Shown: positions 1 to 64,000 of the stretch, in pieces
How the letters are laid out: each line of letters starts with the position of its first letter
Numbering within the stretch: the stretch's first letter is position 1
From: Cystobacter ferrugineus
Lineage (GTDB): Bacteria > Myxococcota > Myxococcia > Myxococcales > Myxococcaceae
Direction: 5' to 3'
DNA length: 64,000 nt
Assembly (NCBI RefSeq): GCF_001887355.1
Contig: NZ_MPIN01000016.1
Span: 62,842 to 126,841, forward strand
Position numbers and translations under genes: made by a program
The notes under the pieces: generated by a model
What the model saw: only the letters and a program-made list of their open reading frames with translations
Databases searched by the model: none
What the model was told of the DNA's origin: nothing

Positions 1-2
1 TC

Positions 3-953
3 CAGTACTGGCCCATCCAGGCGGAGGCGGTGGCCACCGATGCCCAGGGCAGCCTCATCGTCGTGGGCAACTTCCATGGCGAGGTGGATTTTGGAGGCGG
101 CGTGCTCTTCGCGGGTCGCAACAGCGTCTACGGCGAGGACCCCTTCCCGGGCAGCTTCATCGCGAAGTTCGACTGGCAGGGCCAGCATGTCTGGTCTCGT
201 GCCACGCAGGGGGCTCCTTCCGAGCCCTGGGCGAAGACCCGGGCGGTGAGCACCGACGCGGCGGGGAATGTCTTCGTGGCGGGCCGGGCCAACTCCGGCG
301 CGGACCTCGGTGATGGGCAGCCGATCGCATGGAGCGCGCCCTACCTCGCGAAGTACGACGGCGCCACGGGCGCTCTCCAGTGGAAGCGGGTGTTCCAGGG
401 CCCCTCCTGGGTCTTCGGCGAGGTCATCGCCGTCCGGCCGCTGCACAATGGCGACGTGGCCTTCGGCGCCAACCTGGGCGGCACCTTCGGCTTCGGGGGA
501 AGCACGTATACCGGAGGCGATCCGTCGGATCAGGGCTACCCGGAGAACGTCAATGGCTTCACGGGCACGCTGAGCGCCACGGGCGGCGACAAGGCCCTGC
601 GCGACCTCAAGGCGACCCGGATCCAGAGCCTCGTCGCGGCGAGCGATGACACCTACACGGTCTCGGGTTTTGGCACCAATGTCGACCTGGGCGGCGGTGT
701 GGTGGGCCCGGACTACCGCGTCGCGGGCTCGGCCTTCGTGGCGCGCTATACCGCGACGGGCGCGCACCTCTGGTCCCGCTCGCTCGAGCAGCAGTTCACG
801 GGGGACTACTACGGGCCCCGGATGCTGCTGGCTCCGACGCCCGGAAGAGACGTGCTGATCGGCGGCGACTTCGCCCAGCCCTTCCAGCATGACGGGGTGA
901 CGTACACGCCGCGCGGAGCCTCCGACCTCTTCTACCTGCGGCTCACTCCCTAG
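3..953 (+). CDS. Beta-propeller-like (SBBP/delta-60-type repeat) protein, 5' end outside window
   Basis: The reading frame is open to the left edge, so the true start and any signal peptide lie outside the window. About 316 residues are visible. They contain repeated units in which a short strand such as VVGNFHGEVDFGGG, FVAGRANSGADLG or VSGFGTNVDLGGG is followed by a segment ending in FIAKFD, YLAKYD or FVARYT. This is the pattern of SBBP/delta-60-type beta-propeller repeats common in large secreted myxobacterial proteins. The last repeat ends in DLFYLRLTP just before the stop. Its function is unknown; an extracellular or outer-membrane role is inferred from the family only. A strong hairpin follows directly. 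Confidence 0.75.
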   Translation, partial: QYWPIQAEAVATDAQGSLIVVGNFHGEVDFGGGVLFAGRNSVYGEDPFPGSFIAKFDWQGQHVWSRATQGAPSEPWAKTRAVSTDAAGNVFVAGRANSGADLGDGQPIAWSAPYLAKYDGATGALQWKRVFQGPSWVFGEVIAVRPLHNGDVAFGANLGGTFGFGGSTYTGGDPSDQGYPENVNGFTGTLSATGGDKALRDLKATRIQSLVAASDDTYTVSGFGTNVDLGGGVVGPDYRVAGSAFVARYTATGAHLWSRSLEQQFTGDYYGPRMLLAPTPGRDVLIGGDFAQPFQHDGVTYTPRGASDLFYLRLTP

Positions 954-962
954 TCCCGGGTG

Positions 963-990
963 ACGGGGAGACGCGAGGGCGTCTCCCCGT
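963..990 (+). terminator. Strong hairpin terminator after the beta-propeller gene
   Basis: A perfect 12-bp stem (ACGGGGAGACGC with GCGTCTCCCCGT) encloses a 4-base GAGG loop, 9 bases after the stop codon of the upstream gene. No long U tract follows. It also lies just beyond the 3' end of the minus-strand remnant at 1010, so it could act on both strands. Confidence 0.7.
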
Positions 991-1009
991 GGCCCATTTC
1001 GAAGTCCAG

Positions 1010-1308
1010 CTACCCTCGGGCGAGGTACCGCCCGAGGGCGTGCTCCAGGATCCGCTCCGCGACCACCGGCTCGGCCTCGAATCGCTGGCTCAGCCAGTTA
1101 CGGACCAGCTCGGCCACATCGGACTCGCACTCCTCGTTGACGAGTGCTCCCTTGAGGGGCCCCCCCAGCTCGGCTGGGGAATGGAGACCTCAAGCAGCAC
1201 GGTGAGCCCGTTGAGAAGCTCCGAGGGAATGTCGAGCGGGATACGGAGATGAGGCTTCGAGGTCTCCACGCTGGAGAGCGCATCCCGGAGGCCACGCGAC
1301 AGCCCCTC
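1010..1308 (-). pseudogene. Frameshifted small hypothetical gene
   Basis: Reading the minus strand, one frame encodes a plausible segment (LEGLSRGLRDALSSVETS, then IPLDIPSELLNGLTVLLEV) up to a run of seven G (C7 at 1160-1166 on the plus strand). The +1-shifted frame then continues as LKGALVNEECESDVAELV and on to a stop at 1010, ending in GRYLARG. Adding one G to the run would join the two parts. There is no ATG, and a TGA lies just upstream of 1308, so the start is either GTG at 1269 or lost. It lies directly downstream of the large kinase gene on the same strand. It could be a decayed gene or a homopolymer sequencing error. I do not recognise the family. Confidence 0.4.
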
Positions 1309-1335
1309 GAGGGAAGTCGTTCAAGGTGCCTTCCC

Positions 1336-4284
1336 CTAAGGCGTGACGGAAGCGCGCGCCCGCGCGACGGCCTCCACTTCCTGTCCCGGCACCGCCATCA
1401 CCCGCCGCGTCCAGGTGGGATGCTGGGGGCAGCTCACGCGCACCTCCAGCTCCCGGCCCGCCTCGATGGGCAGGGAGACCGGCGTCGTCCCCGGCGCCAT
1501 GCGGCCGTCCACCTCGACGAGACAGCCCGCGGGCTCGCCCACGTGCAGCGTGCCCTGGCTGCCCGGCACGGGCTGGGTCTCGGTGAGGGTGTGCACGTCG
1601 AGCACGTCCTCGTGCACCGCGAGGCCGAAGCGGCGCAGACGGCCCTCCACCGAGGTGGAGATGATGCGCTGGCGCACCTCCTTCGGCTCGAGCGTCTGGG
1701 GATCGTCCACCCGCAGACCAGCGACGTAGAGTTGCTCTCCGGGCTCGCGATTGAGCACCTCGACGCTCGCTCCCGAGCGGCTCGCGGCCACCGCCACGCC
1801 CACCGCGATCAGGCTCAGCAGGCCGATGACGCCGGCCACGACCCAGCGCACGGGGAAGGCGCGGGAGGCCGTGGGCACCGCCGCCGTGGCGGACGGAGCG
1901 GCCGGGGTGGCGGGCACCGCCGCCGTGGTGGACGGAGCGGCCGGGGTGGCGGGCGGCGCCGGCGAGGCGGAAGGCGAAGCGGCCGGAGTGGCGGGCGGCG
2001 CCGGCGCGACGGTGGAAGGAGCAGCCGGGGGGGCGGGCGGAACGGGCGCCGCCAGGGCGGCGGATAGGGCTGTTCCGGGGGGCGGAGGAACCATCGGGGT
2101 TTCCCCGGTGGAGCCCTTCAAGATGGGCGCGGGACCGGTCCGGGTCGGGCTGTTCGAGGCCGACATCACGACGGGGAACGAGCCGGTGGCGGGCGAGATG
2201 GGGCCGAACTCCGCGAGCCGATCCCCCAGCGTGTTGAGGAAGAACCGGGCCACTTCCGCGGGGGAGGAGTGCAGGCCGTGGCGGGTCATGAGCGCCTCGA
2301 TCTCCTCGCGCAGGGCGGCGGCCGAGGGCGTGCGGCGCATGCGATCCTTCTCCAGGGTGCGCAGGATGAGCTCCGACACCTCCTGGGGAATCTCCGGCTT
2401 GAGCTGCGAGGGCACGGGAGCGGGGTCGCGCACGATGGCGCTGAGCGTGGCCGCGTCGTGGTCGCGCTTGAAGGGGAGCTGGCCGGTGAGCAGCTCGAAG
2501 AAGACCACGCCGAGCGAGAACACGTCGTTGCGTGCGTCCAGGGGCCGGCCGGCGGCGGCCTCCGGGGAGATGTAGGAAATCTTCCCCTTGAGCACGCCCG
2601 AGCGGGCGCCCTCCTCGCCCTGCACCTTGGCGATGCCGAAGTCGCCCAGCTTGATGGCGCCATCGAGCGACACGAGGATGTTGTGGGGGCTGACGTCGCA
2701 GTGCACCACGGGGTGGGACACGCCAGCCGGGTCCACGTAGCTGTGGGCGTAGTGCAGGCCCGCGGCCGTCTCGGAGATGATGCGCAGCGCGTGCTCGAGC
2801 GGCAGGGTGATGCCCTTGCGCTTCATCTCCGTCATGAGCCGCTTGAGGTCCGGCCCGCGCACGTACTCCATGAGGATGTACGCCACGCCCTCGGACATGC
2901 CCATGTCGAACGTCTGCACGACGTTGGGGTGGGTGAGGCGCGCGTTGGCGCGGGCCTCGGCGAAGAGCATGTCGACGAAGTCGGTGTTCTCCGCGTACTG
3001 GGACAGCACCTTCTTCATCACCACGTACTTCTCGAAGCCCTTCACCCCCACCTGCCGGGCGAGGAACACCTCCGCCATGCCGCCCTGCCCCAGCCGCCGC
3101 AGCACGCGCAGCCGGGTGGCGCCGATGTCGTTGTTGAGGTCCGAAGTGCTTTCCTTGCCCTCATTGCCCTCCGAGGGCTCGGTGTTCGTGGAGAAGAGGT
3201 ACTGGCTGAGGGCACGCGGCTCGAGCGCCTCGATGTCCTCCAGGCGCGCCTCCGCCAGGGGGGTCTGGCTGAGGAGCTGCACGAGCTGGGGGATGGCGGG
3301 CAGGCGCGCGGTGCCACCGCACACGGGGCACTCGCGCTCGGGACTGGCGTTGGCGAGCAGCCGGGCGAGGTACTCGGAGGCCAGGGTGCGCTGGGGGTTC
3401 TCGTTGCCGCAGTGGCGGCACTCGCTGGGCAGCCACAGGGTGTTGATGCGCGCGGTGAGCGGCCGGCCGAAGCGCGCGAGGGCGGTGAGCGCGGGCGGCG
3501 TGACGCGGCAGAGCACCACCTGGGCGCTGCTGCGCGAGGCGGTGTCGAGCACCTGCTCCAGCTTGGGGATGGCGTCGGGCTCCACGCGCGAGACGTGGGA
3601 GAAGTCGAAGGCGACGCGCCCCTCGAGGCCCGTGGCCAGCCGCCGCACGTTCAGATCGCCCGTCAGCTCGCTGGCCAGGGTGATGTAGGTGATGTCGTCC
3701 TGGACGATCTTCAGGTGGGTGGTGAGCGGAACGGGGGCGCTGGGCATGATGGCGCGCAGGTAGCGCATCACCAGCGGATCCACCGTGCCGAAATGCTGGC
3801 GCCGGGCGTGGTCGAAGAACTCGCTCGGCAGGTCCGCGAACTCCAGCTTGCCGGCGCACACCGGGCAGGTGTGCACGGGGGCGCGGCTCTCGGCGATCAC
3901 CGCCGCCTCGGCCTGCAGGTCCACCAGCCGCAGCCGATCCTCGCCACAGGCGCGGCACAGATAGGGGGCCAGCACGGACAGCACCCGCGCCACGCCGGCG
4001 AAGCCCTCCACCATGTTGAGCTGATCCACCATCACCGGCGGGGTGTTCACCAGATAGAGCGACAGGGCCCCGGGGGGCAGCTTGCTGGTGAACTCCATCC
4101 ACTTGCTGACGCCAAAGGAGCTGATGCGCTCCACCTGGCCCAGATCGAGCACGATGAAGCCGACGAGATCCCTGATCTTGGAGGTCAGCGGGAACGTCTC
4201 GTCGATGACGCCCGCGATGCGGACGTGGTGGATGGTGCCCACGCGCACGCGGTTGATCGTGGCACTGCAGCCCTGCATCTCCAC
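1336..4284 (-). CDS. Ser/Thr protein kinase with two N-terminal STAS-like/zinc-ribbon modules and a C-terminal sensor tail
   Basis: Eukaryote-like kinase of about 980 residues. The N-terminus has two similar modules. Each is a STAS-like fold (about 5-105 and 185-285) followed by paired CxxC motifs (CRAC/CPVC near 110-143; CRHC/CPVC near 289-322). The kinase domain begins near residue 392 with GQGGMAEVFLAR, and has MKK as the lysine strand, HCDVSPHNIL as the catalytic loop (HCD in place of HRD), DFGIAK, and SPE in place of APE. A Pro/Ala-rich linker, one membrane helix (WVVAGVIGLLSLIAVGVAV) and a periplasmic PEGA-like tail follow. I chose the GTG at 4284, which has GAGGAG 8 bases upstream; an in-frame GTG at 4341 and an ATG at 4278 are alternatives. 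Phosphorylation of Ser/Thr targets is inferred from the family. Confidence 0.85.
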   Translation of the reverse strand: MEMQGCSATINRVRVGTIHHVRIAGVIDETFPLTSKIRDLVGFIVLDLGQVERISSFGVSKWMEFTSKLPPGALSLYLVNTPPVMVDQLNMVEGFAGVARVLSVLAPYLCRACGEDRLRLVDLQAEAAVIAESRAPVHTCPVCAGKLEFADLPSEFFDHARRQHFGTVDPLVMRYLRAIMPSAPVPLTTHLKIVQDDITYITLASELTGDLNVRRLATGLEGRVAFDFSHVSRVEPDAIPKLEQVLDTASRSSAQVVLCRVTPPALTALARFGRPLTARINTLWLPSECRHCGNENPQRTLASEYLARLLANASPERECPVCGGTARLPAIPQLVQLLSQTPLAEARLEDIEALEPRALSQYLFSTNTEPSEGNEGKESTSDLNNDIGATRLRVLRRLGQGGMAEVFLARQVGVKGFEKYVVMKKVLSQYAENTDFVDMLFAEARANARLTHPNVVQTFDMGMSEGVAYILMEYVRGPDLKRLMTEMKRKGITLPLEHALRIISETAAGLHYAHSYVDPAGVSHPVVHCDVSPHNILVSLDGAIKLGDFGIAKVQGEEGARSGVLKGKISYISPEAAAGRPLDARNDVFSLGVVFFELLTGQLPFKRDHDAATLSAIVRDPAPVPSQLKPEIPQEVSELILRTLEKDRMRRTPSAAALREEIEALMTRHGLHSSPAEVARFFLNTLGDRLAEFGPISPATGSFPVVMSASNSPTRTGPAPILKGSTGETPMVPPPPGTALSAALAAPVPPAPPAAPSTVAPAPPATPAASPSASPAPPATPAAPSTTAAVPATPAAPSATAAVPTASRAFPVRWVVAGVIGLLSLIAVGVAVAASRSGASVEVLNREPGEQLYVAGLRVDDPQTLEPKEVRQRIISTSVEGRLRRFGLAVHEDVLDVHTLTETQPVPGSQGTLHVGEPAGCLVEVDGRMAPGTTPVSLPIEAGRELEVRVSCPQHPTWTRRVMAVPGQEVEAVARARASVTP

Positions 4285-4689
4285 CGGCCCAACTCCTCGC
4301 GAGTCCAGAACACCCCGTCCGGCGCGGGGGGGCACGCGCACGGCGTCATCCAGTCATGGGGAACCTGGGGACTGTAGCGTATTTTCCCCGGCACGTGAGG
4401 AGGGACCGGACCTGGGCGGGAGGGACCAGGGGCGGGTCCAGGGAAGTGCTTGACGCCCCCGTCACTCCTCGTTCTCGGGAGGGCTCGCCCTCCCCTCCCC
4501 CCGCAGGCCACCCGCGGACCTGGCGAGCAGGCGTCCCCACCGGGGGTGGCGCCGCGGAACACGCGTGGCGTGGGCTGCATCGGTGCCGCGCCGCGGCATG
4601 TTTTCCAGAGGGAGACCTGTGGTTCACGAGGCAGATTCCAGAGCCCCTTTGGGATATAGGGGGCGCGTTCTCCTTCCCTGACCCGAGAG
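4285..4689. other. Divergent intergenic region between the kinase and the E1 operon
   Basis: About 400 bases with no convincing gene. It must hold the promoters of both divergent units. A near-perfect palindrome (GGGAGGGC, TC, GCCCTCCC) at 4477-4494 is the only clear structure and could be an operator or a transcript hairpin. I could not define a -35/-10 pair with confidence. Confidence 0.5.
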
Positions 4690-5703
4690 ATGCACGTGTC
4701 CAAACCCCGCCTGATCAACCGCGAAGAGGAAGCGCTCCCGCTCGACCGGGAGCTGCTGGTCCGGATGCATGACCTGATGGTGAAGGCGCGCGTGCTCGAG
4801 GAGCGCCTCATCCAGATGTACAAGCAGGGGCACGGCTACTTCTGGATTGGTGGCCCCGGCGAGGAGGCATTCAACGTGCCGCTGGGCCTGCTGATGAAGA
4901 AGGGCCAGGGCCCGGCCTTCGACTACCTGCACGCGCACTACCGGCAGTCGGCCACCATGCTCGCGCTGGGTGAGGAGCCCATCGGGTCCTTGCGGCAGAT
5001 GAAGAACACGGCCTCGGATCCGTACTCGGGTGGCCGCAACTTCGCGGGCCACTACTCCAAGCGCGAGTGGAACATCGCCCCGGTCTCCTCCCCCATCGAG
5101 GTGCAGTACACGATGGCGCCGGGCACGGCCCTGGCGCAGAAGCGCCATGGGGGAGAGGGCATCACCATCGTCACCGGCGGAGACGCGGGCACGGCCGAGG
5201 GAGATTTCGCCTCGTGCCTGGTGTGGAGCTCGCGCCCGGGCATGGAGCTGCCCATGCTCATCATCGTCACCAACAACCAGTGGGGCATCTCCACGCCGTC
5301 CAACACCCAGCACGGCGAGACGCACATCGCCGACCGCGGCAAGGCCTTCAACATCCGCACCCGGACGATCGACGGCAATGATCCGATCCTCGCCTACCAG
5401 GAGCTGAAGGAGGCCATGGAGTACGTGCGCCGCGAGCGCAAGCCCTTCCTCATGGAGGCCATGGTGTCGCGTCTGTACGGCCACTCGTCGGCGTCGGGCG
5501 CGAACATGGTGGGCAGCGAGCTGGACTGCCTGACGCGCTTCGAGGAGCGCCTGGAGAAGCAGGGCGTGCTCAAGCGGGCGGAGATGGACGCGCTGCGCGG
5601 CCGCTACACCGAGGAAATCGCCGCCCTGGCCCGCCAGGTGCGCGAGGAGCCGCTGCCGGCTCCCGAGACCATCTGGAACCACATCTTCGCGGAGAGGAAG
5701 TAA
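4690..5703 (+). CDS. 2-oxo acid dehydrogenase E1 component alpha subunit (branched-chain type likely)
   Basis: Thiamine-diphosphate-dependent E1 alpha subunit, 337 residues. It decarboxylates a 2-oxo acid and reductively acylates the E2 lipoyl domain. The ThDP/Mg motif is GGDAGTAEGDF followed by VTNNQWGIST. The stretch HYSKREWNIAPVSSPIEVQ, then DGNDP and YGHSSASG, resembles branched-chain 2-oxo acid dehydrogenase alpha subunits more than pyruvate dehydrogenase ones. The beta subunit starts 4 bases after the stop. The start is ATG 4690, although a GTG two codons later has a slightly better placed GAGAG. No E2 or E3 gene is visible here, so those subunits would come from elsewhere. In Myxococcus the homologous pair (esg locus) makes branched-chain fatty acids and E-signal; whether this is that orthologue is not shown. 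Confidence 0.85.
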   Translation: MHVSKPRLINREEEALPLDRELLVRMHDLMVKARVLEERLIQMYKQGHGYFWIGGPGEEAFNVPLGLLMKKGQGPAFDYLHAHYRQSATMLALGEEPIGSLRQMKNTASDPYSGGRNFAGHYSKREWNIAPVSSPIEVQYTMAPGTALAQKRHGGEGITIVTGGDAGTAEGDFASCLVWSSRPGMELPMLIIVTNNQWGISTPSNTQHGETHIADRGKAFNIRTRTIDGNDPILAYQELKEAMEYVRRERKPFLMEAMVSRLYGHSSASGANMVGSELDCLTRFEERLEKQGVLKRAEMDALRGRYTEEIAALARQVREEPLPAPETIWNHIFAERK

Positions 5704-5706
5704 CCC

Positions 5707-6768
5707 ATGGCCAACATGGCTCAAGCCATTCGCATGGCGCTGCACTACGCCGAGGAGAACCTGGGCGTCACCGACATCTTCGGCGAGGACGTGGGCGCCC
5801 CCCTGGGCGGCGTCTTCACCGTGACGCAGGGGCTCAAGACGGCGTGGAACTCGCCCCTGGACGAGCGGGGCATCATCGGCATGGCCATCGGTCTGGCCAT
5901 GGCCGGCCAGCGCCCCGTCGCGGAGATCCAGTTCGCCGACTACATCTACAACACCATCGACTTGCTGAAGATCGCCGGCAACACCTGCTGGGCGAGCCAT
6001 GGGGACTGGAACCTGCCCATGGTGGTGAAGACCCCGGTGGGCAGTGGCATCCGCGGCTCGCTCTACCACTCGCATTCCTTCGACGCGACGGCCACCCACA
6101 TCCCCGGCTGGAAGATCGTCATCCCCTCCAATCCGCTGGATGCGTACGGCCTGATGATCTCCGCGTGCCAGGAGATCAACCCCGTCATGTACCTGGAGCC
6201 CAAGGCGCTGTTGCGCATCAAGGGCGAGGAGCGCATCCCGGGCGAGCCCGAGGACGACAAGCAGCTCTCCCGCCTCATCGACGCGCCCCTGGGAGATCTG
6301 CGCTCGCAGTGGAAGCCGCAGTGGCCCGCGGGGCTCGAGGCGTACGCGGTGCCCATCGGCAAGGGCAAGGTGGTGCGCCCGGGCTCGCAGGTGACGGTGG
6401 TGAGCTACGGCCGCACCCTGCCCCTGTGCAAGAAGGCCGCGGACGACCTGGCGAGCGAGGGCGTGGACGCCGAGGTCATCGATCTGCGCTCGCTCTGGCC
6501 CTATGACTGGGCGCTCATCCGGGACTCCGTGGAGAAGACGGGCCGGGTGCTCTTCGTCAACGAGGACACCGAGGTGACCAACTTCGGCGAGCACCTGGTG
6601 CGCCGCACGGTGGAGGAGCTGTTCTACAAGCTGCTCGCGCCGCCGCGGCTGCTCGCCGGCAAGTTCGTGCCGGGCGTCGGCCTGGCCGACACGCTGGAGA
6701 TGGCGTCGGTGCCCCAGCAAGGGGACATCACCGCCGCCGTGCGCTCGCTGGCCGCCGAGCAGCCCTGA
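5707..6768 (+). CDS. 2-oxo acid dehydrogenase E1 component beta subunit
   Basis: 353-residue transketolase-like E1 beta subunit, which forms the alpha2beta2 E1 with the preceding gene. Visible family motifs are FGEDVGAPLGGVF near the N-terminus, LDERGIIGMAIGLAMAGQRP, EIQFADYIYNTIDLL, TPVGSGIRGSLYHSHS, and VIPSNPLDAYGL followed by MYLEPKALLR. The C-terminal transketolase domain has SYGRTLPLCKKAA, VIDLRSLWPYD and VNEDTEVTNFGEH. The order and 4-base spacing to the alpha gene indicate one operon. The HSHS and FEPK-like motifs fit branched-chain enzymes. A long GC-rich hairpin follows, so the operon probably ends here. Confidence 0.88.
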   Translation: MANMAQAIRMALHYAEENLGVTDIFGEDVGAPLGGVFTVTQGLKTAWNSPLDERGIIGMAIGLAMAGQRPVAEIQFADYIYNTIDLLKIAGNTCWASHGDWNLPMVVKTPVGSGIRGSLYHSHSFDATATHIPGWKIVIPSNPLDAYGLMISACQEINPVMYLEPKALLRIKGEERIPGEPEDDKQLSRLIDAPLGDLRSQWKPQWPAGLEAYAVPIGKGKVVRPGSQVTVVSYGRTLPLCKKAADDLASEGVDAEVIDLRSLWPYDWALIRDSVEKTGRVLFVNEDTEVTNFGEHLVRRTVEELFYKLLAPPRLLAGKFVPGVGLADTLEMASVPQQGDITAAVRSLAAEQP

Positions 6769-6773
6769 TTTTC

Positions 6774-6809
6774 CCGCCCCCCTGGCCCAGGGCTTTGCGA
6801 GGGGGGCGG
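6774..6809 (+). terminator. Hairpin terminator after E1 beta
   Basis: A 10-bp GC-rich stem (CCGCCCCCCT with AGGGGGGCGG) encloses a 16-base loop, starting 6 bases after the E1 beta stop codon and ending before the next gene. No U tract is present. Confidence 0.55.
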
Positions 6810-6833
6810 ATCCATGGTGTAGACTGAGGTGCC

Positions 6834-7322
6834 GTGCAACCGACGCCCACCCGAACCCCTGCTCCCGACGCGCCGACCTTCCGAATCCGCCGTGCGCGCC
6901 GGGGTGACTCCGAGAGCCTCGCCACGCTGCTGCGTGAGATGGGCTACCCCCATGGCTCGGATGCCCAGACGGTCCACTGGGTCATCAGCCATCCGGAAAT
7001 CGAAATCTTCGTGGCGGCCGACGCACAGGATCGTCCCGTGGGGATGGTGTCCCTGTCGCACCGGCCGCAGCTACGGCTGCGCGGGCGCATCGCCACGGTG
7101 GACGAGCTGGTGGTGACGGAGAGCTGGCGGCGCCGCGGCGTGGGCCGGGCCCTCATCCAGCAGGTCATCGAGCGGTGTGGTGCCCGGGCCCTGAGCGTCA
7201 AGCGCATCGAGGTGAGCGCCTACGCCCAAGAGGCCCTGCAGAACTTCTACGCGTCGTGCGGCTTCGAGTTCGTGGACCGCACGGTGATGCGCTACACCGA
7301 GTTCGAGGGCCAGCACGGCTGA
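6834..7322 (+). CDS. GNAT family N-acetyltransferase
   Basis: 162-residue acetyltransferase. The core starts at FRIRRARRGDSESLATLL. The acetyl-CoA loop is VTESWRRRGVGRALIQ (R/Q-x-x-G-x-G/A type) after the beta4 strand IATVDELVV, and the C-terminal strand pair is IEVSAYAQEALQNFYASCGF. The substrate cannot be told from sequence. Translation starts at a GTG. The gene follows the E1 operon terminator and converges on the PilZ gene, with a bidirectional hairpin between them. Confidence 0.8.
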   Translation: MQPTPTRTPAPDAPTFRIRRARRGDSESLATLLREMGYPHGSDAQTVHWVISHPEIEIFVAADAQDRPVGMVSLSHRPQLRLRGRIATVDELVVTESWRRRGVGRALIQQVIERCGARALSVKRIEVSAYAQEALQNFYASCGFEFVDRTVMRYTEFEGQHG

Positions 7323-7331
7323 CCGCACCGG

Positions 7332-7351
7332 GCGGCCCTCTGATGGGCCGC
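7332..7351. terminator. Bidirectional hairpin between convergent GNAT and PilZ genes
   Basis: Stem GCGGCCC with GGGCCGC and loop TCTGAT fill the 30-base gap between two convergent stop codons. Confidence 0.5.
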
Positions 7352-7352
7352 G

Positions 7353-7715
7353 CTAGCGCTTGAAGCTGCCCACCACGCGCTGCAGGCGCAGCTGATCCTC
7401 TTCCTTCACGTCCACGAAGCGCACGCCGATCGCCTCGGCATCATCACGCACCCACGAGATGATGCCCTCGAGCTCGAAGTCCTCGCCGCCCACGGACATC
7501 TGCAGGCGCACGCGCGAGCCCACGTCGTAGGAGCGGCGCGTGCGCAGGCACAAGCCTCCCGCCGAGAGGTTGAGCGAGTAGGCCCGCAAGGCGCGCGCCG
7601 CGTCCTGGGTCTGCTCGAAGCGGACATCGAACGTCGCGGCCACCCGCTCGTGAGATCTCCGGTTGGCGTACAGCGCCGCCGGTGACTCCGTCATATCGGC
7701 AGACTTGGTGGTCAT
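7353..7715 (-). CDS. PilZ domain protein
   Basis: 120-residue single-domain PilZ protein. The N-terminal RRSHERV gives the RxxxR c-di-GMP contact and NLSAGGLCLR gives the (D/N)xSxxG motif, followed by the beta-barrel strands RVRLQMSV and IISWVRDDAEAIGVRFV. Both binding motifs look intact, so c-di-GMP binding is likely; the downstream partner is unknown. I chose ATG 7715, with GAGGGA about 9 bases upstream, because the upstream in-frame extension is low-complexity and lacks family similarity. A lipoprotein gene starts divergently at 7904. Confidence 0.85.
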   Translation of the reverse strand: MTTKSADMTESPAALYANRRSHERVAATFDVRFEQTQDAARALRAYSLNLSAGGLCLRTRRSYDVGSRVRLQMSVGGEDFELEGIISWVRDDAEAIGVRFVDVKEEDQLRLQRVVGSFKR

Positions 7716-7903
7716 GCGCACTGATTCCCTCGGGCGTGTGAGTCGGTGAGGTCCTTTTATAGGGAGCCCCGCACGGGGGCGCATCCACTCGAGGACCGCG
7801 AAGTGAAGAGAAGTGTCCGCTGTCCTCCATGTCCTGTTCAAGGGGGGGCCGTTTCTCCTCGGACGTCTTATTAGTCCCGTTCGTCTCTGCAACGGGAGCG
7901 TCA

Positions 7904-8776
7904 ATGCGAGCGGATTTGTTCGTGTGCAGCGGTGTCCTCATCGTCGGGCTGATGGCGGCGTGCCGCGGCGATGTCATCACCCCGGATGCGGGCACGGGCA
8001 CTGATTCCGGAGTGTTCCGGGATGGAGGAACTTCAGGTGTCCCGGATCCGGGAACGGAAACGGGTTGCGACGTGGCGACGCAGACGGGCTGCGCGGCCGG
8101 CGCGGTGTGCCTGCGGGGAGTGCTCTCGGATGGGGGCCTGGGCACCCTGTGCTTCTCGGGAGAGTGCGATCCGGTGGCGCAGAACTGTCCCGAGGGCAAC
8201 CGGTGCGCCTACGTGCGGCGTGACAACGTGACGACCCGCCGCTGCATCCCGGCGAGCACGGGCACGGTGACCGAGGGCGGCGCCTGCCAGAGCGTCACGA
8301 CGGCCGAGGGCGACTTCCATGACACGTGCGCGCCGGGACTGTCCTGTACGGATCGCTCCACCTCGTCGGGGGGAACCACGTTCACCTGCCAGCGCTTCTG
8401 CCACAGCGGTGAGCAGTGCACCGCGCCCCTCGACTGCATCGACGTGCTGCGCTTCGAGGGCTCCAACGAGCGGCCGAGGGTGTGTGGCACGCCCGGCTCC
8501 GCGTGCGACGTGCTCGCGCGTGACTGCACGGACTCGCGCGGGTGCTACCCCTCGCCGAAGAGCGGTGGCGTGTGCGTGACGCCGGGGACACTCGCCGAGG
8601 GCGAGCCGTGCGCGTACGTGAATGACTGCCAGGAGGGCAGCGCCTGCGTGAAGAACGGGACGGGCCTGGTGTGCCGCCGGCTGTGCCGCGCGCCCTCGGG
8701 CTCGCCGGGCTGCGACAGCGGGCAGACGTGCCAGGGCCTCCAGGACTACCCCGGCGTGGGCGTCTGCGTGCGGTAG
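7904..8776 (+). CDS. Cysteine-rich lipoprotein, function unknown
   Basis: 290-residue putative lipoprotein. The signal peptide ends in GVLIVGLMAAC, giving a lipobox Cys near residue 20, and is followed by an Asp/Gly/Thr-rich spacer. The remainder has more than 20 cysteines in EGF-like or dickkopf-like spacing (for example CDVATQTGCAAGAVC, CDVLARDCTDSRGC), as in many myxobacterial surface lipoproteins. The start ATG has GGGAG 6 bases upstream. No enzymatic motif is visible. It is divergent from the PilZ gene and converges on ppc with a hairpin between. Confidence 0.75.
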   Translation: MRADLFVCSGVLIVGLMAACRGDVITPDAGTGTDSGVFRDGGTSGVPDPGTETGCDVATQTGCAAGAVCLRGVLSDGGLGTLCFSGECDPVAQNCPEGNRCAYVRRDNVTTRRCIPASTGTVTEGGACQSVTTAEGDFHDTCAPGLSCTDRSTSSGGTTFTCQRFCHSGEQCTAPLDCIDVLRFEGSNERPRVCGTPGSACDVLARDCTDSRGCYPSPKSGGVCVTPGTLAEGEPCAYVNDCQEGSACVKNGTGLVCRRLCRAPSGSPGCDSGQTCQGLQDYPGVGVCVR

Positions 8777-8795
8777 CGCGCCCTTGCCCGCGCTT

Positions 8796-8824
8796 CCGGG
8801 GCCTCGGATGACGAGAGGCCCCGG
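8796..8824. terminator. Bidirectional hairpin between lipoprotein gene and ppc
   Basis: 10-bp stem CCGGGGCCTC with GAGGCCCCGG and a 9-base loop, lying between the convergent stop codons. Confidence 0.65.
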
Positions 8825-8834
8825 AGCCGTGGCC

Positions 8835-11504
8835 TCACCCCGTGTTGCGCATGCCCACGGCGATGCCGGCGAGCGTGAGCAACAGGGGCCGATCGCACTG
8901 GTCCTCTCCCGCGCGCTTGCGCCGCAGCAGCTCCACCTGGAGGAAGGACATGGGATCGATGTAGGGATTGCGCAGGGCGATGCTCTGCTGGAGCTGGCGG
9001 TTGTTGGCGAGCAGGCGCTTCTCACCCGTCACCCGCTTCACCCAGCGGCGGGTGCGCGAGTACTCGGCGCGGATGCGCTCCCACAAGGGCCGCGTGGACT
9101 CGGGCGCCAGCGCCGCGTAGCGCGAGGCGATGGCGATGTCCGACTTGGCGAGCACCATGGCCACGTTGTCGATGACGGCGTGGAAGTAGGGCCACTGCCG
9201 GTACATGCGCGTGAGCAGCGTGAGGCCCCCGGGACGCGAGCCCAGCTCCTCCAGCGCCGAGCCCACCCCGTACCAGCCGGGGATGATGGCGCGGTTCTGC
9301 GTCCAGGAGAACACCCAGGGGATGGCGCGCAGGGACTCGAGGCCTCCGGCGGCGCGCTTGCTGGGACGCGAGCCGATGGGCAGCGCGGCGATCTCCTCGA
9401 TGGGGGTGGCCGCCTGGAAGAAGGGCACGAAGCGCTCGTCCTCCCAGACGAGCGCGCGGTAGGCGCGGCGGCCCATCTCCGCCAGCTCGTCGAAGGCGGC
9501 GCGGAAGGCGGGCTCCTCCTCCGGGGCCAGGCGTGGCTGCGCGTCGAGCGAGTGCAGCAGCACGCCACCCAGCACCAGCTCCAGGGTGCGCCGGGCCAGC
9601 TCGGGCCGGGCATACTTGTGATCCAACGCCTCGCCCTGCTCGGTGGCCTTGTAGGTGCCGCCGACGCTGCCCGGGGGCAGCGCGAGGATGGCCTGCTGGG
9701 CGGGCCCACCGCCGCGCGCCACCGTCTCGCCGCGGCCGTGGAAGAGGCGCAGCCGCACCCCCGCCTCGCGCGCCACCTGGGTGAGCGCGGACTGAGCGCG
9801 GTAGAGCGCGGCGCTCGCGGCGAGCAGCCCCACCTCCTTGCCCGAGTCGCTGTAGCCCACCATCACCTCCTGGACGCCCCGGGCCGTCAGGTGCCGGCGG
9901 TACTCGGCATGGGTGAACAGCTCGCGCAGCACGCGCGGCCCATCGTCCAGCGCGCCGAGCTGCTCGAAGAGGGGCACCACGTCCACGGTGGCGCACCCGC
10001 GCGCCTCGTCCCACAACCCCGAGGCCCGCGCGCACTCGAACGCCGCCAGCACGTCCTCGGCGCTGGAGGCCATGGAGAGGATGAGCGTGCGGCAGCAGCC
10101 CTCGCCCGACTCGGACTGGGCCTCGCGCATGCGATGGAGCACGGCCAGCAGGCGCTTGCCGCCCTCCGTCGGCTCGGGACCGCCCTTGAGGGACGCGGCG
10201 GCGCTACGCGCGTCCTCGGCGGGGGCGCGCACCTCCAGCTCGGCCAGGTGGAAGCCCACCGCGCGCACCAGGGCGATGAGGCGTTGAATCTTCCGCACGC
10301 CCGCGTGTCCCCCCTTGGCCTCCTGCAACGAGCGCTCGAGCAGATGCAGGTCCGCGAGCAGATCCGCGGGCGAGCGGTAGGCGGCATCGGGAAGCGGCTC
10401 GGTGCGGCCCGCGCGGCGGCCCTCGACGTAGACCAGGGCGGCCTGGAGCCGGCCCTCGATGAAGCGCAGCTTGCGGCGCCAGGGCTCGCCCTCGGTGCGC
10501 GCGCCGTAGCGGGCCATCACCTCGGGCAGGGCGCGGGCGTCCTGCTCGAGCGAGGCCTGGAGCTCCTCGGAGACATGGGTATGGCGCTCGGACTGGGTGA
10601 GCACCCAACCCAGCCGGGCGATCTGCGTGCGCAGGGCGCGCAGTCCGCGGGCGCGGTGGGCGCGCAGGGTGTCCGCGAACACCTCGGGAGTCACCAGCGG
10701 GTTGCCATCCATGTCCCCGCCCACCCACGAGTGCAGACGCACGGGGGTGGCGAGCACACCCAACGGCTCGCCATAGGCGCGCTCGAAGGCCCAATCGAGC
10801 GTCTCGGGCATGAGCGCGAGCTGCTCGGCGAGCACCTCCTCCACGTACCAGAGGACATTCTTCACCTCGTCGCCCACGGTGGGGCGCTCGCGCCGCAGCT
10901 CGTCCGTCTGCCAGAGGGCGGAGATCTCCTCGCGCATGGCCGCGTGGGTGTCGGCCTTCTCGCGCGGGGTGAGCTGGCAGCGGTCGCGGTTCTCGAGGAG
11001 CCGGGCGAGGCGGTACGTCTTCTCCAGCACCGTGCGGCGAGCGGCCTGGGTGGGGTGCGCGGTGAGGGTGAGGGTGACGCGCATGGACTGGAGCACCTCG
11101 CGCAACCGCGCGGCGCTCACGCCCGCCTGCCGCAGGGACTGCATCACCGCCTCGAGCGACCCCCGCTGGGGGCCCCGGGAGCCGGCGACCTCGTGCTCGC
11201 GGGTGCGGCGGATGCGGTGGTTCTGCTCGACGAGGTTGACGAGGCGGAAGTACGTGGAGAAGGCGCGCAGCACGGGCTCGGCCTGGCTCAGGGGCATACG
11301 GCGCAGCAGCGCGGCCAGCTCCGAGGCGGCGGCCCGGCGTCCGGACTTGGGGCCCCGTCGCCGATCGATGGAGAGGCGGCGCACGCGCTCCTCCAGCTCG
11401 AAGACGGCCTGACCCTCCTGCTCGATGATCACTTCCCCGAGCAGTTGGCCCAGCAGCCGGACGTCCTGGCGCAACGGCAGATCGACGTGACGAATGGGAG
11501 GCAT
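8835..11504 (-). CDS. ppc: Phosphoenolpyruvate carboxylase
   Basis: 889-residue enzyme that carboxylates phosphoenolpyruvate with bicarbonate to oxaloacetate, replenishing the TCA cycle. Signature motifs are all present: TLTAHPTQAARR with the catalytic His, VGGDMDGNPLVTPE, MVGYSDSGKEVGLLAA, LFHGRGETVARGGGP, GTYKATEQGEALDHK, and the invariant C-terminus GMRNTG. The length is normal for the family. It is cytosolic. It sits 59 bases downstream of the helicase gene on the same strand, so cotranscription is possible, and it ends at a hairpin shared with the convergent lipoprotein gene. Confidence 0.97.
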   Translation of the reverse strand: MPPIRHVDLPLRQDVRLLGQLLGEVIIEQEGQAVFELEERVRRLSIDRRRGPKSGRRAAASELAALLRRMPLSQAEPVLRAFSTYFRLVNLVEQNHRIRRTREHEVAGSRGPQRGSLEAVMQSLRQAGVSAARLREVLQSMRVTLTLTAHPTQAARRTVLEKTYRLARLLENRDRCQLTPREKADTHAAMREEISALWQTDELRRERPTVGDEVKNVLWYVEEVLAEQLALMPETLDWAFERAYGEPLGVLATPVRLHSWVGGDMDGNPLVTPEVFADTLRAHRARGLRALRTQIARLGWVLTQSERHTHVSEELQASLEQDARALPEVMARYGARTEGEPWRRKLRFIEGRLQAALVYVEGRRAGRTEPLPDAAYRSPADLLADLHLLERSLQEAKGGHAGVRKIQRLIALVRAVGFHLAELEVRAPAEDARSAAASLKGGPEPTEGGKRLLAVLHRMREAQSESGEGCCRTLILSMASSAEDVLAAFECARASGLWDEARGCATVDVVPLFEQLGALDDGPRVLRELFTHAEYRRHLTARGVQEVMVGYSDSGKEVGLLAASAALYRAQSALTQVAREAGVRLRLFHGRGETVARGGGPAQQAILALPPGSVGGTYKATEQGEALDHKYARPELARRTLELVLGGVLLHSLDAQPRLAPEEEPAFRAAFDELAEMGRRAYRALVWEDERFVPFFQAATPIEEIAALPIGSRPSKRAAGGLESLRAIPWVFSWTQNRAIIPGWYGVGSALEELGSRPGGLTLLTRMYRQWPYFHAVIDNVAMVLAKSDIAIASRYAALAPESTRPLWERIRAEYSRTRRWVKRVTGEKRLLANNRQLQQSIALRNPYIDPMSFLQVELLRRKRAGEDQCDRPLLLTLAGIAVGMRNTG

Positions 11505-11563
11505 GACGCGTCACGCTAGGCCGCCCTCATGCGCCGATCCATGGGGAAACGGAACTATCGCCG

Positions 11564-14122
11564 TCAGGTGCCGATGCGGCGCAGGATGAGCAGCGGCCCG
11601 TCATCCACCTTGCGGTCGGTCAGGTCGATGGCGCAGTCGAGCATCCAGTCGCCATGGCCCTCGGGATCCAGCAGGCGCTGCTGGGCGTCCCACTGCCGCG
11701 GACCCGTCTCCTTGAGCAGGGTGTACGCGGGCCGGCGGGCCTGGGGCGTGAGCACCAGGCTGCCGTGCTCCTCGAAGTACGGCGCCATGGCCGCCTCCAG
11801 CTTCGCCGCGGTCCACGCCTCGCCGCCCGCGTCCAGGCGCAGCAGCGCCACCGCGTCGGCGTAGCGCCGCAGGCCGAGCATGCGCACCAGCCGGTACAGC
11901 TCGTTGCGCACGTGCGCCGCGAAGGCCCGGGGATCGTCGGTGAGATCCTGCGGACGGCGCTCGGGGGCCTCGGCGCGCGGGAGGATTGCCTCGCCCGGGT
12001 TCTTCAGCCGCTCCCACTCGTCCAGGAGGCTCTGGTCGACGTGGCGGATCATCGCCCGCAGCCACTCGATGATGTCCTTGAGCTCGTCGTTGCGGTAGCG
12101 CTCGGGAATCGTCTGGGTGAGGGCCTTGTAGCAGTCCCCCAGGTAGCGCATGAGCACGCCCTCGCTGCGCTGCAGGCCGTACTCGCGCACGTAGTCGTGG
12201 AACGACATGTACCGCTCGTACATGTCGCGCAGGATGGACTTGGGCCGGATGTTCTCCGCGCCCACCCACGGGTGCTTGTCCGCGAAGGCGTTGAAGGTGG
12301 TGTAGATGAAGTCCCGGTTGGGCTTGGGCCACTCGAGCTTATCCAGCTCCGCCATGCGCTCGTCGTACTCCATGCCCCTCGCCTTCATCTCGGCGATCTT
12401 CTGGCCCTTGAGCTCGTGGAGCTGCGCGTAGAGCACCACCTCGGGGTTCTCCAGGATGGACTCCGCGAGCGTCACCACGTCCAGCGCGTACGTCTCCGAC
12501 TCGTGCTCCAGCTTGTTGAGCGTGTCCAGGAGATAGAGCGACAGCGTCTGGTTGAGCGAGAAGTCACGCTGCAGACCCGGCGCCACCGCCACGCTCGCGC
12601 CCGAGCCGCCCTCCCCCTTGCGCACGATCACCAGCCCCGCGTTGCGCAGGGTGCGGAAGCACGCCGCGGCCTCCTTGAGGTTGCGCCGCTTGATGTACTC
12701 CGAGCCATGCGAGCGGAAGACGAGCCGCACCAGGCGCTGATAGCCCTCGGCGCCGCCCACCATCTCGCTCTGCAACAGGTTGAGCAGGAAGCCGTGCGTC
12801 ACCTCGAAGCGCGACTCGAGCGGCTCGGGCAGTCCCGTCTGCAGGCGCTCGAAGGTGTTCTTGTCGTAGTTGACGAAGCCCTTCTGCGGCGGAGGCTTGC
12901 GGGGCAGACGCTTGCCGCCCTTGGCCTCCTTCTGGGCGATCTTCACGTTCTCGATGACGTGCTCGGGCGCCTGGGCCACCACGCTGCCCTGGGTGTCGAA
13001 GCCCTTGCGGCCCGCGCGGCCGGCGATCTGCTGGAAGTCGCGCACGCTCAGCGTGGCGAGCTTCTCGCCGTTGAACTTGAAGAGCTGGGTGAAGAGCACC
13101 GTGCGGATGGGGATGTTCACCCCCACGCCCAGCGTGTCCGTGCCGCTGATGACCTTGAGCAGACCCGTCTGCGCCAGCCGCTCCACGAGCAGCCGGTACT
13201 TGGGCAACAGGCCGGCATGGTGCATGCCGATGCCGTGGCGCAGGAAGCGCTGGAAGTCCTTGCCGTAGGGCGTATCGAAGGGCGCCTCCAGCAGCGCCTG
13301 ACGGATGGCCTCCTTCTCCTCCTTGGTGGAGAAGTCCACGCTCATCAGGTTCTGCGCCTGCTCGGCCGCGGCGCGCTGCGAGAAGTTCACCAGGTAGATG
13401 GGCGCCTTGCCCTGACGGATGAGCTCCTGGAGGGTCTCGTGCAGGGGCGTCTCGCGGTACTCGAAGTCCAGGGGCACCGGGCGCACGGCGCTGCGCACGC
13501 TCGCCACCTCGCGGCCGGTGAACTCCTGGAGCTTCTCCTCGATGAGGTGCGTGTCGCCCAGCGTGGCCGACATCATCAGGAACGTGGTGGACGGCAGGGT
13601 GATGAGCGGAAGCTGCCAGGCGATGCCGCGCTCGCGGTCCGCGTAGTAGTGGAACTCGTCCATCACCACGTAGTCGGCGCGCAGCATGGCGTCGCGCAGG
13701 GCGAGGTTGGAGAGGATCTCCGCGGTGCAGCAGATGATGGGCGCCTCGCGGTTGATGGCCGCGTCACCGGTGAGCAGGCCCACGTTCTCGGCGCCGAAGG
13801 CCTCGCACAGGGCGAAGAACTTCTCGTTGACGAGCGCCTTGATGGGGCAGGTGTAGAAGGACACCTTGCCCTCGGCCATGGCCTTGAAGTGCAGCGCCAT
13901 GGCGACGAGCGACTTGCCCGAGCCGGTGGGCGTCTTGAGGAACAAGTGCTTGCCCCCGAGCAGCTCGAGGATGGCCTCCTCCTGCGCCGGGTAGAGGGAC
14001 AAGCCCGTGGACTCCACCCAGCCGACGAAGCGGGTGAGGATGTCATCGGAGGCCAGGGGGCCGGCGGAGCGGTCGGGTAGCAGGGCCGCGAGCGGCGCCC
14101 GGGGGGATTCAATCGTCTGCAT
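11564..14122 (-). CDS. Ski2-like DEAD/DEAH-box RNA helicase with DUF3516-type C-terminus
   Basis: 852-residue superfamily 2 helicase. Motif I is KTPTGSGKS near residue 65, motif II is VMDEFHYYADRE (DEFH box), motif III is MMSATLGD, and motif VI is QQIAGRAGRKGFDTQG. These place it with Ski2/Mtr4-like RNA helicases. The C-terminal half is mostly helical and matches the DUF3516 region seen in actinobacterial and myxobacterial homologues. ATP-dependent unwinding or remodelling of structured RNA is inferred. I chose ATG 14122 because helicase similarity begins at IESPRAPLAALLP and the upstream extension is unlike the family. It is divergent from a DUF2378 gene. Confidence 0.88.
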   Translation of the reverse strand: MQTIESPRAPLAALLPDRSAGPLASDDILTRFVGWVESTGLSLYPAQEEAILELLGGKHLFLKTPTGSGKSLVAMALHFKAMAEGKVSFYTCPIKALVNEKFFALCEAFGAENVGLLTGDAAINREAPIICCTAEILSNLALRDAMLRADYVVMDEFHYYADRERGIAWQLPLITLPSTTFLMMSATLGDTHLIEEKLQEFTGREVASVRSAVRPVPLDFEYRETPLHETLQELIRQGKAPIYLVNFSQRAAAEQAQNLMSVDFSTKEEKEAIRQALLEAPFDTPYGKDFQRFLRHGIGMHHAGLLPKYRLLVERLAQTGLLKVISGTDTLGVGVNIPIRTVLFTQLFKFNGEKLATLSVRDFQQIAGRAGRKGFDTQGSVVAQAPEHVIENVKIAQKEAKGGKRLPRKPPPQKGFVNYDKNTFERLQTGLPEPLESRFEVTHGFLLNLLQSEMVGGAEGYQRLVRLVFRSHGSEYIKRRNLKEAAACFRTLRNAGLVIVRKGEGGSGASVAVAPGLQRDFSLNQTLSLYLLDTLNKLEHESETYALDVVTLAESILENPEVVLYAQLHELKGQKIAEMKARGMEYDERMAELDKLEWPKPNRDFIYTTFNAFADKHPWVGAENIRPKSILRDMYERYMSFHDYVREYGLQRSEGVLMRYLGDCYKALTQTIPERYRNDELKDIIEWLRAMIRHVDQSLLDEWERLKNPGEAILPRAEAPERRPQDLTDDPRAFAAHVRNELYRLVRMLGLRRYADAVALLRLDAGGEAWTAAKLEAAMAPYFEEHGSLVLTPQARRPAYTLLKETGPRQWDAQQRLLDPEGHGDWMLDCAIDLTDRKVDDGPLLILRRIGT

Positions 14123-14320
14123 GGAAGAGGCAAGTCTAGGCGGGTGCCTCTCCCGGCCGCCGGGAAAAGTGCATCCGCGCTCGCTGATCTCCCCACATGA
14201 GACCACGCTGCTGGCAGGTGGAATCCGCGCACCAGGGAATACACCGAGGGTACATAACTGCACGCTTGCTGAACAGGCATGTAGCTTTGGATCCGCGAGA
14301 CCGGTTATACCTGCATTCCT

Positions 14321-14953
14321 ATGACCAGCGACAAGCTCGTCTACGCAGGAACCGTCGAAGCGCTCTTCCTCCGAGCCCTCGAGAACCGCCTCACGCCCGC
14401 ATGCAGGCAGCGGCTGAAGGACGCGGGGTTGGATCTGGAGCAGAAGCTGTCTCCCACCTACACCCTCGATCAGTGGAAGCAGTTCCTGCGGATCGCGGCC
14501 GACCACGTCTACGCGGGGATGCCCGCGGAGGCGGCGTACTACTCGCTCGGTGAGCGGTTCATCGATGGGTACTTCTCCACCCTCTTCGGGCGCGCGCTGC
14601 TCGGGATGGCCCGGCTGATGGGTCCCCGGAGGACGCTGACGCAGGCAAGGCTGTGTTTCCGCACGAGCGCCAATTGCAGTGAGGTGCGAATCGTGGAGCG
14701 GGGGCCGATGGAGGTGGAGGTGTGGCTGACGGACATCGGCGCCGATCTGCCGACGTTCGTGGCGGGAGTGCTGGCCCGGACGACGGAGCTGTCCGGCGGG
14801 CAGCGTGTGGTGGCGCTCCCCGAGGGCTTCGACGGCCAGTCCGCCACCTACCACGTGCGCTGGTCCGAGCAGACCGACACCGCCGTGGAGGCCGCGCTCG
14901 TCCCTCCGCCCTCCGTGGGTGGGCGGGCCCCCGAGTCCCATCCTCCGGCGTAG
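14321..14953 (+). CDS. TIGR02265/DUF2378 family protein (Myxococcales-restricted)
   Basis: 210-residue protein of a large paralogous family found only in myxobacteria. The family hallmarks are the opening KLVYAGTVEALFLRAL, the LDLEQKLSPTYTLDQW stretch, and GERFIDGYFSTLFGRALLGM. The fold and biochemical role are unknown. The ATG begins right where family similarity starts. I see no good Shine-Dalgarno, but a TATACC box ends about 9 bases upstream (14306-14311), which might give a leaderless transcript. Its presence supports the taxonomic assignment of the window. Confidence 0.85.
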   Translation: MTSDKLVYAGTVEALFLRALENRLTPACRQRLKDAGLDLEQKLSPTYTLDQWKQFLRIAADHVYAGMPAEAAYYSLGERFIDGYFSTLFGRALLGMARLMGPRRTLTQARLCFRTSANCSEVRIVERGPMEVEVWLTDIGADLPTFVAGVLARTTELSGGQRVVALPEGFDGQSATYHVRWSEQTDTAVEAALVPPPSVGGRAPESHPPA

Positions 14954-15091
14954 CTGTTCTTCTTCCGTGGGGAGTGCGTGAGCGAGGAGCCGAGCAGCGC
15001 TCCCGCCCGTGCTCCCTGCTCAGGGGTGAGGCCAGGGCAGTAGCAACTCCAATAGAGACATCGCAACGTCGAGCGTGAAGCGAGCCCTGCA

Positions 15092-15847
15092 TCAGGGATC
15101 GACAGAGCGTGGCTCGGGAGCCTTTTTCCTAACGGGGATGTAGCAATGACCCTGGTACTCAGCCAGCCCACGAGGGCACGGGGCATCAAGTTTGTGCTGA
15201 TTCCAGCATCCTCCACGGATCTCTGTCTCCGTCACGGGGATGCATGGCGGTGTCGCCTGCTCCTTGAAGGGCTTCTCCGGCATGGGGTAACCAATGATGG
15301 GCAGATCATCATCTCGATCGGAGAAAACGATAGGCTCCTTGAGCGTCGATTGGATCCACTCATTGACTTCAGGACATGTCTTCATCTGATCGGGCGCACG
15401 TGGCCAGAGCAGCAGGAACCCCGCCACCAGGGCCGCTCCCACGCCTGCGGCACGCCGCCCCTTCTTCCAGAAACGTGCGCCCGGTAGCGAAGTCTCCCGC
15501 CCGAAGCGGATCTGTGCATCATCCCGAGCATCGAGGCTCGCTAAGCCCCCTGATACCCGGATGAACCCCAAGGTCAGTTCGTGGAGGCTCGGAGTCTCCG
15601 CCTGGACCGATTGCTCGGCGTGCACGACAAGCGCGGGAGGGTCGGTAAAGTGCGTGGTTCGTGCACTCCACGGCGCGCGGGTGCCCCAGCCGTCGCCGCT
15701 TCCCGGCATCAGCACCAGCGCGGGCTCTCCCGTCTCGGTATGGTGTGCCTCGTAGAGCCGCCCCTCATCCTCGGGGATATCCAGGTAGCGTTCGCCCACT
15801 ATGTACGGACCGATCTGGCGGCCCTTCCAATCAGAGTTGTCGCTCAT
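15092..15847 (-). CDS. Kinase-derived membrane protein lacking the catalytic core
   Basis: 251-residue single-pass membrane protein. The first about 80 residues (IGPYIVGERYLDIPEDEG, YEAHHTETGEPALVLMPG) look like the first strands of a Ser/Thr kinase N-lobe, but there is no glycine loop, catalytic lysine, HRD or DFG. A basic stretch and a membrane helix follow (AAGVGAALVAGFLLLWP, about 133-149). The C-terminal domain has GGCW, APCPRGL and GHCYIP cysteines like the tails of myxobacterial kinases. It therefore looks like a kinase with the catalytic domain deleted that still keeps an intact frame and a good RBS (GGGAGGGA). A role as a regulatory or scaffold protein is possible but unproven. Confidence 0.65.
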   Translation of the reverse strand: MSDNSDWKGRQIGPYIVGERYLDIPEDEGRLYEAHHTETGEPALVLMPGSGDGWGTRAPWSARTTHFTDPPALVVHAEQSVQAETPSLHELTLGFIRVSGGLASLDARDDAQIRFGRETSLPGARFWKKGRRAAGVGAALVAGFLLLWPRAPDQMKTCPEVNEWIQSTLKEPIVFSDRDDDLPIIGYPMPEKPFKEQATPPCIPVTETEIRGGCWNQHKLDAPCPRGLAEYQGHCYIPVRKKAPEPRSVDP

Positions 15848-16015
15848 GTCCGTCCCTCCCTGAACTCCCCTCTTCCTACTCCGGATGTTAGGCTGCTGTA
15901 CAGACTCAAGGGGTCATGGGCGGCACATCGCGGCCCTCACCGGAGCCCAGCCACTCCCTGCTCCGGAGGCCTGTGTCTCCAGGCGTCAGGGCCCCTAAAA
16001 AGAGGTGGGTGAGAG

Positions 16016-16990
16016 ATGGCTCGCGGGACGAACCCGGAGCAGTTGGAAGACGAGCTGGTGGAGGCATGCTCCAGCGGGGACGAGGCCCGGGCGCGTGCCC
16101 TGCTGTTGACACGTGGCGAGCAACCTCGGAAGGCAAGAGCCTTGCTGGAGGCGCTGCTGCAAGCCCCTGATACGCGAGCACGACAAGCTGCGGCCTTTGG
16201 CTTGGGCGAACTCGGAGGTCCAGCCAGCACCAGGCGACTGGAACAACAGCTCGTTCTAGAAGAAGCCCGGGGAGATCACGATGGAGCATCCGTCGCGGAG
16301 GCCATTACCCTGGCGCTGGGACGCATCGAAGGAGCGAGTGCACGGGCGAGCCTGAGACGGAGACTGGAGCGGCTTGCCTCGAACAATCCAAACCCCGCGG
16401 ACGTGAACATGGTGGCCTACGAACTTTGGAGAAGGCGCCATCCGGACCTGATCCCCTCTGTTCGGAAGAGCCTGGAACGGCTGGTGCTGCCAGCACCAAA
16501 CGTCCTGAACAGCTTGCTTGTTCTCCTGGAGAAGTCACCCGACGAACTCCGCGCCTGGGCCCTCGACCCCTCGATTCCCATTGAAGACAAGACGGGAGTT
16601 CTCGCGCTTCTCGAGGAAGACTTGCCGGAAGCATTGATTGCCATCCTTCATTCGTTCATCTCCGCGGCCCATGCCTCGTGCGAGACGGCCCCGGGATTGA
16701 AGACGGCAGCCGTGTATTACGTCGAGCGTCTCTGCTCCCTGCTGCTCAAACACAAGGAGCGGGTCCTCTCCGCGCTTCCCGCGCCACTCCGCTCCGAGCT
16801 GCGCGACATGGCACGGAAGATGATTGTGGCCACTGCACCCAACAGTTCCCTGCGAGCCGCGCTCCTGCTCCAGTTCGTCGGCCAGTCCGAGGACGCAGCG
16901 CTGCTTGAGGCACATCGCCCAGCGGAGCCCATCCTGGCCGGGGCTTTCGATGAAGCCGCGAGGGTGTTGCGTGGCCACCAGGAAGAGTAA
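16016..16990 (+). CDS. HEAT-like repeat protein
   Basis: 324-residue all-helical protein with no signal peptide. Repeats such as TRARQAAAFGLGELGGPASTRRL and VAEAITLALGRIEGASARASL have the HEAT/PBS-lyase spacing of paired amphipathic helices with central Gly/Ala. Such proteins are usually protein-binding scaffolds, and no partner is evident. It starts divergently from the kinase relic. Two further small genes follow on the same strand (84 bases, then a 4-base overlap), so the three may form one unit. Confidence 0.65.
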   Translation: MARGTNPEQLEDELVEACSSGDEARARALLLTRGEQPRKARALLEALLQAPDTRARQAAAFGLGELGGPASTRRLEQQLVLEEARGDHDGASVAEAITLALGRIEGASARASLRRRLERLASNNPNPADVNMVAYELWRRRHPDLIPSVRKSLERLVLPAPNVLNSLLVLLEKSPDELRAWALDPSIPIEDKTGVLALLEEDLPEALIAILHSFISAAHASCETAPGLKTAAVYYVERLCSLLLKHKERVLSALPAPLRSELRDMARKMIVATAPNSSLRAALLLQFVGQSEDAALLEAHRPAEPILAGAFDEAARVLRGHQEE

Positions 16991-17073
16991 CCCCACCCCG
17001 TCTCCGCGCGAAGACCGGCCATTCTGGAGGACGAGGAACCTCTGGAGGACCTCCCAGATGAGGAGCATGAACC

Positions 17074-17514
17074 TTGCGTTGCACCCTCTTCAGTCCCGTA
17101 GTTGACCGACAGGCTATCGAAGCGGTGAGCAATGTCCTTTCCGGCTGGTCGCTGGAATTGGAGGGTGAGCCCGAACAATGGACTGCGGCACGGTTCATGA
17201 ATCCTCAAGGAACGTTTGTCCTCACCTCCCAGGAGTTCACCGCCCCCCAGGACTCGTTCAGCAAGATCCTGCTTGGAACCAGCGGTTATTTCTGGCGGCG
17301 CGACGATCTTTCCGCGTCCACGAAGAAAGACATCTTGCGATTCGTGGGTGGGACTCGCTGGCTCCTCGGCATCGTGGGAACCACTGAGGGCCTCGGCCTC
17401 TCGGAAGACGTGTTCCTCAAGGCCGCGTTGGAACTGGCCCGTCGCGTGGGGGGAAGACTCTTCACAGGCACTGAGTTCATCACCCCAGAGCCCTCACCCG
17501 GGACAGGACGATGA
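17074..17514 (+). CDS. Hypothetical protein, 146 aa
   Basis: Small cytosolic alpha/beta protein; I do not recognise the family. I inferred a TTG start because GGAG lies 8 bases upstream. Residues such as FSKILLGTSGYFWRR and RFVGGTRWLLGIVGTTE suggest a mixed-fold domain, with no catalytic motif. Its stop overlaps the start of the next gene in an ATGA, indicating translational coupling. Pairing of two small soluble proteins after a HEAT protein resembles myxobacterial toxin-immunity neighbourhoods, but no toxin is visible. Confidence 0.6.
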   Translation: MRCTLFSPVVDRQAIEAVSNVLSGWSLELEGEPEQWTAARFMNPQGTFVLTSQEFTAPQDSFSKILLGTSGYFWRRDDLSASTKKDILRFVGGTRWLLGIVGTTEGLGLSEDVFLKAALELARRVGGRLFTGTEFITPEPSPGTGR

Positions 17515-17981
17515 GCGACGGACGTTCCTGGGACGGCAACTGGAAGGTCCGCCTCCACGAGCGGGTCCGTGAGCGCGGGTACGACTCACTCACCGCTTTT
17601 GCCGAGGCGCACCCTACCCTCCCGCTGGTTGAGCTGGCCCAGAAGCTTGGCGAAGACGACGTCAACGCGGTGCAGGTGTTCAGCGGGTTGGTGGCCGAGG
17701 CAGAACGAAGAAAACAGCTCACGCGCTTGGTGCGCGGACAACTCGTGCGTGAACTATCCGAGAGCTTCCCGAATGGATGGCCGGCCGTGCTGGACGACGC
17801 AAATCGTTTCAAGGTCGCCAAGGCGCTCGGATTCTGGTCTGCCTTCACCCCAGAACCCCATAAGGAACGAGTCGATCAGGTCGGCGATGCGCTCCTCGCC
17901 ACTCCGCCACCGCCCGGGTGGCGCCCGCGCGGCCCCGACGACGAGCTGCTCCTCACACTCCTGCCCGACGAGACAGCCTGA
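17511..17981 (+). CDS. Hypothetical protein, 156 aa
   Basis: Mainly helical acidic protein translated from the ATGA overlap with the preceding gene. The region DGNWKVRLHERVRERGYDS, LAQKLGEDDVNAVQVFSGL and ERRKQLTRLVRGQLVREL is typical of a conserved myxobacterial family of small proteins whose function I do not know. There is no signal peptide or membrane helix. Coupling to the upstream gene suggests the two act together. The gene ends 18 bases before the convergent stop of the metallopeptidase-like gene. Confidence 0.6.
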   Translation: MSDGRSWDGNWKVRLHERVRERGYDSLTAFAEAHPTLPLVELAQKLGEDDVNAVQVFSGLVAEAERRKQLTRLVRGQLVRELSESFPNGWPAVLDDANRFKVAKALGFWSAFTPEPHKERVDQVGDALLATPPPPGWRPRGPDDELLLTLLPDETA

Positions 17982-17999
17982 GCCCGCTCCGACCTGGAG

Positions 18000-19178
18000 T
18001 CACTCCCCTCCGGGGCCACTGCTCCAACGCCCCTTCTCCACTCCCCTCCCCTCTGGAGGAGCCCCAGGTAGGGACGCCACGGGCAGTATGCGCACGTAGT
18101 CGCGGAAGGCCTCGTGAAGCTCACGGCCCTCCCGTCCGGCCGCGTACGCGAAGGCACTCCGCGGCGACACCTGCCCCCGGGCGAGTTGTTCGACGAGCGC
18201 ACCGAGATCCGGCTGTGCTCCGCGGACACGAATGAAGAACACCATCGCGATACTCTGGTAGTAGACCGCGCCCGCGAAGAGCTCATCCGCGGTGTGGGGA
18301 AAGGCATCCACCAGGGCCTCGAAGGGCAGATGGCCCTCGGGCAGCCAGTCATGCAACCCGAGCCGCCGGTCCTGCCACCACGTCTCGCGGGCGACCAGCA
18401 TCGCAATGCCCTCGTGGAGCCACATCGGCTTGCGCACGCCGAGCTGGTTGAGGACATGGTGGGAATACTCGTGAAGCAGGCTCTCGTTGAGATCCCGCTC
18501 GGCGGCCACGTGGATGGCACCGTCGTAGTAGCCACGGGTCGCGCGATTGACACAGGCGGCGCTCACGAGCTGCTCGACGCTCGAGTAGAGGAAGACGGAC
18601 GGAACGCGGACCGCGTCCACCTGAGGCCCCAACAACATGCGGAGGAGGCGATGCGCCTGCTCGAGCATCTCGCGTGCCATCTCCGCGTGCGCGACCAACA
18701 GGTCCGGATCACGGCGGATGTGCTCCGCGCCTTCCGGTCCGGCCACGAAGCGCGACAGGAGCGCCTCACGGTCCACCAGCGGACGAGTCCCATCCTCGCA
18801 CAGACCCGGTTTCCCCCAGCGCACCCGCAGCCGGGGATCATCGGAGCGCACCTCGTCCGAGGGCGGAGCCTGGCCCTGCTCCGACGAAGGGGGCCGTGGG
18901 GAAGGCGCTGACGGGGCACTCACCGTGGGCGTGACACTCCCCACGGCCGGCCCCCCGTCGGTGCGCACCTCGGCGCGCGAGTCACGAGCCCTCTCCGGGG
19001 GCCGGGTGCTGGAGACGGAAGCCCTTGGCCGAGGAGGCGCGGACACCTCCGAGGAGGTGCCCACGTCCGAAGCTGGGGCGCACAAGAGGAACGCACCCCA
19101 TAGGGCCAAGAACCCCACGACGACGAAGAGCAGGAAACGATTCCGGGGCCGCATCGCCACGAGACTCGCACATCTCAC
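18000..19178 (-). CDS. Membrane-anchored gluzincin-like metallopeptidase
   Basis: 392-residue protein with an N-terminal anchor (RFLLFVVVGFLALWGAFLLC), a Pro/Ser-rich spacer to about residue 110, then a domain with HEYSH (236-240) and LHEGIA (Glu 256). HExxH with a downstream glutamate after Trp-Leu-His is the zinc-site pattern of peptidase MA-like/DUF1570-like gluzincins. An exported or periplasmic location is inferred. An ATG at 19154 is an equally good start. No convincing substrate clue comes from the neighbours. Confidence 0.65.
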   Translation of the reverse strand: MRCASLVAMRPRNRFLLFVVVGFLALWGAFLLCAPASDVGTSSEVSAPPRPRASVSSTRPPERARDSRAEVRTDGGPAVGSVTPTVSAPSAPSPRPPSSEQGQAPPSDEVRSDDPRLRVRWGKPGLCEDGTRPLVDREALLSRFVAGPEGAEHIRRDPDLLVAHAEMAREMLEQAHRLLRMLLGPQVDAVRVPSVFLYSSVEQLVSAACVNRATRGYYDGAIHVAAERDLNESLLHEYSHHVLNQLGVRKPMWLHEGIAMLVARETWWQDRRLGLHDWLPEGHLPFEALVDAFPHTADELFAGAVYYQSIAMVFFIRVRGAQPDLGALVEQLARGQVSPRSAFAYAAGREGRELHEAFRDYVRILPVASLPGAPPEGRGVEKGRWSSGPGGE

Positions 19179-19278
19179 CCGGGAGGTGCGGGTCGAGATG
19201 TGGCTCCCAGTGAAGAGCCACGGGAGTCAGTTGACTACTCCTGGCTCAGGACAGGGGGAAGGCCGCGGCCCCGCCCCG

Positions 19279-21063
19279 TCAGTCCTCCAGCTCGCGCACC
19301 CGGAAGTCATCGAACCAGATGCCCGCGATGGGCGTGAGCAGGCCCGCGAGCCCCTCGTCCCTCGGGGCGGCCGAGCTCGTGTCCGTCACCCGCAGACGCA
19401 CCTGGCCGTTGACCGAGGCGGCCAGGTGCACCGGCTGCGTGCCCCACGCGGCCAGGGTGAAGGTCGCCCCTTCCCACGCGGAGGACTGGCCACTGGCGGC
19501 CTCCGCGAGCACGGTGGACTTCCCGTCACGATAGCGGCGGATCTGGATGCGTCCCGACGGCAGGTACACGAGCGCGTAGAACGCGTTTCCCTTGGCGCGC
19601 AGCACGACGCCCGCCTCGTCCGCGGCGAAGTTCTGCAACCACGCCTCCACCTGGCAGTCCCGGCAGCGCGAGGGCGAGGCCAGCGCCCGGTTGTTTCCGT
19701 CGGGGTTGTCCAGGTCGCTCACCGCGCGCTTGCCATTGGACAGCCACAGCCCGCCCAGTGACCAGTCGGAGCCCAGTCCGCTCGAGGAATCGCGCGAGAA
19801 GCCATCGAGGAAGAGCTCCCGGCCCGGAGCAGGGATGTCGTCCGAAGGCTTGGGCGGAGGGGGCGGCGCATCCGAGCCACCCACGAGCGCGTCCAGCTTC
19901 ACGCGCACCATGTTCCCCCGCGAGTTGTCATCGGGGGCCTCTCCGAAGAAGCAGGGCACGTCGTCCACGCCCTCGGGGAGGGTTTCCAGCGCATTGGGAT
20001 AACCCTTGAAGGTACGCCTCGAGTCCAGCACCACCGGGTCGCTGAACCGGCCATCCTTCAGCGTCCGGACATGGATTTCATACGCTCTGCCGGCGGAGCG
20101 CATGACGTTGTAGAAGACATACAGCGTCTTGCCCACCCGGGTGGTGGCCGCTTGCATCGCCCAGTCCCGCGACGACTCCAGCAGCGTGCGCGAACCAAAG
20201 CTCGTGCCATCGAAGTGCCGGTAATAGAGGCGCTCCGTCTCGTCCTTGTAGACGAGGTGTATGCCCCCCTCCCCGTCCGCCACCGCGCTCAACGCGGCGC
20301 CATGGTAGATGCCATCGGAGAAGGCGGTCTTCACCTCTCCCCAGGACTCCACCGGATCGCTGTCGCGGCGGATGCGCATGCGCGTGGGCTCGAAGCCGTC
20401 ATGCATGGCGTAGAGGAAGACGAGCCGGGAGCCCACGCTCAACAGCCGCCCGCCCCCGCGGCGCTTGACCCGGCCCAGGTTCGCCTGGCGTTGAAAGGAC
20501 GCGCCGCCATCCGAGGACACGGACACCACCGCCGTGGAGCCCCCATCCGAGTCCAGACGGAAGGCCTGCACCCACAGCCGGCCTCGCGAGTCGCGCGCGA
20601 GCAGCGCCCGGGTATAGGCCGTGGAGTCATCCGCGTTGAAGATCCGCACGGCGGGCTCCGGCTCCCAGTCATGGGAGTCCGGTTGGTAGCGCCACCACTG
20701 GAAGTACACGTCATGCCGGGACGAGGCCCTCAGGCTGGGGGACTCCCACGAATAGACCAGCGCCACGTCCCGTCCCACCGCGATCAGATCCGCGCGGTCC
20801 GCGTGGCTTCCATCCGGCTGGATGGGGGCGTAGAAGCGGAACGTGCGACCCTCGTCCTCGGAGCGGTAGAAGGAGAGGCCTCGCCCCTCCACTCCTTCCT
20901 GCTGGACGGCGAGCAGCCAGGTAGCCGGGCGTCCTCCGCCGGTTTCGATCCGCACCGCGTGCCTTTGCGCGGGCAGTGTGAGTGCATTGCCAACCTTGAC
21001 AGGTAAGACGGGCGCCGTGCTCGCGAGCACCGCCGCGAGCAACGCAACCGAACCGATGATCAT
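19279..21063 (-). CDS. Secreted BNR-repeat/sialidase-like protein with C-terminal lectin-like domain
   Basis: 594-residue secreted protein with a signal peptide (GSVALLAAVLASTAPVLP). The N-terminal about 400 residues carry BNR/Asp-box-like units (YRSEDEGRTFRFY, VSSDGGASFQRQA, DGTSFGSRTL) forming a sialidase-type propeller. A Pro-rich linker (APPPPPKPSDD) leads to a C-terminal jelly-roll domain (FLDGFSRDSSSGLGSDW to FDDFRVREL) like LamG/DUF1080 carbohydrate-binding modules. Catalytic residues of true sialidases could not be identified, so binding or hydrolysis of an extracellular polysaccharide is only an inference. The gene stands alone, upstream of the metallopeptidase-like gene. Confidence 0.7.
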   Translation of the reverse strand: MIIGSVALLAAVLASTAPVLPVKVGNALTLPAQRHAVRIETGGGRPATWLLAVQQEGVEGRGLSFYRSEDEGRTFRFYAPIQPDGSHADRADLIAVGRDVALVYSWESPSLRASSRHDVYFQWWRYQPDSHDWEPEPAVRIFNADDSTAYTRALLARDSRGRLWVQAFRLDSDGGSTAVVSVSSDGGASFQRQANLGRVKRRGGGRLLSVGSRLVFLYAMHDGFEPTRMRIRRDSDPVESWGEVKTAFSDGIYHGAALSAVADGEGGIHLVYKDETERLYYRHFDGTSFGSRTLLESSRDWAMQAATTRVGKTLYVFYNVMRSAGRAYEIHVRTLKDGRFSDPVVLDSRRTFKGYPNALETLPEGVDDVPCFFGEAPDDNSRGNMVRVKLDALVGGSDAPPPPPKPSDDIPAPGRELFLDGFSRDSSSGLGSDWSLGGLWLSNGKRAVSDLDNPDGNNRALASPSRCRDCQVEAWLQNFAADEAGVVLRAKGNAFYALVYLPSGRIQIRRYRDGKSTVLAEAASGQSSAWEGATFTLAAWGTQPVHLAASVNGQVRLRVTDTSSAAPRDEGLAGLLTPIAGIWFDDFRVRELED

Positions 21064-21236
21064 TTGAAGTCCCCTCCCTCGTACTGGAGGGAAACCTAAG
21101 ACTCGGTTCCGCGCGAAGAAAGCACCCTATCCGGCCGCCATGATTCGAGGCCAGACAGGGCATTCTTCTTCCCTGTCGGGGGCATCCGGGTCGGCAACAA
21201 TGGACACGTCGCGCCCCGTTACGCCCTCGGGAATGC

Positions 21237-21806
21237 TCAGCCCTCCACCCGGATGGCGGAGGCGGGAATGGTGCACGGCGACGGGTTCTCATACACGCCC
21301 ACGCCGTCCTCCGCGTGGAAGGCCTTTATCTCCTGCGGGGCGCCGGTGCTCTTGTTGCGCCCGACGTAGAGCGACACGTGCGAGATGTTCCCCGCGGCGC
21401 AGGAGCGGTAGATGATGAGATCCCCCGGGCGCTTCTCCAAGGGGCTCACGCGGCGGCCCCAGGAGCCAATGGCCCAGGTGTCCACCCGCGGCACATTGAA
21501 GCCCGCCTGGCTGTAGGCGTAATAGACCAGGCCCGGGCTGTCGAACCCATCCGGGCCCGCGCTCCCCTGCACATACGGCTTGCAGATCTGATCGCGCGCC
21601 ACCGTGATCGCATTCTTGACGTTGGCGAAGTCCGGCTCCTCCCACGGATAGTCCGTCGGGCGCGAGCACAACTCGTGTTGCTCGACGCCCGCTCCCTCCG
21701 ATGGAGCACCTTCCTCCCACGCCTCGGGACCCGCGTTACAGCCGACGAAGGACAGCGCGAAGAGGAACGATGACGCGGCGAGGGACACGGTGTTGCGCAA
21801 AGCCAT
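21237..21806 (-). CDS. NlpC/P60-like lipoprotein with catalytic Cys replaced by Ser
   Basis: 189-residue lipoprotein (lipobox LSFVGC, Cys 23; RBS AAGGAG). The C-terminal domain matches NlpC/P60 cell-wall peptidases: KPYVQGSAGPDGFDSPGLVYY, GFNVPR, RPGDLIIY and NISHVSLYVG. The normal DCSGL nucleophile motif reads DSPGL, so the catalytic Cys is Ser 90 (AGC), whereas the catalytic His (143) is kept. It is probably a non-cleaving peptidoglycan binder, or a changed-nucleophile enzyme. The rest of the fold looks intact, arguing against simple decay. Confidence 0.75.
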   Translation of the reverse strand: MALRNTVSLAASSFLFALSFVGCNAGPEAWEEGAPSEGAGVEQHELCSRPTDYPWEEPDFANVKNAITVARDQICKPYVQGSAGPDGFDSPGLVYYAYSQAGFNVPRVDTWAIGSWGRRVSPLEKRPGDLIIYRSCAAGNISHVSLYVGRNKSTGAPQEIKAFHAEDGVGVYENPSPCTIPASAIRVEG

Positions 21807-21861
21807 GCGTGGTTCTCCTTGGATGAGGGGGAGCAGGCGAGCCACGCTACTGGCGAATAAC

Positions 21862-21871
21862 TGCCTAGGCA
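21862..21871. promoter_or_regulatory. Palindrome in AT-rich divergent promoter region
   Basis: TGCCTAGGCA is a perfect 10-bp palindrome followed by AATTAATT, within an unusually AT-rich stretch (21855-21925) between the NlpC/P60 gene and the divergent dehydrogenase gene. It is a candidate operator or promoter element; no regulator is identified. Confidence 0.3.
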
Positions 21872-22078
21872 ATTAATTCGTGAATTCCACACTGTCGGAA
21901 ACATGAAAATCCAGTCATGCTGTGAGATTGAAGCACGTCCTGTCGGGAGACGAGCCTGGAGGGGTGGCATCCGAGTCAGGGGCCAGCCAGGCGGGCCACC
22001 ATGGACAGACCCCAGGAGGGAGCCCTGCCAGGGAGACGGCTGATTGGCAATCGTTGGTGGCGTCCACAGCCTTGGCGC

Positions 22079-23230
22079 ATGAGAGCGCTGACCTATGAAG
22101 GCCCCTATCGCGTCGCGGTGCGCAACAAGCCCGATCCCAGGATCGAGCATCCGCAGGATGGCATCGTCCGCGTGACGTCCGCGGCGATCTGCGGCTCGGA
22201 TCTCCACCTGCTGCATGGGCTCATGCCGGACACCCGCATCGGCTTCACCTTCGGCCACGAGTTCACGGGCATCGTCGAGGAGGTCGGCCCCGACGCCCGG
22301 GGCGTCAAGAAGGGCGACCGGGTGATGCTGCCGTTCCAGATCTTCTGTGGCGGTTGCTACTACTGCACCCAGGGCCTGACCTCGTGCTGCGACAACACCA
22401 ACCCGGCGACCGACGCGGGAACCGGCATCTACGGCTACTCGCACACCATGGGCGGCTATGACGGCGGCCAGGCCGAGTACGTCCGCGTGCCCTTCATCGG
22501 AGTGGACGCCGAGAAGATTCCCGACGACGTCGAGGATCTCGACGCCCTCCCCATCACGGACGCCTTCTCCACCGGCTACCAGGGCGCGGAGATGTGTGAT
22601 CTCAAGGGCGGCGAGACCGTGCTGGTGCTCGGGTGCGGCCCGGTCGGCTTGTTCGCGATGTGGTCGGCCTGGGCGATGGGCGCCGGCCGGGTCATCGCCG
22701 TGGACCATGTCGACTACCGCCTCGAGTTCGCGAGGAACTGGTTCGGTGTCGAGACGCTCAATTTCAAGGATCTCGACCTCGTCACCACGGTGAAGGGCAT
22801 GACGGAAGGCCGGGGCGCCGACGTGACCATCGAGGCCGTGGGCTGCGAGGCGGCGGGCTCGCCGGTGCATCGTGTGCTCGGTGTCTATGGAAAGCTGGAG
22901 GCCGGCTCACCGCAGGCGATCAACTTCGCCATCCACGCGACGCGCAAGGGTGGAACCATCTCCCTCATGGGCGGCTACGGCCCGCCGTTCGCGGGTGTCG
23001 ACATCGGCACCTTCATGAACAAGGCGCAGACGATGCGCACCGGCCAGGCCAGCGTGAAGCGCTACATGCCGCACCTGCTCGAGCACGTCCGGGCCGGACG
23101 GATCAAGCCCAGCAAGGTCTTCACCCACCGGCTGCCGCTCGATCAGGCGCCCCAGGGCTACCACACGTTCGCCCAGAAGCGGGACGGCTGCATCAAGGTG
23201 GCGCTCTTCCCCCACTCGACCTTTCACTAG
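22079..23230 (+). CDS. Zinc-dependent alcohol dehydrogenase (formaldehyde dehydrogenase-like)
   Basis: 383-residue MDR-family enzyme. The catalytic zinc site is ICGSDLHLLHG with FGHEFTGIV; the structural zinc site is FCGGCYYCTQGLTSCCDN; the NAD-binding fold is VLGCGPVGLFAMWSAWAMGA followed by VIAVDHVDYR. The insertion TNPATDAGTGIYGYSHTMGGYDGGQAEYVRVP (split here by position, residues about 104-135) is typical of the glutathione-independent formaldehyde/aldehyde dehydrogenase subgroup. I chose ATG 22079 because similarity begins at MRALTYEGP. A small membrane-protein gene follows after 15 bases, probably in the same operon. Confidence 0.85.
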   Translation: MRALTYEGPYRVAVRNKPDPRIEHPQDGIVRVTSAAICGSDLHLLHGLMPDTRIGFTFGHEFTGIVEEVGPDARGVKKGDRVMLPFQIFCGGCYYCTQGLTSCCDNTNPATDAGTGIYGYSHTMGGYDGGQAEYVRVPFIGVDAEKIPDDVEDLDALPITDAFSTGYQGAEMCDLKGGETVLVLGCGPVGLFAMWSAWAMGAGRVIAVDHVDYRLEFARNWFGVETLNFKDLDLVTTVKGMTEGRGADVTIEAVGCEAAGSPVHRVLGVYGKLEAGSPQAINFAIHATRKGGTISLMGGYGPPFAGVDIGTFMNKAQTMRTGQASVKRYMPHLLEHVRAGRIKPSKVFTHRLPLDQAPQGYHTFAQKRDGCIKVALFPHSTFH

Positions 23231-23245
23231 GAACGGAGACACCTG

Positions 23246-23692
23246 ATGAAACCCGTACCCGAGGTGACCACTCCGGAGACGATCCAGCGGCGCTCCGGAT
23301 ACCAATCCATGCAGCCCGTGCTGAGACCGGATTATTGGGGCGTCGACCTCGAGCCCTCGCGCCGGCCGGGAGTCCCCATGATGCGGGACCCCCAGCCATG
23401 GCCCAACGCGCGCTTCCCACCGGAACCCCAGCGCGGCGAGTCGGCCGTCCCCATGCACGGCCGCCCCAACAAGACGATGCCGCCTGTCTTCGGCACCGCC
23501 GTGCCCCTGCACGGACTGTCCGGTGTGGTCCGCAAGCTCGCCTACCGGCTTCCGGACCACTACCCGAGCCACTGGTTGTTGATGCTGCTCGGGGACCGGG
23601 TCGACTCGTGGAGCTACCACGCACGGCGCTACCTGCCGTTCGCGCTCCCACTCGCTGCCGCCCTGATTCTCATGCGCCGGGCGCGGGACTGA
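23246..23692 (+). CDS. Hypothetical protein with C-terminal membrane helix
   Basis: 148-residue protein with a Pro/Arg-rich soluble part and one C-terminal hydrophobic segment (YLPFALPLAAALILM). GGAG lies 7 bases before the ATG. It is cotranscribed with the alcohol dehydrogenase gene (15-base gap), so it may tether or assist that enzyme, but there is no recognisable domain. It converges on a lipoprotein gene with a hairpin between. Confidence 0.6.
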   Translation: MKPVPEVTTPETIQRRSGYQSMQPVLRPDYWGVDLEPSRRPGVPMMRDPQPWPNARFPPEPQRGESAVPMHGRPNKTMPPVFGTAVPLHGLSGVVRKLAYRLPDHYPSHWLLMLLGDRVDSWSYHARRYLPFALPLAAALILMRRARD

Positions 23693-23699
23693 GGCTCGG

Positions 23700-23728
23700 G
23701 ACGCGCTGCCTCACTGCGACAGCGCGTC
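23700..23728. terminator. Hairpin between convergent genes
   Basis: 9-bp stem GACGCGCTG with CAGCGCGTC and an 11-base loop, overlapping the last codons of the minus-strand lipoprotein gene. Confidence 0.45.
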
Positions 23729-24334
23729 GTTCGGCTGGGACAGCGCCTTCCTCGGGGCGCGGCGGCCCTGGGCCCGGATGAACGAGCCCACCTCCGCGGC
23801 CCTCACGTCCACCACGCCCACCAGGCGGCCCTGCTTCTCCAGCCGCCCCACGGCCTCCCGCGTGGCCGACGCCTCCCCGTGCCTCGCCTGGACCTCCAGG
23901 ATGCGCACGCTGGCGTTCGTGAGCTGATCCAGACCGAGGCCCGGGATGTCCACGAAGAACGTCTCCGAGTCCGCGTCCATGTGCTCCGGATTCTCCGGGC
24001 CGGCACCCGCGGTGCGCTGGGTGAAGTCGACGTCGAGCCCCTGCACGGCGAGCACGTCGTCACCCGAACGCACCTCGTACACGTACTGACGGCCGGCGAG
24101 GTTCTTCTCCAGCGTGAGGAAGCCGGGCAGTTCCACGGCATCCACCACGTCCAACCGGACACCGCGCAGCCAGCGCAGGGTCAGCCGGGTGGACACCTGC
24201 TCTCGCCCGGGCTGCTTCACGGCCAACGTCTGCCGCTCGGCCGACACGGGGTCCGGCGGTGCACCCTCCATCGGGGCCTCGCATCCACCGAGGAGCAGGG
24301 CCAGGGTCATCCACTTCAAACGTGCGCGTTTCAT
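23711..24334 (-). CDS. Lipoprotein, third gene of the M64 peptidase operon
   Basis: 207-residue putative lipoprotein with a signal peptide ending in LALLLGGC. The mature part is a single beta-rich domain (QVSTRLTLRWLRGVRLDVV, YVYEVRSGDDVLAVQGLDV) of unknown family. It lies 12 bases after the preceding gene on the same strand, so the three genes 26287 to 23711 form an operon. It might be an accessory or inhibitor for the secreted peptidase; that is inference from position only. Confidence 0.6.
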   Translation of the reverse strand: MKRARLKWMTLALLLGGCEAPMEGAPPDPVSAERQTLAVKQPGREQVSTRLTLRWLRGVRLDVVDAVELPGFLTLEKNLAGRQYVYEVRSGDDVLAVQGLDVDFTQRTAGAGPENPEHMDADSETFFVDIPGLGLDQLTNASVRILEVQARHGEASATREAVGRLEKQGRLVGVVDVRAAEVGSFIRAQGRRAPRKALSQPNDALSQ

Positions 24335-24346
24335 GGGAGCACCTGC

Positions 24347-24841
24347 TTACGACTGCGTGGAACGGAAGGTGAGGATGCGCGACGTCTTGCCGGCCTCGAC
24401 CGGCGGCACGACGCACTGGATGTAGAAGTGCGCGAACGTCCAACCATCGGTGATCTCCTGGATGGTGAGCTGGGTATTGCTCGAGGTGCCAGTGGTACTG
24501 GTGCAGGACCAGGGGCTCTCCACGACACTGGCGCCGTTGGGCACGCGCGACACCGCCCTGCAGCACGCACTCAGTTGTGTGCTCTGATCGCTCACCCAGA
24601 CGGTCGCGCTGAACCTCGTGGCGAACGAGCCGTTGATGAGCCGGCGCTCCGAGGGGCAGATCGCCGTGACGGCCACCGCCTGCGGGTTCTCCGCCTGCCC
24701 CTGGGCGTTGACCCTGAGGTCGTGGCCAACCCCGACGCACATCGCGCCAGGGGCATTGTCCTCCTCGGCGGCGAGGGCCGCGGTGGACACGGAGAGGGAA
24801 AGAAAGGGGATCGACAGCAGCGTGGTGAATCGACGGTTCAT
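24347..24841 (-). CDS. Secreted protein homologous to the C-terminal domain of the adjacent M64 peptidase
   Basis: 164-residue secreted protein with signal peptide (LLSIPFLSLSVSTAALA). After residue 55 it aligns with the last about 110 residues of the neighbouring peptidase: ICPSERRLINGSFATR versus LCPTRRVQENGRFTNH, QLSACCRAVSR versus EDVCCQLFAR, and GWTFAHFYIQCVVPP versus NYTFAHFALTCSIPA. The CC pair and the other cysteines are shared. It is thus a free-standing paralogue of that domain. GGA lies 8 bases before the start codon. Role unknown; binding or targeting function is possible. Confidence 0.7.
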   Translation of the reverse strand: MNRRFTTLLSIPFLSLSVSTAALAAEEDNAPGAMCVGVGHDLRVNAQGQAENPQAVAVTAICPSERRLINGSFATRFSATVWVSDQSTQLSACCRAVSRVPNGASVVESPWSCTSTTGTSSNTQLTIQEITDGWTFAHFYIQCVVPPVEAGKTSRILTFRSTQS

Positions 24842-24871
24842 GACGTGAGTCCTTTGTTTGCGAATTGCGGG

Positions 24872-26287
24872 TCAGTAGTACTGCTGGCCAAAGCGATACG
24901 TGATGACGCTCGAGGCCTTGCCATTGGAAGCGGCGGGGATCGAGCAGGTGAGAGCGAAGTGCGCGAACGTGTAGTTCATGTGCACCTTCGGGAAGTCCAG
25001 GAAGAGGCGCTGATAGGCTCCGCTGCTCCCCGTCGAGCAGACGTTGGCTCCCATGGCGACGTTGCCCGCGGGAGTGCGAGCGAAGAGCTGGCAGCAGACG
25101 TCCTCGGTGGGGTGCTGATCGACGACGAAGGCCTGCCCGATCAAGTGGTTGGTGAAGCGGCCGTTCTCCTGGACGCGCCGGGTCGGGCACAAGACCGTGG
25201 CCGGGGTCGCGGCCGGGTTCGTGAGGTGCGCCGCCGAGGTGTACGAGACCGCCGCCGTACCGGTGGCCTTGCAGGCCGCGCCGGGATAGCTCGCGTAGAA
25301 CGAGAAGTCGCCAGCGACGTCGGTGAAGCCCGTGAGCGTCTTCTTCAAGGTATCGCGGCAGACCGGGCAGAACTGATTGGTGTTGCCCTTCATCCGGCAG
25401 TCGTGGACGGGCCGGTAGATGCCCTTGCCGTAGGTCGCGCACCCCTCGAACTCGCCCACCGTCTCGTCCGGATCCATGGTCACCGAGTCCCACGTCGTGG
25501 GCAGCGCGATGTCAGGAGTCAGGAAGTCGGACCAGGCCACCTCCGTCCGGCTCAGGCTCGTGGAGCAGTTCTTGGCGTTGACGGGACCCTTCGGGTAGGG
25601 GGTCGTCTTGTAGGCACCCGCGATGTACTCGTCGTAGAGGTTGGACACCATGTGCCCCATCTCGTGCGCGAGTACGTACCAGCTCGCTCCGATGGGCACG
25701 GTGAGCCGCCCCCCTCCCCCACAGCCTCCCGACTCTCCCGTGAGCACGTTGAGGACGCGGACCTCCAGATCCCGCTTGGGCACGAGCTCGTCCAGGATGG
25801 CCTTGAGAGTAGCCGAGGTGTTGGCGGTCCCCTCCACCCAGCACCGGCCCCAGCAGGCCGTGTAGACGAAGTCCAGGGCGGTATCGCGGGTGTAGCAGGC
25901 CGGGCTCGAGGACGCGTTGCACGCCGTGTCCACCACGTCGTCCGTCGTCTCGCGCGTGCCACAGCCCTCGCTGTAGCGGCGGATGGAGACACCCGACTGC
26001 GGGGACGTCAAGTCGACCCGGTAGATGTTGAAGGCCGATTGGTTCTCCCGGAAGTACTCGTCCTGGGTGAAGACTCCGCCGAGGACCTTGTCCTGGACGT
26101 ATTGGTGGTAGTCGTCCATGTCGTTGGCGGTGAAGCCATCGCCGATGATCACCAACACCTTCTTCTCGGCGTCGGGACCGTTATCGAGAATCTTGGTGGC
26201 CGTCTGCGCGTGGGCCGGACTGGCGAGGCCCAACAACGCGAGTCCTCCAAGCAAGAGAAGGGGTTTCATGGGTCCTGTCATGGCCAT
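24872..26287 (-). CDS. Secreted M64 (IgA-peptidase-like) metallopeptidase
   Basis: 471-residue secreted zinc peptidase. The signal peptide ends in GLASPAHAQ. The catalytic motif is VLAHEMGHMVSNLYDEY, that is HExxH plus a downstream Asp-Glu-Tyr as in peptidase family M64, and the N-terminal DNGPDAEKKVLVIIGDGFTA is the family opening. A C-terminal Cys-containing beta domain follows. The start ATG has AAGGAG 8 bases upstream. It is the first gene of a three-gene operon. An extracellular digestive role fits a predatory organism. The true substrate is unknown. Confidence 0.85.
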   Translation of the reverse strand: MAMTGPMKPLLLLGGLALLGLASPAHAQTATKILDNGPDAEKKVLVIIGDGFTANDMDDYHQYVQDKVLGGVFTQDEYFRENQSAFNIYRVDLTSPQSGVSIRRYSEGCGTRETTDDVVDTACNASSSPACYTRDTALDFVYTACWGRCWVEGTANTSATLKAILDELVPKRDLEVRVLNVLTGESGGCGGGGRLTVPIGASWYVLAHEMGHMVSNLYDEYIAGAYKTTPYPKGPVNAKNCSTSLSRTEVAWSDFLTPDIALPTTWDSVTMDPDETVGEFEGCATYGKGIYRPVHDCRMKGNTNQFCPVCRDTLKKTLTGFTDVAGDFSFYASYPGAACKATGTAAVSYTSAAHLTNPAATPATVLCPTRRVQENGRFTNHLIGQAFVVDQHPTEDVCCQLFARTPAGNVAMGANVCSTGSSGAYQRLFLDFPKVHMNYTFAHFALTCSIPAASNGKASSVITYRFGQQYY

Positions 26288-26455
26288 GAGGGGTGCTCCT
26301 TTCTTCGTGTGGGAAGGGAATGAAGTGCGAACCCGGCCGCGAGGAGCGCGGCCTTCGCGAGGGAGTGATTGCAGCCGCGATGCCAACCCGGCTTCACCCC
26401 GGATCCCGGGCACTTGCGCCTCGTGTCACGTGCCGGCGGAGGGCTGGACGGGGCC

Positions 26456-26510
26456 CTGGCACAGTCCGCCGCGCACTTGAGGCACGCGAGGGCACGTGCC
26501 ACTGTGCCAG
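26456..26510. promoter_or_regulatory. Long inverted repeat with GGCACGTGCC palindrome upstream of the TPR kinase
   Basis: CTGGCACAGT (26456-26465) and its exact inverse ACTGTGCCAG (26501-26510) flank a perfect palindrome GGCACGTGCC (26491-26500), 24 bases before the kinase start codon. Arms are centred 45 bp apart, and a further TGTCACGTGCC lies just upstream. It looks like a regulator binding region. Confidence 0.45.
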
Positions 26511-26533
26511 CGGAGAACCCCCCTCCTCCCCCC

Positions 26534-29722
<3,189 letters not shown>

Positions 29723-29737
<15 letters not shown>

Positions 29738-30970
29738 CGCCTCGGGAGGAATGCCGGTGAAGAGCTTCCCCTCCGTGGAGAAGTCCTTGGACGTGCAGGG
29801 CCCCACGCCGTAGGTCTTCAGCTGATTGGGATCCTGCCCGGCCCAGGCCTCCGCGTCCGGGCGGCGCCGGTTCTCCGGGTTGAAGCACACCGCGCCGCGT
29901 GGGCTCCAGAGCGCCTCGATGCGCTCGACCGGTTCGCCCTCGCCCGAGGCGTACTGATCCCACTTCTCGATCTTCGTGCCCTTCTTCGTGTAGCTCTTGA
30001 AGTCACGGTGGCCGACGAAGTAGGCGGCGCGCTTGGCCTGCAGACAGGAGCGGTAGACGTAGTCGCGGGTCTCGTCGCGCACCCCCGTGCTGGAGTCCCA
30101 GGGCGTGAAGCCCCAGGCCAGGCAGGTGACGAGCGAGCCCTGCTCGCAGCCCATGCTGGTCACCTGGGAGTCGAGCTTGACGCTGGCGTTCACGCCACTG
30201 ACGCGCTGTCCCTGGAGGAAGGAAACGACAGCCCCCCCCACATCCGCCTCGCAGTGCCGGACCCAATCGGAGCGCAACCGGGCATCCCGGTATTCGAGCT
30301 TGTAGCGATGCACCCTGTCCGTCGTCGCGTCCGGCTTCGGCGGCTGGTGAGCGGAGAACCTCATCTCATAGGCAATGCTCGGGCCCCCGCTCACCGTGGA
30401 CAGGGCATCGAGGCCGAGGATCAGCGCCTCCAGGCCGTCGCCCTTCGCGATGGACTCCTCCGTCTCCCCCTGGACCCGGTACTTGATGGAGAGCTCGGTC
30501 CGGTCTCCATTGATGGCGAGCACCTCCACGGGCTTGGAGTCGGCCGCGAGCTTGCCGCGGATCCGCGGTTGGACGAGGCGGAGAGGCTCGTTCAGATACC
30601 GCACTTCGAGCAGGACTCCCGTCGGCGTGTTGATGAAGGCCTCCGGGCAGAAGAACGGCTCACCCTGGACCTTGAAGCAGTAGTTGCCGCCCTCGGCGGT
30701 GTAGATGCCCTTGGCGTTGCCAGTGCCCCCGGGGTCACAGTCGCCCGTGGGACAATTCTCATCGATCTGCTCCAGCAGGGACTGCCTGATGCCGCAGGAG
30801 GGCCCCCCGGGACAGGTCCTGAGCGGGCCCGTCTCGGTCCCTCCCGGGACGGGCTGCCGGACGCCCCACCAGCACCCGCTGGCCACCGTCGCCAGGGCCA
30901 CGCTGAGGAGCCAGGACCACCGCCGCCCGCCCACCGCGCGGGTCTCCATTCCATGTGTCGTCATATCCAT
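29723..30970 (-). CDS. ADYC-domain-like lipoprotein
   Basis: 415-residue putative lipoprotein (LLSVALATVASGC). The C-terminal domain with SCLQAKRAAYFVGHR, SYTKKGTKIEKWD and ALWSPRGAVCFNPENR resembles the ADYC domain of myxobacterial surface proteins, but the name-giving ADYC reads AAYF here. Many cysteines occur in the N-terminal half (GPSCGIRQ, CPTGDCDPGG, NYCFKV, FFCPEAF). Start ATG 30970 has a GGGGGAAG Shine-Dalgarno. Function unknown; a cell-surface location is inferred. It is convergent with and overlaps the TPR-kinase gene and is divergent from the FHA activator. Confidence 0.65.
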
Positions 30971-31165
30971 GTGTCTTCCCCCTGATGCGGCGGCACGGGC
31001 TGGCTTCCCCCCTCCGTGCCCACCCATGCCGCCGCGAAGTCTCGTTGCCCGCCGGCTTAGCCAAAGCCATGCCAGCGCGTCAAAACGCGGAGGGGCGAGG
31101 AATCACGGGCACATACGCGCCGGACGAGCCGGAAGGCGCACGGCTTCGCGAGGGTGACACACCGG

Positions 31166-31198
31166 TGGCACGGTTGCTGGCACAGCGAGCCGTGCCAG
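31166..31198. promoter_or_regulatory. Nested inverted repeats of GGCAC half-sites before the FHA activator gene
   Basis: TGGCACGG (31166-31173) pairs with CCGTGCCA (31190-31197), and CTGGCAC (31177-31183) pairs with GTGCCAG (31192-31198). The 9-mer CTGGCACAG is shared with the region upstream of the TPR kinase. The elements lie 26 bases before the start codon; GGCAC also resembles a sigma-54 -24 box, but no correctly spaced GC follows. Confidence 0.4.
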
Positions 31199-31223
31199 AC
31201 CCACCCGCCTATAATCCCCGCGC

Positions 31224-32609
31224 ATGGAACAGAACGGGTCGACCCTGAAGCCGAGCGGGATTCTGGGTGACAAGCACGCCGCCGAGGAGCGCGTCCCGGG
31301 TCTGCTGCGGCTGTTCGCCGCGGGGACGGCGATGGCGGTGGCCCTGCCGTTGAAGGACGGGGAGCTGGAGCTGGGACGAGGATCCCCCGTGCTGGGCGAG
31401 GCGCAGGATCCCCGGATGTCCCGCCGCCACGCGCGGATCAAGTTCGACGGGCGGCGCTTCTGGGTGACCGATCTCGGCAGCCAGAATGGCACCGTCGTGG
31501 ATGGGGAGCCCACCCCCGCCCAGTCGCCTCGCGAGGCACAGCGCGTCATCCGCATGGGGGACTCGCTCTTCGTGCCCTGCGCGGATGTGGGGCCACTGGA
31601 GCGGCGCGGGGTGGTGACACGGGAAGGCTTCATCCGGGGCCCGGCCATGCAGGGGCTGCTCGAGGAGGTCACCCGCGCGGCCCGGCTCGGCTTCCCGCTG
31701 CACATCCATGGCGAGAGCGGCACGGGCAAGGAGGGCGTGGCACGCGCCTTCCACGAGAGCGGGCCGCGGAGCGCGGGGCCCTTCGTGGCGGTCAACTGCG
31801 CGGCCATTCCCCAGAGCATCGCCGAGCGGCTGCTCTTCGGCGCCAGGCGCGGCGCCTACTCGGGGGCCGATGCCGATGCCCCGGGCTACCTCCAGACGGC
31901 GGATGGCGGAACGCTCTTCCTCGACGAGGTGGTGGAGCTGGACCTGGCGGTGCAGGCCAAGCTGCTGCGGGCGCTCGAGACCAAGGAGGTCCTCGCCCTG
32001 GGCGCGGCGAAGCCGAAGACGGTGGACATCCACATCTGCTCCGCGAGCAACAGGGATCTGCGCGCGCTCGTGGCCGCCGGCAAGCTGCGCGAGGATCTGT
32101 ACTTCCGCATCGGCCGCCCGGAGGTGACGTTGCCGCCCCTGCGCCAGCGCCCCGAGGAGCTGGCCCTGCTGCTCCAGCGCGAGGTGCGGCAGGTGGCCCC
32201 CACGCTGGGGCTGCACCTCTCCTTCGTGGAGGCGTGTCTGCTGCGGCCCTGGCCGGGCAACGTCCGGGAGCTGCTGGTCGAGGCCCGCGGCGCCATCCAG
32301 GCGGCGCTCATGCAGGACGCCCCGCGCGTGGAGGCTCGCCACCTGAGTCCGAAAGCCGGCACCGCGTTCGGCACCGGGGCCGCGCCGCCTCCGCCGTCCA
32401 CGCCGCCACCGGAGCTACCCGAGCCCCCGCGTGAGGCCCCCTCTCGGGCCCGGCCGCTCGATGACGACGAGCGGACCCGCATCGAGCAGGCCCTGCGGCA
32501 ACACGGGGGCAACGTGGCCGCCACGGCCCGGGCACTCGGCATGCACCGCACCCAGTTGCGGCGTTTGCTCGAGCGCCATGCGATCGCCGCTCCTCCCGAC
32601 AGCGAATAG
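31224..32609 (+). CDS. FHA-domain sigma-54 enhancer-binding transcriptional activator
   Basis: 461-residue activator. The FHA domain (about 40-115) has GRGS, SRRHARIKF and DLGSQNGTVVDG for phosphothreonine binding, so its input is probably a Ser/Thr kinase. The AAA+ domain has Walker A GESGTGKE, Walker B GTLFLDE and the arginine-finger region. The sigma-54 contact loop is GAYSGA rather than GAFTGA. A Pro-rich linker leads to a Fis-type helix-turn-helix (GGNVAATARALGMHRTQLRR). The changed loop may weaken or alter sigma-54 contact. Target genes are unknown; inverted repeats just upstream suggest autoregulation. Confidence 0.88.
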   Translation: MEQNGSTLKPSGILGDKHAAEERVPGLLRLFAAGTAMAVALPLKDGELELGRGSPVLGEAQDPRMSRRHARIKFDGRRFWVTDLGSQNGTVVDGEPTPAQSPREAQRVIRMGDSLFVPCADVGPLERRGVVTREGFIRGPAMQGLLEEVTRAARLGFPLHIHGESGTGKEGVARAFHESGPRSAGPFVAVNCAAIPQSIAERLLFGARRGAYSGADADAPGYLQTADGGTLFLDEVVELDLAVQAKLLRALETKEVLALGAAKPKTVDIHICSASNRDLRALVAAGKLREDLYFRIGRPEVTLPPLRQRPEELALLLQREVRQVAPTLGLHLSFVEACLLRPWPGNVRELLVEARGAIQAALMQDAPRVEARHLSPKAGTAFGTGAAPPPPSTPPPELPEPPREAPSRARPLDDDERTRIEQALRQHGGNVAATARALGMHRTQLRRLLERHAIAAPPDSE

Positions 32610-32664
32610 ACCGGAGCGCGGCCCCCCCCTCTCGCATGCGGGAACAGTGCTTACCTTTTCCCGC

Positions 32665-32943
32665 ATGAGCCTCGTCAAGATCTACACGAAGTCCACCTGC
32701 CCCTATTCGCGGCGGGCCAGGCAGCTCCTCGATGCGAAGGGCGTGCAGTACGAGGAGAAGGTCATCGACATCAACCCCGCCCTGCGGGCCGAGATGATCG
32801 CCGCATCGAATGGGAAGACGACCACGCCCCAGGTCTTCATCGCGGGCCGCCACATCGGCGGCAGCGACGAGTTGCTGGAGCTGGAGCACTCGGGCGAGCT
32901 CGATGTGCTGCTCGCGGATTCGAGCGCCCAACCGAGCGCCTGA
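32665..32943 (+). CDS. grxC: Glutaredoxin 3
   Basis: 92-residue glutaredoxin that reduces disulfides or glutathionylated proteins. The active site is CPYS (TKSTCPYSRRARQLLDAKGV), with the glutathione-binding TTPQVFI cis-proline and IGGSDEL motifs. The length and motif order match bacterial GrxC. The CPYS variant with Ser as the second active-site residue removes the C-terminal Cys, so it favours monothiol chemistry. It converges on the AcoR-like gene. Confidence 0.85.
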   Translation: MSLVKIYTKSTCPYSRRARQLLDAKGVQYEEKVIDINPALRAEMIAASNGKTTTPQVFIAGRHIGGSDELLELEHSGELDVLLADSSAQPSA

Positions 32944-32965
32944 GTGGCTGGCCGTTCCACCCGGG

Positions 32966-34921
<1,956 letters not shown>

Positions 34922-35024
34922 CCCGGTTCCTCCTCTTGGTTCGCTACCGACGCCCCGAGCTGGACATTCCGAATTCTGTTTCAATCCGTCAGGAGATTGC
35001 ACGCCCACCCCACGCCATTTCATG

Positions 35025-35039
35025 TGACGTCCCGCGTCA
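35025..35039. promoter_or_regulatory. Candidate enhancer site for the AcoR-like activator
   Basis: TGACGTCCCGCGTCA is a perfect inverted repeat (TGACG-N5-CGTCA) about 80 bases upstream of the -24/-12 promoter at 35120 and 104 bases from the regulator start. This is the position expected for an enhancer-binding-protein site. Confidence 0.45.
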
Positions 35040-35119
35040 TGTCGCGAAACGCTCCAACTGACTCGTCCGAGTGAACGCTTTCGCTCCAACCCGCGACACC
35101 GGCCGAGAGGAGAAAGGCC

Positions 35120-35135
35120 CGGCACACACGCTGCA
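35120..35135 (+). promoter_or_regulatory. Sigma-54 (-24/-12) promoter of the aldehyde dehydrogenase gene
   Basis: CGGCACACACGCTGCA matches the consensus TGGCAC-N5-TTGCA at 14 of the conserved positions, with the invariant GG and GC 12 bases apart (35121 and 35133). Predicted transcription start is near 35145, giving a 5' leader of about 44 bases with GGAG before the ATG at 35189. Confidence 0.75.
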
Positions 35136-35188
35136 GAAGGGAGTCAGGGCCCGCCGCGATTCCGCGGCCCCCTACCCCCGGAGCGCAG

Positions 35189-36718
35189 ATGTCCAGCAAG
35201 GTGTACGCCGCCCCCAACACGTCGGGTTCGCCGGTCCAGTTCAAGTCCCGCTACGCCAACTACATCGGGGGTGAGTGGACACCGCCCAAGCGGGGCCAGT
35301 ACTTCGAGAACATCACGCCGGTCACCGGCCGCGTGTTCTGTGAGGTTCCCCGCTCGGATGCGAGCGACATCGAGGCCGCGCTCGACGCCGCGCACCGCGC
35401 GAAGACGGCCTGGGGGAAGACCTCGCCCACCGAGCGCGCGGTCATCCTCAACAAGATCGCCGACCGCATCGAGCAGAACCTCGAGAAGCTCGCGATCGCG
35501 GAGACGTGGGACAACGGCAAGCCGATCCGCGAGACGCTCGCCGCCGACCTGCCGCTGACGGTGGACCACTTCCGCTACTTCGCCGGCTGCATCCGCGCGC
35601 AGGAGGGCAGCCTGTCGGAGCTGGACGCGGACACGGTCGCCTATCACTTCCACGAGCCACTCGGCGTGGTGGCGCAGATCATCCCCTGGAACTTCCCGCT
35701 GCTCATGGCCGCGTGGAAGCTCGCCCCGGCGCTCGCCGCGGGCAACGCGGTGGTGCTCAAGCCGGCGGAGCAGACCCCCGTGTCGATCCTCCTGCTCGCG
35801 GAGCTCGTGGGCGATCTGCTCCCGCCCGGCGTGCTCAACATCGTGAACGGCTTTGGCGTGGAGGCGGGCAAGCCGCTCGCCATGAACAAGCGCGTGGCGA
35901 AGGTGGCCTTCACCGGCGAGACCACCACCGGACGGCTCATCATGCAGTACGCGAGCGAGAACCTGATTCCCGTGACGCTCGAGCTGGGCGGCAAGTCGCC
36001 CAACATCTTCTTCGACGACATCTTCGCGAGGAACGATGACTTCGCGGACAAGGCCATGGAGGGCTTCACCCTGTTCGCCCTCAACCAGGGCGAGGTCTGC
36101 ACCTGCCCCTCGCGCGCGCTCGTCAGCGAGAAGATCCACGCGGAGTTCCTGGAGCGGGCGATCGAGCGCACGAAGAAGATCAAGACGGGCAACCCGCTCG
36201 ACACCGCCACGATGATTGGCGCCCAGGCGTCCAACGATCAGCTCGAGAAGATCCTCTCGTACGTGGACATCGGCAAGCAGGAGGGCGCGAAGCTGCTGCT
36301 CGGCGGTGAGCGGCTGCGCCACGGCGGCGACCTGGAGAACGGCTACTACGTCGCGCCCACCATCTTCCAGGGCCACAACCGGATGCGGATCTTCCAGGAG
36401 GAGATCTTCGGACCGGTCGTCTCCGTCACGTCATTCAAGGACGTGGACGATGCGCTGAAGATCGCGAACGACACGCTGTACGGCCTCGGCGCTGGCGTGT
36501 GGACCCGCGACGCGTCGACCGCGTACCGCGTCGGCCGCGAGGTGCAGGCCGGCCGCGTCTGGACCAACTGCTACCACCAGTACCCGGCGCACGCGGCCTT
36601 CGGGGGCTACAAGCAGTCCGGCATCGGCCGTGAGAACCACCGGATGATGTTGAGCCACTACCAGCAGACCAAGAACCTGCTCGTCAGCTACTCCCCCAAG
36701 GCATTGGGCTTCTTCTAG
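35189..36718 (+). CDS. NAD-dependent aldehyde dehydrogenase (acetaldehyde dehydrogenase type)
   Basis: 509-residue aldehyde dehydrogenase. Key motifs are [40 protein letters not shown] for NAD binding, LELGGKSPN with the general base Glu, [11 protein letters not shown] with the catalytic Cys, and [10 protein letters not shown]. The GEVCTCPSR and [13 protein letters not shown] motifs match the ExaC/AldB acetaldehyde subgroup. It oxidises acetaldehyde to acetate. It has a sigma-54 promoter and is divergent from an AcoR-like activator. The adjacent alcohol dehydrogenase completes an alcohol-to-acid route. Confidence 0.92.
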
Positions 36719-36776
36719 GCAGTCACCGGCGTATCCACCCACAGCGTTTCATCTACAGACACACAGGGAGCCAGAC

Positions 36777-37805
36777 ATGAACAAGACCATGAAGGCCGCG
36801 GTCGTCCGTGAGTTCGGCAAGCCGCTGCGAATCGAGGAAGTGGAGGTCCCACGTCCCGGGCGCGGCGACGTCCTGGTGAAGATCCACGCGTGCGGCGTCT
36901 GCCACACGGATCTCCATGCCGCCGAGGGCGACTGGCCAGTCAAGCCGAGTCCGCCGTTCATCCCCGGCCACGAGGGGGTCGGCCACGTGGTGGCGGTCGG
37001 CGAGGGCGTCACCCACGTGAAGGAAGGCGACCGGGTTGGCATCCCCTGGCTGTACTCGGCCTGTGGCCACTGCGAGCACTGTCTGGGGGGCTGGGAAACC
37101 CTGTGCGAGCAGCAGAAGAACACCGGCTACTCGGTCAACGGCGGCTTCGCCGAGTACGCGCTGGCCAATGCCAACTACGTCGGGCACCTGCCGGACAAGG
37201 TGAGCTTCGCCGACATCGCGCCCGTGCTGTGCGCCGGCGTGACCGTCTACAAGGGCCTCAAGGTCACCGATACCCGGCCCGGGGACTGGGTGGTGATCTC
37301 CGGCATTGGCGGGCTCGGCCACATGGCGGTGCAGTACGCGCGGGCCATGGGGCTGAACGTGGCCGCGGTGGACGTGGACGAGGGCAAGCTGCAACTGGCC
37401 AGGAAGCTCGGCGCCACCGTCACCGTCAACTGCCGCGAGGGCGACCCGGCGGCCTACCTCAAGAAGGAGATCGGCGGCGCCCACGGCGTCCTGGTCACCG
37501 CGGTGTCGCCGAAGGCCTTCGAGCAGGCGCTCGGCATGGTGCGCCGCGGCGGCACGATTTCGCTCAATGGTCTGCCTCCGGGTGACTTCCCGCTGCCCAT
37601 CTTCAACGTGGTGCTCAACGGCATCACCGTGCGCGGCTCGATCGTCGGCACCCGCCTGGACCTGCAGGAGTCGCTGGAGTTCGCCGCCCAGGGCAAGGTG
37701 AAGGCGACCGTGTCCACCGACAAGCTGGAGAACATCAACGACGTGTTCAAGCGCATGCACGCCGGAAAGATCGAGGGCCGCGTGGTCCTGGACCTGGGCG
37801 CATGA
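36777..37805 (+). CDS. adhP: Zinc-dependent alcohol dehydrogenase, AdhP type
   Basis: 342-residue MDR alcohol dehydrogenase that oxidises ethanol to acetaldehyde with NAD. Catalytic zinc ligands lie in [11 protein letters not shown] and PGHEGVGHV; the structural zinc set is [16 protein letters not shown]; the Rossmann motif is [19 protein letters not shown]. The length and the segment [11 protein letters not shown] are typical of AdhP. It lies 58 bases after the aldehyde dehydrogenase gene on the same strand and is probably in the sigma-54-driven operon. RBS GGGAG precedes the ATG. Confidence 0.92.
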
Positions 37806-38035
37806 GGTAGGGGCCACGAGCCTGACTGGCGGCCTGCTCATGCCCTCTGGCTCCAGGGGCGCCATCACAAATGGAACGCCACGGCTCTTTCCCTGGGACC
37901 GCACCTGGTGGTGCGTCCCATCGGAGAGAACCGCATGCGCGTGCTCCAAGGCAATGCCGTCAGGGGGAGGTTGCTCCAAGCCAAGCAAGTCCGTGGAGGC
38001 ATGCCGCGGGGTGGGGGCGGAGGGCGGGCCCCTGT

Positions 38036-38614
38036 TCAGGCACCGAACCAGCCCTTCTGGCGAGCCGCTTCGAGCCGGACTTCCAGATAGTCCCACAAGG
38101 CCGGACAGCCCGCCTTGATCGGCGGAGCGATCCGGCGCACCACGCGCTCATGGCTGACGCCATTCTCGCGCCAGCTTTGACCCGCGTTGGCGAGGTTCAG
38201 CAGGACCGGCATGGCCCGGTCCACGGCCTGGGCGAAACGGGCCTCCGGCGTGTCACCCTGTTCGAACTCCTGCCACAGCGCCAGGAATGCCTCGCCTTGC
38301 CGTGGCGGCAGCATCCCGAAAATCCGCTTCACCGCCGCCAGCTCGGCCGCCTTGCGCTCCTCCCAGCCGCCCTCGGCGTACACCAGGGTGTCGCCGGTAT
38401 CGATCTCCCCAATGTCGTGCACCAGCAGCATGCCGACCACCCGGCTGATATCGAGGGCGGTCCCGGCATGGTGCGCCAGCGAGATGGCCATCAGCGCGAT
38501 CTGCCAGCTGTGCTCCGCCGAGTTCTCATAGCGCTCGAGGCCCAGCGGACGGGTTTTGCGCGTCACTCCCTTGAGCTTGTCCAGTTCCAGAATGAACTCG
38601 ACGACCCGTTGCAT
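38036..38614 (-). CDS. HD-domain phosphohydrolase (YfbR/HDDC2-like)
   Basis: 192-residue HD protein. It has RYENSAEHSWQIALMA (first His), LLVHDIGEIDTGD (HD pair) and the later AVDRAMPVLLNL with the fourth metal ligand Asp. This arrangement is that of YfbR/HDDC2 5'-nucleotidase-like enzymes, which dephosphorylate (deoxy)nucleoside monophosphates. I chose ATG 38614 because family similarity starts at MQRVVEFILELDKLKGV. It is divergent from the C-nucleoside-like NRPS operon across a 945-base regulatory region with operator-like repeats, so a nucleotide-related link with that operon is conceivable. No terminator is evident. Confidence 0.82.
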   Translation of the reverse strand: MQRVVEFILELDKLKGVTRKTRPLGLERYENSAEHSWQIALMAISLAHHAGTALDISRVVGMLLVHDIGEIDTGDTLVYAEGGWEERKAAELAAVKRIFGMLPPRQGEAFLALWQEFEQGDTPEARFAQAVDRAMPVLLNLANAGQSWRENGVSHERVVRRIAPPIKAGCPALWDYLEVRLEAARQKGWFGA

Positions 38615-38779
38615 GTCTCCACCGTGAGAATCGACCCGATTTCCATCCACCGTTGTGCCTCCAATGACCATCTGGGCCACCCACCCTACTATGACGGCTG
38701 CCGTTGCGAGGCCGCGGGGGTGACAAGGGGCGGGTGAACGGCGGTCGCCGCATTCCTCCCGTGCACCGGACGTCCGGAT

Positions 38780-38878
38780 CGATTGACGTATCAATCGCTC
38801 CCGACTCGATTGACGTATCAATCGCTCCCGACTCGATTGACGTATCAATCGCTCCCGACTCGATTGACGTATCAATCG
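38780..38878. repeat. Four tandem 27-bp repeats carrying operator-like palindromes
   Basis: The unit CGATTGACGTATCAATCG recurs at 38780, 38807, 38834 and 38861, separated by the identical 9-base spacer CTCCCGACT, so the period is exactly 27 bp. Each unit has a 7-bp inverted repeat (CGATTGA and TCAATCG) around CGTA. The copies are identical, consistent with iterated binding sites for a dimeric regulator, or recent repeat expansion. Confidence 0.85.
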
Positions 38879-38906
38879 CTCCTGGCCGTTCTCGGGAGGG
38901 GCGGTT

Positions 38907-38916
38907 GTAACGTTAC
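38907..38916. promoter_or_regulatory. GTAACGTTAC palindrome
   Basis: Perfect 10-bp palindrome 28 bases after the last repeat copy. It could be a second operator type. Confidence 0.35.
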
Positions 38917-39341
38917 GACGGTGTTGTCCGGCGGACCCCGCGGCCTGATGCCTATCCGCCATGAGTGAAAAAGTGATAAACACGGCAAAATAAGTAAAAC
39001 GTATCTTCCCTGTTCTGAACATGCTATGGTAGTCATGGATGGCAGCCGCATTCTGCTGAGACGAAAGAGTAGAGATGGGACCGTAATTCACACCGGACAC
39101 AAGCGAGGCCGCCAGCGGCACCTCCTGAAGGAATGGGCTGGAGTACTCGTTGGTGGACGGAAGTAGCTGTCTGGGTTGTCTGGTACGGACTGGTGCTCGG
39201 GCCATTCTGGCCGCCGCTGCACTCCGTGCTGAACTGGCCTGTCAGCATGACGGGCTCCACGTACACCAAGCCGAATGAGGCACGAGGCCATGCGTGGGCC
39301 CGTCGTGCGCGCGGCTCCATTCAGCCAGCGACACGAGAGTG

Positions 39342-39397
39342 TCACTCGAGTGATACGGATATGAACTATTGACAAAAACACTCTCCGTATGAGAGTG
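39342..39397. promoter_or_regulatory. Paired palindromes and TTGACA hexamer upstream of the NRPS gene
   Basis: TCACTCGAGTGA (39342-39353) is a perfect palindrome. TTGACA (39369-39374) is followed by CACTCTCCGTATGAGAGTG (39379-39397), a 7-bp inverted repeat with a 5-base loop. The two palindromes share CACTC/GAGTG half-sites, so one regulator may bind both. No convincing -10 at 17 bases could be found, so the hexamer is only a candidate -35. Confidence 0.4.
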
Positions 39398-39558
39398 AGG
39401 CAAAAAAACAAATTCGGGCGGTTTTCGTAAGGAGCGCCAATGGCAAGCGCGCCGCCCGAGTATTAAGTCCGGGCACCTGACGTCCGTTCATCGCGCCAAG
39501 GTCATTGGGCCGCGCTGTGATCGGTTCGTGCCCGCTTCTTGGATCTGAGGACTTCGAA

Positions 39559-42500
39559 ATGACGGGTAGCGCTTTGTCCATGAAGAAAGACGTCCTGGCG
39601 ACCAGCTACGCTGTAAATGTCGATGGCGTATCCGATTCCCGAATCAGCGACGTCTCTTTGATCGTTCTGGATGAGAAGAACCTGATTCACAAGAAGTTCA
39701 ACGAAACGAAGCGCGAATTTCCCATGGACAAATGCCTGCCCGATCTACTCTGGGAGCAGGTGCGGGCACAGCCCCATGGCGTGGCGGTTGTCTATGAGAA
39801 TGAAGTTCTCACCTACCGCGAGCTCGCGGAGCGCAGCTCGGAACTGGCGGTCTACCTGCAACACCTCGGCGTGGCGCTGGACGAGTGCGTCGGGATGTTC
39901 GTCGAGCCATCGATCGAATTGATGGTGGGCGCCTGGGGAATCCTGTTCTCCGGCGGAGCCTATCTGCCGCTGTCGCCGGAGTATCCCGAGGAGCGGCTGC
40001 GCTACATGATCGAGGACAGCCGCGCGAAGGTCATCTTCGCCCAGGAGGGGCTCGAGAAGCGGCTCACGGAGCTGGCGCCGCGGGGAACCCGGATCGTCAC
40101 CCTGAAGGACGCGGCGGAGTTCACCCGCTCGCGCTCGGTGCGCGGCACGCGCGAGTCCGACATCGGGCTGCGCCCGAACAACCTGGCGTACATCATCTAC
40201 ACCTCCGGCAGCACCGGCAAGCCGAAGGGAGTGATGATCGAGCATCGCAGCATCGTCAATCAGATGCACTGGCTGAAGACCGTCTACAAGCTGAACCATG
40301 AGAAGGTCGTTCTCCAGAAGACCCCCATGAGTTTCGATGCGGCGCAATGGGAGATCCTGGCTCCCAGCTCCGGCAGCAAGGTCGTCATGGGCGCCCCTGG
40401 GGTGTACCGAGACCCCGGCAGGCTGATCGAGACCATCGCCCGGCACGGGGTGACCACGCTGCAGTGCGTGCCGACGTTGCTGCAAGCCCTTCTGGACACC
40501 GAGGAGCTTCACCACTGCAAGTCGCTCACGCAGATCTTCAGCGGAGGGGAGGCCCTGACGAGGACGCTCGCGCGTCAGTGCCTCAAGACGATGCCGGGGT
40601 GCGATCTGGTCAATCTCTACGGGCCCACCGAGTGCACCATCAATTCGTCCGCCTTCACCGTCGACCAGGCCACCGTCAAGGAGGGTCCGAATACGATCTC
40701 GATCGGTAGGCCCGTGCACAACACGCAGTACTACATTCTCGACCCGCACCGCGCGCCGGTGGGCGTGGGGGAGATCGGCGAGCTGTTCATCGGTGGAGAC
40801 CAGCTCGCGCGAGGCTACCTGCACCGTCCGGACCTGACTGCGGACAGGTTCATCGACAACCCGTTCAGCACGGACCCTCGGAACGCCAGGCTGTACAAGA
40901 CCGGTGACCTGGCCTTCTGGAACCCCGATGGCTCCGTCCAGTTCGCTGGCCGGACGGACAACCAGGTGAAGCTGCGCGGCTTCCGCGTCGAGTTGGACGA
41001 GATCAAGGTGGCCATCGAGACCCATGACTGGGTCAAGAACGCGGCGGTCATCGTCAAGAAGGACCCCCACACCGGCTTCCAGAACCTGATCTCCTTCATC
41101 GAGCTGAACCCGAAGGAAGCAGCGCTGATGGATCAGGGCAATCATGGTGCCCACCACCAGTCGAAGAAAAGCAAGCTCCAGGTCAAGGCGCAGCTGTCGA
41201 ACATGGGATGCCGGGACGTCGAGGAGCTGCACGGCAAGCAGGTGGTCGACCTCCCCGGCAAGACGCCCACCGAGGAGCAGCGGCGCCTGGTGTTCGCGCG
41301 CAAGACGTACCGGTTCTACGAGGGCGGAGAAGTCACGCGGGAAGACCTCCTGCGGCTGCTCGCCGGGCGGGTCTCGGGCACGGTTTCCCGTGGCCTGGAC
41401 ACGCTGAGCTTCGCCGAACTCGGAGAACTCTTGAGGTACTTCGGACAGTACCTCAGTGAGGAACGGCTGCTGCCGAAGTACGGCTATGCGTCACCCGGGG
41501 CGCTGTGCGCGACGCAGATGTACTTCGAGCTGGACAACGTGGGGGGCCTGAAGCCGGGGTACTACTACTACCACCCCGTGCACCACCAGTTGTTCCTGAT
41601 CCGGGAGAAGGCCGGGCAGGCCGCGGCACAGGTCAAGATCCACTTCATGGGGAAGAAGCGGGCCATCCAGCCCGTCTACAAGAACAACATCCAGGAGGTC
41701 CTCAAGATCGAAACCGGCCACATGGTCGGTCTGTTCGAGAAGGTCCTCCCCCACTACGGGCTGGGCATCCGGGATCTCGAGTACGCGCCCACCACGAGGG
41801 AGCATCTGGAGTGCGCTGACGAGGACTACTACCTCGGTACGTTCGAGCTCGTCCCGTATGCGGGAACACAGCCGGACGACTCGCTGGAGATCTACGTCCA
41901 GGCCCACCCTGGGAGGATCTCCGACCTGCCGGCGGGCCAGTACCAATACAAGGACGGTGACCTGGAGAGGATCTCGGATGAGCTCGTCCTGAAGAAGCAC
42001 GTGATCGCCATCAACCAGCGGGTCTACGAGGACGCGAGCTTCGGGATCACGGTGATCAGCAGGACCCGCGAGGACTGGATGCGCTACGTCGAGCTCGGCA
42101 GGAAGCTCCAGCACCTGCAGATGAACGACCTCCACTTCGGGTTCATGTCCTCGGGGTATAGCTCCAAGAGCGGCAATGATCTGCCGTCGGCCAAGCGGAT
42201 GGAGAGCATCCTGAGGGCCTGCGGCCGGGAGTCGGGGCCTTCCTACTTCTTCGTCGGTGGCCGCGTCAGCCAGGAGCAGATGCTCAGCGAGGGAATGAAG
42301 GAAGACTCCGTCCACATGAAGGGCCCTGCGGAGCTGATCAAGGACGACCTGGTCAACTTCCTGCCCGACTACATGGTGCCCAACCGGGTCATCGTCCTGG
42401 ACAAGATGCCCCTCACCGCCAACGGGAAGATCGACTTCAAGGCGTTGGAGAAGACGAATGTGGAGTTCGTCGAGCGGCCGTTCGTCGCGCCGCGGACGGC

Positions 42501-43536
42501 GACCGAGGAGCGGATCGGCGCCCTCTGGATGAAGGAGATGAAGCGGGACAGCGTCTCCGTACAGGACGACTTCTTCGAGGCCGGGGGCAACTCGCTCATC
42601 GCGGTCGCACTCATCAACAAGATCAACAAGGAGTTCCGGACCTCGCTCCCCTTGCAGGTCGTGTTCGAGTGCCCGACCATCGAGAAGCTCGCGCTCAAGG
42701 TCGATGGCGGAAAGGCCGAGCCGTCCTCGCGTCTGGTGCGGTTGCAGGGCGAGGGCACGAAGAAGCCCATCTATTGCTGGCCTGGCCTCGGCGGCTACAC
42801 CATGAACCTGAGGCTGCTCGCCAGCAAGATGGGAGCGGACCGGCCTTTCTATGGAGTGCAGGCGCACGGCATCAACAAGGACGAGACGCCTTATTCCACC
42901 ATCAAGGAGATGGCCGCGGAGGACGTCAAGCTCATCAAGCGGCTTCAGCCGGTGGGTCCCTACACGCTCTGGGGATACTCCTTCGGCGCGCGGGTGGCCT
43001 TCGAAACCGCCTATCAGCTCGAGCAGGCCGGTGAGCGGGTGGAGCACCTGTTCCTGATCGCTCCGGGGTCGCCCAAGGTCCGGACACAGGACGCGTCGAT
43101 CCACGGCAACGAGCCCGCCTATACGAACAAGGCCTATGTGACGATCCTCTTCTCGGTGTTCGCGGGGAGCATCACGGATCCCGCGCTCGACGAGTGCTTG
43201 AAGGTCGCCAAGGACGAGGAGAGCTTCGCGGCGTTCATCAGCAGAAGGCTCGAGAACCTCGACCCGGACCTGGTGAAGCGGATCATCAAGATCGTGGCGC
43301 AGACCTATGAGTTCAAGTATGAGTTCCGCGAGTTGGCGGAGCGGAAGCTCAGCGCGCCGATCACCATCTTCAAGGCCCAGGGGGACGACTACTCATTCAT
43401 CGAGAACCAGAGTGGGTATTCGGCCACGGCTCCGGTCGTCATGGACCTCGAGGCCGATCACTACGGAATGCTCAAGGAGCCGAGCATCGGCGAGCTCCTG
43501 AAGATGATTCGCTACCGCCTTCGGACCGAGGGGTAG
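39559..43536 (+). CDS. indC: Single-module NRPS A-Ox-PCP-TE, indigoidine/minimycin synthetase type
   Basis: 1325-residue synthetase. Adenylation motifs: A3 IYTSGSTGKPKG (about 211-222), A5 NLYGPTEC, A7/A8 YKTGDLAFWNPDG to LRGFRVELDE. An FMN-dependent oxidase-like domain (about 570-850, starting EEQRRLVFARKTYRFYEGG) is inserted between A8 and A10 (TANGKIDF, about 954), the arrangement unique to indigoidine synthetases. The carrier Ser is 1012 (FFEAGGNSL), and the thioesterase has GYSFG (Ser 1141) and a C-terminal His near 1301. The expected chemistry is cyclisation and oxidation of L-glutamine. ATG 39559 has GAGG 8 bases upstream; an alternative start lies at 39505. It heads an eight-gene operon. 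Confidence 0.9.
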   Translation: MTGSALSMKKDVLATSYAVNVDGVSDSRISDVSLIVLDEKNLIHKKFNETKREFPMDKCLPDLLWEQVRAQPHGVAVVYENEVLTYRELAERSSELAVYLQHLGVALDECVGMFVEPSIELMVGAWGILFSGGAYLPLSPEYPEERLRYMIEDSRAKVIFAQEGLEKRLTELAPRGTRIVTLKDAAEFTRSRSVRGTRESDIGLRPNNLAYIIYTSGSTGKPKGVMIEHRSIVNQMHWLKTVYKLNHEKVVLQKTPMSFDAAQWEILAPSSGSKVVMGAPGVYRDPGRLIETIARHGVTTLQCVPTLLQALLDTEELHHCKSLTQIFSGGEALTRTLARQCLKTMPGCDLVNLYGPTECTINSSAFTVDQATVKEGPNTISIGRPVHNTQYYILDPHRAPVGVGEIGELFIGGDQLARGYLHRPDLTADRFIDNPFSTDPRNARLYKTGDLAFWNPDGSVQFAGRTDNQVKLRGFRVELDEIKVAIETHDWVKNAAVIVKKDPHTGFQNLISFIELNPKEAALMDQGNHGAHHQSKKSKLQVKAQLSNMGCRDVEELHGKQVVDLPGKTPTEEQRRLVFARKTYRFYEGGEVTREDLLRLLAGRVSGTVSRGLDTLSFAELGELLRYFGQYLSEERLLPKYGYASPGALCATQMYFELDNVGGLKPGYYYYHPVHHQLFLIREKAGQAAAQVKIHFMGKKRAIQPVYKNNIQEVLKIETGHMVGLFEKVLPHYGLGIRDLEYAPTTREHLECADEDYYLGTFELVPYAGTQPDDSLEIYVQAHPGRISDLPAGQYQYKDGDLERISDELVLKKHVIAINQRVYEDASFGITVISRTREDWMRYVELGRKLQHLQMNDLHFGFMSSGYSSKSGNDLPSAKRMESILRACGRESGPSYFFVGGRVSQEQMLSEGMKEDSVHMKGPAELIKDDLVNFLPDYMVPNRVIVLDKMPLTANGKIDFKALEKTNVEFVERPFVAPRTATEERIGALWMKEMKRDSVSVQDDFFEAGGNSLIAVALINKINKEFRTSLPLQVVFECPTIEKLALKVDGGKAEPSSRLVRLQGEGTKKPIYCWPGLGGYTMNLRLLASKMGADRPFYGVQAHGINKDETPYSTIKEMAAEDVKLIKRLQPVGPYTLWGYSFGARVAFETAYQLEQAGERVEHLFLIAPGSPKVRTQDASIHGNEPAYTNKAYVTILFSVFAGSITDPALDECLKVAKDEESFAAFISRRLENLDPDLVKRIIKIVAQTYEFKYEFRELAERKLSAPITIFKAQGDDYSFIENQSGYSATAPVVMDLEADHYGMLKEPSIGELLKMIRYRLRTEG

Positions 43537-43564
43537 TAAACCAGCAACAGAGAAGGAGGCCCGC

Positions 43565-43789
43565 ATGCCGCACGTCAACATCAAGTACTTCCCCACTCCG
43601 CTCAGTGAGCAGCAGCAGTCCGAGTTGGTCGCGGCGGTCACCCAGGCGGTCAAGAGCGCGCTCAAGTGCGACGAAGGGGTCATTTCGATCGCGCTCGAGC
43701 CCGTGGAAAAGGATGCCTGGAATGAACGGGTCTATGTTCCGGAGATCGTGAAGCGCAAGGAGCTGTTGCGCAAGACGCCCAATTACTGA
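43565..43789 (+). CDS. 4-oxalocrotonate tautomerase-like protein
   Basis: 74-residue tautomerase-superfamily protein. Mature Pro 1 after Met ([10 protein letters not shown]) is the catalytic base and the length fits a 4-OT subunit, which usually acts as a hexamer. The RBS AAGGAGG is excellent. It lies 28 bases after the NRPS stop. It is not among the known core genes as I recall them; it could tautomerise the pyridinedione-type NRPS product before glycosidation. That role is inference. Confidence 0.8.
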
Positions 43790-43809
43790 CCCCTGATTCG
43801 AGACGAGAA

Positions 43810-44766
43810 ATGACGATGCGCCGCAATTCCCATGGGAACGTCCCGCTGGTGTTCAGCGAGGAGGTTTCGGACGCCCTCAGCGCCGGCCGGCCGGTGGTCG
43901 CGCTGGAGTCGAATGTCATCACCCACGGCTTGTTGTATCCGGAGAACGCCGCCACCGCCCGCAAGGTGGAAGCCGCCGTCAGGGAGGGAGGTGCGGTTCC
44001 CGCGACCATCGGGATCGCGGACGGCCGCATCATGATTGGGATGACGGATGCGGACATCGAGCGTTTCGCGTCGACGCCGGGTATCCCGAAGGTCAGCAGC
44101 CGGGACATGCCCATCATCCTGGCGGGCGGGGGGATGGGCGCGACGACCGTGGCCTCCTCCCTGGTGGCGGCGGAACTGGCGAACATCCCGTTCTTCGCCT
44201 CGGCGGGCATCGGCGGCGTTCATCGCGGTGCGGAAAAGACCATGGATATCTCCTCGGATCTGATCCAGTTCACCCGCTCGAAGGTCGCGGTCGTCTGCGC
44301 GGGAGCCAAGAGCATCCTCGATCTGGGCCTGACCCTGGAGTTCCTCGAGACGCATTGCGTGCCGTTGATCTCCTACGGCTCCGACGACTTCCCCGCGTTC
44401 TATTGCGTCTCCAGTGGTATCCGCAGCCCCCACCGGCTGGATGATGAAGCGATGATCGCCCGCGCCGTCGAATGGCACTGGGCGCTGGGCAACCACAGCT
44501 CGATTCTGATCACCACTCCCATCCGGGAAGAAGACGCCATCGACAGCCGGGAAGTCGATGCGGTGATTTCCAAGGCGATGATGACCGCGGAGAAGGACGG
44601 AGTCCGGGGCAACGCGATCACGAAGTACCTGATGCGGGCCGTGGACAAGGCCACCGAGGGACGCTCCGCGAAGGCCAACATGTCGGTCCTCATCAGCACG
44701 GCGGAACTGGCGGGCCGTCTCGCGGTGGCGCACGCCCAGCACCGCCGGGAAACGTCACCCCGCTAG
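43810..44766 (+). CDS. indA: PsuG-family C-glycosidase/C-glycosynthase (indA/minB-like)
   Basis: 318-residue pseudouridine-5'-phosphate glycosidase homologue. Catalytic-site equivalents are visible: E33 in [12 protein letters not shown]94 in PKVSSRDM, D146/D150 in MDISSDL and K167 in [10 protein letters not shown]. The GATTVASS and GIGGVHRG loops are also intact. PsuG enzymes join or break the C1'-C bond of ribose 5-phosphate; in an indigoidine/minimycin-type operon the likely reaction is formation of a C-nucleotide from the NRPS-derived aminopyridine and ribose 5-phosphate. It is 20 bases after the tautomerase gene. Direct catabolic PsuG function (pseudouridine breakdown) is the alternative, but no psuK is nearby. 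Confidence 0.88.
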
Positions 44767-44790
44767 GACCCTGGACCCCAAGAGGCCGTG

Positions 44791-45468
44791 ATGACACACG
44801 TCGTTATCTTTGACCTGGATGGAACGTTGGTGGACACCCCCCGCGCGATCGTCGAGACGTTCACGGCGGCGTTCGCGTCCATGGGGGTCCAGGCCCAGAA
44901 TGCCTCGGCCATCCGGGCGACCATCGGGCTTCCACTCGAGCGGGCGTTCAGCAAGCTCCTGGGCGTTCCGCCCGAGGACGCCCTGGTGGCCCAGGGCGTG
45001 AAGCAGTACCAGGCCTTCTTCAAGGAGCTCATCCTGCCGAAGGCGGGACAGCTGCTCTTCCCCGGGGTAGCGGAGGGGCTGGTCACCTTGCGCGCCCAGG
45101 GCTTCTCCCTGGCCGTGGCGACGAGCAAGTTCTACGCGAGCGCCGACGCCTTGTTGAAGGCGGCTGGGCTTCGTGACCACTTCCACGTGGTGGTCGGCGC
45201 GGATCAGGTGAAGCAGCCGAAGCCGCATCCCGAAATGGGTCAGTTGATCCTCCAGACGCTGGGAATACCCGCCGAGCGCGCGGTGATGGTCGGAGATACG
45301 ACCCATGACCTGCAGATGGCCAAGGCCGCCGGAATGCGCTCGGTCGCCGTGACCTACGGCGTGCACAGCGTGCAGGAGCTGAAATCCGCCGGTCCGACCT
45401 GGATCGCCGGGTCCTTCGATGATGTGCTCAAGTGCGTCCAGACGGAGAATGGAGGCTGGCGTTCATGA
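44791..45468 (+). CDS. indB: HAD-family phosphatase (indB/minC-N-like)
   Basis: 225-residue HAD subfamily IA phosphatase with motif I VIFDLDGTLVD, motif II VATSKFY and motifs III/IV KPHPEMG with MVGDTTHDLQMAKAAG. All catalytic aspartates are present. It probably removes the 5'-phosphate from the C-nucleotide. In the Streptomyces minimycin cluster this domain is the N-terminal half of MinC; here it is a separate protein. The start is ATG 44791 (AAGAGG 5 bases upstream; GTG 44788 is an alternative). Its TGA overlaps the next ATG. Confidence 0.88.
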   Translation: MTHVVIFDLDGTLVDTPRAIVETFTAAFASMGVQAQNASAIRATIGLPLERAFSKLLGVPPEDALVAQGVKQYQAFFKELILPKAGQLLFPGVAEGLVTLRAQGFSLAVATSKFYASADALLKAAGLRDHFHVVVGADQVKQPKPHPEMGQLILQTLGIPAERAVMVGDTTHDLQMAKAAGMRSVAVTYGVHSVQELKSAGPTWIAGSFDDVLKCVQTENGGWRS

Positions 45469-45935
45469 TCGGTCGTTCGAAGGACTGGCTGTTGGCGATT
45501 GGAGGAGGTGCACTCCTCGCGTTGATGATCAACTACAACAGCCTCCTGGCGAAGCACACCACGCCGATGTTCGCCTCCTGGGTGGCGCACGGCCTGGGCG
45601 CGGTTGCGGCGCTCGCCCTCGTCGTCCTGTATTCGCGGGTCTTCCGCTCCGCGGACAAGGCGGGGGATGCGCGGCGTGAGAAGATACCCCTGTGGTTCTA
45701 TCTGGGGGGGATTCCCGGTACGTTCACGGTGATCCTGGCCGCGGTCACGGTGAACAGCAGCCTGTCGCTGTCCGGCACCATCGCGCTCATGCTGCTCGGG
45801 CAGGTGCTCTTCGGAATCGTGTCGGACCACTTCGGGCTGTTTCGCACCCCCAAGCGGCGTACCGTCCCCGCGGACATCCTCGGTGCGCTCTGTGTCCTCA
45901 CGGGAAGCGCGCTCATCATCTTTGGCAGGGCGTAA
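45465..45935 (+). CDS. Small EamA/DUF606 (YdcZ-like) membrane transporter subunit A
   Basis: 156-residue membrane protein with about five hydrophobic segments (DWLLAIGGGALLALMINYNSLLA, GLGAVAALALVVLYSRV, IPGTFTVILAAVTVN, IALMLLGQVLFGI, ILGALCVLTGSALIIFG). The pattern matches YdcZ/DUF606 members of the drug/metabolite transporter superfamily, which often occur as adjacent pairs. Its ATG overlaps the phosphatase stop (ATGA), implying coupled translation. With the next gene it may export the C-nucleoside or its precursor. Confidence 0.75.
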   Translation: MIGRSKDWLLAIGGGALLALMINYNSLLAKHTTPMFASWVAHGLGAVAALALVVLYSRVFRSADKAGDARREKIPLWFYLGGIPGTFTVILAAVTVNSSLSLSGTIALMLLGQVLFGIVSDHFGLFRTPKRRTVPADILGALCVLTGSALIIFGRA

Positions 45936-45938
45936 CCG

Positions 45939-46388
45939 GTGATTGCCTACATCCTGCTCGCGTTTCTCAATGGTACGGTCATCGGCACGAGCCGAGCGAT
46001 CAACGGGCGTCTGGGTGCCGAGGTCGGCTCCTTCAAGGCCTCCCTCTGGAACCACCTCATCGGCTTCCTGTTCCTCACACCAGCACTCCTGCTGATGGGA
46101 GGTTGGAAGTTCGATGTCCTCCCCGAGGCGCCCCTGTCCGCGTATATCGGCGGATTCTTCGGAGCGCTCTTCGTGGCGGTCAACAGCTACATCTTTCCCA
46201 GGCTCGGCGCGATGAACGCCGTCCTTCTGGTGATCAGCGGCCAGATGATCACCGCTGTGTTGATCGATTACCGGAACCAGGGTGTGCCGCCCACGGCCAT
46301 CCGGTGTCTGGGCGTCATCATCGTGTTACTGGGCGTCTACCTGACCAGGGTGTCGAGCGCCTCTCGCGCCAAGGACAAGTCACCATGA
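45939..46388 (+). CDS. Small EamA/DUF606 (YdcZ-like) membrane transporter subunit B
   Basis: 149-residue membrane protein starting at GTG 45939, 3 bases after the previous stop. It opens with AYILLAFLNGTVIGTSRAINGRLG, the YdcZ N-terminal signature with a conserved Asn/Arg, and continues with IGFLFLTPALLLMG, GGFFGALFVAVNSYIFPRLG and VIIVLLGVYLTRV. It pairs with the preceding gene, as DUF606 proteins commonly do, and would take the place of the MinT exporter of the Streptomyces cluster. Its stop overlaps the next ATG (ATGA). Confidence 0.75.
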   Translation: MIAYILLAFLNGTVIGTSRAINGRLGAEVGSFKASLWNHLIGFLFLTPALLLMGGWKFDVLPEAPLSAYIGGFFGALFVAVNSYIFPRLGAMNAVLLVISGQMITAVLIDYRNQGVPPTAIRCLGVIIVLLGVYLTRVSSASRAKDKSP

Positions 46389-47590
46389 TCGACTCCAAAT
46401 TGATCGATGACCTGTTGAATGACAGGACACACCACATCGAGTTCAATGGGCATCTGAGCAACCATGTCAAGCATGCGGTGGTTGCCCTGAAGGGGCTCGG
46501 TGCTTCGCCGCAGAAGATCAAGTCGTACTATGACGGCTACGCGAAGCTGACGACCTATGGCTATGGCCTGGAGCCGGCGAGGCCCTCCAAGCACGTGATT
46601 TCGGAGGACAACTGGGATCGCTTCCTCGGAAAGCGAACCAGCTACTCCTCCTATTGTGAGTTCTTCGACCGGAAGGAAAAGGAGCTGGGGATGGACGAGC
46701 TCCTGCGGCGGTACATCCCGCCGCTGCTTCCTGGCTGGGTGGGAGCCTTCACACATGCCACCATCCACCTGGGATGGGCGCTGGACGTGAACCACCGCTG
46801 GATGACGATCGAAGGCCTCGCCTACATGGCCTTCTCGTATGTCTCGTGCCACCCGGAGAGGGCGTCTTCGGTCCCGCTCGACCGTTCTCGGGGCGAGCAG
46901 GCCGTGGACTCCCTGCTGCGTATCGCGGGCGTCTGGGACGAGGACGGCGAGTCGTTTCATCAGTGGGTCGAGGCGCTGGTGGGAGACACCGCGGCCGGCC
47001 TGGCCGCAGGCATTCTTCCCGAGCTCGCGCGGTCGGGATTGCAGTTCCGGATCGCCCGGATGCTCATGGAAGGGCATCCGATGATGTACGAGACCCCGGC
47101 CTGGATCGAGGCACAGGACGTTCCCACCAGCTGGGAGCAGCTGTACTACGTGACGAGCCTGATCTACCTGGCCATGCCGGGAAACTTCGTGCTCCTCCAC
47201 CTGCTCACGTCGTTGCACGCGATGGAGCAGATCGCCCACCGGCTCCCCGAGGACCAGCACAAATACGTCATCAAGTGCTTCTGGATCGGGATGCTCGGCA
47301 TCATGTTTTCCCGTGCGAATCTTCCCCGGCGGAGGAAGCTGGCGGCGCTGCACGCGACGTACAAGGACGCGATCGACCCCGTCGAGAATCCGGCGATGCG
47401 TCAGGACTGGGCGCAGATCACCGCCCGGGCGTTCGAAGAGGAAGAGGAGCACAACCCCAAGCTGGTCTACGTGCTGCAACGGATGTGGAAGCGGACCGGG
47501 GGACGCTCGATCTACCGCGCCGCTGCCGCGCAATTCACCACCACACCGGAGCTGCCCAAGTCCTTCGAGCATCCGCCCGCGGAGGAGTAA
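46385..47590 (+). CDS. DUF4243/questin oxidase-family protein (OzmD-like)
   Basis: 401-residue protein. Family signatures are FNGHLSNHVKHAVVALKGLGA, GWVGAFTHATIHLGWA and LLHLLTSLHAMEQIA, with candidate metal ligands His 23, 27, 124, 128, 272 and 278. From memory, oxazinomycin biosynthesis uses a DUF4243 non-heme iron enzyme (OzmD) for an oxidative pyridine-to-oxazine rearrangement. The gene is freestanding here, whereas in the Streptomyces cluster the equivalent domain is fused to the phosphatase. Translation is coupled to the transporter gene by ATGA. This gene is the main reason to predict a C-nucleoside product instead of only a pigment. Confidence 0.82.
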   Translation: MIDSKLIDDLLNDRTHHIEFNGHLSNHVKHAVVALKGLGASPQKIKSYYDGYAKLTTYGYGLEPARPSKHVISEDNWDRFLGKRTSYSSYCEFFDRKEKELGMDELLRRYIPPLLPGWVGAFTHATIHLGWALDVNHRWMTIEGLAYMAFSYVSCHPERASSVPLDRSRGEQAVDSLLRIAGVWDEDGESFHQWVEALVGDTAAGLAAGILPELARSGLQFRIARMLMEGHPMMYETPAWIEAQDVPTSWEQLYYVTSLIYLAMPGNFVLLHLLTSLHAMEQIAHRLPEDQHKYVIKCFWIGMLGIMFSRANLPRRRKLAALHATYKDAIDPVENPAMRQDWAQITARAFEEEEEHNPKLVYVLQRMWKRTGGRSIYRAAAAQFTTTPELPKSFEHPPAEE

Positions 47591-47616
47591 CTCCGAGCAT
47601 TGAGAGATTCGCGACC

Positions 47617-48297
47617 ATGTCCAACACGACGACCCCATCGATTCAAGAGTATCTCGGCAAGAACGTGCACCTGCTGCCACAGACGAGGCAACTGCGAGCG
47701 TTGCACACGATCATCCGCGACCGGACCGCACGCCGGGAGGATTTCGTCTTCTACTCCAGGCGGATCATCCGCCAGTTGCTCGAAGCGGGCCTGAACTTCC
47801 TCCCGTTCGAGTCGTGGGAGGTCGAGACTCCCGTCGGAAGGAAGTACGACGGCTTGCGTTTCTCCTCGCAGATCTGCGGGGTCTCCGTCGTCCGTGCCGG
47901 AGAGAGCATGGAAGCGGAGCTGCGGGAGGTGTGCCCATCCATCCGCATTGGCAAGATCCTGATCCAGCGGGACAAGGTCACCAAGCTGCCGCGCTTGTAT
48001 TACTCGTCTCTGCCCAACGATATCGCCAAGCGCCACGTCCTGTTGATGGATCCCATGCTGGCCACGGGCGGGTCCGCGCTCGCCGCCATCCAGGTGCTGC
48101 TCGAGAGGGGTGTGCCCGAAGAGAACATCGTCTTCATCAACCTGATCACCGTGCCCGAAGGCATCTCCGCGCTCTGCAAGCGGCATCCGGCGGTGAAGAT
48201 CGTGACCTCCTCGATTGAAGAGCGTCTGAATGAAAACGCCTACATGCTGCCAGGCATCGGCGATTTTGGTGATCGGTTCTTCGGTACGGACACCTGA
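47617..48297 (+). CDS. upp: Uracil phosphoribosyltransferase (minD-like)
   Basis: 226-residue UPRT. The PRPP loop is LLMDPMLATGGSALAAI, and the uracil-binding region ends GDFGDRFFGT. It makes UMP from uracil and PRPP. In the minimycin cluster MinD (UPRT) is reported to raise the UMP pool as self-protection against the nucleoside monophosphate. The N-terminus is slightly longer than in the housekeeping enzyme. It follows the DUF4243 gene after 26 bases and ends the operon; I see no terminator. Confidence 0.9.
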   Translation: MSNTTTPSIQEYLGKNVHLLPQTRQLRALHTIIRDRTARREDFVFYSRRIIRQLLEAGLNFLPFESWEVETPVGRKYDGLRFSSQICGVSVVRAGESMEAELREVCPSIRIGKILIQRDKVTKLPRLYYSSLPNDIAKRHVLLMDPMLATGGSALAAIQVLLERGVPEENIVFINLITVPEGISALCKRHPAVKIVTSSIEERLNENAYMLPGIGDFGDRFFGTDT

Positions 48298-48329
48298 CAC
48301 CTGAAGCCTGACGGGCACGTCGCGTCTTC

Positions 48330-49234
48330 ATGGCAAGAAACGTTCGTTATCTGGTGTACGCGCTCACGTTCGCGGGAGCGCTGGCGTGTGGAGAGCCCGA
48401 AACGCGCACGCCCCTCGACCTGTCCAAGCCTGGCGACACCCTGCTCGGCTTCGTGAAGACGCGCGGCTCGCTCGATCCCGAGCGGGAGGTGGTCTTCTAC
48501 TGGACCGGCTTCATCTACTCGTCCGTCCAGGAGAGCAGTCTCCCCGTCACGCAGAGCAACAAGGTGCTCTTCAAGTTCGAGGGCTACAACATCACACGCT
48601 TCCAGAAGACGGAGGAGGGCTACCAGCAGCTCAGCCGCGAGGCCTCCTTCTACGAAGACCCCACCCCGGGGGAGATCCTCGAGTGCTGGAGCAACCCGCT
48701 CAACGGCAGGTCCGTGTCCGTCGTCCACGTGTGGAACGACCCCGTCAACAACCGCTTCGGTGAGAAGGAGACGTCCCTGCTGGCGCACACCGAGGATGGG
48801 GATCGCGTCGTCTACAGCACCGACATCCTCCTGGCCTACCCCTCGCCGCTGCCAGTGGCGAAGTACCCGGACTACTCAGGCAGCAACCCCTACCAGGCCG
48901 CCGAGCTCTTCAATTTCTACGTCTCGCGCGCCGCGCTGGAGGACTCGAGGCTCGACACCGTCCCCGCGACATCTCCTGGACGCGCGGGGGCCCCTACCTT
49001 CCCTGGATGCAGATGGGCTCCCAACCGGGCCAGCTCATCTACCAGACACATGGCCGCAAGCTGATGGGCGGCTGGGCCGAACTGCCTCAGCACCTCCGGG
49101 ATTACGTCACCCGCTCCTTCCCCGAGTACCAACACGCCCCCACCGAGTGGCCCGCGGGCCAGGGCAACGCCACGAGCTGGCGCTACTTCAAGCAACTCGT
49201 GGACAGCGGGCAGTACAAACCCTCCTGTCCGTGA
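48330..49234 (+). pseudogene. DUF1838 family lipoprotein, disrupted by a frameshift
   Basis: The first part (48330 to about 48962) encodes a signal peptide with lipobox LACG and the N-terminal DUF1838 domain (DPEREVVFYWTGFIYSSV). Near the C4 run at 48962-48965 the frame shifts, and the domain continues in another frame (RDISWTRGGPYLPWMQMGS, then PGQLIYQTHGRKLMGGWAEL and ATSWRYFKQLVDSGQ) to a stop at 49234. One extra C would restore a protein of about 301 residues. A recent null mutation and a homopolymer sequencing error are both possible. It lies outside the NRPS operon, 32 bases after the UPRT stop. Confidence 0.65.
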
Positions 49235-49253
49235 ATCCCAAGGTGGGGGTGCC

Positions 49254-50630
49254 TCAACTCGCGGCGGCGAAGCCCCCGTGGAACGTCACGGGGATGGGGT
49301 GGTCGAAGTGCACGGTCGCCACGGGACCGTCCTCGAGGTGCTGTCCGTCCAGGACGGCGACATAGGAGTGGTCGCTCGCCGCGTCGTAGACGAGGTCGAG
49401 CACGAAGGCGTCATCCTCCGCCTCGCCGCGCGGCACGAGCACGGGCTCGCTCGGCACATGCCCGGCCGGCACGGCCCACTCCGCGCCGCTCCCGCCGTCG
49501 AGCGAGATGCGCGTAATCCCCGGGTACTTCCGGTCCGCGCCCTGGCGCTCGGTCTGCGCGAAGAGGGTGCCGTAACGCCCCCCGTGCACCCGCGGGTGCA
49601 GCTGCGGGAACTCACAGGGGACGTCGAAGACCTTCGTCTCACGCACCTTCCCGGTCTTCAGCTCCAGGTGCAGGCGCGTCAGCAGCGGGGGCGCTCCCTT
49701 CTCCTCGACCTCGCCGATGCCGTCGAGCGTGAACTCCGGGTAGCGGCACAGGTCGATGCACGGCCCGCCTTCCTCCTCGAAGGCATTGGCGAAGTGCCAG
49801 GTCCAGAAGGCATCGAGCTCGAAGGTGCGTGGCCTCTGGATGTCGTCCAGTGGGACGACGATGAGCCGCGCGCCGAGCTCCGGCTTCCACTGGAAGAGCT
49901 TCGTGAAGTCGGCCAGGCCCATCATCGCGCGCAGGAGATTGAGCTTCACCGGCCCCAGGAAGAGGATGAGGTGCCGCTCGGTCGCGATGAAATCGTGCAG
50001 CATGGCCTGCCAGGGCGCCTCGACCGTGCCGAGCTTCGAGGGAGTTCCCTCGTCCGGCAGCGCGTAGAGGTCGATGAGCATCTTCGGGCCGTAGCGCACG
50101 CCGAAGTTGAAGGTCGTCCGCAGCGAGGCGACGCGGTGCGGGTGCGCGGAGAAGGCGCCCGACACCACGCCCAGGTCCGTGGCCTCGAGCGTGTCCAGCG
50201 TGCCCGGGTCCATCTCCTGCAACAGTCCCCCCTCCATCAGCGCGAAGAGCCGGTCCTGCCACAAGAAGGTCGAGGTGTTCCCCGTCGTCTTCGCCGTACC
50301 GCCGCGCGCGGCGCGCATGCGGTCCAGCCACGAGGCCGCCGAGTTGAAGAGAAACCGCCCCGCCTTCTCCTCCGCGCGGTAGCCGGCGCTCTCGACGATA
50401 CGGCAGGCGCCCCGCGCGCCACGGCCATCGAAACGCACCGCCGTGATCGCCCCGTCCGCCTCGAACGCATGCGAGAGGCTCGCGCCGAAGCGCTCGAAGA
50501 GGCCCGGTCCCGCTCGGAAGAGCGTGCCCCGGAGCGGCTCGGGAAGCCGCCCCTCGACCCGCAACGGCTCGAAGCCGTGGGGCCGCGAGAGGGACCGCAG
50601 CAGAGGACTCACGGCGTTCTGGCTGCTCAT
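49254..50630 (-). CDS. Carotenoid oxygenase family protein
   Basis: 458-residue carotenoid cleavage oxygenase, a seven-bladed propeller enzyme with non-heme iron held by four histidines. All four candidate ligands are visible: SAHPHRVAS, MLHDFIAT, WTWHFANAFEEEG and the C-terminal PVTFHGGF. The N-terminal GTLFRAGPGLFERFG is also typical. It oxidatively cleaves a carotenoid or similar polyene to aldehydes. ATG 50630 has GAGGAG 8 bases upstream. It is divergent from a TetR gene with a palindromic operator in between. Confidence 0.92.
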   Translation of the reverse strand: MSSQNAVSPLLRSLSRPHGFEPLRVEGRLPEPLRGTLFRAGPGLFERFGASLSHAFEADGAITAVRFDGRGARGACRIVESAGYRAEEKAGRFLFNSAASWLDRMRAARGGTAKTTGNTSTFLWQDRLFALMEGGLLQEMDPGTLDTLEATDLGVVSGAFSAHPHRVASLRTTFNFGVRYGPKMLIDLYALPDEGTPSKLGTVEAPWQAMLHDFIATERHLILFLGPVKLNLLRAMMGLADFTKLFQWKPELGARLIVVPLDDIQRPRTFELDAFWTWHFANAFEEEGGPCIDLCRYPEFTLDGIGEVEEKGAPPLLTRLHLELKTGKVRETKVFDVPCEFPQLHPRVHGGRYGTLFAQTERQGADRKYPGITRISLDGGSGAEWAVPAGHVPSEPVLVPRGEAEDDAFVLDLVYDAASDHSYVAVLDGQHLEDGPVATVHFDHPIPVTFHGGFAAAS

Positions 50631-50670
50631 CGACACTGCTCCTCGGAAGGGTGGACCCGCGACTGGAGAG

Positions 50671-50695
50671 AAAGTAAGTGAGTCTTACTTACTTT
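50671..50695. promoter_or_regulatory. TetR-type operator between carotenoid oxygenase and its regulator
   Basis: AAAGTAAG (50671-50678) and CTTACTTT (50688-50695) form a perfect 8-bp inverted repeat with a 9-base spacer, an AT-rich island between divergent start codons. Its place and size fit a TetR operator that controls both genes. Confidence 0.7.
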
Positions 50696-50731
50696 TCAAT
50701 GGACTTCGTTTCCAGTCCAATCTGGTGCCAC

Positions 50732-51385
50732 ATGACTCGAAAGACGCCCACGCGCCGCTACCACCATGGGGACCTCAAGCGCGCCCTGCTGGAGGCGAGC
50801 ATCGAGCTCATCCGCGAGGACGGTGTGGACGCGCTCACCATGGCCGAGGTCGGCCGCCGCGTCGGCGTGTCCTCCGCCGCTCCCTACAAGCACTTCGAGG
50901 ATCGCCAGGCGCTGTTGCGCGCGCTCGCCGCGGAGGGCAACCGGCGGCTCGGCGAGGCGATCGTCGCGGCAACACAGGGGAGCACCGATCCGCGCGAGGT
51001 CTTCCGGCTCTCGGGCGTGGCCTACATCCGCTGGGCGGCGGAGAACCCGGCCCTCTACCGCATCGCGACGGATCCCGCGCACATCGACTACACGTCGACG
51101 TCTCATGAAGTCGATGCCCCGGAGGCCCTCAAGGGCTCCATGGAGACGTTCTGGCCGGAGCTGGCGGCCCTGGTGCGCTCGGGCGCCGCCCTCCCCGCCT
51201 CCCATGCCCTGGTGCAACAACTGCAAGGCCGCGCCCTGGCTCAAGGCGTGGCCAGCCTCTTCGTCAGTGGCGTCTTCGCTTCGCTCGGCATCACCACCGC
51301 GGACGCGGAGCGGATTGCCCGGGCGGTGACGGGGGAGGACGTCCCAGCCATGCCGCGCCGGAGCCATCCCTCGCGCTCCCGCTGA
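50732..51385 (+). CDS. TetR/AcrR family transcriptional regulator
   Basis: 217-residue regulator. The N-terminal HTH is YHHGDLKRALLEASIELIRE, ALTMAEVGRRVGVSSAAPYKHFEDRQALLRA; the C-terminal ligand-binding domain is helical (TetR_C-like WAAENPALYRIATDP). Start ATG 50732 was chosen because the preceding in-frame residues overlap the operator. Control of the divergent carotenoid oxygenase gene is likely from the shared palindrome. Confidence 0.9.
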   Translation: MTRKTPTRRYHHGDLKRALLEASIELIREDGVDALTMAEVGRRVGVSSAAPYKHFEDRQALLRALAAEGNRRLGEAIVAATQGSTDPREVFRLSGVAYIRWAAENPALYRIATDPAHIDYTSTSHEVDAPEALKGSMETFWPELAALVRSGAALPASHALVQQLQGRALAQGVASLFVSGVFASLGITTADAERIARAVTGEDVPAMPRRSHPSRSR

Positions 51386-51480
51386 GCCCGGGACGGGTCT
51401 CTCACAACATCCCGAGGCAGGGAGAAGGTCCGACCACGGGCACGCCTCCACTCGAGGCGGCTCCTCTGGTGCATGGCGCC

Positions 51481-51510
51481 TGGGTCCACTCATGTATTAC
51501 GTTGGACCCA
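51481..51510 (+). promoter_or_regulatory. Inverted repeat 7 bases before the DUF1963 start codon
   Basis: TGGGTCCA (51481-51488) and TGGACCCA (51503-51510) form a perfect inverted repeat with a 14-base AT-rich loop. It could be an operator or a hairpin that controls translation, since it covers the position of the ribosome binding site. Confidence 0.4.
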
Positions 51511-51517
51511 AGCTCCC

Positions 51518-52345
51518 ATGACCGCTCCCCCCCAACTCTCTCCACGGTTGCGCGAGGATCTGTCGCGGCTCGCCCCTCGGGTCGCCGCCGGGGTGGCGCA
51601 GACGCTCCAGGAGAACCTGCGCCCCTGCCTCCTGGTCGAATCGGAGCGGGTCGGCCAGGCGCCACTGTACCGTGGAGCGCTCGGGCGGATGCTGGGGCTC
51701 CGGACGGACGCGCCGAGACTCGCGTTGCTCGACAGCAAGCTCGGTGGCACGCCGTACACCACGGCTCCGCTGGAGGAAGGGCGGTGGTTCCTCGGACAGC
51801 TCAACTTCGCCCAACTGCCGTCCTCGGTTCCCGGCCTCCCCCGGCAGGGACTGCTCGCCGTCGACGGCGTTCGCGGCCGCTCGGCCTTCGGGCTTTCCTT
51901 CACCGCGCGCTGGTACCCACGGCCCTCCGAGGAGGAGGCCGTCCCGGCGCGAGACGTGTCGCGGCTCGGACGCTTCGAGGCGGCGCTCCGCTTCCGCGAG
52001 AGCTGGTCCCTTCCCTGCTGGGAGGACCTCGAGGCGCTTCTGCCCGAGGAGCTCTGGTGGCTCGCCGACGACGTGGATGAGTGGCAGCGGGAGAGCGGCA
52101 TGTGTGACGAGCGCTGCCACCGGCTCGGAGGCCATCGCTCGTTCGGCCAGGACTCGCTCAGCGTCTTCGAGCCCCCCACGGGGCTGTCGAAGGACTTCCG
52201 GGAGTACGAGCAGTTGTTCCGGCTCAACTTCGACAACGCGGCCGACTTCACCTGGGGGAGCAACCAGGTCTATCTGCTCGTCCACCGTGACGACCTGGCG
52301 GCCCAGCGTTTCGATCGGCTCGCGTTCGCCGTGGCGAACGACTGA
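51518..52345 (+). CDS. DUF1963 (YwqG-like) family protein
   Basis: 275-residue protein with the YwqG pattern: WFLGQLNFAQLPSSVPGLP followed by GLLAVDGV, CHRLGGHRSFGQDSLS and LFRLNFDNAADFTWGSNQVYLLV split over the C-terminal half. The family is often used as an immunity-like or regulatory protein in toxin neighbourhoods, but its biochemical role is not defined. The ATG at 51518 lacks a strong Shine-Dalgarno and follows an inverted repeat. The HEAT-like gene starts 90 bases downstream. Confidence 0.7.
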   Translation: MTAPPQLSPRLREDLSRLAPRVAAGVAQTLQENLRPCLLVESERVGQAPLYRGALGRMLGLRTDAPRLALLDSKLGGTPYTTAPLEEGRWFLGQLNFAQLPSSVPGLPRQGLLAVDGVRGRSAFGLSFTARWYPRPSEEEAVPARDVSRLGRFEAALRFRESWSLPCWEDLEALLPEELWWLADDVDEWQRESGMCDERCHRLGGHRSFGQDSLSVFEPPTGLSKDFREYEQLFRLNFDNAADFTWGSNQVYLLVHRDDLAAQRFDRLAFAVAND

Positions 52346-52435
52346 CCTCCCGTCGCGCCCGGAATCCTCGTCAGGTTCGAGGGGGCTGGACGTCAAGGGC
52401 GGCGACCCATCGGCCCACACGGGAAGGAAGGACGC

Positions 52436-55400
52436 TTGCGAGTACCCACGCGCACCGCACTGCTGGAGGAGTTGGATTCGCTGGGACACAGGGCGCGCCT
52501 CGAGCGCGTGGCAACCCTGGGCCGTCAGGCCCGGGGGGCTCCAGCCCTTCTGGCCCTGATGGCGGAGTTGGTGGCCGGAGATGCCCACGAAGCAACCCTC
52601 GCGGTGGTGATGGCCCAGGCCTCCCGGGACGAGCCCACGGTGCTCCGAGCGCTCACCCATCCTTCTCGAATGGTGCGAGGACACGCCGCCTCCTTCGCCG
52701 CGGCCACTCTCGGGGACGAGACCCTGCTCCAGGTGCTTCCCGAGCTGGCCTCCGTGACACGACGCCGGGTGCTCAAGGGGTTGGGGCTCGCCAGGAGAAC
52801 GGAGCTCGCGGCCCGGCTCCTCCCGCGCGTCCGCGCGCACCATGGCGATGCCGAGGCGGCGCTCCTGCTGACGGCCCTGGACGCGGAGGAGGTGCGACGC
52901 CTGCTGCCCGAGCTCGCCCATGCGCTGCACGCCTGGGCCACGTTGGTGCACCGCCATCCGGACGTGGTGTTGGACTTCCTCCGGGCCCGCATCACCGAGG
53001 CTCCCGTGGGTGCGCGCCCGGGTCTCATCTCCACCTGGCGCCTGCCCCTGGCCGAGCTGCTCCACCTCCGGAGCGACGCCGTGCTCGCCCTCGTGCGTGA
53101 CCACGGCACTCCTGGCTCGGTGCCCGCCCTGGTGAAGCAGGAACTGTCCCTGCTCTCGCGGAAACACCCCGAGCAGGTCTTCCAACTCCTGACCCAACCC
53201 ACCGCGCGGGGCGAGCTGCTCCACCTCGTCGCGTACCCGGGCAATACCCGTGCCCTGGTGAACCAACTCTCCTCCGAGCAACACCAGGGTCTCGCGCGTG
53301 TCCTGGCGGCTCACCCGCACTATCTCGCCCTGTTCCTGAAGAAGGTGGCCCCCTCCAAGCGAGCCGCCCTCTACACCCATGCCTTCGCTGGCGCCCCTCC
53401 CACCGCGCTGGACGAGTCGCTCTTCTCCCTGCTGCCCCACGCCTTGCGTGACTCCGAGGCGGTGCGGCTGCTCGATCGGCCCGAGGCGCGGGAGGAGCGC
53501 TCCCTGCGGCTCTCCCTCCTGGCCTTCCGCACCATCGAGCACTCGCGCGAGCCGCTGAAGGAAGCCGCCTTCGCCCACAAGGCCGAGGGTCGGGCACGGG
53601 CGCTCCAGCTCCTGGTCCGCAGCACCGGCCTGTCACGCCGGGGACTGACGGAGACGCTCACGCACCTCGCCTGCCTGAAGAACGAGCAGGATCCGGTCCG
53701 GGGCCCGGTCCTCCAGGAGCTCTCGCGGGTGCCGGCCTCGCTCTTCACCTCCGAGCACGTTCCCCATCTGGAAGCGCTGGTGACGGACGTCTTCCAGGCA
53801 CGCGATACCTCGGACTCCACCTGGTCCGCGCTGAAGGCGCTGATCTTCGGGCTCCTGCGCGCCCACGTCACCGAGCCCCACTCCCCCGTCTTCCGGTTCG
53901 CCCTGAAGGGAGTGGAGCGGATTCACATGCAGTGGGGTATCGGCGTCATCCCCAATCTCCACGGCCTGCCTCGCGGCGCCGAGCACGTCATCGTGGCCGG
54001 ACTGCTCCCCTGGCTCCGCGCCATCGAGGACGAGGGAGATCGCCACATGCACACCCTCATGGTCTGCGACATGCTCGGCCTCGAGCTCACGGGCAACGTG
54101 GACATGCTCCAGCCCCTGCTCCAGACCATCACCCGGTCGGACTTCTGGAGTCACTCCGACCAGGCCATCAAATACTGGCTGGTGCCCCGCCGCTCCCGCG
54201 ATGCGCACGTGCGCGAGCTGCTGGCACGGGAGCCCTCGGCCATCACCTTGTATTGGGTGTACCAGCACCTTTCCCGGTACCGGCCGGAGATGCTGGAGCC
54301 CTACCTCGAGGGAAGACCCATCGAGGGCATTTTTGGCACCGGCAAGAGCGGCTGGACCCCCATCTTGTGGCACACGCACTCCTGGTCTCCCCGGCAGCAG
54401 GAGCGCTACCGCGACCTGCTCCTGCGCATCGCGAACGGTGAGGTGCACGGCGAGCGGAACTGGACACCGACGAGGCTCCTACGACAGTTGGTCCTTCTCC
54501 CGGTGACGACCGAGAAGCATCTCCGCCCCTTGCTCGGGAGCTCGGACGCGGCCACCGTGGAGGCCACGCTGGACGCGCTCGGCCGGTTGGATCAACCCGA
54601 GTCCGCACTCCCCCTCCTCCTGGAGCACCTGGAGGGAGACAGGGCCTGGGTCGCCATGCAAGCCGTGTCCCTGGTGATGGATCGGGTATCTCCCCGCACG
54701 CGCGCCGCCACGCTGGCCTCGTTGCTCACGCGAGACGGGCTCAAGGTGACGGTACGCAAGGAAGTGGTACGGCTGCTCGGCAGCGCGCGGGATGGGCCGT
54801 CCCTCGCCCTGCTCCACCAGCAGTGGGACTCGCCCCGGCTCCACCGGGATGTGCGGATCGCCGTGGGTTACGCCGCGCGCAAGCTGCTGGAGACGTCGGA
54901 CTCCGCCTGGGAGATGGTGGAGACCCTGGCCCGGAGTCCGGACGAGTACGTGGCCGGGAGCGTCCTCGACCAGCGCCCCGAGTTGCTCCCCGCCCGACTC
55001 CGCCCTCGCTATGCCGGAATCGTCCTCCAACTGGCCAGGCACCCGGATGTGGACGTGCGACGCAACGCCCTTCAGGCGCTGACCGCGTGGGCCCCAGGCT
55101 TCGAGGAGCAGGTGGCCCAGCTCACAGCGGCGTACCTCCAGGATCTCTCCGTCCGCGCCGGGTGGCGAGATGCCGTCAAGGTGCTGGTGTCGGTGACGCG
55201 CGACGGGACTGGCTTCGAGCAGGTGGAGGCCTGCGCGGCGGCGCTCGCCTCCGCTCCCGCCCCCGAAGAGCAGGACGAAGAGCCCATGAGGGATCTGCCC
55301 GCGCGCCTGCGCCTCAATGCACTCATCCGTGCACTGCTGGACCAGCCGCGCCCGGTGCTGCTGCGCCTGCGCCCGCATCTCGCCCGGCTGGCACGCGTGC

Positions 55401-55777
55401 TCGCCTCGGACCTGTCGTTGTGGCCTCTGGCTGCCCGGCTTCGAGTCCACCCCCTGGGCTGGGACGACGCGGCCGCGGTCGCGGATGTGGTGCTCGGGCT
55501 CATGGCGGAGACGCGCGAGGATCCGCTCTTCGCCCAGATGCTGGCTTCCACGGTATCCGCCTCGGTGGAGTCCGCGGGTGATGAGTGCCCACCGGAGCTC
55601 CTGCTGGACGTGGCGAGCCGGTTACTGGCCGAGGCCCCGCTCGTGGCGCTGGCGCTCGTCCATGTCGCGGGGAGGCGCCTGCACTGGCGGGCGGATGCAG
55701 TCCGGCTCCTGCGAGCCCTGCAACAGCATCCGCGCCCTTCCGTCCGCGCGCACGCGCATAGCAGCTTGGCGGAATAG
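52436..55777 (+). CDS. Large HEAT-like repeat protein
   Basis: 1113-residue all-helical protein with no membrane segment. Repeats such as VLRALTHPSRMVRGHAASFAAATL, ATVEATLDALGRLDQPESALPLL and DVDVRRNALQALTAWAPGFEEQV (positions only partly given) show HEAT-like pairing. A TTG start is inferred from the RBS GGAAGGAAGGA; the next residues RVPTRTALLEELDSLG begin a helix. It is a probable scaffold or nucleic-acid-associated protein. Its function is unknown. It is codirectional with the DUF1963 gene. Confidence 0.7.
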   Translation: MRVPTRTALLEELDSLGHRARLERVATLGRQARGAPALLALMAELVAGDAHEATLAVVMAQASRDEPTVLRALTHPSRMVRGHAASFAAATLGDETLLQVLPELASVTRRRVLKGLGLARRTELAARLLPRVRAHHGDAEAALLLTALDAEEVRRLLPELAHALHAWATLVHRHPDVVLDFLRARITEAPVGARPGLISTWRLPLAELLHLRSDAVLALVRDHGTPGSVPALVKQELSLLSRKHPEQVFQLLTQPTARGELLHLVAYPGNTRALVNQLSSEQHQGLARVLAAHPHYLALFLKKVAPSKRAALYTHAFAGAPPTALDESLFSLLPHALRDSEAVRLLDRPEAREERSLRLSLLAFRTIEHSREPLKEAAFAHKAEGRARALQLLVRSTGLSRRGLTETLTHLACLKNEQDPVRGPVLQELSRVPASLFTSEHVPHLEALVTDVFQARDTSDSTWSALKALIFGLLRAHVTEPHSPVFRFALKGVERIHMQWGIGVIPNLHGLPRGAEHVIVAGLLPWLRAIEDEGDRHMHTLMVCDMLGLELTGNVDMLQPLLQTITRSDFWSHSDQAIKYWLVPRRSRDAHVRELLAREPSAITLYWVYQHLSRYRPEMLEPYLEGRPIEGIFGTGKSGWTPILWHTHSWSPRQQERYRDLLLRIANGEVHGERNWTPTRLLRQLVLLPVTTEKHLRPLLGSSDAATVEATLDALGRLDQPESALPLLLEHLEGDRAWVAMQAVSLVMDRVSPRTRAATLASLLTRDGLKVTVRKEVVRLLGSARDGPSLALLHQQWDSPRLHRDVRIAVGYAARKLLETSDSAWEMVETLARSPDEYVAGSVLDQRPELLPARLRPRYAGIVLQLARHPDVDVRRNALQALTAWAPGFEEQVAQLTAAYLQDLSVRAGWRDAVKVLVSVTRDGTGFEQVEACAAALASAPAPEEQDEEPMRDLPARLRLNALIRALLDQPRPVLLRLRPHLARLARVLASDLSLWPLAARLRVHPLGWDDAAAVADVVLGLMAETREDPLFAQMLASTVSASVESAGDECPPELLLDVASRLLAEAPLVALALVHVAGRRLHWRADAVRLLRALQQHPRPSVRAHAHSSLAE

Positions 55778-55853
55778 AGGCCGTGTTGAGGGTGAGAGCT
55801 GGGCGAGGACCGTGAGTGCAGGCGCCGTTCTCCGCACGACAGCGCCTCGAGGG

Positions 55854-57410
55854 TCACCCTACCGGTGGGGGCAGTGGACCCAGAGCTGCCTCAACGGCCA
55901 TGCCGAGCGCCAGAAGGCGAGTGTCGTCGCCGGGTACGGCATCGAGTTCGATACCGACGGGCAGGCCGGCGGCGGTCATTCCAGCCGGGATGCTGAGCCC
56001 CGGCGCCTGCAGTACCGGCGAAATCTGCGTGTTGCGGATCAGGGTGAAGACCTCGAGCACCTGTCTGCCGTTCAGTTCGATGGTGTCGCCAGGCGCGTCG
56101 CCCGCGGTGCGTATCGGGGTCGCCGGCACCGGCACGGTCGGATACAAGATGGCAACGACGTTGGCGTGGCGTAACACCTCCGTGTAGCGCGCAACCAGTT
56201 CGGGACGCGCTCGGTTCCGCACGAAGAATACGGTCTCCGCGGGAACCTGCACGGGAAGATACGTTTCGAACAGAGCCCTGACATCCTTGCTCACAATGCC
56301 GTTCATCACCTGTTGCATCGTGATGCCTGGCGCGTAGGCGGCAAGGAACGTTTGGAGATCCTTGCCATAGCCGATCTCGACAAACGTGCCGAACAGGTCC
56401 AACGCGCTCCGCACCACCTCGGTCAGATCCACCTCGACAAATTCCACGCCGGCATCGCGCAAACGTGTCACCGCGCCTCTGGTCACAGCCGCGACGCTTG
56501 GATCGAGATCTTCCCAGAAATACCCACGGGGCAGGCCGATGCGCACCCGAGAGAGAGACGCTCGCCTGGGGCGAACGGCGCCGGTGACGGCCTGCGTCAG
56601 CAGTGCCAGGTCTCCTACACTGCGGGCGATGGGACCCACGGTATCCAGATCGTTCGACAGAGGGACGACACCGGCGTCAGGCCAGCGCATGTGTGCCGAC
56701 GCGGTGGGCCGCAGTCCGCAGATTCCACAGAGTGCGGCTGGCATGCGCACCGAGCCGGCGGTGTCCGTGCCAAGCCCCGCCGGTACGAAGCGCGCCGCGA
56801 CCGCCGCCGCCGTGCCGCCGCTCGAGCCGCCGGGAATGCGCGTACGATCATAAGGATTGCGAACGGCGCCGAATGCCGCGTTGTTGGACGAGCCCCCAGC
56901 GGCCAGCTCGTGCATGTTGGCCTTCGCGAAGAGCAATGCGTCCTGGGCGAAGAGCGCGTCCATGACCGGGGCATTCCGACGCGGCACGTATCTGCGCAAT
57001 GTCGGCGTGCCGGCCGTGGTTGGAATGCCGGCGACATCGATGTTGTCCTTTACCATCAGCGGCACGCCAGCAAGCAACCCCAGTGCCTGACCTCGCGCGC
57101 GCTTCCGGTCGATCGCATGCGCGCTCTCGAGCAACCGTTCGGAGTCCATCCAAAGCACGGTGTTGAGATTGGCTCGCGCCCGGTAGGCACGCAAGAGTGC
57201 ACCCGCATAACTCTCGGCGCTCATCTCGCCTTCGCGGATGCGGCGTGCGGCCTCGGCCGCGCTGAGCTGCGTGGCGCCCATCGCGGCGTCTGGCTCTTCG
57301 CCCGTGTAGCAGGCGTGAAGCAACCCGGTGACGGCGCCCATCGCTCCGAGCGTGCCCAGCCTCGCGAGGAATTCACGTCGGCACGAGCCGCTTCTTGTCT
57401 CGTCTTGCAA
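55854..57410 (-). CDS. Amidase-signature family protein with Tat-like signal
   Basis: 518-residue amidase. The Ser-Ser-Lys triad motifs are present: LMVKDNIDVAGIPTTAGT (Lys), PGGSSGGTAAAVAA and GLGTDTAGSVRMPAAL (two Ser). The N-terminus CRREFLARLGTLGAMGAVTG resembles a Tat signal, so a periplasmic or secreted place is likely. I inferred a TTG start at 57410 with GGGGG close upstream because no suitable ATG lies nearby. Its base composition is visibly less GC-rich than its neighbours, which may point to transfer. Substrate unknown. Confidence 0.75.
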   Translation of the reverse strand: MQDETRSGSCRREFLARLGTLGAMGAVTGLLHACYTGEEPDAAMGATQLSAAEAARRIREGEMSAESYAGALLRAYRARANLNTVLWMDSERLLESAHAIDRKRARGQALGLLAGVPLMVKDNIDVAGIPTTAGTPTLRRYVPRRNAPVMDALFAQDALLFAKANMHELAAGGSSNNAAFGAVRNPYDRTRIPGGSSGGTAAAVAARFVPAGLGTDTAGSVRMPAALCGICGLRPTASAHMRWPDAGVVPLSNDLDTVGPIARSVGDLALLTQAVTGAVRPRRASLSRVRIGLPRGYFWEDLDPSVAAVTRGAVTRLRDAGVEFVEVDLTEVVRSALDLFGTFVEIGYGKDLQTFLAAYAPGITMQQVMNGIVSKDVRALFETYLPVQVPAETVFFVRNRARPELVARYTEVLRHANVVAILYPTVPVPATPIRTAGDAPGDTIELNGRQVLEVFTLIRNTQISPVLQAPGLSIPAGMTAAGLPVGIELDAVPGDDTRLLALGMAVEAALGPLPPPVG

Positions 57411-57625
57411 TGCGCCCCCATGTCCGAGTTGGAGAGCATGATAGAAGACCAAGGGTGGTCCGAGCGAGACGCGCTCGGTTGGTGTTGCATGATTCTGTTT
57501 GAATTCAGGCGCCGACGCGATCCTTGAGTCCGATCTGCCGTTGAGCATGTGACTCGGAGAGCAGACCGAGACCCAGGAGTGCGGCTCGTCGCCCCGACGG
57601 GCGCGACAGCCGCCGACGGTGCCGA

Positions 57626-58345
57626 TCAGGCGCGGCGGCGGAGGAGCCCGAGCGCCAGCAGGATCAGACCGGCGGCCGGCGCGGCCTCGGTGCCGGGAAC
57701 GCCGCCGAGCTGACAGCCACCGCCCTTCCCGTCGTTCGGCGTGACGCCGTCGCCGTCCGTGCCGCCGCCGTCGCCAGGCGGGGCGATCGTGACGGTGGCG
57801 CAGTGGTGATAGAAGCAGCCGCCGGGGTCGTTGATCGCGTGGTTCGACATGAACTGGGTGATCTGCAGCGTGCACTTGTCGCAGGTGAAGCCCTGCGGAA
57901 GCTGAACCTGGACCGTCTGCTGCGGCTCGGAGAACGGCGAGGAGTGCACGAGCAGGCCATCGGCGAGGAGCGGCAGCGTCGGGTTGTTGTCGATGGTCGT
58001 GCTGCCGCACGGCGTGCTACCGGCGGTGACCGGCGGGTCGGGGGGCAGCGAGTTCATGTCCTGGGCGATCGAAACGCGGTAGTGGCCGGGGTGGTAGACC
58101 GTCTCGGTGAGGGCGATGGTGATCATCTGCCCCGAGCGGTAGGTGGTGACCGCGCCGGTGGGCTGGGCCGGCTGCCCGGGGTCGGCCTGGCCGCAGGGCT
58201 CGCTCTTCTGCGGGTTGCCGAGGCGGTCCTGCGCCGCCCAGCTCGCCGGCTGTTGGATGCTGAAGTGGGCGTGCGCCGGCGCGGCGGAGAGGAGGAGTGC
58301 CGCCGACGCGGCGATGAGGGAAGGGATCAGGGATGGTCGCTTCAT
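57626..58345 (-). CDS. Secreted LPMO-like protein (SCE4755-type) with MYXO-CTERM
   Basis: 239-residue secreted protein. The signal peptide ends in AAPAHA, so the mature protein starts with His 27 (HFSIQQP), the N-terminal ligand of a histidine brace. Further His occur in YHPGHYRV and CFYHHCATV, and several cysteines could form disulfides (CGSTT, CDKC, CFYHHC). The C-terminus GGVPGTEAAPAAGLILLALGLLRRR is a MYXO-CTERM sorting tail. Oxidative cleavage of polysaccharide is possible but not shown. GGAG lies 8 bases before the ATG. Confidence 0.78.
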   Translation of the reverse strand: MKRPSLIPSLIAASAALLLSAAPAHAHFSIQQPASWAAQDRLGNPQKSEPCGQADPGQPAQPTGAVTTYRSGQMITIALTETVYHPGHYRVSIAQDMNSLPPDPPVTAGSTPCGSTTIDNNPTLPLLADGLLVHSSPFSEPQQTVQVQLPQGFTCDKCTLQITQFMSNHAINDPGGCFYHHCATVTIAPPGDGGGTDGDGVTPNDGKGGGCQLGGVPGTEAAPAAGLILLALGLLRRRA

Positions 58346-58487
58346 GGGGTTTTCTCCAGGCTCGAGGGCTGGCGGCATCCTACAGCCCCGAGACCTCCCG
58401 GTACCGGCGTAAGCCCACTCCCTGATACGCGGACAGCTTCTCTTGCGAGTAGTGTCGGGAGGGTTCAACCCCCAAGGAGTGGAGCCC

Positions 58488-59027
58488 GTGCCCGCCATCG
58501 ACATTCCCGCCATCGACACCGAGCGCCTCACGCTACGCGGCCCACGACGCGAGGACTTCGAGGAAGCGTTCGAGATGTGGGGAGACCCGCGGGTGACCCG
58601 GTACATTGGCGGCAAGCCGTCCACGCGCGAGGAGGTGTGGTCCCGGCTGCTGCGCTACGTGGGCCACTGGGCGGTGATGGGGTATGGGTTCTGGGTGGTG
58701 CGCGAGAAGGGCACGAGCCGGTTCGTCGGCGAGGTGGGACTCGCGGACTTCCGGCGGGAGATCGAACCCTCGTTCGAGGGGGCGAAGGAGACGGGTTGGG
58801 CTCTGTCTCCGTGGGCGCACGGAAAAGGGTTCGCCACGGAGGCAGTGAACGCGGCGCTGAGGTGGGCGGACGGCAGGTTCGGTCCGGAGCGCGTGGTGTG
58901 CATCATCGACCCGGGGAACGAGGCGTCCCTCAAGGTCGCGCACAAGTGCGGGTTCCGTGAATTCGCACGCGGCTCGTACAAGGGCGAGCCGACGCTGATG
59001 CTCGAGCGGGTTCCCAGGGCCAGGTGA
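58488..59027 (+). CDS. GNAT family acetyltransferase (RimJ/RimL type)
   Basis: 179-residue acetyltransferase. The N-terminal TERLTLRGPRREDFEEAFEMW is the RimJ/L opening, the CoA region is WALSPWAHGKGFATEAVNAAL and the C-terminal VCIIDPGNEASLKVAHKCGF. A GTG start at 58488 has AAGGAG 8 bases upstream. It acetylates an amine group of a protein or small molecule; the target is unknown. A strong hairpin follows. Confidence 0.85.
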   Translation: MPAIDIPAIDTERLTLRGPRREDFEEAFEMWGDPRVTRYIGGKPSTREEVWSRLLRYVGHWAVMGYGFWVVREKGTSRFVGEVGLADFRREIEPSFEGAKETGWALSPWAHGKGFATEAVNAALRWADGRFGPERVVCIIDPGNEASLKVAHKCGFREFARGSYKGEPTLMLERVPRAR

Positions 59028-59033
59028 GCGGGC

Positions 59034-59060
59034 GGGAGACAGGCTTCGAACCTGTCTCCC
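59034..59060. terminator. Strong bidirectional hairpin
   Basis: Perfect 10-bp stem GGGAGACAGG with CCTGTCTCCC and loop CTTCGAA, in the gap between two convergent genes. Confidence 0.75.
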
Positions 59061-59076
59061 CTGCCCTGCGACCTGC

Positions 59077-59523
59077 TCAATCGTCGTGGCAGATGACGCG
59101 CGCGACGCACTTCGCCTTCTCACCGGTGGAGGTGAGAACCTCGGCGAAGGTCTTGAGGCGGATGGGCAGGCCCGTCTGTGCACGCTGCTCGCGGCCCGCG
59201 AGGCTCGCGCACTGCTCGTAGCTCTCCAGCGTGATGGAGTTGGTTCCGCCGATGCTCACGCCCGGCTCGACGTCGATGCTCACGGGGACCGGGACCGCAC
59301 TGCGAGGCCAGTCATGGATGGAGGTGACCGTGAGCGTCCGCGTCTCGCTATCATTGAAAATGTACGTGTCGACGGCCATGAACGCCGGATAGCTGTGCAC
59401 CTCCGCCACGACGCCGCCGTCGATGAAGCGCTCGCAGCGCAGCTCGGACTCCTCCTCGGCCGTCGCCGCCGTTGCGTTGAACACCACGAAGCCGATGGCT
59501 GCTGCCGCCCAACCGTTGCGCAT
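59077..59523 (-). CDS. Secreted hypothetical protein
   Basis: 148-residue secreted protein with signal peptide (WAAAAIGFVVFNATAATA). The mature part is a small beta-rich domain with cysteines at ELRCERF, EQCASL and KCVARVICHDD. GGGAGG precedes the ATG by about 10 bases. No family is recognised. It converges on the GNAT gene and lies downstream of the ogt gene on the same strand. Confidence 0.6.
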   Translation of the reverse strand: MRNGWAAAAIGFVVFNATAATAEEESELRCERFIDGGVVAEVHSYPAFMAVDTYIFNDSETRTLTVTSIHDWPRSAVPVPVSIDVEPGVSIGGTNSITLESYEQCASLAGREQRAQTGLPIRLKTFAEVLTSTGEKAKCVARVICHDD

Positions 59524-59670
59524 GTGTGTCGTCCTCCCAGCAAGACGCAACGAGGCTGAGATCGGGGAGATGCGGTCACAAGTCAGGTACCGTGCGGCGT
59601 GTGCCCGGGAAGTCGAGGGCTCGACAGCGCCGGAGACGCTGCGTGCGCTACCCGACGCTCGACATCCGGC

Positions 59671-60207
59671 TCAGAGACCTGGAGTCGACTGGAGTGGGAG
59701 CGAGGCCTGGCCCACCCACGAGGAGCCGCCACGAATCCGCTGCTCATGCTCGAGCAGCCACTGCTTGGTGGGCACGCCCCCCGCGTACCCGGTGAGCGCC
59801 CCGCTGGTGCCCACCACCCGATGGCAGGGAACGACGATGGAGAGCGGATTCCTGGCGTTCGCGGACCCGACCGCCCGCGAGGCCCCCTCCCGGCCGATGT
59901 GGCGCGCGAGGCTCGCATAGGACCAGGTCACACCCAACGGAATCTCCCGAAGTGCCTTCCACACCGTCTGCTGGAAGGGCGTCCCGGCCGGCTCGAGCGG
60001 AAGCTCGAAGGACACAGGCTCGCCCGTGAAGTACTCCTCCAACTGGCGTCGTGCCTCCCGCAGCACCGGGTGGTCCTCCCGCTCGCTCGCGACGAGCACG
60101 GGAGCCCGCTTGTGGTTCTCCAGGTAGATGGCGGTCAGTGCCCCTTCGTTGGCATACAACCGCAGGGGCCCCACCGGGCTCTTCAGGGTCATGGTGTACA
60201 GCTTCAT
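59671..60207 (-). CDS. ogt: Methylated-DNA--protein-cysteine methyltransferase (Ogt)
   Basis: 178-residue suicide enzyme that removes methyl groups from O6-methylguanine in DNA. The active site is IVVPCHRVVG (PCHRV), with the helix GVTWSYASLARHIGREGASRAVGSAN (split in the family as wing and recognition helix). Its ATG overlaps the upstream TGA (ATGA), so it is translationally coupled to the Ada/AlkA-type gene. The pair covers methylphosphotriester sensing, 3-methyladenine excision and O6 repair. Confidence 0.93.
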   Translation of the reverse strand: MKLYTMTLKSPVGPLRLYANEGALTAIYLENHKRAPVLVASEREDHPVLREARRQLEEYFTGEPVSFELPLEPAGTPFQQTVWKALREIPLGVTWSYASLARHIGREGASRAVGSANARNPLSIVVPCHRVVGTSGALTGYAGGVPTKQWLLEHEQRIRGGSSWVGQASLPLQSTPGL

Positions 60208-61661
60208 CCGCCTGCTCCTTCCGACAGAGAAGTCCAGAGGTGTATCGCCGCGTACGAACGCCACGGCCGCCAGGCCTCGGCCCGCGCGCCGGCCTCCTTC
60301 GCCGTCACGCCTCCGAGTGCCTTGCGAATCCCGAGATCACTCGCGGGGAACGCGTCGGGCCAACGCAGCGCCCTCATGGCGACGTAGTGCGCCGTCCAGG
60401 CCCCGATGCCCGGCAGTGCCTCCAGCGCCGCCATCATCCCCTCCACATCCGCGTGCCGATCCAGCCGCACCGAGCCCTCCGCCACCGCCCGCGCCACCCC
60501 CAGCAGGCACCTCGCCCGCGCCCCGGGGAGTCCCAACGCCGCCACGTCGTCCTCCGACGCCGCCGCCAGCGTCTCCGGCAGAGGGAACAACCGGGAGAGC
60601 TCCGCATGGGGACCGTCCACGGGCTCGCCGAAGCGCGCGACGAGCCTCCCGCTCAGCGTGGTCGCCCCACGCACGGTGACCTGCTGCCCGAGGATGGCGC
60701 GCACCATGAGTTCGAAGGGCTCGAAAGCGCCCAGCACTCGCAGTCCCGGGTGCGCCTGGACGCACTTCGCCAGGAGCGCGTCGCGTCCGAGGCACTCCGA
60801 GATGACCTCCGGCTGCGCATCGAGGTCGAAGAGCGCCCTCAGCCGTGTGGCCACCTGCATCAGCACCCCCGCCAGTGACAACGACACCTCGGCCAGCAGC
60901 GCGGGGCGCTTCGGATCCTTTCGGACCACGAGCCAGCCCGTCTTGCCACCCAGGCGCACCGTGCGCCGGTATTCGCAATCCCCCACGTGCTCGACCCCTG
61001 GAATGGCGCGACCTCGCAGGTAGAGCAGGAGCTGCTCCCAGTCGAGCGGCGGGCGATAGTCCAACCGGAGCACGAGTGAGCGCGAGCCCACCGCCTCGTC
61101 ACTGGCACGCCGCAGTTCCGAAGGGGGCCTGCCGAAGCGCTCCTGGAAGAGCGCGTTGAAGCGCCGGACGCTCTGGAAACCACTGGCGAACGCGACCTCC
61201 GCCAGCGGGAGCGCGGTGTCCTGGAGCAGTTGCTTCGCCAGCGCGAGCCGCCGCGATTGCGCCAGCTCGACCGGCGAGACGCCAAGCTCCGCCTCCATCG
61301 CCCGGCGCAGGTGCCGGCTGGTGACCCCCAGCTCCGCCGCCAGCTCATCCAGGGACGACTCGTTGAGGAATCCCCCCTCGATGCGCGACACCGCGGCCGC
61401 CACCAGCCTCGGGACGGAGTCCACCGGTGCGCGGCCCGGGGCCAGCTCGGGACGGCACAGCAGGCAGGCGCGAAAGCCCGCGTGCTCCGCCTCGGCGGCC
61501 GTGCGGTAGAAGGCGCAGCGCTCCTGGCGGGGCGTCCTCGCCGTGCACACCGGACGGCAGTAGATGCCCGTCGTCGACACTCCGACAAAGAAGAGCCCAT
61601 CGAAGCGCCGGTCTCGCGCGGTCAGGGCCCGGTAGCAGGTCTCGTTCTCCAGCGTCCTCAT
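60204..61661 (-). CDS. Ada N-terminal/AraC/AlkA fusion (alkylation response regulator and DNA-3-methyladenine glycosylase)
   Basis: 485-residue fusion. The N-terminus is an Ada methylphosphotriester domain with Cys 35, 39, 66 and 69, exactly the CxxxC-x26-CxxC spacing of E. coli Ada. An AraC HTH follows (SSLDELAAELGVTSRHLRRA, LPLAEVAFASGFQSVRRFN). The C-terminal half is an AlkA-like glycosylase with the HhH motif ALPGIGAWTAHYVAM and the catalytic Asp in ASDLGIRKAL. It probably senses alkylated phosphates, activates its own operon and excises 3-methyladenine. Start ATG 61661 was chosen at family similarity. Coupled to ogt. Confidence 0.93.
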   Translation of the reverse strand: MRTLENETCYRALTARDRRFDGLFFVGVSTTGIYCRPVCTARTPRQERCAFYRTAAEAEHAGFRACLLCRPELAPGRAPVDSVPRLVAAAVSRIEGGFLNESSLDELAAELGVTSRHLRRAMEAELGVSPVELAQSRRLALAKQLLQDTALPLAEVAFASGFQSVRRFNALFQERFGRPPSELRRASDEAVGSRSLVLRLDYRPPLDWEQLLLYLRGRAIPGVEHVGDCEYRRTVRLGGKTGWLVVRKDPKRPALLAEVSLSLAGVLMQVATRLRALFDLDAQPEVISECLGRDALLAKCVQAHPGLRVLGAFEPFELMVRAILGQQVTVRGATTLSGRLVARFGEPVDGPHAELSRLFPLPETLAAASEDDVAALGLPGARARCLLGVARAVAEGSVRLDRHADVEGMMAALEALPGIGAWTAHYVAMRALRWPDAFPASDLGIRKALGGVTAKEAGARAEAWRPWRSYAAIHLWTSLSEGAGG

Positions 61662-61855
61662 CACGGGGCTTTCGTAGCGTGGCCGCCCACTCCTGTCTGG
61701 CCGTTTTCGGACCTGACCGCGAAAATCGGGTCGCTGGGCGGCTACAGCGTGCGCTTGGGTGTCAAACGAGTCTTGGGGTCGCGGGCCCTCGCGCTCGGCG
61801 TGTGGCTCCGCGAGGGGGGGGCCGCACGAGCAACGGAGCGTGATACAGATTCGCC

Positions 61856-62485
61856 ATGCCCGACTTGACGACCTCGATGTTCTTCCTGGCCGCGACACTC
61901 GCGCTCAACGTGACGCCCGGCCCCGACATGCTCTACGTGGTGGCCCGCAGCGTGAGCGAGGGCCGCAAGGCGGGCATCGTCTCGGCGCTGGGCATCGCGG
62001 CCGGATGCCTCGTGCACACCTTCGCCATCGCCGCGGGGCTCTCGGGACTGATCATGGCCGTGCCGCTCGCCTTCGAGGTGGTGAAGCTCACGGGCGCGGC
62101 CTACCTGCTCTACCTCGGCGTGCGCGCGCTCCTCAGCCGCGACACCGGGCTGGCCGCGCCCACCGTCGAGCGCGCCCGCCTGTGGGCCATCTTCCGCCAG
62201 GGAGTCGTCACCAACGTGCTCAACCCCAAGGTGGCCCTGTTCTTCCTCGCCTTCCTCCCTCAATTCGTGGACCCGACGCGCGGCTCCGTGTCGGCGCAAC
62301 TCGTCCTGCTCGGGTTCCTCTTCAATGCCTCGGGCACGCTGGTGAACACGGTGGTGGCGCTCGTGTCGAGCGGGGCCGGTCAGTGGACGAAGCGCCACGT
62401 GGGCTCGTCCACCCTCTTCAAGCGCGCCACGGGGCTGGTGTTCGTGGGGCTCGGGCTGCGGCTCGCCCTGCTCGAGCGGAAGTAG
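61856..62485 (+). CDS. LysE/RhtB family exporter
   Basis: 209-residue inner-membrane exporter of the LysE superfamily. The N-terminal NVTPGPDMLYVVARSVSEGRKAG is the family signature, followed by hydrophobic helices near 41-62, 67-92, 118-139, 145-170 and 185-205, with NPKVALFFLAFLPQF between them. It exports amino acids or related small molecules. It is divergent from the Ada/AlkA operon. Its regulation is unknown. Confidence 0.88.
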   Translation: MPDLTTSMFFLAATLALNVTPGPDMLYVVARSVSEGRKAGIVSALGIAAGCLVHTFAIAAGLSGLIMAVPLAFEVVKLTGAAYLLYLGVRALLSRDTGLAAPTVERARLWAIFRQGVVTNVLNPKVALFFLAFLPQFVDPTRGSVSAQLVLLGFLFNASGTLVNTVVALVSSGAGQWTKRHVGSSTLFKRATGLVFVGLGLRLALLERK

Positions 62486-62812
62486 CCGCCCCCCTTCAGG
62501 CCGCGACGAAGGTCCGGCGCTGCGCACCAGTCCCCGCACCGCGCGCGGCCCCTCCTCCTCTCCCAGTCCGTTCCAACGCCACGGGCTCGGCCCATTCCTC
62601 CGCGAAGCGTCCCCGCACTCCCGCGATGGAGCCGCCGCTGAAGTTCACGCCGGGTCTGTCCGAGCGATTCACCGTGTGAGCTGTGTGATTTCGGAGGCGC
62701 TTTGCTCCGGGGGTGAAGTCGAGGCTCCTCGCAGAAATGTTTCACAGAGAATCTCGAATTCTTGGTATTTGAGAAACTCCGGGCAAGAGCTCGCTGCAGA
62801 GGAACCAAGAGA
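62486..62812. other. Intergenic region before the secreted nuclease gene
   Basis: About 327 bases. A minus-strand open frame 62496-62672 would give a 58-residue peptide starting GTG with RPGVNFSGGSIAGVRGRFAE, but it lacks an RBS and a known family, so it may be a remnant. Downstream, from 62745, the sequence turns AT-rich and should hold the nuclease promoter. No repeats were seen. Confidence 0.4.
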
Positions 62813-63595
62813 ATGCGCACCCTGGACAAGCTGTCCGTCATCGCGGTGTTGGGCCTGGGTCTCGTCGGTTGCGGAGGAGTACAGGACGTGGACCTGGGCG
62901 GCGATGGGGTCGCCAGTCAGCTCGAGCGGGATTTCGGTGGCCCGAGCGGTCTCATGGACTTCTTCGAGAGCCACACGGAGGAGGAGATCCGCCAAGCGAT
63001 GGAGCCCTACGGAGTCGGGTACATCAACCGCGGGCGGGTCACCGCGGCCGTGATCAGCGACTGCCCGAAATACTTCCCGTCGGGCGACCGGAGCATCTGG
63101 CACAACTTCGACGGCGAGTACTATTTCATCGACAGTGCGGGCCGGCCGAACCGGGCGTACAAGTACCTGCCGCCGATCGTCGCCGCGCCGCGTGTCGACT
63201 CCTGCCAGACGAGTGTGGGGCAGTGGGGCGACGCGGAAAACCCCAGCAATGACTATGATGGGGGGCATCTCATCGGCTCGCAGCTCGGGGGCTGGGGAGG
63301 ACGGGCGAACCTGGTGCCACAGGATGCCAACTTCAACCGCGGCAACTGGGTGCAGCTCGAGAACAAGATGGCCAAATGCGGGAGTCTGCCGAGCGGCCGG
63401 TTGCGCTACTACATCGGTGCGAACTACCCGAACTCCACCGCGCTCATTCCCAACAACATGACGATGGAGCTCAGGAACCAGTCCACGGGGAGCTACGTGT
63501 CCATGTCCTTCTCGAACGTGGACTACGGTGGCTCGAACGGCACGACCGAGCGGACCCGTGGCGTGAACTGGCTGTCGAGCCAGGGGTGCAACTGA
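62813..63595 (+). CDS. DNA/RNA non-specific endonuclease, lipoprotein
   Basis: 260-residue lipoprotein (lipobox LVGC, near residue 18) with a nuclease domain. The active-site-like segment is DGGHLIGSQLGGWGGRANLVPQ followed by NFNRGNW, matching the DRGH-plus-Asn metal site of non-specific endonucleases, with G in place of R. RBS GAGG lies before ATG 62813. Degradation of extracellular nucleic acid, for nutrition or competition, is inferred. It converges on a TetR gene. Confidence 0.8.
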   Translation: MRTLDKLSVIAVLGLGLVGCGGVQDVDLGGDGVASQLERDFGGPSGLMDFFESHTEEEIRQAMEPYGVGYINRGRVTAAVISDCPKYFPSGDRSIWHNFDGEYYFIDSAGRPNRAYKYLPPIVAAPRVDSCQTSVGQWGDAENPSNDYDGGHLIGSQLGGWGGRANLVPQDANFNRGNWVQLENKMAKCGSLPSGRLRYYIGANYPNSTALIPNNMTMELRNQSTGSYVSMSFSNVDYGGSNGTTERTRGVNWLSSQGCN

Positions 63596-63625
63596 GCCGC
63601 CGAGCCGTCCGCGGCAGGACACGTG

Positions 63626-64000
63626 CTATCGCTCGAGGGTCGCGGTCTTCGCCTCGATGAACAGGGCCAGGCCATCGAGCACCCGAGCCAGTCCGAAAGC
63701 GAAGGCCCCTTCGGGATCGTGCGCTCCGTAGGTCTCTCCAGTGGTCTGCCCGACACGCGCCAGCACGGGGTAGGACGTGAAGTCGACCGTATCGAGGAAC
63801 GGCGCGACGCGGTACCACCACTCCTCGTCTGTCATTCCGGTCAGCTCCTTGACCCTCTTCTCTCGCGCCGCGTTGCGTACCGCGCCGTGGACGTAGTCGA
63901 GGACCAGCGTAATGACCCGGTCCATTTCGAGATCGGTGAGCCCCAAGCCTTCGACAGCGCTCAGCGCGATATCGGCCGACTGAAACGTGTTCGGGCCAAG
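63626..64000 (-). CDS. TetR family regulator C-terminal part (5' end outside window)
   Basis: The frame stays open to the right edge. The visible 124 residues form a TetR_C_1-like ligand-binding domain: FQSADIALSAVEGLGLTDLE, VLDYVHGAVRNAAREKRV, then GAFAFGLARVLDGLALFIEAK. The DNA-binding HTH lies outside the window. Its target genes would also lie to the right. Confidence 0.75.
   Translation of the reverse strand, partial: LGPNTFQSADIALSAVEGLGLTDLEMDRVITLVLDYVHGAVRNAAREKRVKELTGMTDEEWWYRVAPFLDTVDFTSYPVLARVGQTTGETYGAHDPEGAFAFGLARVLDGLALFIEAKTATLER

Follow-up and report, generated by a model that had tools for sequence, protein, structure and literature searches.

Four identical inverted repeats in tandem between an HD-domain gene and the indigoidine cluster of Cystobacter ferrugineus

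Gene setting of the array

The window (the whole stretch of 64,000 nucleotides analysed here) comes from a genome of 12.05 Mb in 42 contigs. The block of genes with which we are concerned is as follows.

38036–38650, minus strand: HD_3-domain (YfbR-like nucleotidase) gene, divergent from indC; PF13023, E 2.2e-47 on 38036–38614
39559–43536, plus strand: indC-type indigoidine synthetase; Pfam gives an A domain, an insertion of ~400 aa, PCP and TE
43565–43789, plus strand: tautomerase gene; PF01361
43810–44766, plus strand: indA-type gene (Indigoidine_A, pseudouridine-5'-phosphate glycosidase family); PF04227, E 2.4e-109
44788–45468, plus strand: HAD hydrolase gene; PF13419

This make-up of NRPS, tautomerase, Indigoidine_A and HAD genes is that of an indigoidine cluster, with the A-(insertion)-PCP-TE NRPS, Indigoidine_A and the tautomerase all present; the HAD hydrolase gene may be the counterpart of indB. 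The NRPS is 66% identical to an NRPS of Streptomyces lavendulae, and its insertion of ~400 residues, which separates the A core from the A C-terminus, is presumably an oxidase. Translation of indC may start at ATG 39559 or ATG 39580 in a reading frame that is open from 39505, and the likely start of the HD gene is GTG 38650, preceded by GGAGG. According to PMC12766979, Melittangium and Cystobacter ferrugineus have indigoidine clusters, and the Melittangium primigenium homologue makes indigoidine in E. coli.

The distribution of the cluster is scattered, full-length relatives of the NRPS being found in 5 of 96 family genomes (own included) and its insertion region in 5 of 195 genomes of the phylum. 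In each of the five genomes compared, the HD gene is the cluster's divergent neighbour. Relatives of it also occur in genomes G017 and G031 (85% DNA identity), neither of which has a match to the insertion region, so its occurrence does not depend on the pigment cluster. Directly after the indigoidine genes, at 45692–48297, are open frames resembling a questin oxidase and a uracil phosphoribosyltransferase; relatives of these are found at the corresponding position in each of the four others, partly cut at the stretch end, and a upp gene is also present in two Streptomyces loci.

The earlier note had remarked that the cluster contains no regulator gene, and we too recognised none in the conserved block or anywhere between 35189 and 48294. 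Of those recognised farther out, the nearest are a TetR gene (50678) and two genes for sigma-54 activators (31224 and 32966). The latter two (31224–32609 and 32966–35125, one with an FHA domain) both lie to the left of aldehyde/alcohol dehydrogenase genes that adjoin the cluster. The palindrome AAAGTAAGTGAGTCTTACTTACTTT at 50671–50695, between the TetR gene and a divergent RPE65-type gene, is likely a TetR operator; the true start of the TetR gene may be further in.

Anatomy of the array

A tandem array lies between the HD gene and indC, its left end 128 bp upstream of the HD start and its right end 676 bp upstream of ATG 39559.

38779–38882, no strand: tandem array, also recovered as a family of direct repeats; period 27 bp, 3.9 exact copies, 100% match and no indels by TRF
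38780–38797, plus strand: core 1, CGATTGACGTATCAATCG, exact match
38807–38824, plus strand: core 2, exact match
38834–38851, plus strand: core 3, exact match
38861–38878, plus strand: core 4, exact match

Four exact 27-bp repeats, with an 18-bp core and identical 9-bp spacers, had been described previously, and both an exact-match search of the window and TRF confirm them. All three full spacers are identical, and only CTCC of a spacer is left past core 4. This copy number and exactness are far beyond chance, and no further copy of the core is present in the window at up to three mismatches (shuffles average 0.01). As also proposed earlier, each core is an inverted repeat: arms of 7 bp, CGATTGA and TCAATCG, flank the centre CGTA, and because this centre is not symmetric, the inverted repeat is interrupted by 4 nt and the core is not a perfect 18-bp palindrome. 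The period does correspond to about 2.6 helical turns. The array has the head-to-tail exact units of a minisatellite (VNTR), and each core has the inverted repeat TTGA-N4-TCAA of a MarR/TetR-type operator.

In 1.246 Mb of the same genome (61 stretches, including the window) five arrays have a period of 12–80, ≥2.8 copies and ≥90% match, and the array at 38779–38882 is the only one of these with palindrome arms of at least 6 in its unit. Arms of 7 bp occur in 1.0% of shuffled 27-mers from the intergenic region of the array and in 438 of 21,275 real 27-mers of the window (2.1%), so the symmetry of one unit is unusual, not extreme. Two more palindromes, CCGGACGTCCGG and GTTGTAACGTTACGAC, flank the array at 38766–38777 and 38904–38919.

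Several other identities were considered and rejected. A coding repeat is suggested by the period, a multiple of 3, and by a minus-strand frame (38036–39205) that crosses the array, but the HD gene starts at 38650 and similarity to the nearest relative on the HD side ends near 38692; given this end and the GTG start behind its GGAGG, the array is very probably non-coding. For a sigma-54 promoter with an enhancer array the best score within 38614–39600 is 8/11, while 31 places in the window score at least 9. A REP-like dispersed palindrome does not agree with a genome total of four copies, all in the array, nor a CRISPR array with three spacers that are 9 bp long and identical instead of unlike. 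Pho-box-like arrays are direct repeats of about 11 bp, and the period here is 27. A BetI-like operator was dropped; its sequence has no occurrence among the 20 of 74 papers listed.

The array region and the core in other genomes

Comparison of the HD–indC intergenic regions of the four other family genomes with the same block shows the array to be absent from all four, including that of the nearest relative, whose HD gene is 92% and NRPS 87% identical. TRF finds only weak short repeats in these regions (the best, in G003, has 2.6 copies of 18 bp at 72%), and none of their two-copy repeats is similar to the 27-bp unit. In ungapped comparison the core is matched best in G062, with 5 mismatches (7 of 100 shuffles are equally good), and with 7 mismatches in the remaining three (76–77 of 100 shuffles). 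TTGA-N4-TCAA does not occur in the 16–17 kb taken from each of the four loci. The G062 locus is alignable with the window on the HD side to ~38692, then from ~39005, and then from ~39325 onward, with no alignment around the array. As the array region is unalignable with G062 and the array is absent in four relatives, it is either young here or was lost elsewhere. According to the earlier note, the operator reading would fall if the repeat were absent from strains having the operon under the same control; it is absent at four of four loci, which weakens the reading without refuting it, as these four operons may be under another control.

We note a further inverted repeat, CACTCTCCGTATGAGAGTG at 39379–39397, just 3' of a TTGACA upstream of indC, whose arms are conserved in G062. 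The pattern ACTCTC-N5-GAGAGTG has one place in the C. ferrugineus genome and one in G062, and none in G003, G105 or G092. It is a better conserved candidate indC operator than the array.

A genome scan for the core had been proposed as a way to find a regulon. The 12-Mb genome has no other site at up to two mismatches, so no regulon is visible for the exact core, and no autoregulated regulator gene carrying a core site is present. CGATTGA-N4-TCAATCG has nine other sites, each with two mismatches. The shorter ATTGA-N4-TCAAT occurs exactly in the four array copies only; at one mismatch there are 42 more sites, compared to 17 for the reversed control. Sixteen of the 33 whose contexts were read are intergenic by a rough gene call, and no MarR or TetR gene was recognised by eye beside any of the 33. 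None of the 95 other family genomes searched contains ATTGACGTATCAAT. The core was found in no public genome or virus (0 stretches), in a search that may not have covered this genome or its near relatives. The intergenic region 38700–39000 has no match among plasmids.

Paired sites of a looser kind do occur in the family. Two TTGA-N4-TCAA sites 5–31 bp apart are present in 7 of 96 genomes, own included, at 11 places compared to 7 for the reversed control, so that their number proves little. Every matched paired core is nonetheless TTGACRYRTCAA, although the centre was left free in the search. In the six other genomes (stretches L214, L215, L217, L218, L219, L220 and L224) the tandem sites are 20–22 or 32 bp apart, near whole helical turns, unlike the 27 bp of the window array. 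In G059 and G060 the pairs are located upstream of genes for secreted proteins (DUF11 in the one that was tested). In the C. ferrugineus genome GACATGTC and TGACATGTCA precede a DUF11/OmpA gene; these three upstream regions align poorly with one another. G082 and G083 have in common three TGACRYRTCA sites beside PAAR and gp25 genes of a contractile-injection type locus, where one group of the tandem TTGACRYRTCAA sites lies. With the array copies left out, TGACRYGTCA in C. ferrugineus is intergenic at six of six sites in the 1.246 Mb, ranking first among 24 permuted half-sites, an intergenic bias that was not replicated in a held-out 0.8 Mb (1 of 3 intergenic, p 0.32). Sites between genes are L122:5824, L136:530, L158:4069, L163:16526 and L173:8784, and some are paired or have YGTCA repeats spaced by 11 bp.

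A scan for two ATTGA-N4-TCAAT sites 5–29 bp apart yielded 40 stretches in public genome contigs and none in viral contigs. In 15 of the 40 (L067, L068, L069, L075, L078, L080, L083, L090, L092, L093, L094, L096, L097, L098 and L100) one MarR-type protein family is encoded beside the pair; the Pfam check covered L098. The hosts are Catellatospora, Gulosibacter, Arthrobacter, Planotetraspora, Paractinoplanes, Micromonospora, Nonomuraea, Streptomyces and Sphaerisporangium, and the start-to-start spacing is 20–30 bp, with 27 bp in 5 of the 15. GATTGACGTGTCAATC, from the same scan, is one base off the window core, and MarR genes lie beside such sites. This actinobacterial MarR has no match in the C. 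ferrugineus genome at E 1e-5, one in G003 and two in G062 (29–34% identity). By eye, among the matches listed, luciferase-like monooxygenase genes are near many of the MarR-adjacent pairs, and some other paired-site stretches adjoin TetR-like genes. Within 500 bp, a Saprospiraceae MAG (L084) carries nine or ten sites of the ATTGAATAATCAAT type; those that are paired are separated by ~43 bp.

Possible functions of the array and known systems

We give a probability of about 0.5 to the reading that this is a lineage-specific, recently multiplied operator array for a putative dimeric regulator. One palindromic site would have arisen or arrived in this lineage, and tandem duplication would then have turned it into four identical operators. 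The regulator would bind these sites between the HD gene and the divergently oriented indigoidine operon, and its clustered binding would repress or activate one or both promoters from upstream. A regulator of this sort would most likely be of the MarR or TetR family, and transcription would be expected to respond to the array. PecS is a MarR regulator of indigoidine in Dickeya, a system to which we do not link the array.

The array is a known kind of element, and its anatomy is that expected of operator sites repeated for a dimeric regulator. The operator reading is supported by an inverted repeat in every unit of what is the sole such array in 1.246 Mb, by the position between two divergent genes of a conserved block, by the tandem TTGACRYRTCAA of six other family genomes, by the pairs of sites that adjoin a MarR-type gene in 15 of the 40 stretches, and by a core type equal to the footprinted O3204 of SCO3205 (PMC3737563). 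It is weakened by the absence of the array from all four orthologous regions, by the lack of both a second site and an actinobacterial-MarR match in the genome, by a simple scan that finds no sigma-70-like promoter in 38600–39600, and by a spacing out of phase with the 20–22 or 32 bp of the family. The spacers are also as exact as the cores, and there is thus no sign of selection on the core. Of the proposal in the earlier note, the dimeric operators are supported in that a MarR dimer binds sites of this type (PMC3737563) and such sites are found in tandem in other bacteria; a regulon of the core is not supported. Judged by comparison of sequences, function is not shown for the array, since it lacks conservation in four relatives, a second site and a recognised regulator, and its spacers are as exact as its cores.

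The main alternative, a serious one that we hold to be rather less probable than not, is a neutral palindromic minisatellite, in which replication slippage expanded a palindrome that had arisen by chance in rapidly changing intergenic sequence, and the result has no function. The equal exactness of units and spacers, surroundings that are unalignable with the nearest relative, the absence from four related loci and from any other genomic site, and the 1–2% of 27-mers in which 7-bp arms arise by chance are all consistent with this. Against it, however, no other of the five arrays in 1.246 Mb has such a palindrome, the core is one base off sites that lie beside MarR genes elsewhere, such as GATTGACGTGTCAATC, and the array sits in a divergent promoter region.

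A more specific form of the operator reading, and a sub-case of it, is that the family has an undescribed dimeric regulator reading tandem TTGACRYRTCAA upstream of secreted-protein and contractile-injection-type genes, and that a fourfold variant array put the scattered pigment cluster under its control; we think this unlikely. It is very improbable that the array works as a nucleic-acid structure, for example as hairpins in the leader transcript of either flanking gene: as RNA it folds at −39.1 kcal/mol (z −2.9, 1 of 200 shuffles as good), but folding is expected of any tandem palindrome, Rfam has no match at E 0.5 in 38000–39700, and the alignable stretches upstream of both genes fall outside the array. 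The rest of the probability goes to something other than an operator, a minisatellite or a structure.

If the array is functional, a scattered gene cluster would have been given new control by operator multiplication, caught soon after the event, and the core could serve to capture the protein that regulates a myxobacterial pigment. If it is neutral, it cautions that even a neat series of palindromes in front of a biosynthetic operon is not in itself evidence of control.

The tandem TTGACRYRTCAA pairs of the family share with the array their core class and tandem arrangement, and those inspected lie between or upstream of genes; they differ in spacing (20–22 or 32 bp) and in cores without the CGAT/ATCG flanks. 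The actinobacterial GATTGACRYGTCAATC-type pairs are likewise tandem, several of their cores are one base off the window core and 5 of 15 are spaced by 27 bp, although these have two copies and an adjacent MarR gene where the array has four copies. According to PMC3737563, the MarR dimer SCO3205 of Streptomyces coelicolor binds a TTGA-N4-TCAA-type site, and O3204 (TTGAACTCTCAA) was footprinted. Pseudopalindromes of this type and two sites in one divergent intergenic region are features in common, whereas there the regulator gene is adjacent and the two sites are unlike each other, compared to four exact in-register copies here. The boxes of CouR, a MarR protein of Rhodococcus jostii, have the same half-sites, cATTGA and TCAATg (PMC4737184), but with a 5-bp centre and as single boxes over −35 elements in a four-promoter regulon. 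In four plasmid indigoidine loci of 15.8–19.8 kb each (three from Streptomyces and one from Leisingera, with NRPS genes 52–66% identical) neither TTGA-N4-TCAA nor a relative of the HD gene was found. With the Streptomyces and myxobacterial indigoidine clusters (PMC12766979), the cluster beside the array shares its NRPS type, the separate tautomerase and Indigoidine_A, and a nearby uracil phosphoribosyltransferase.
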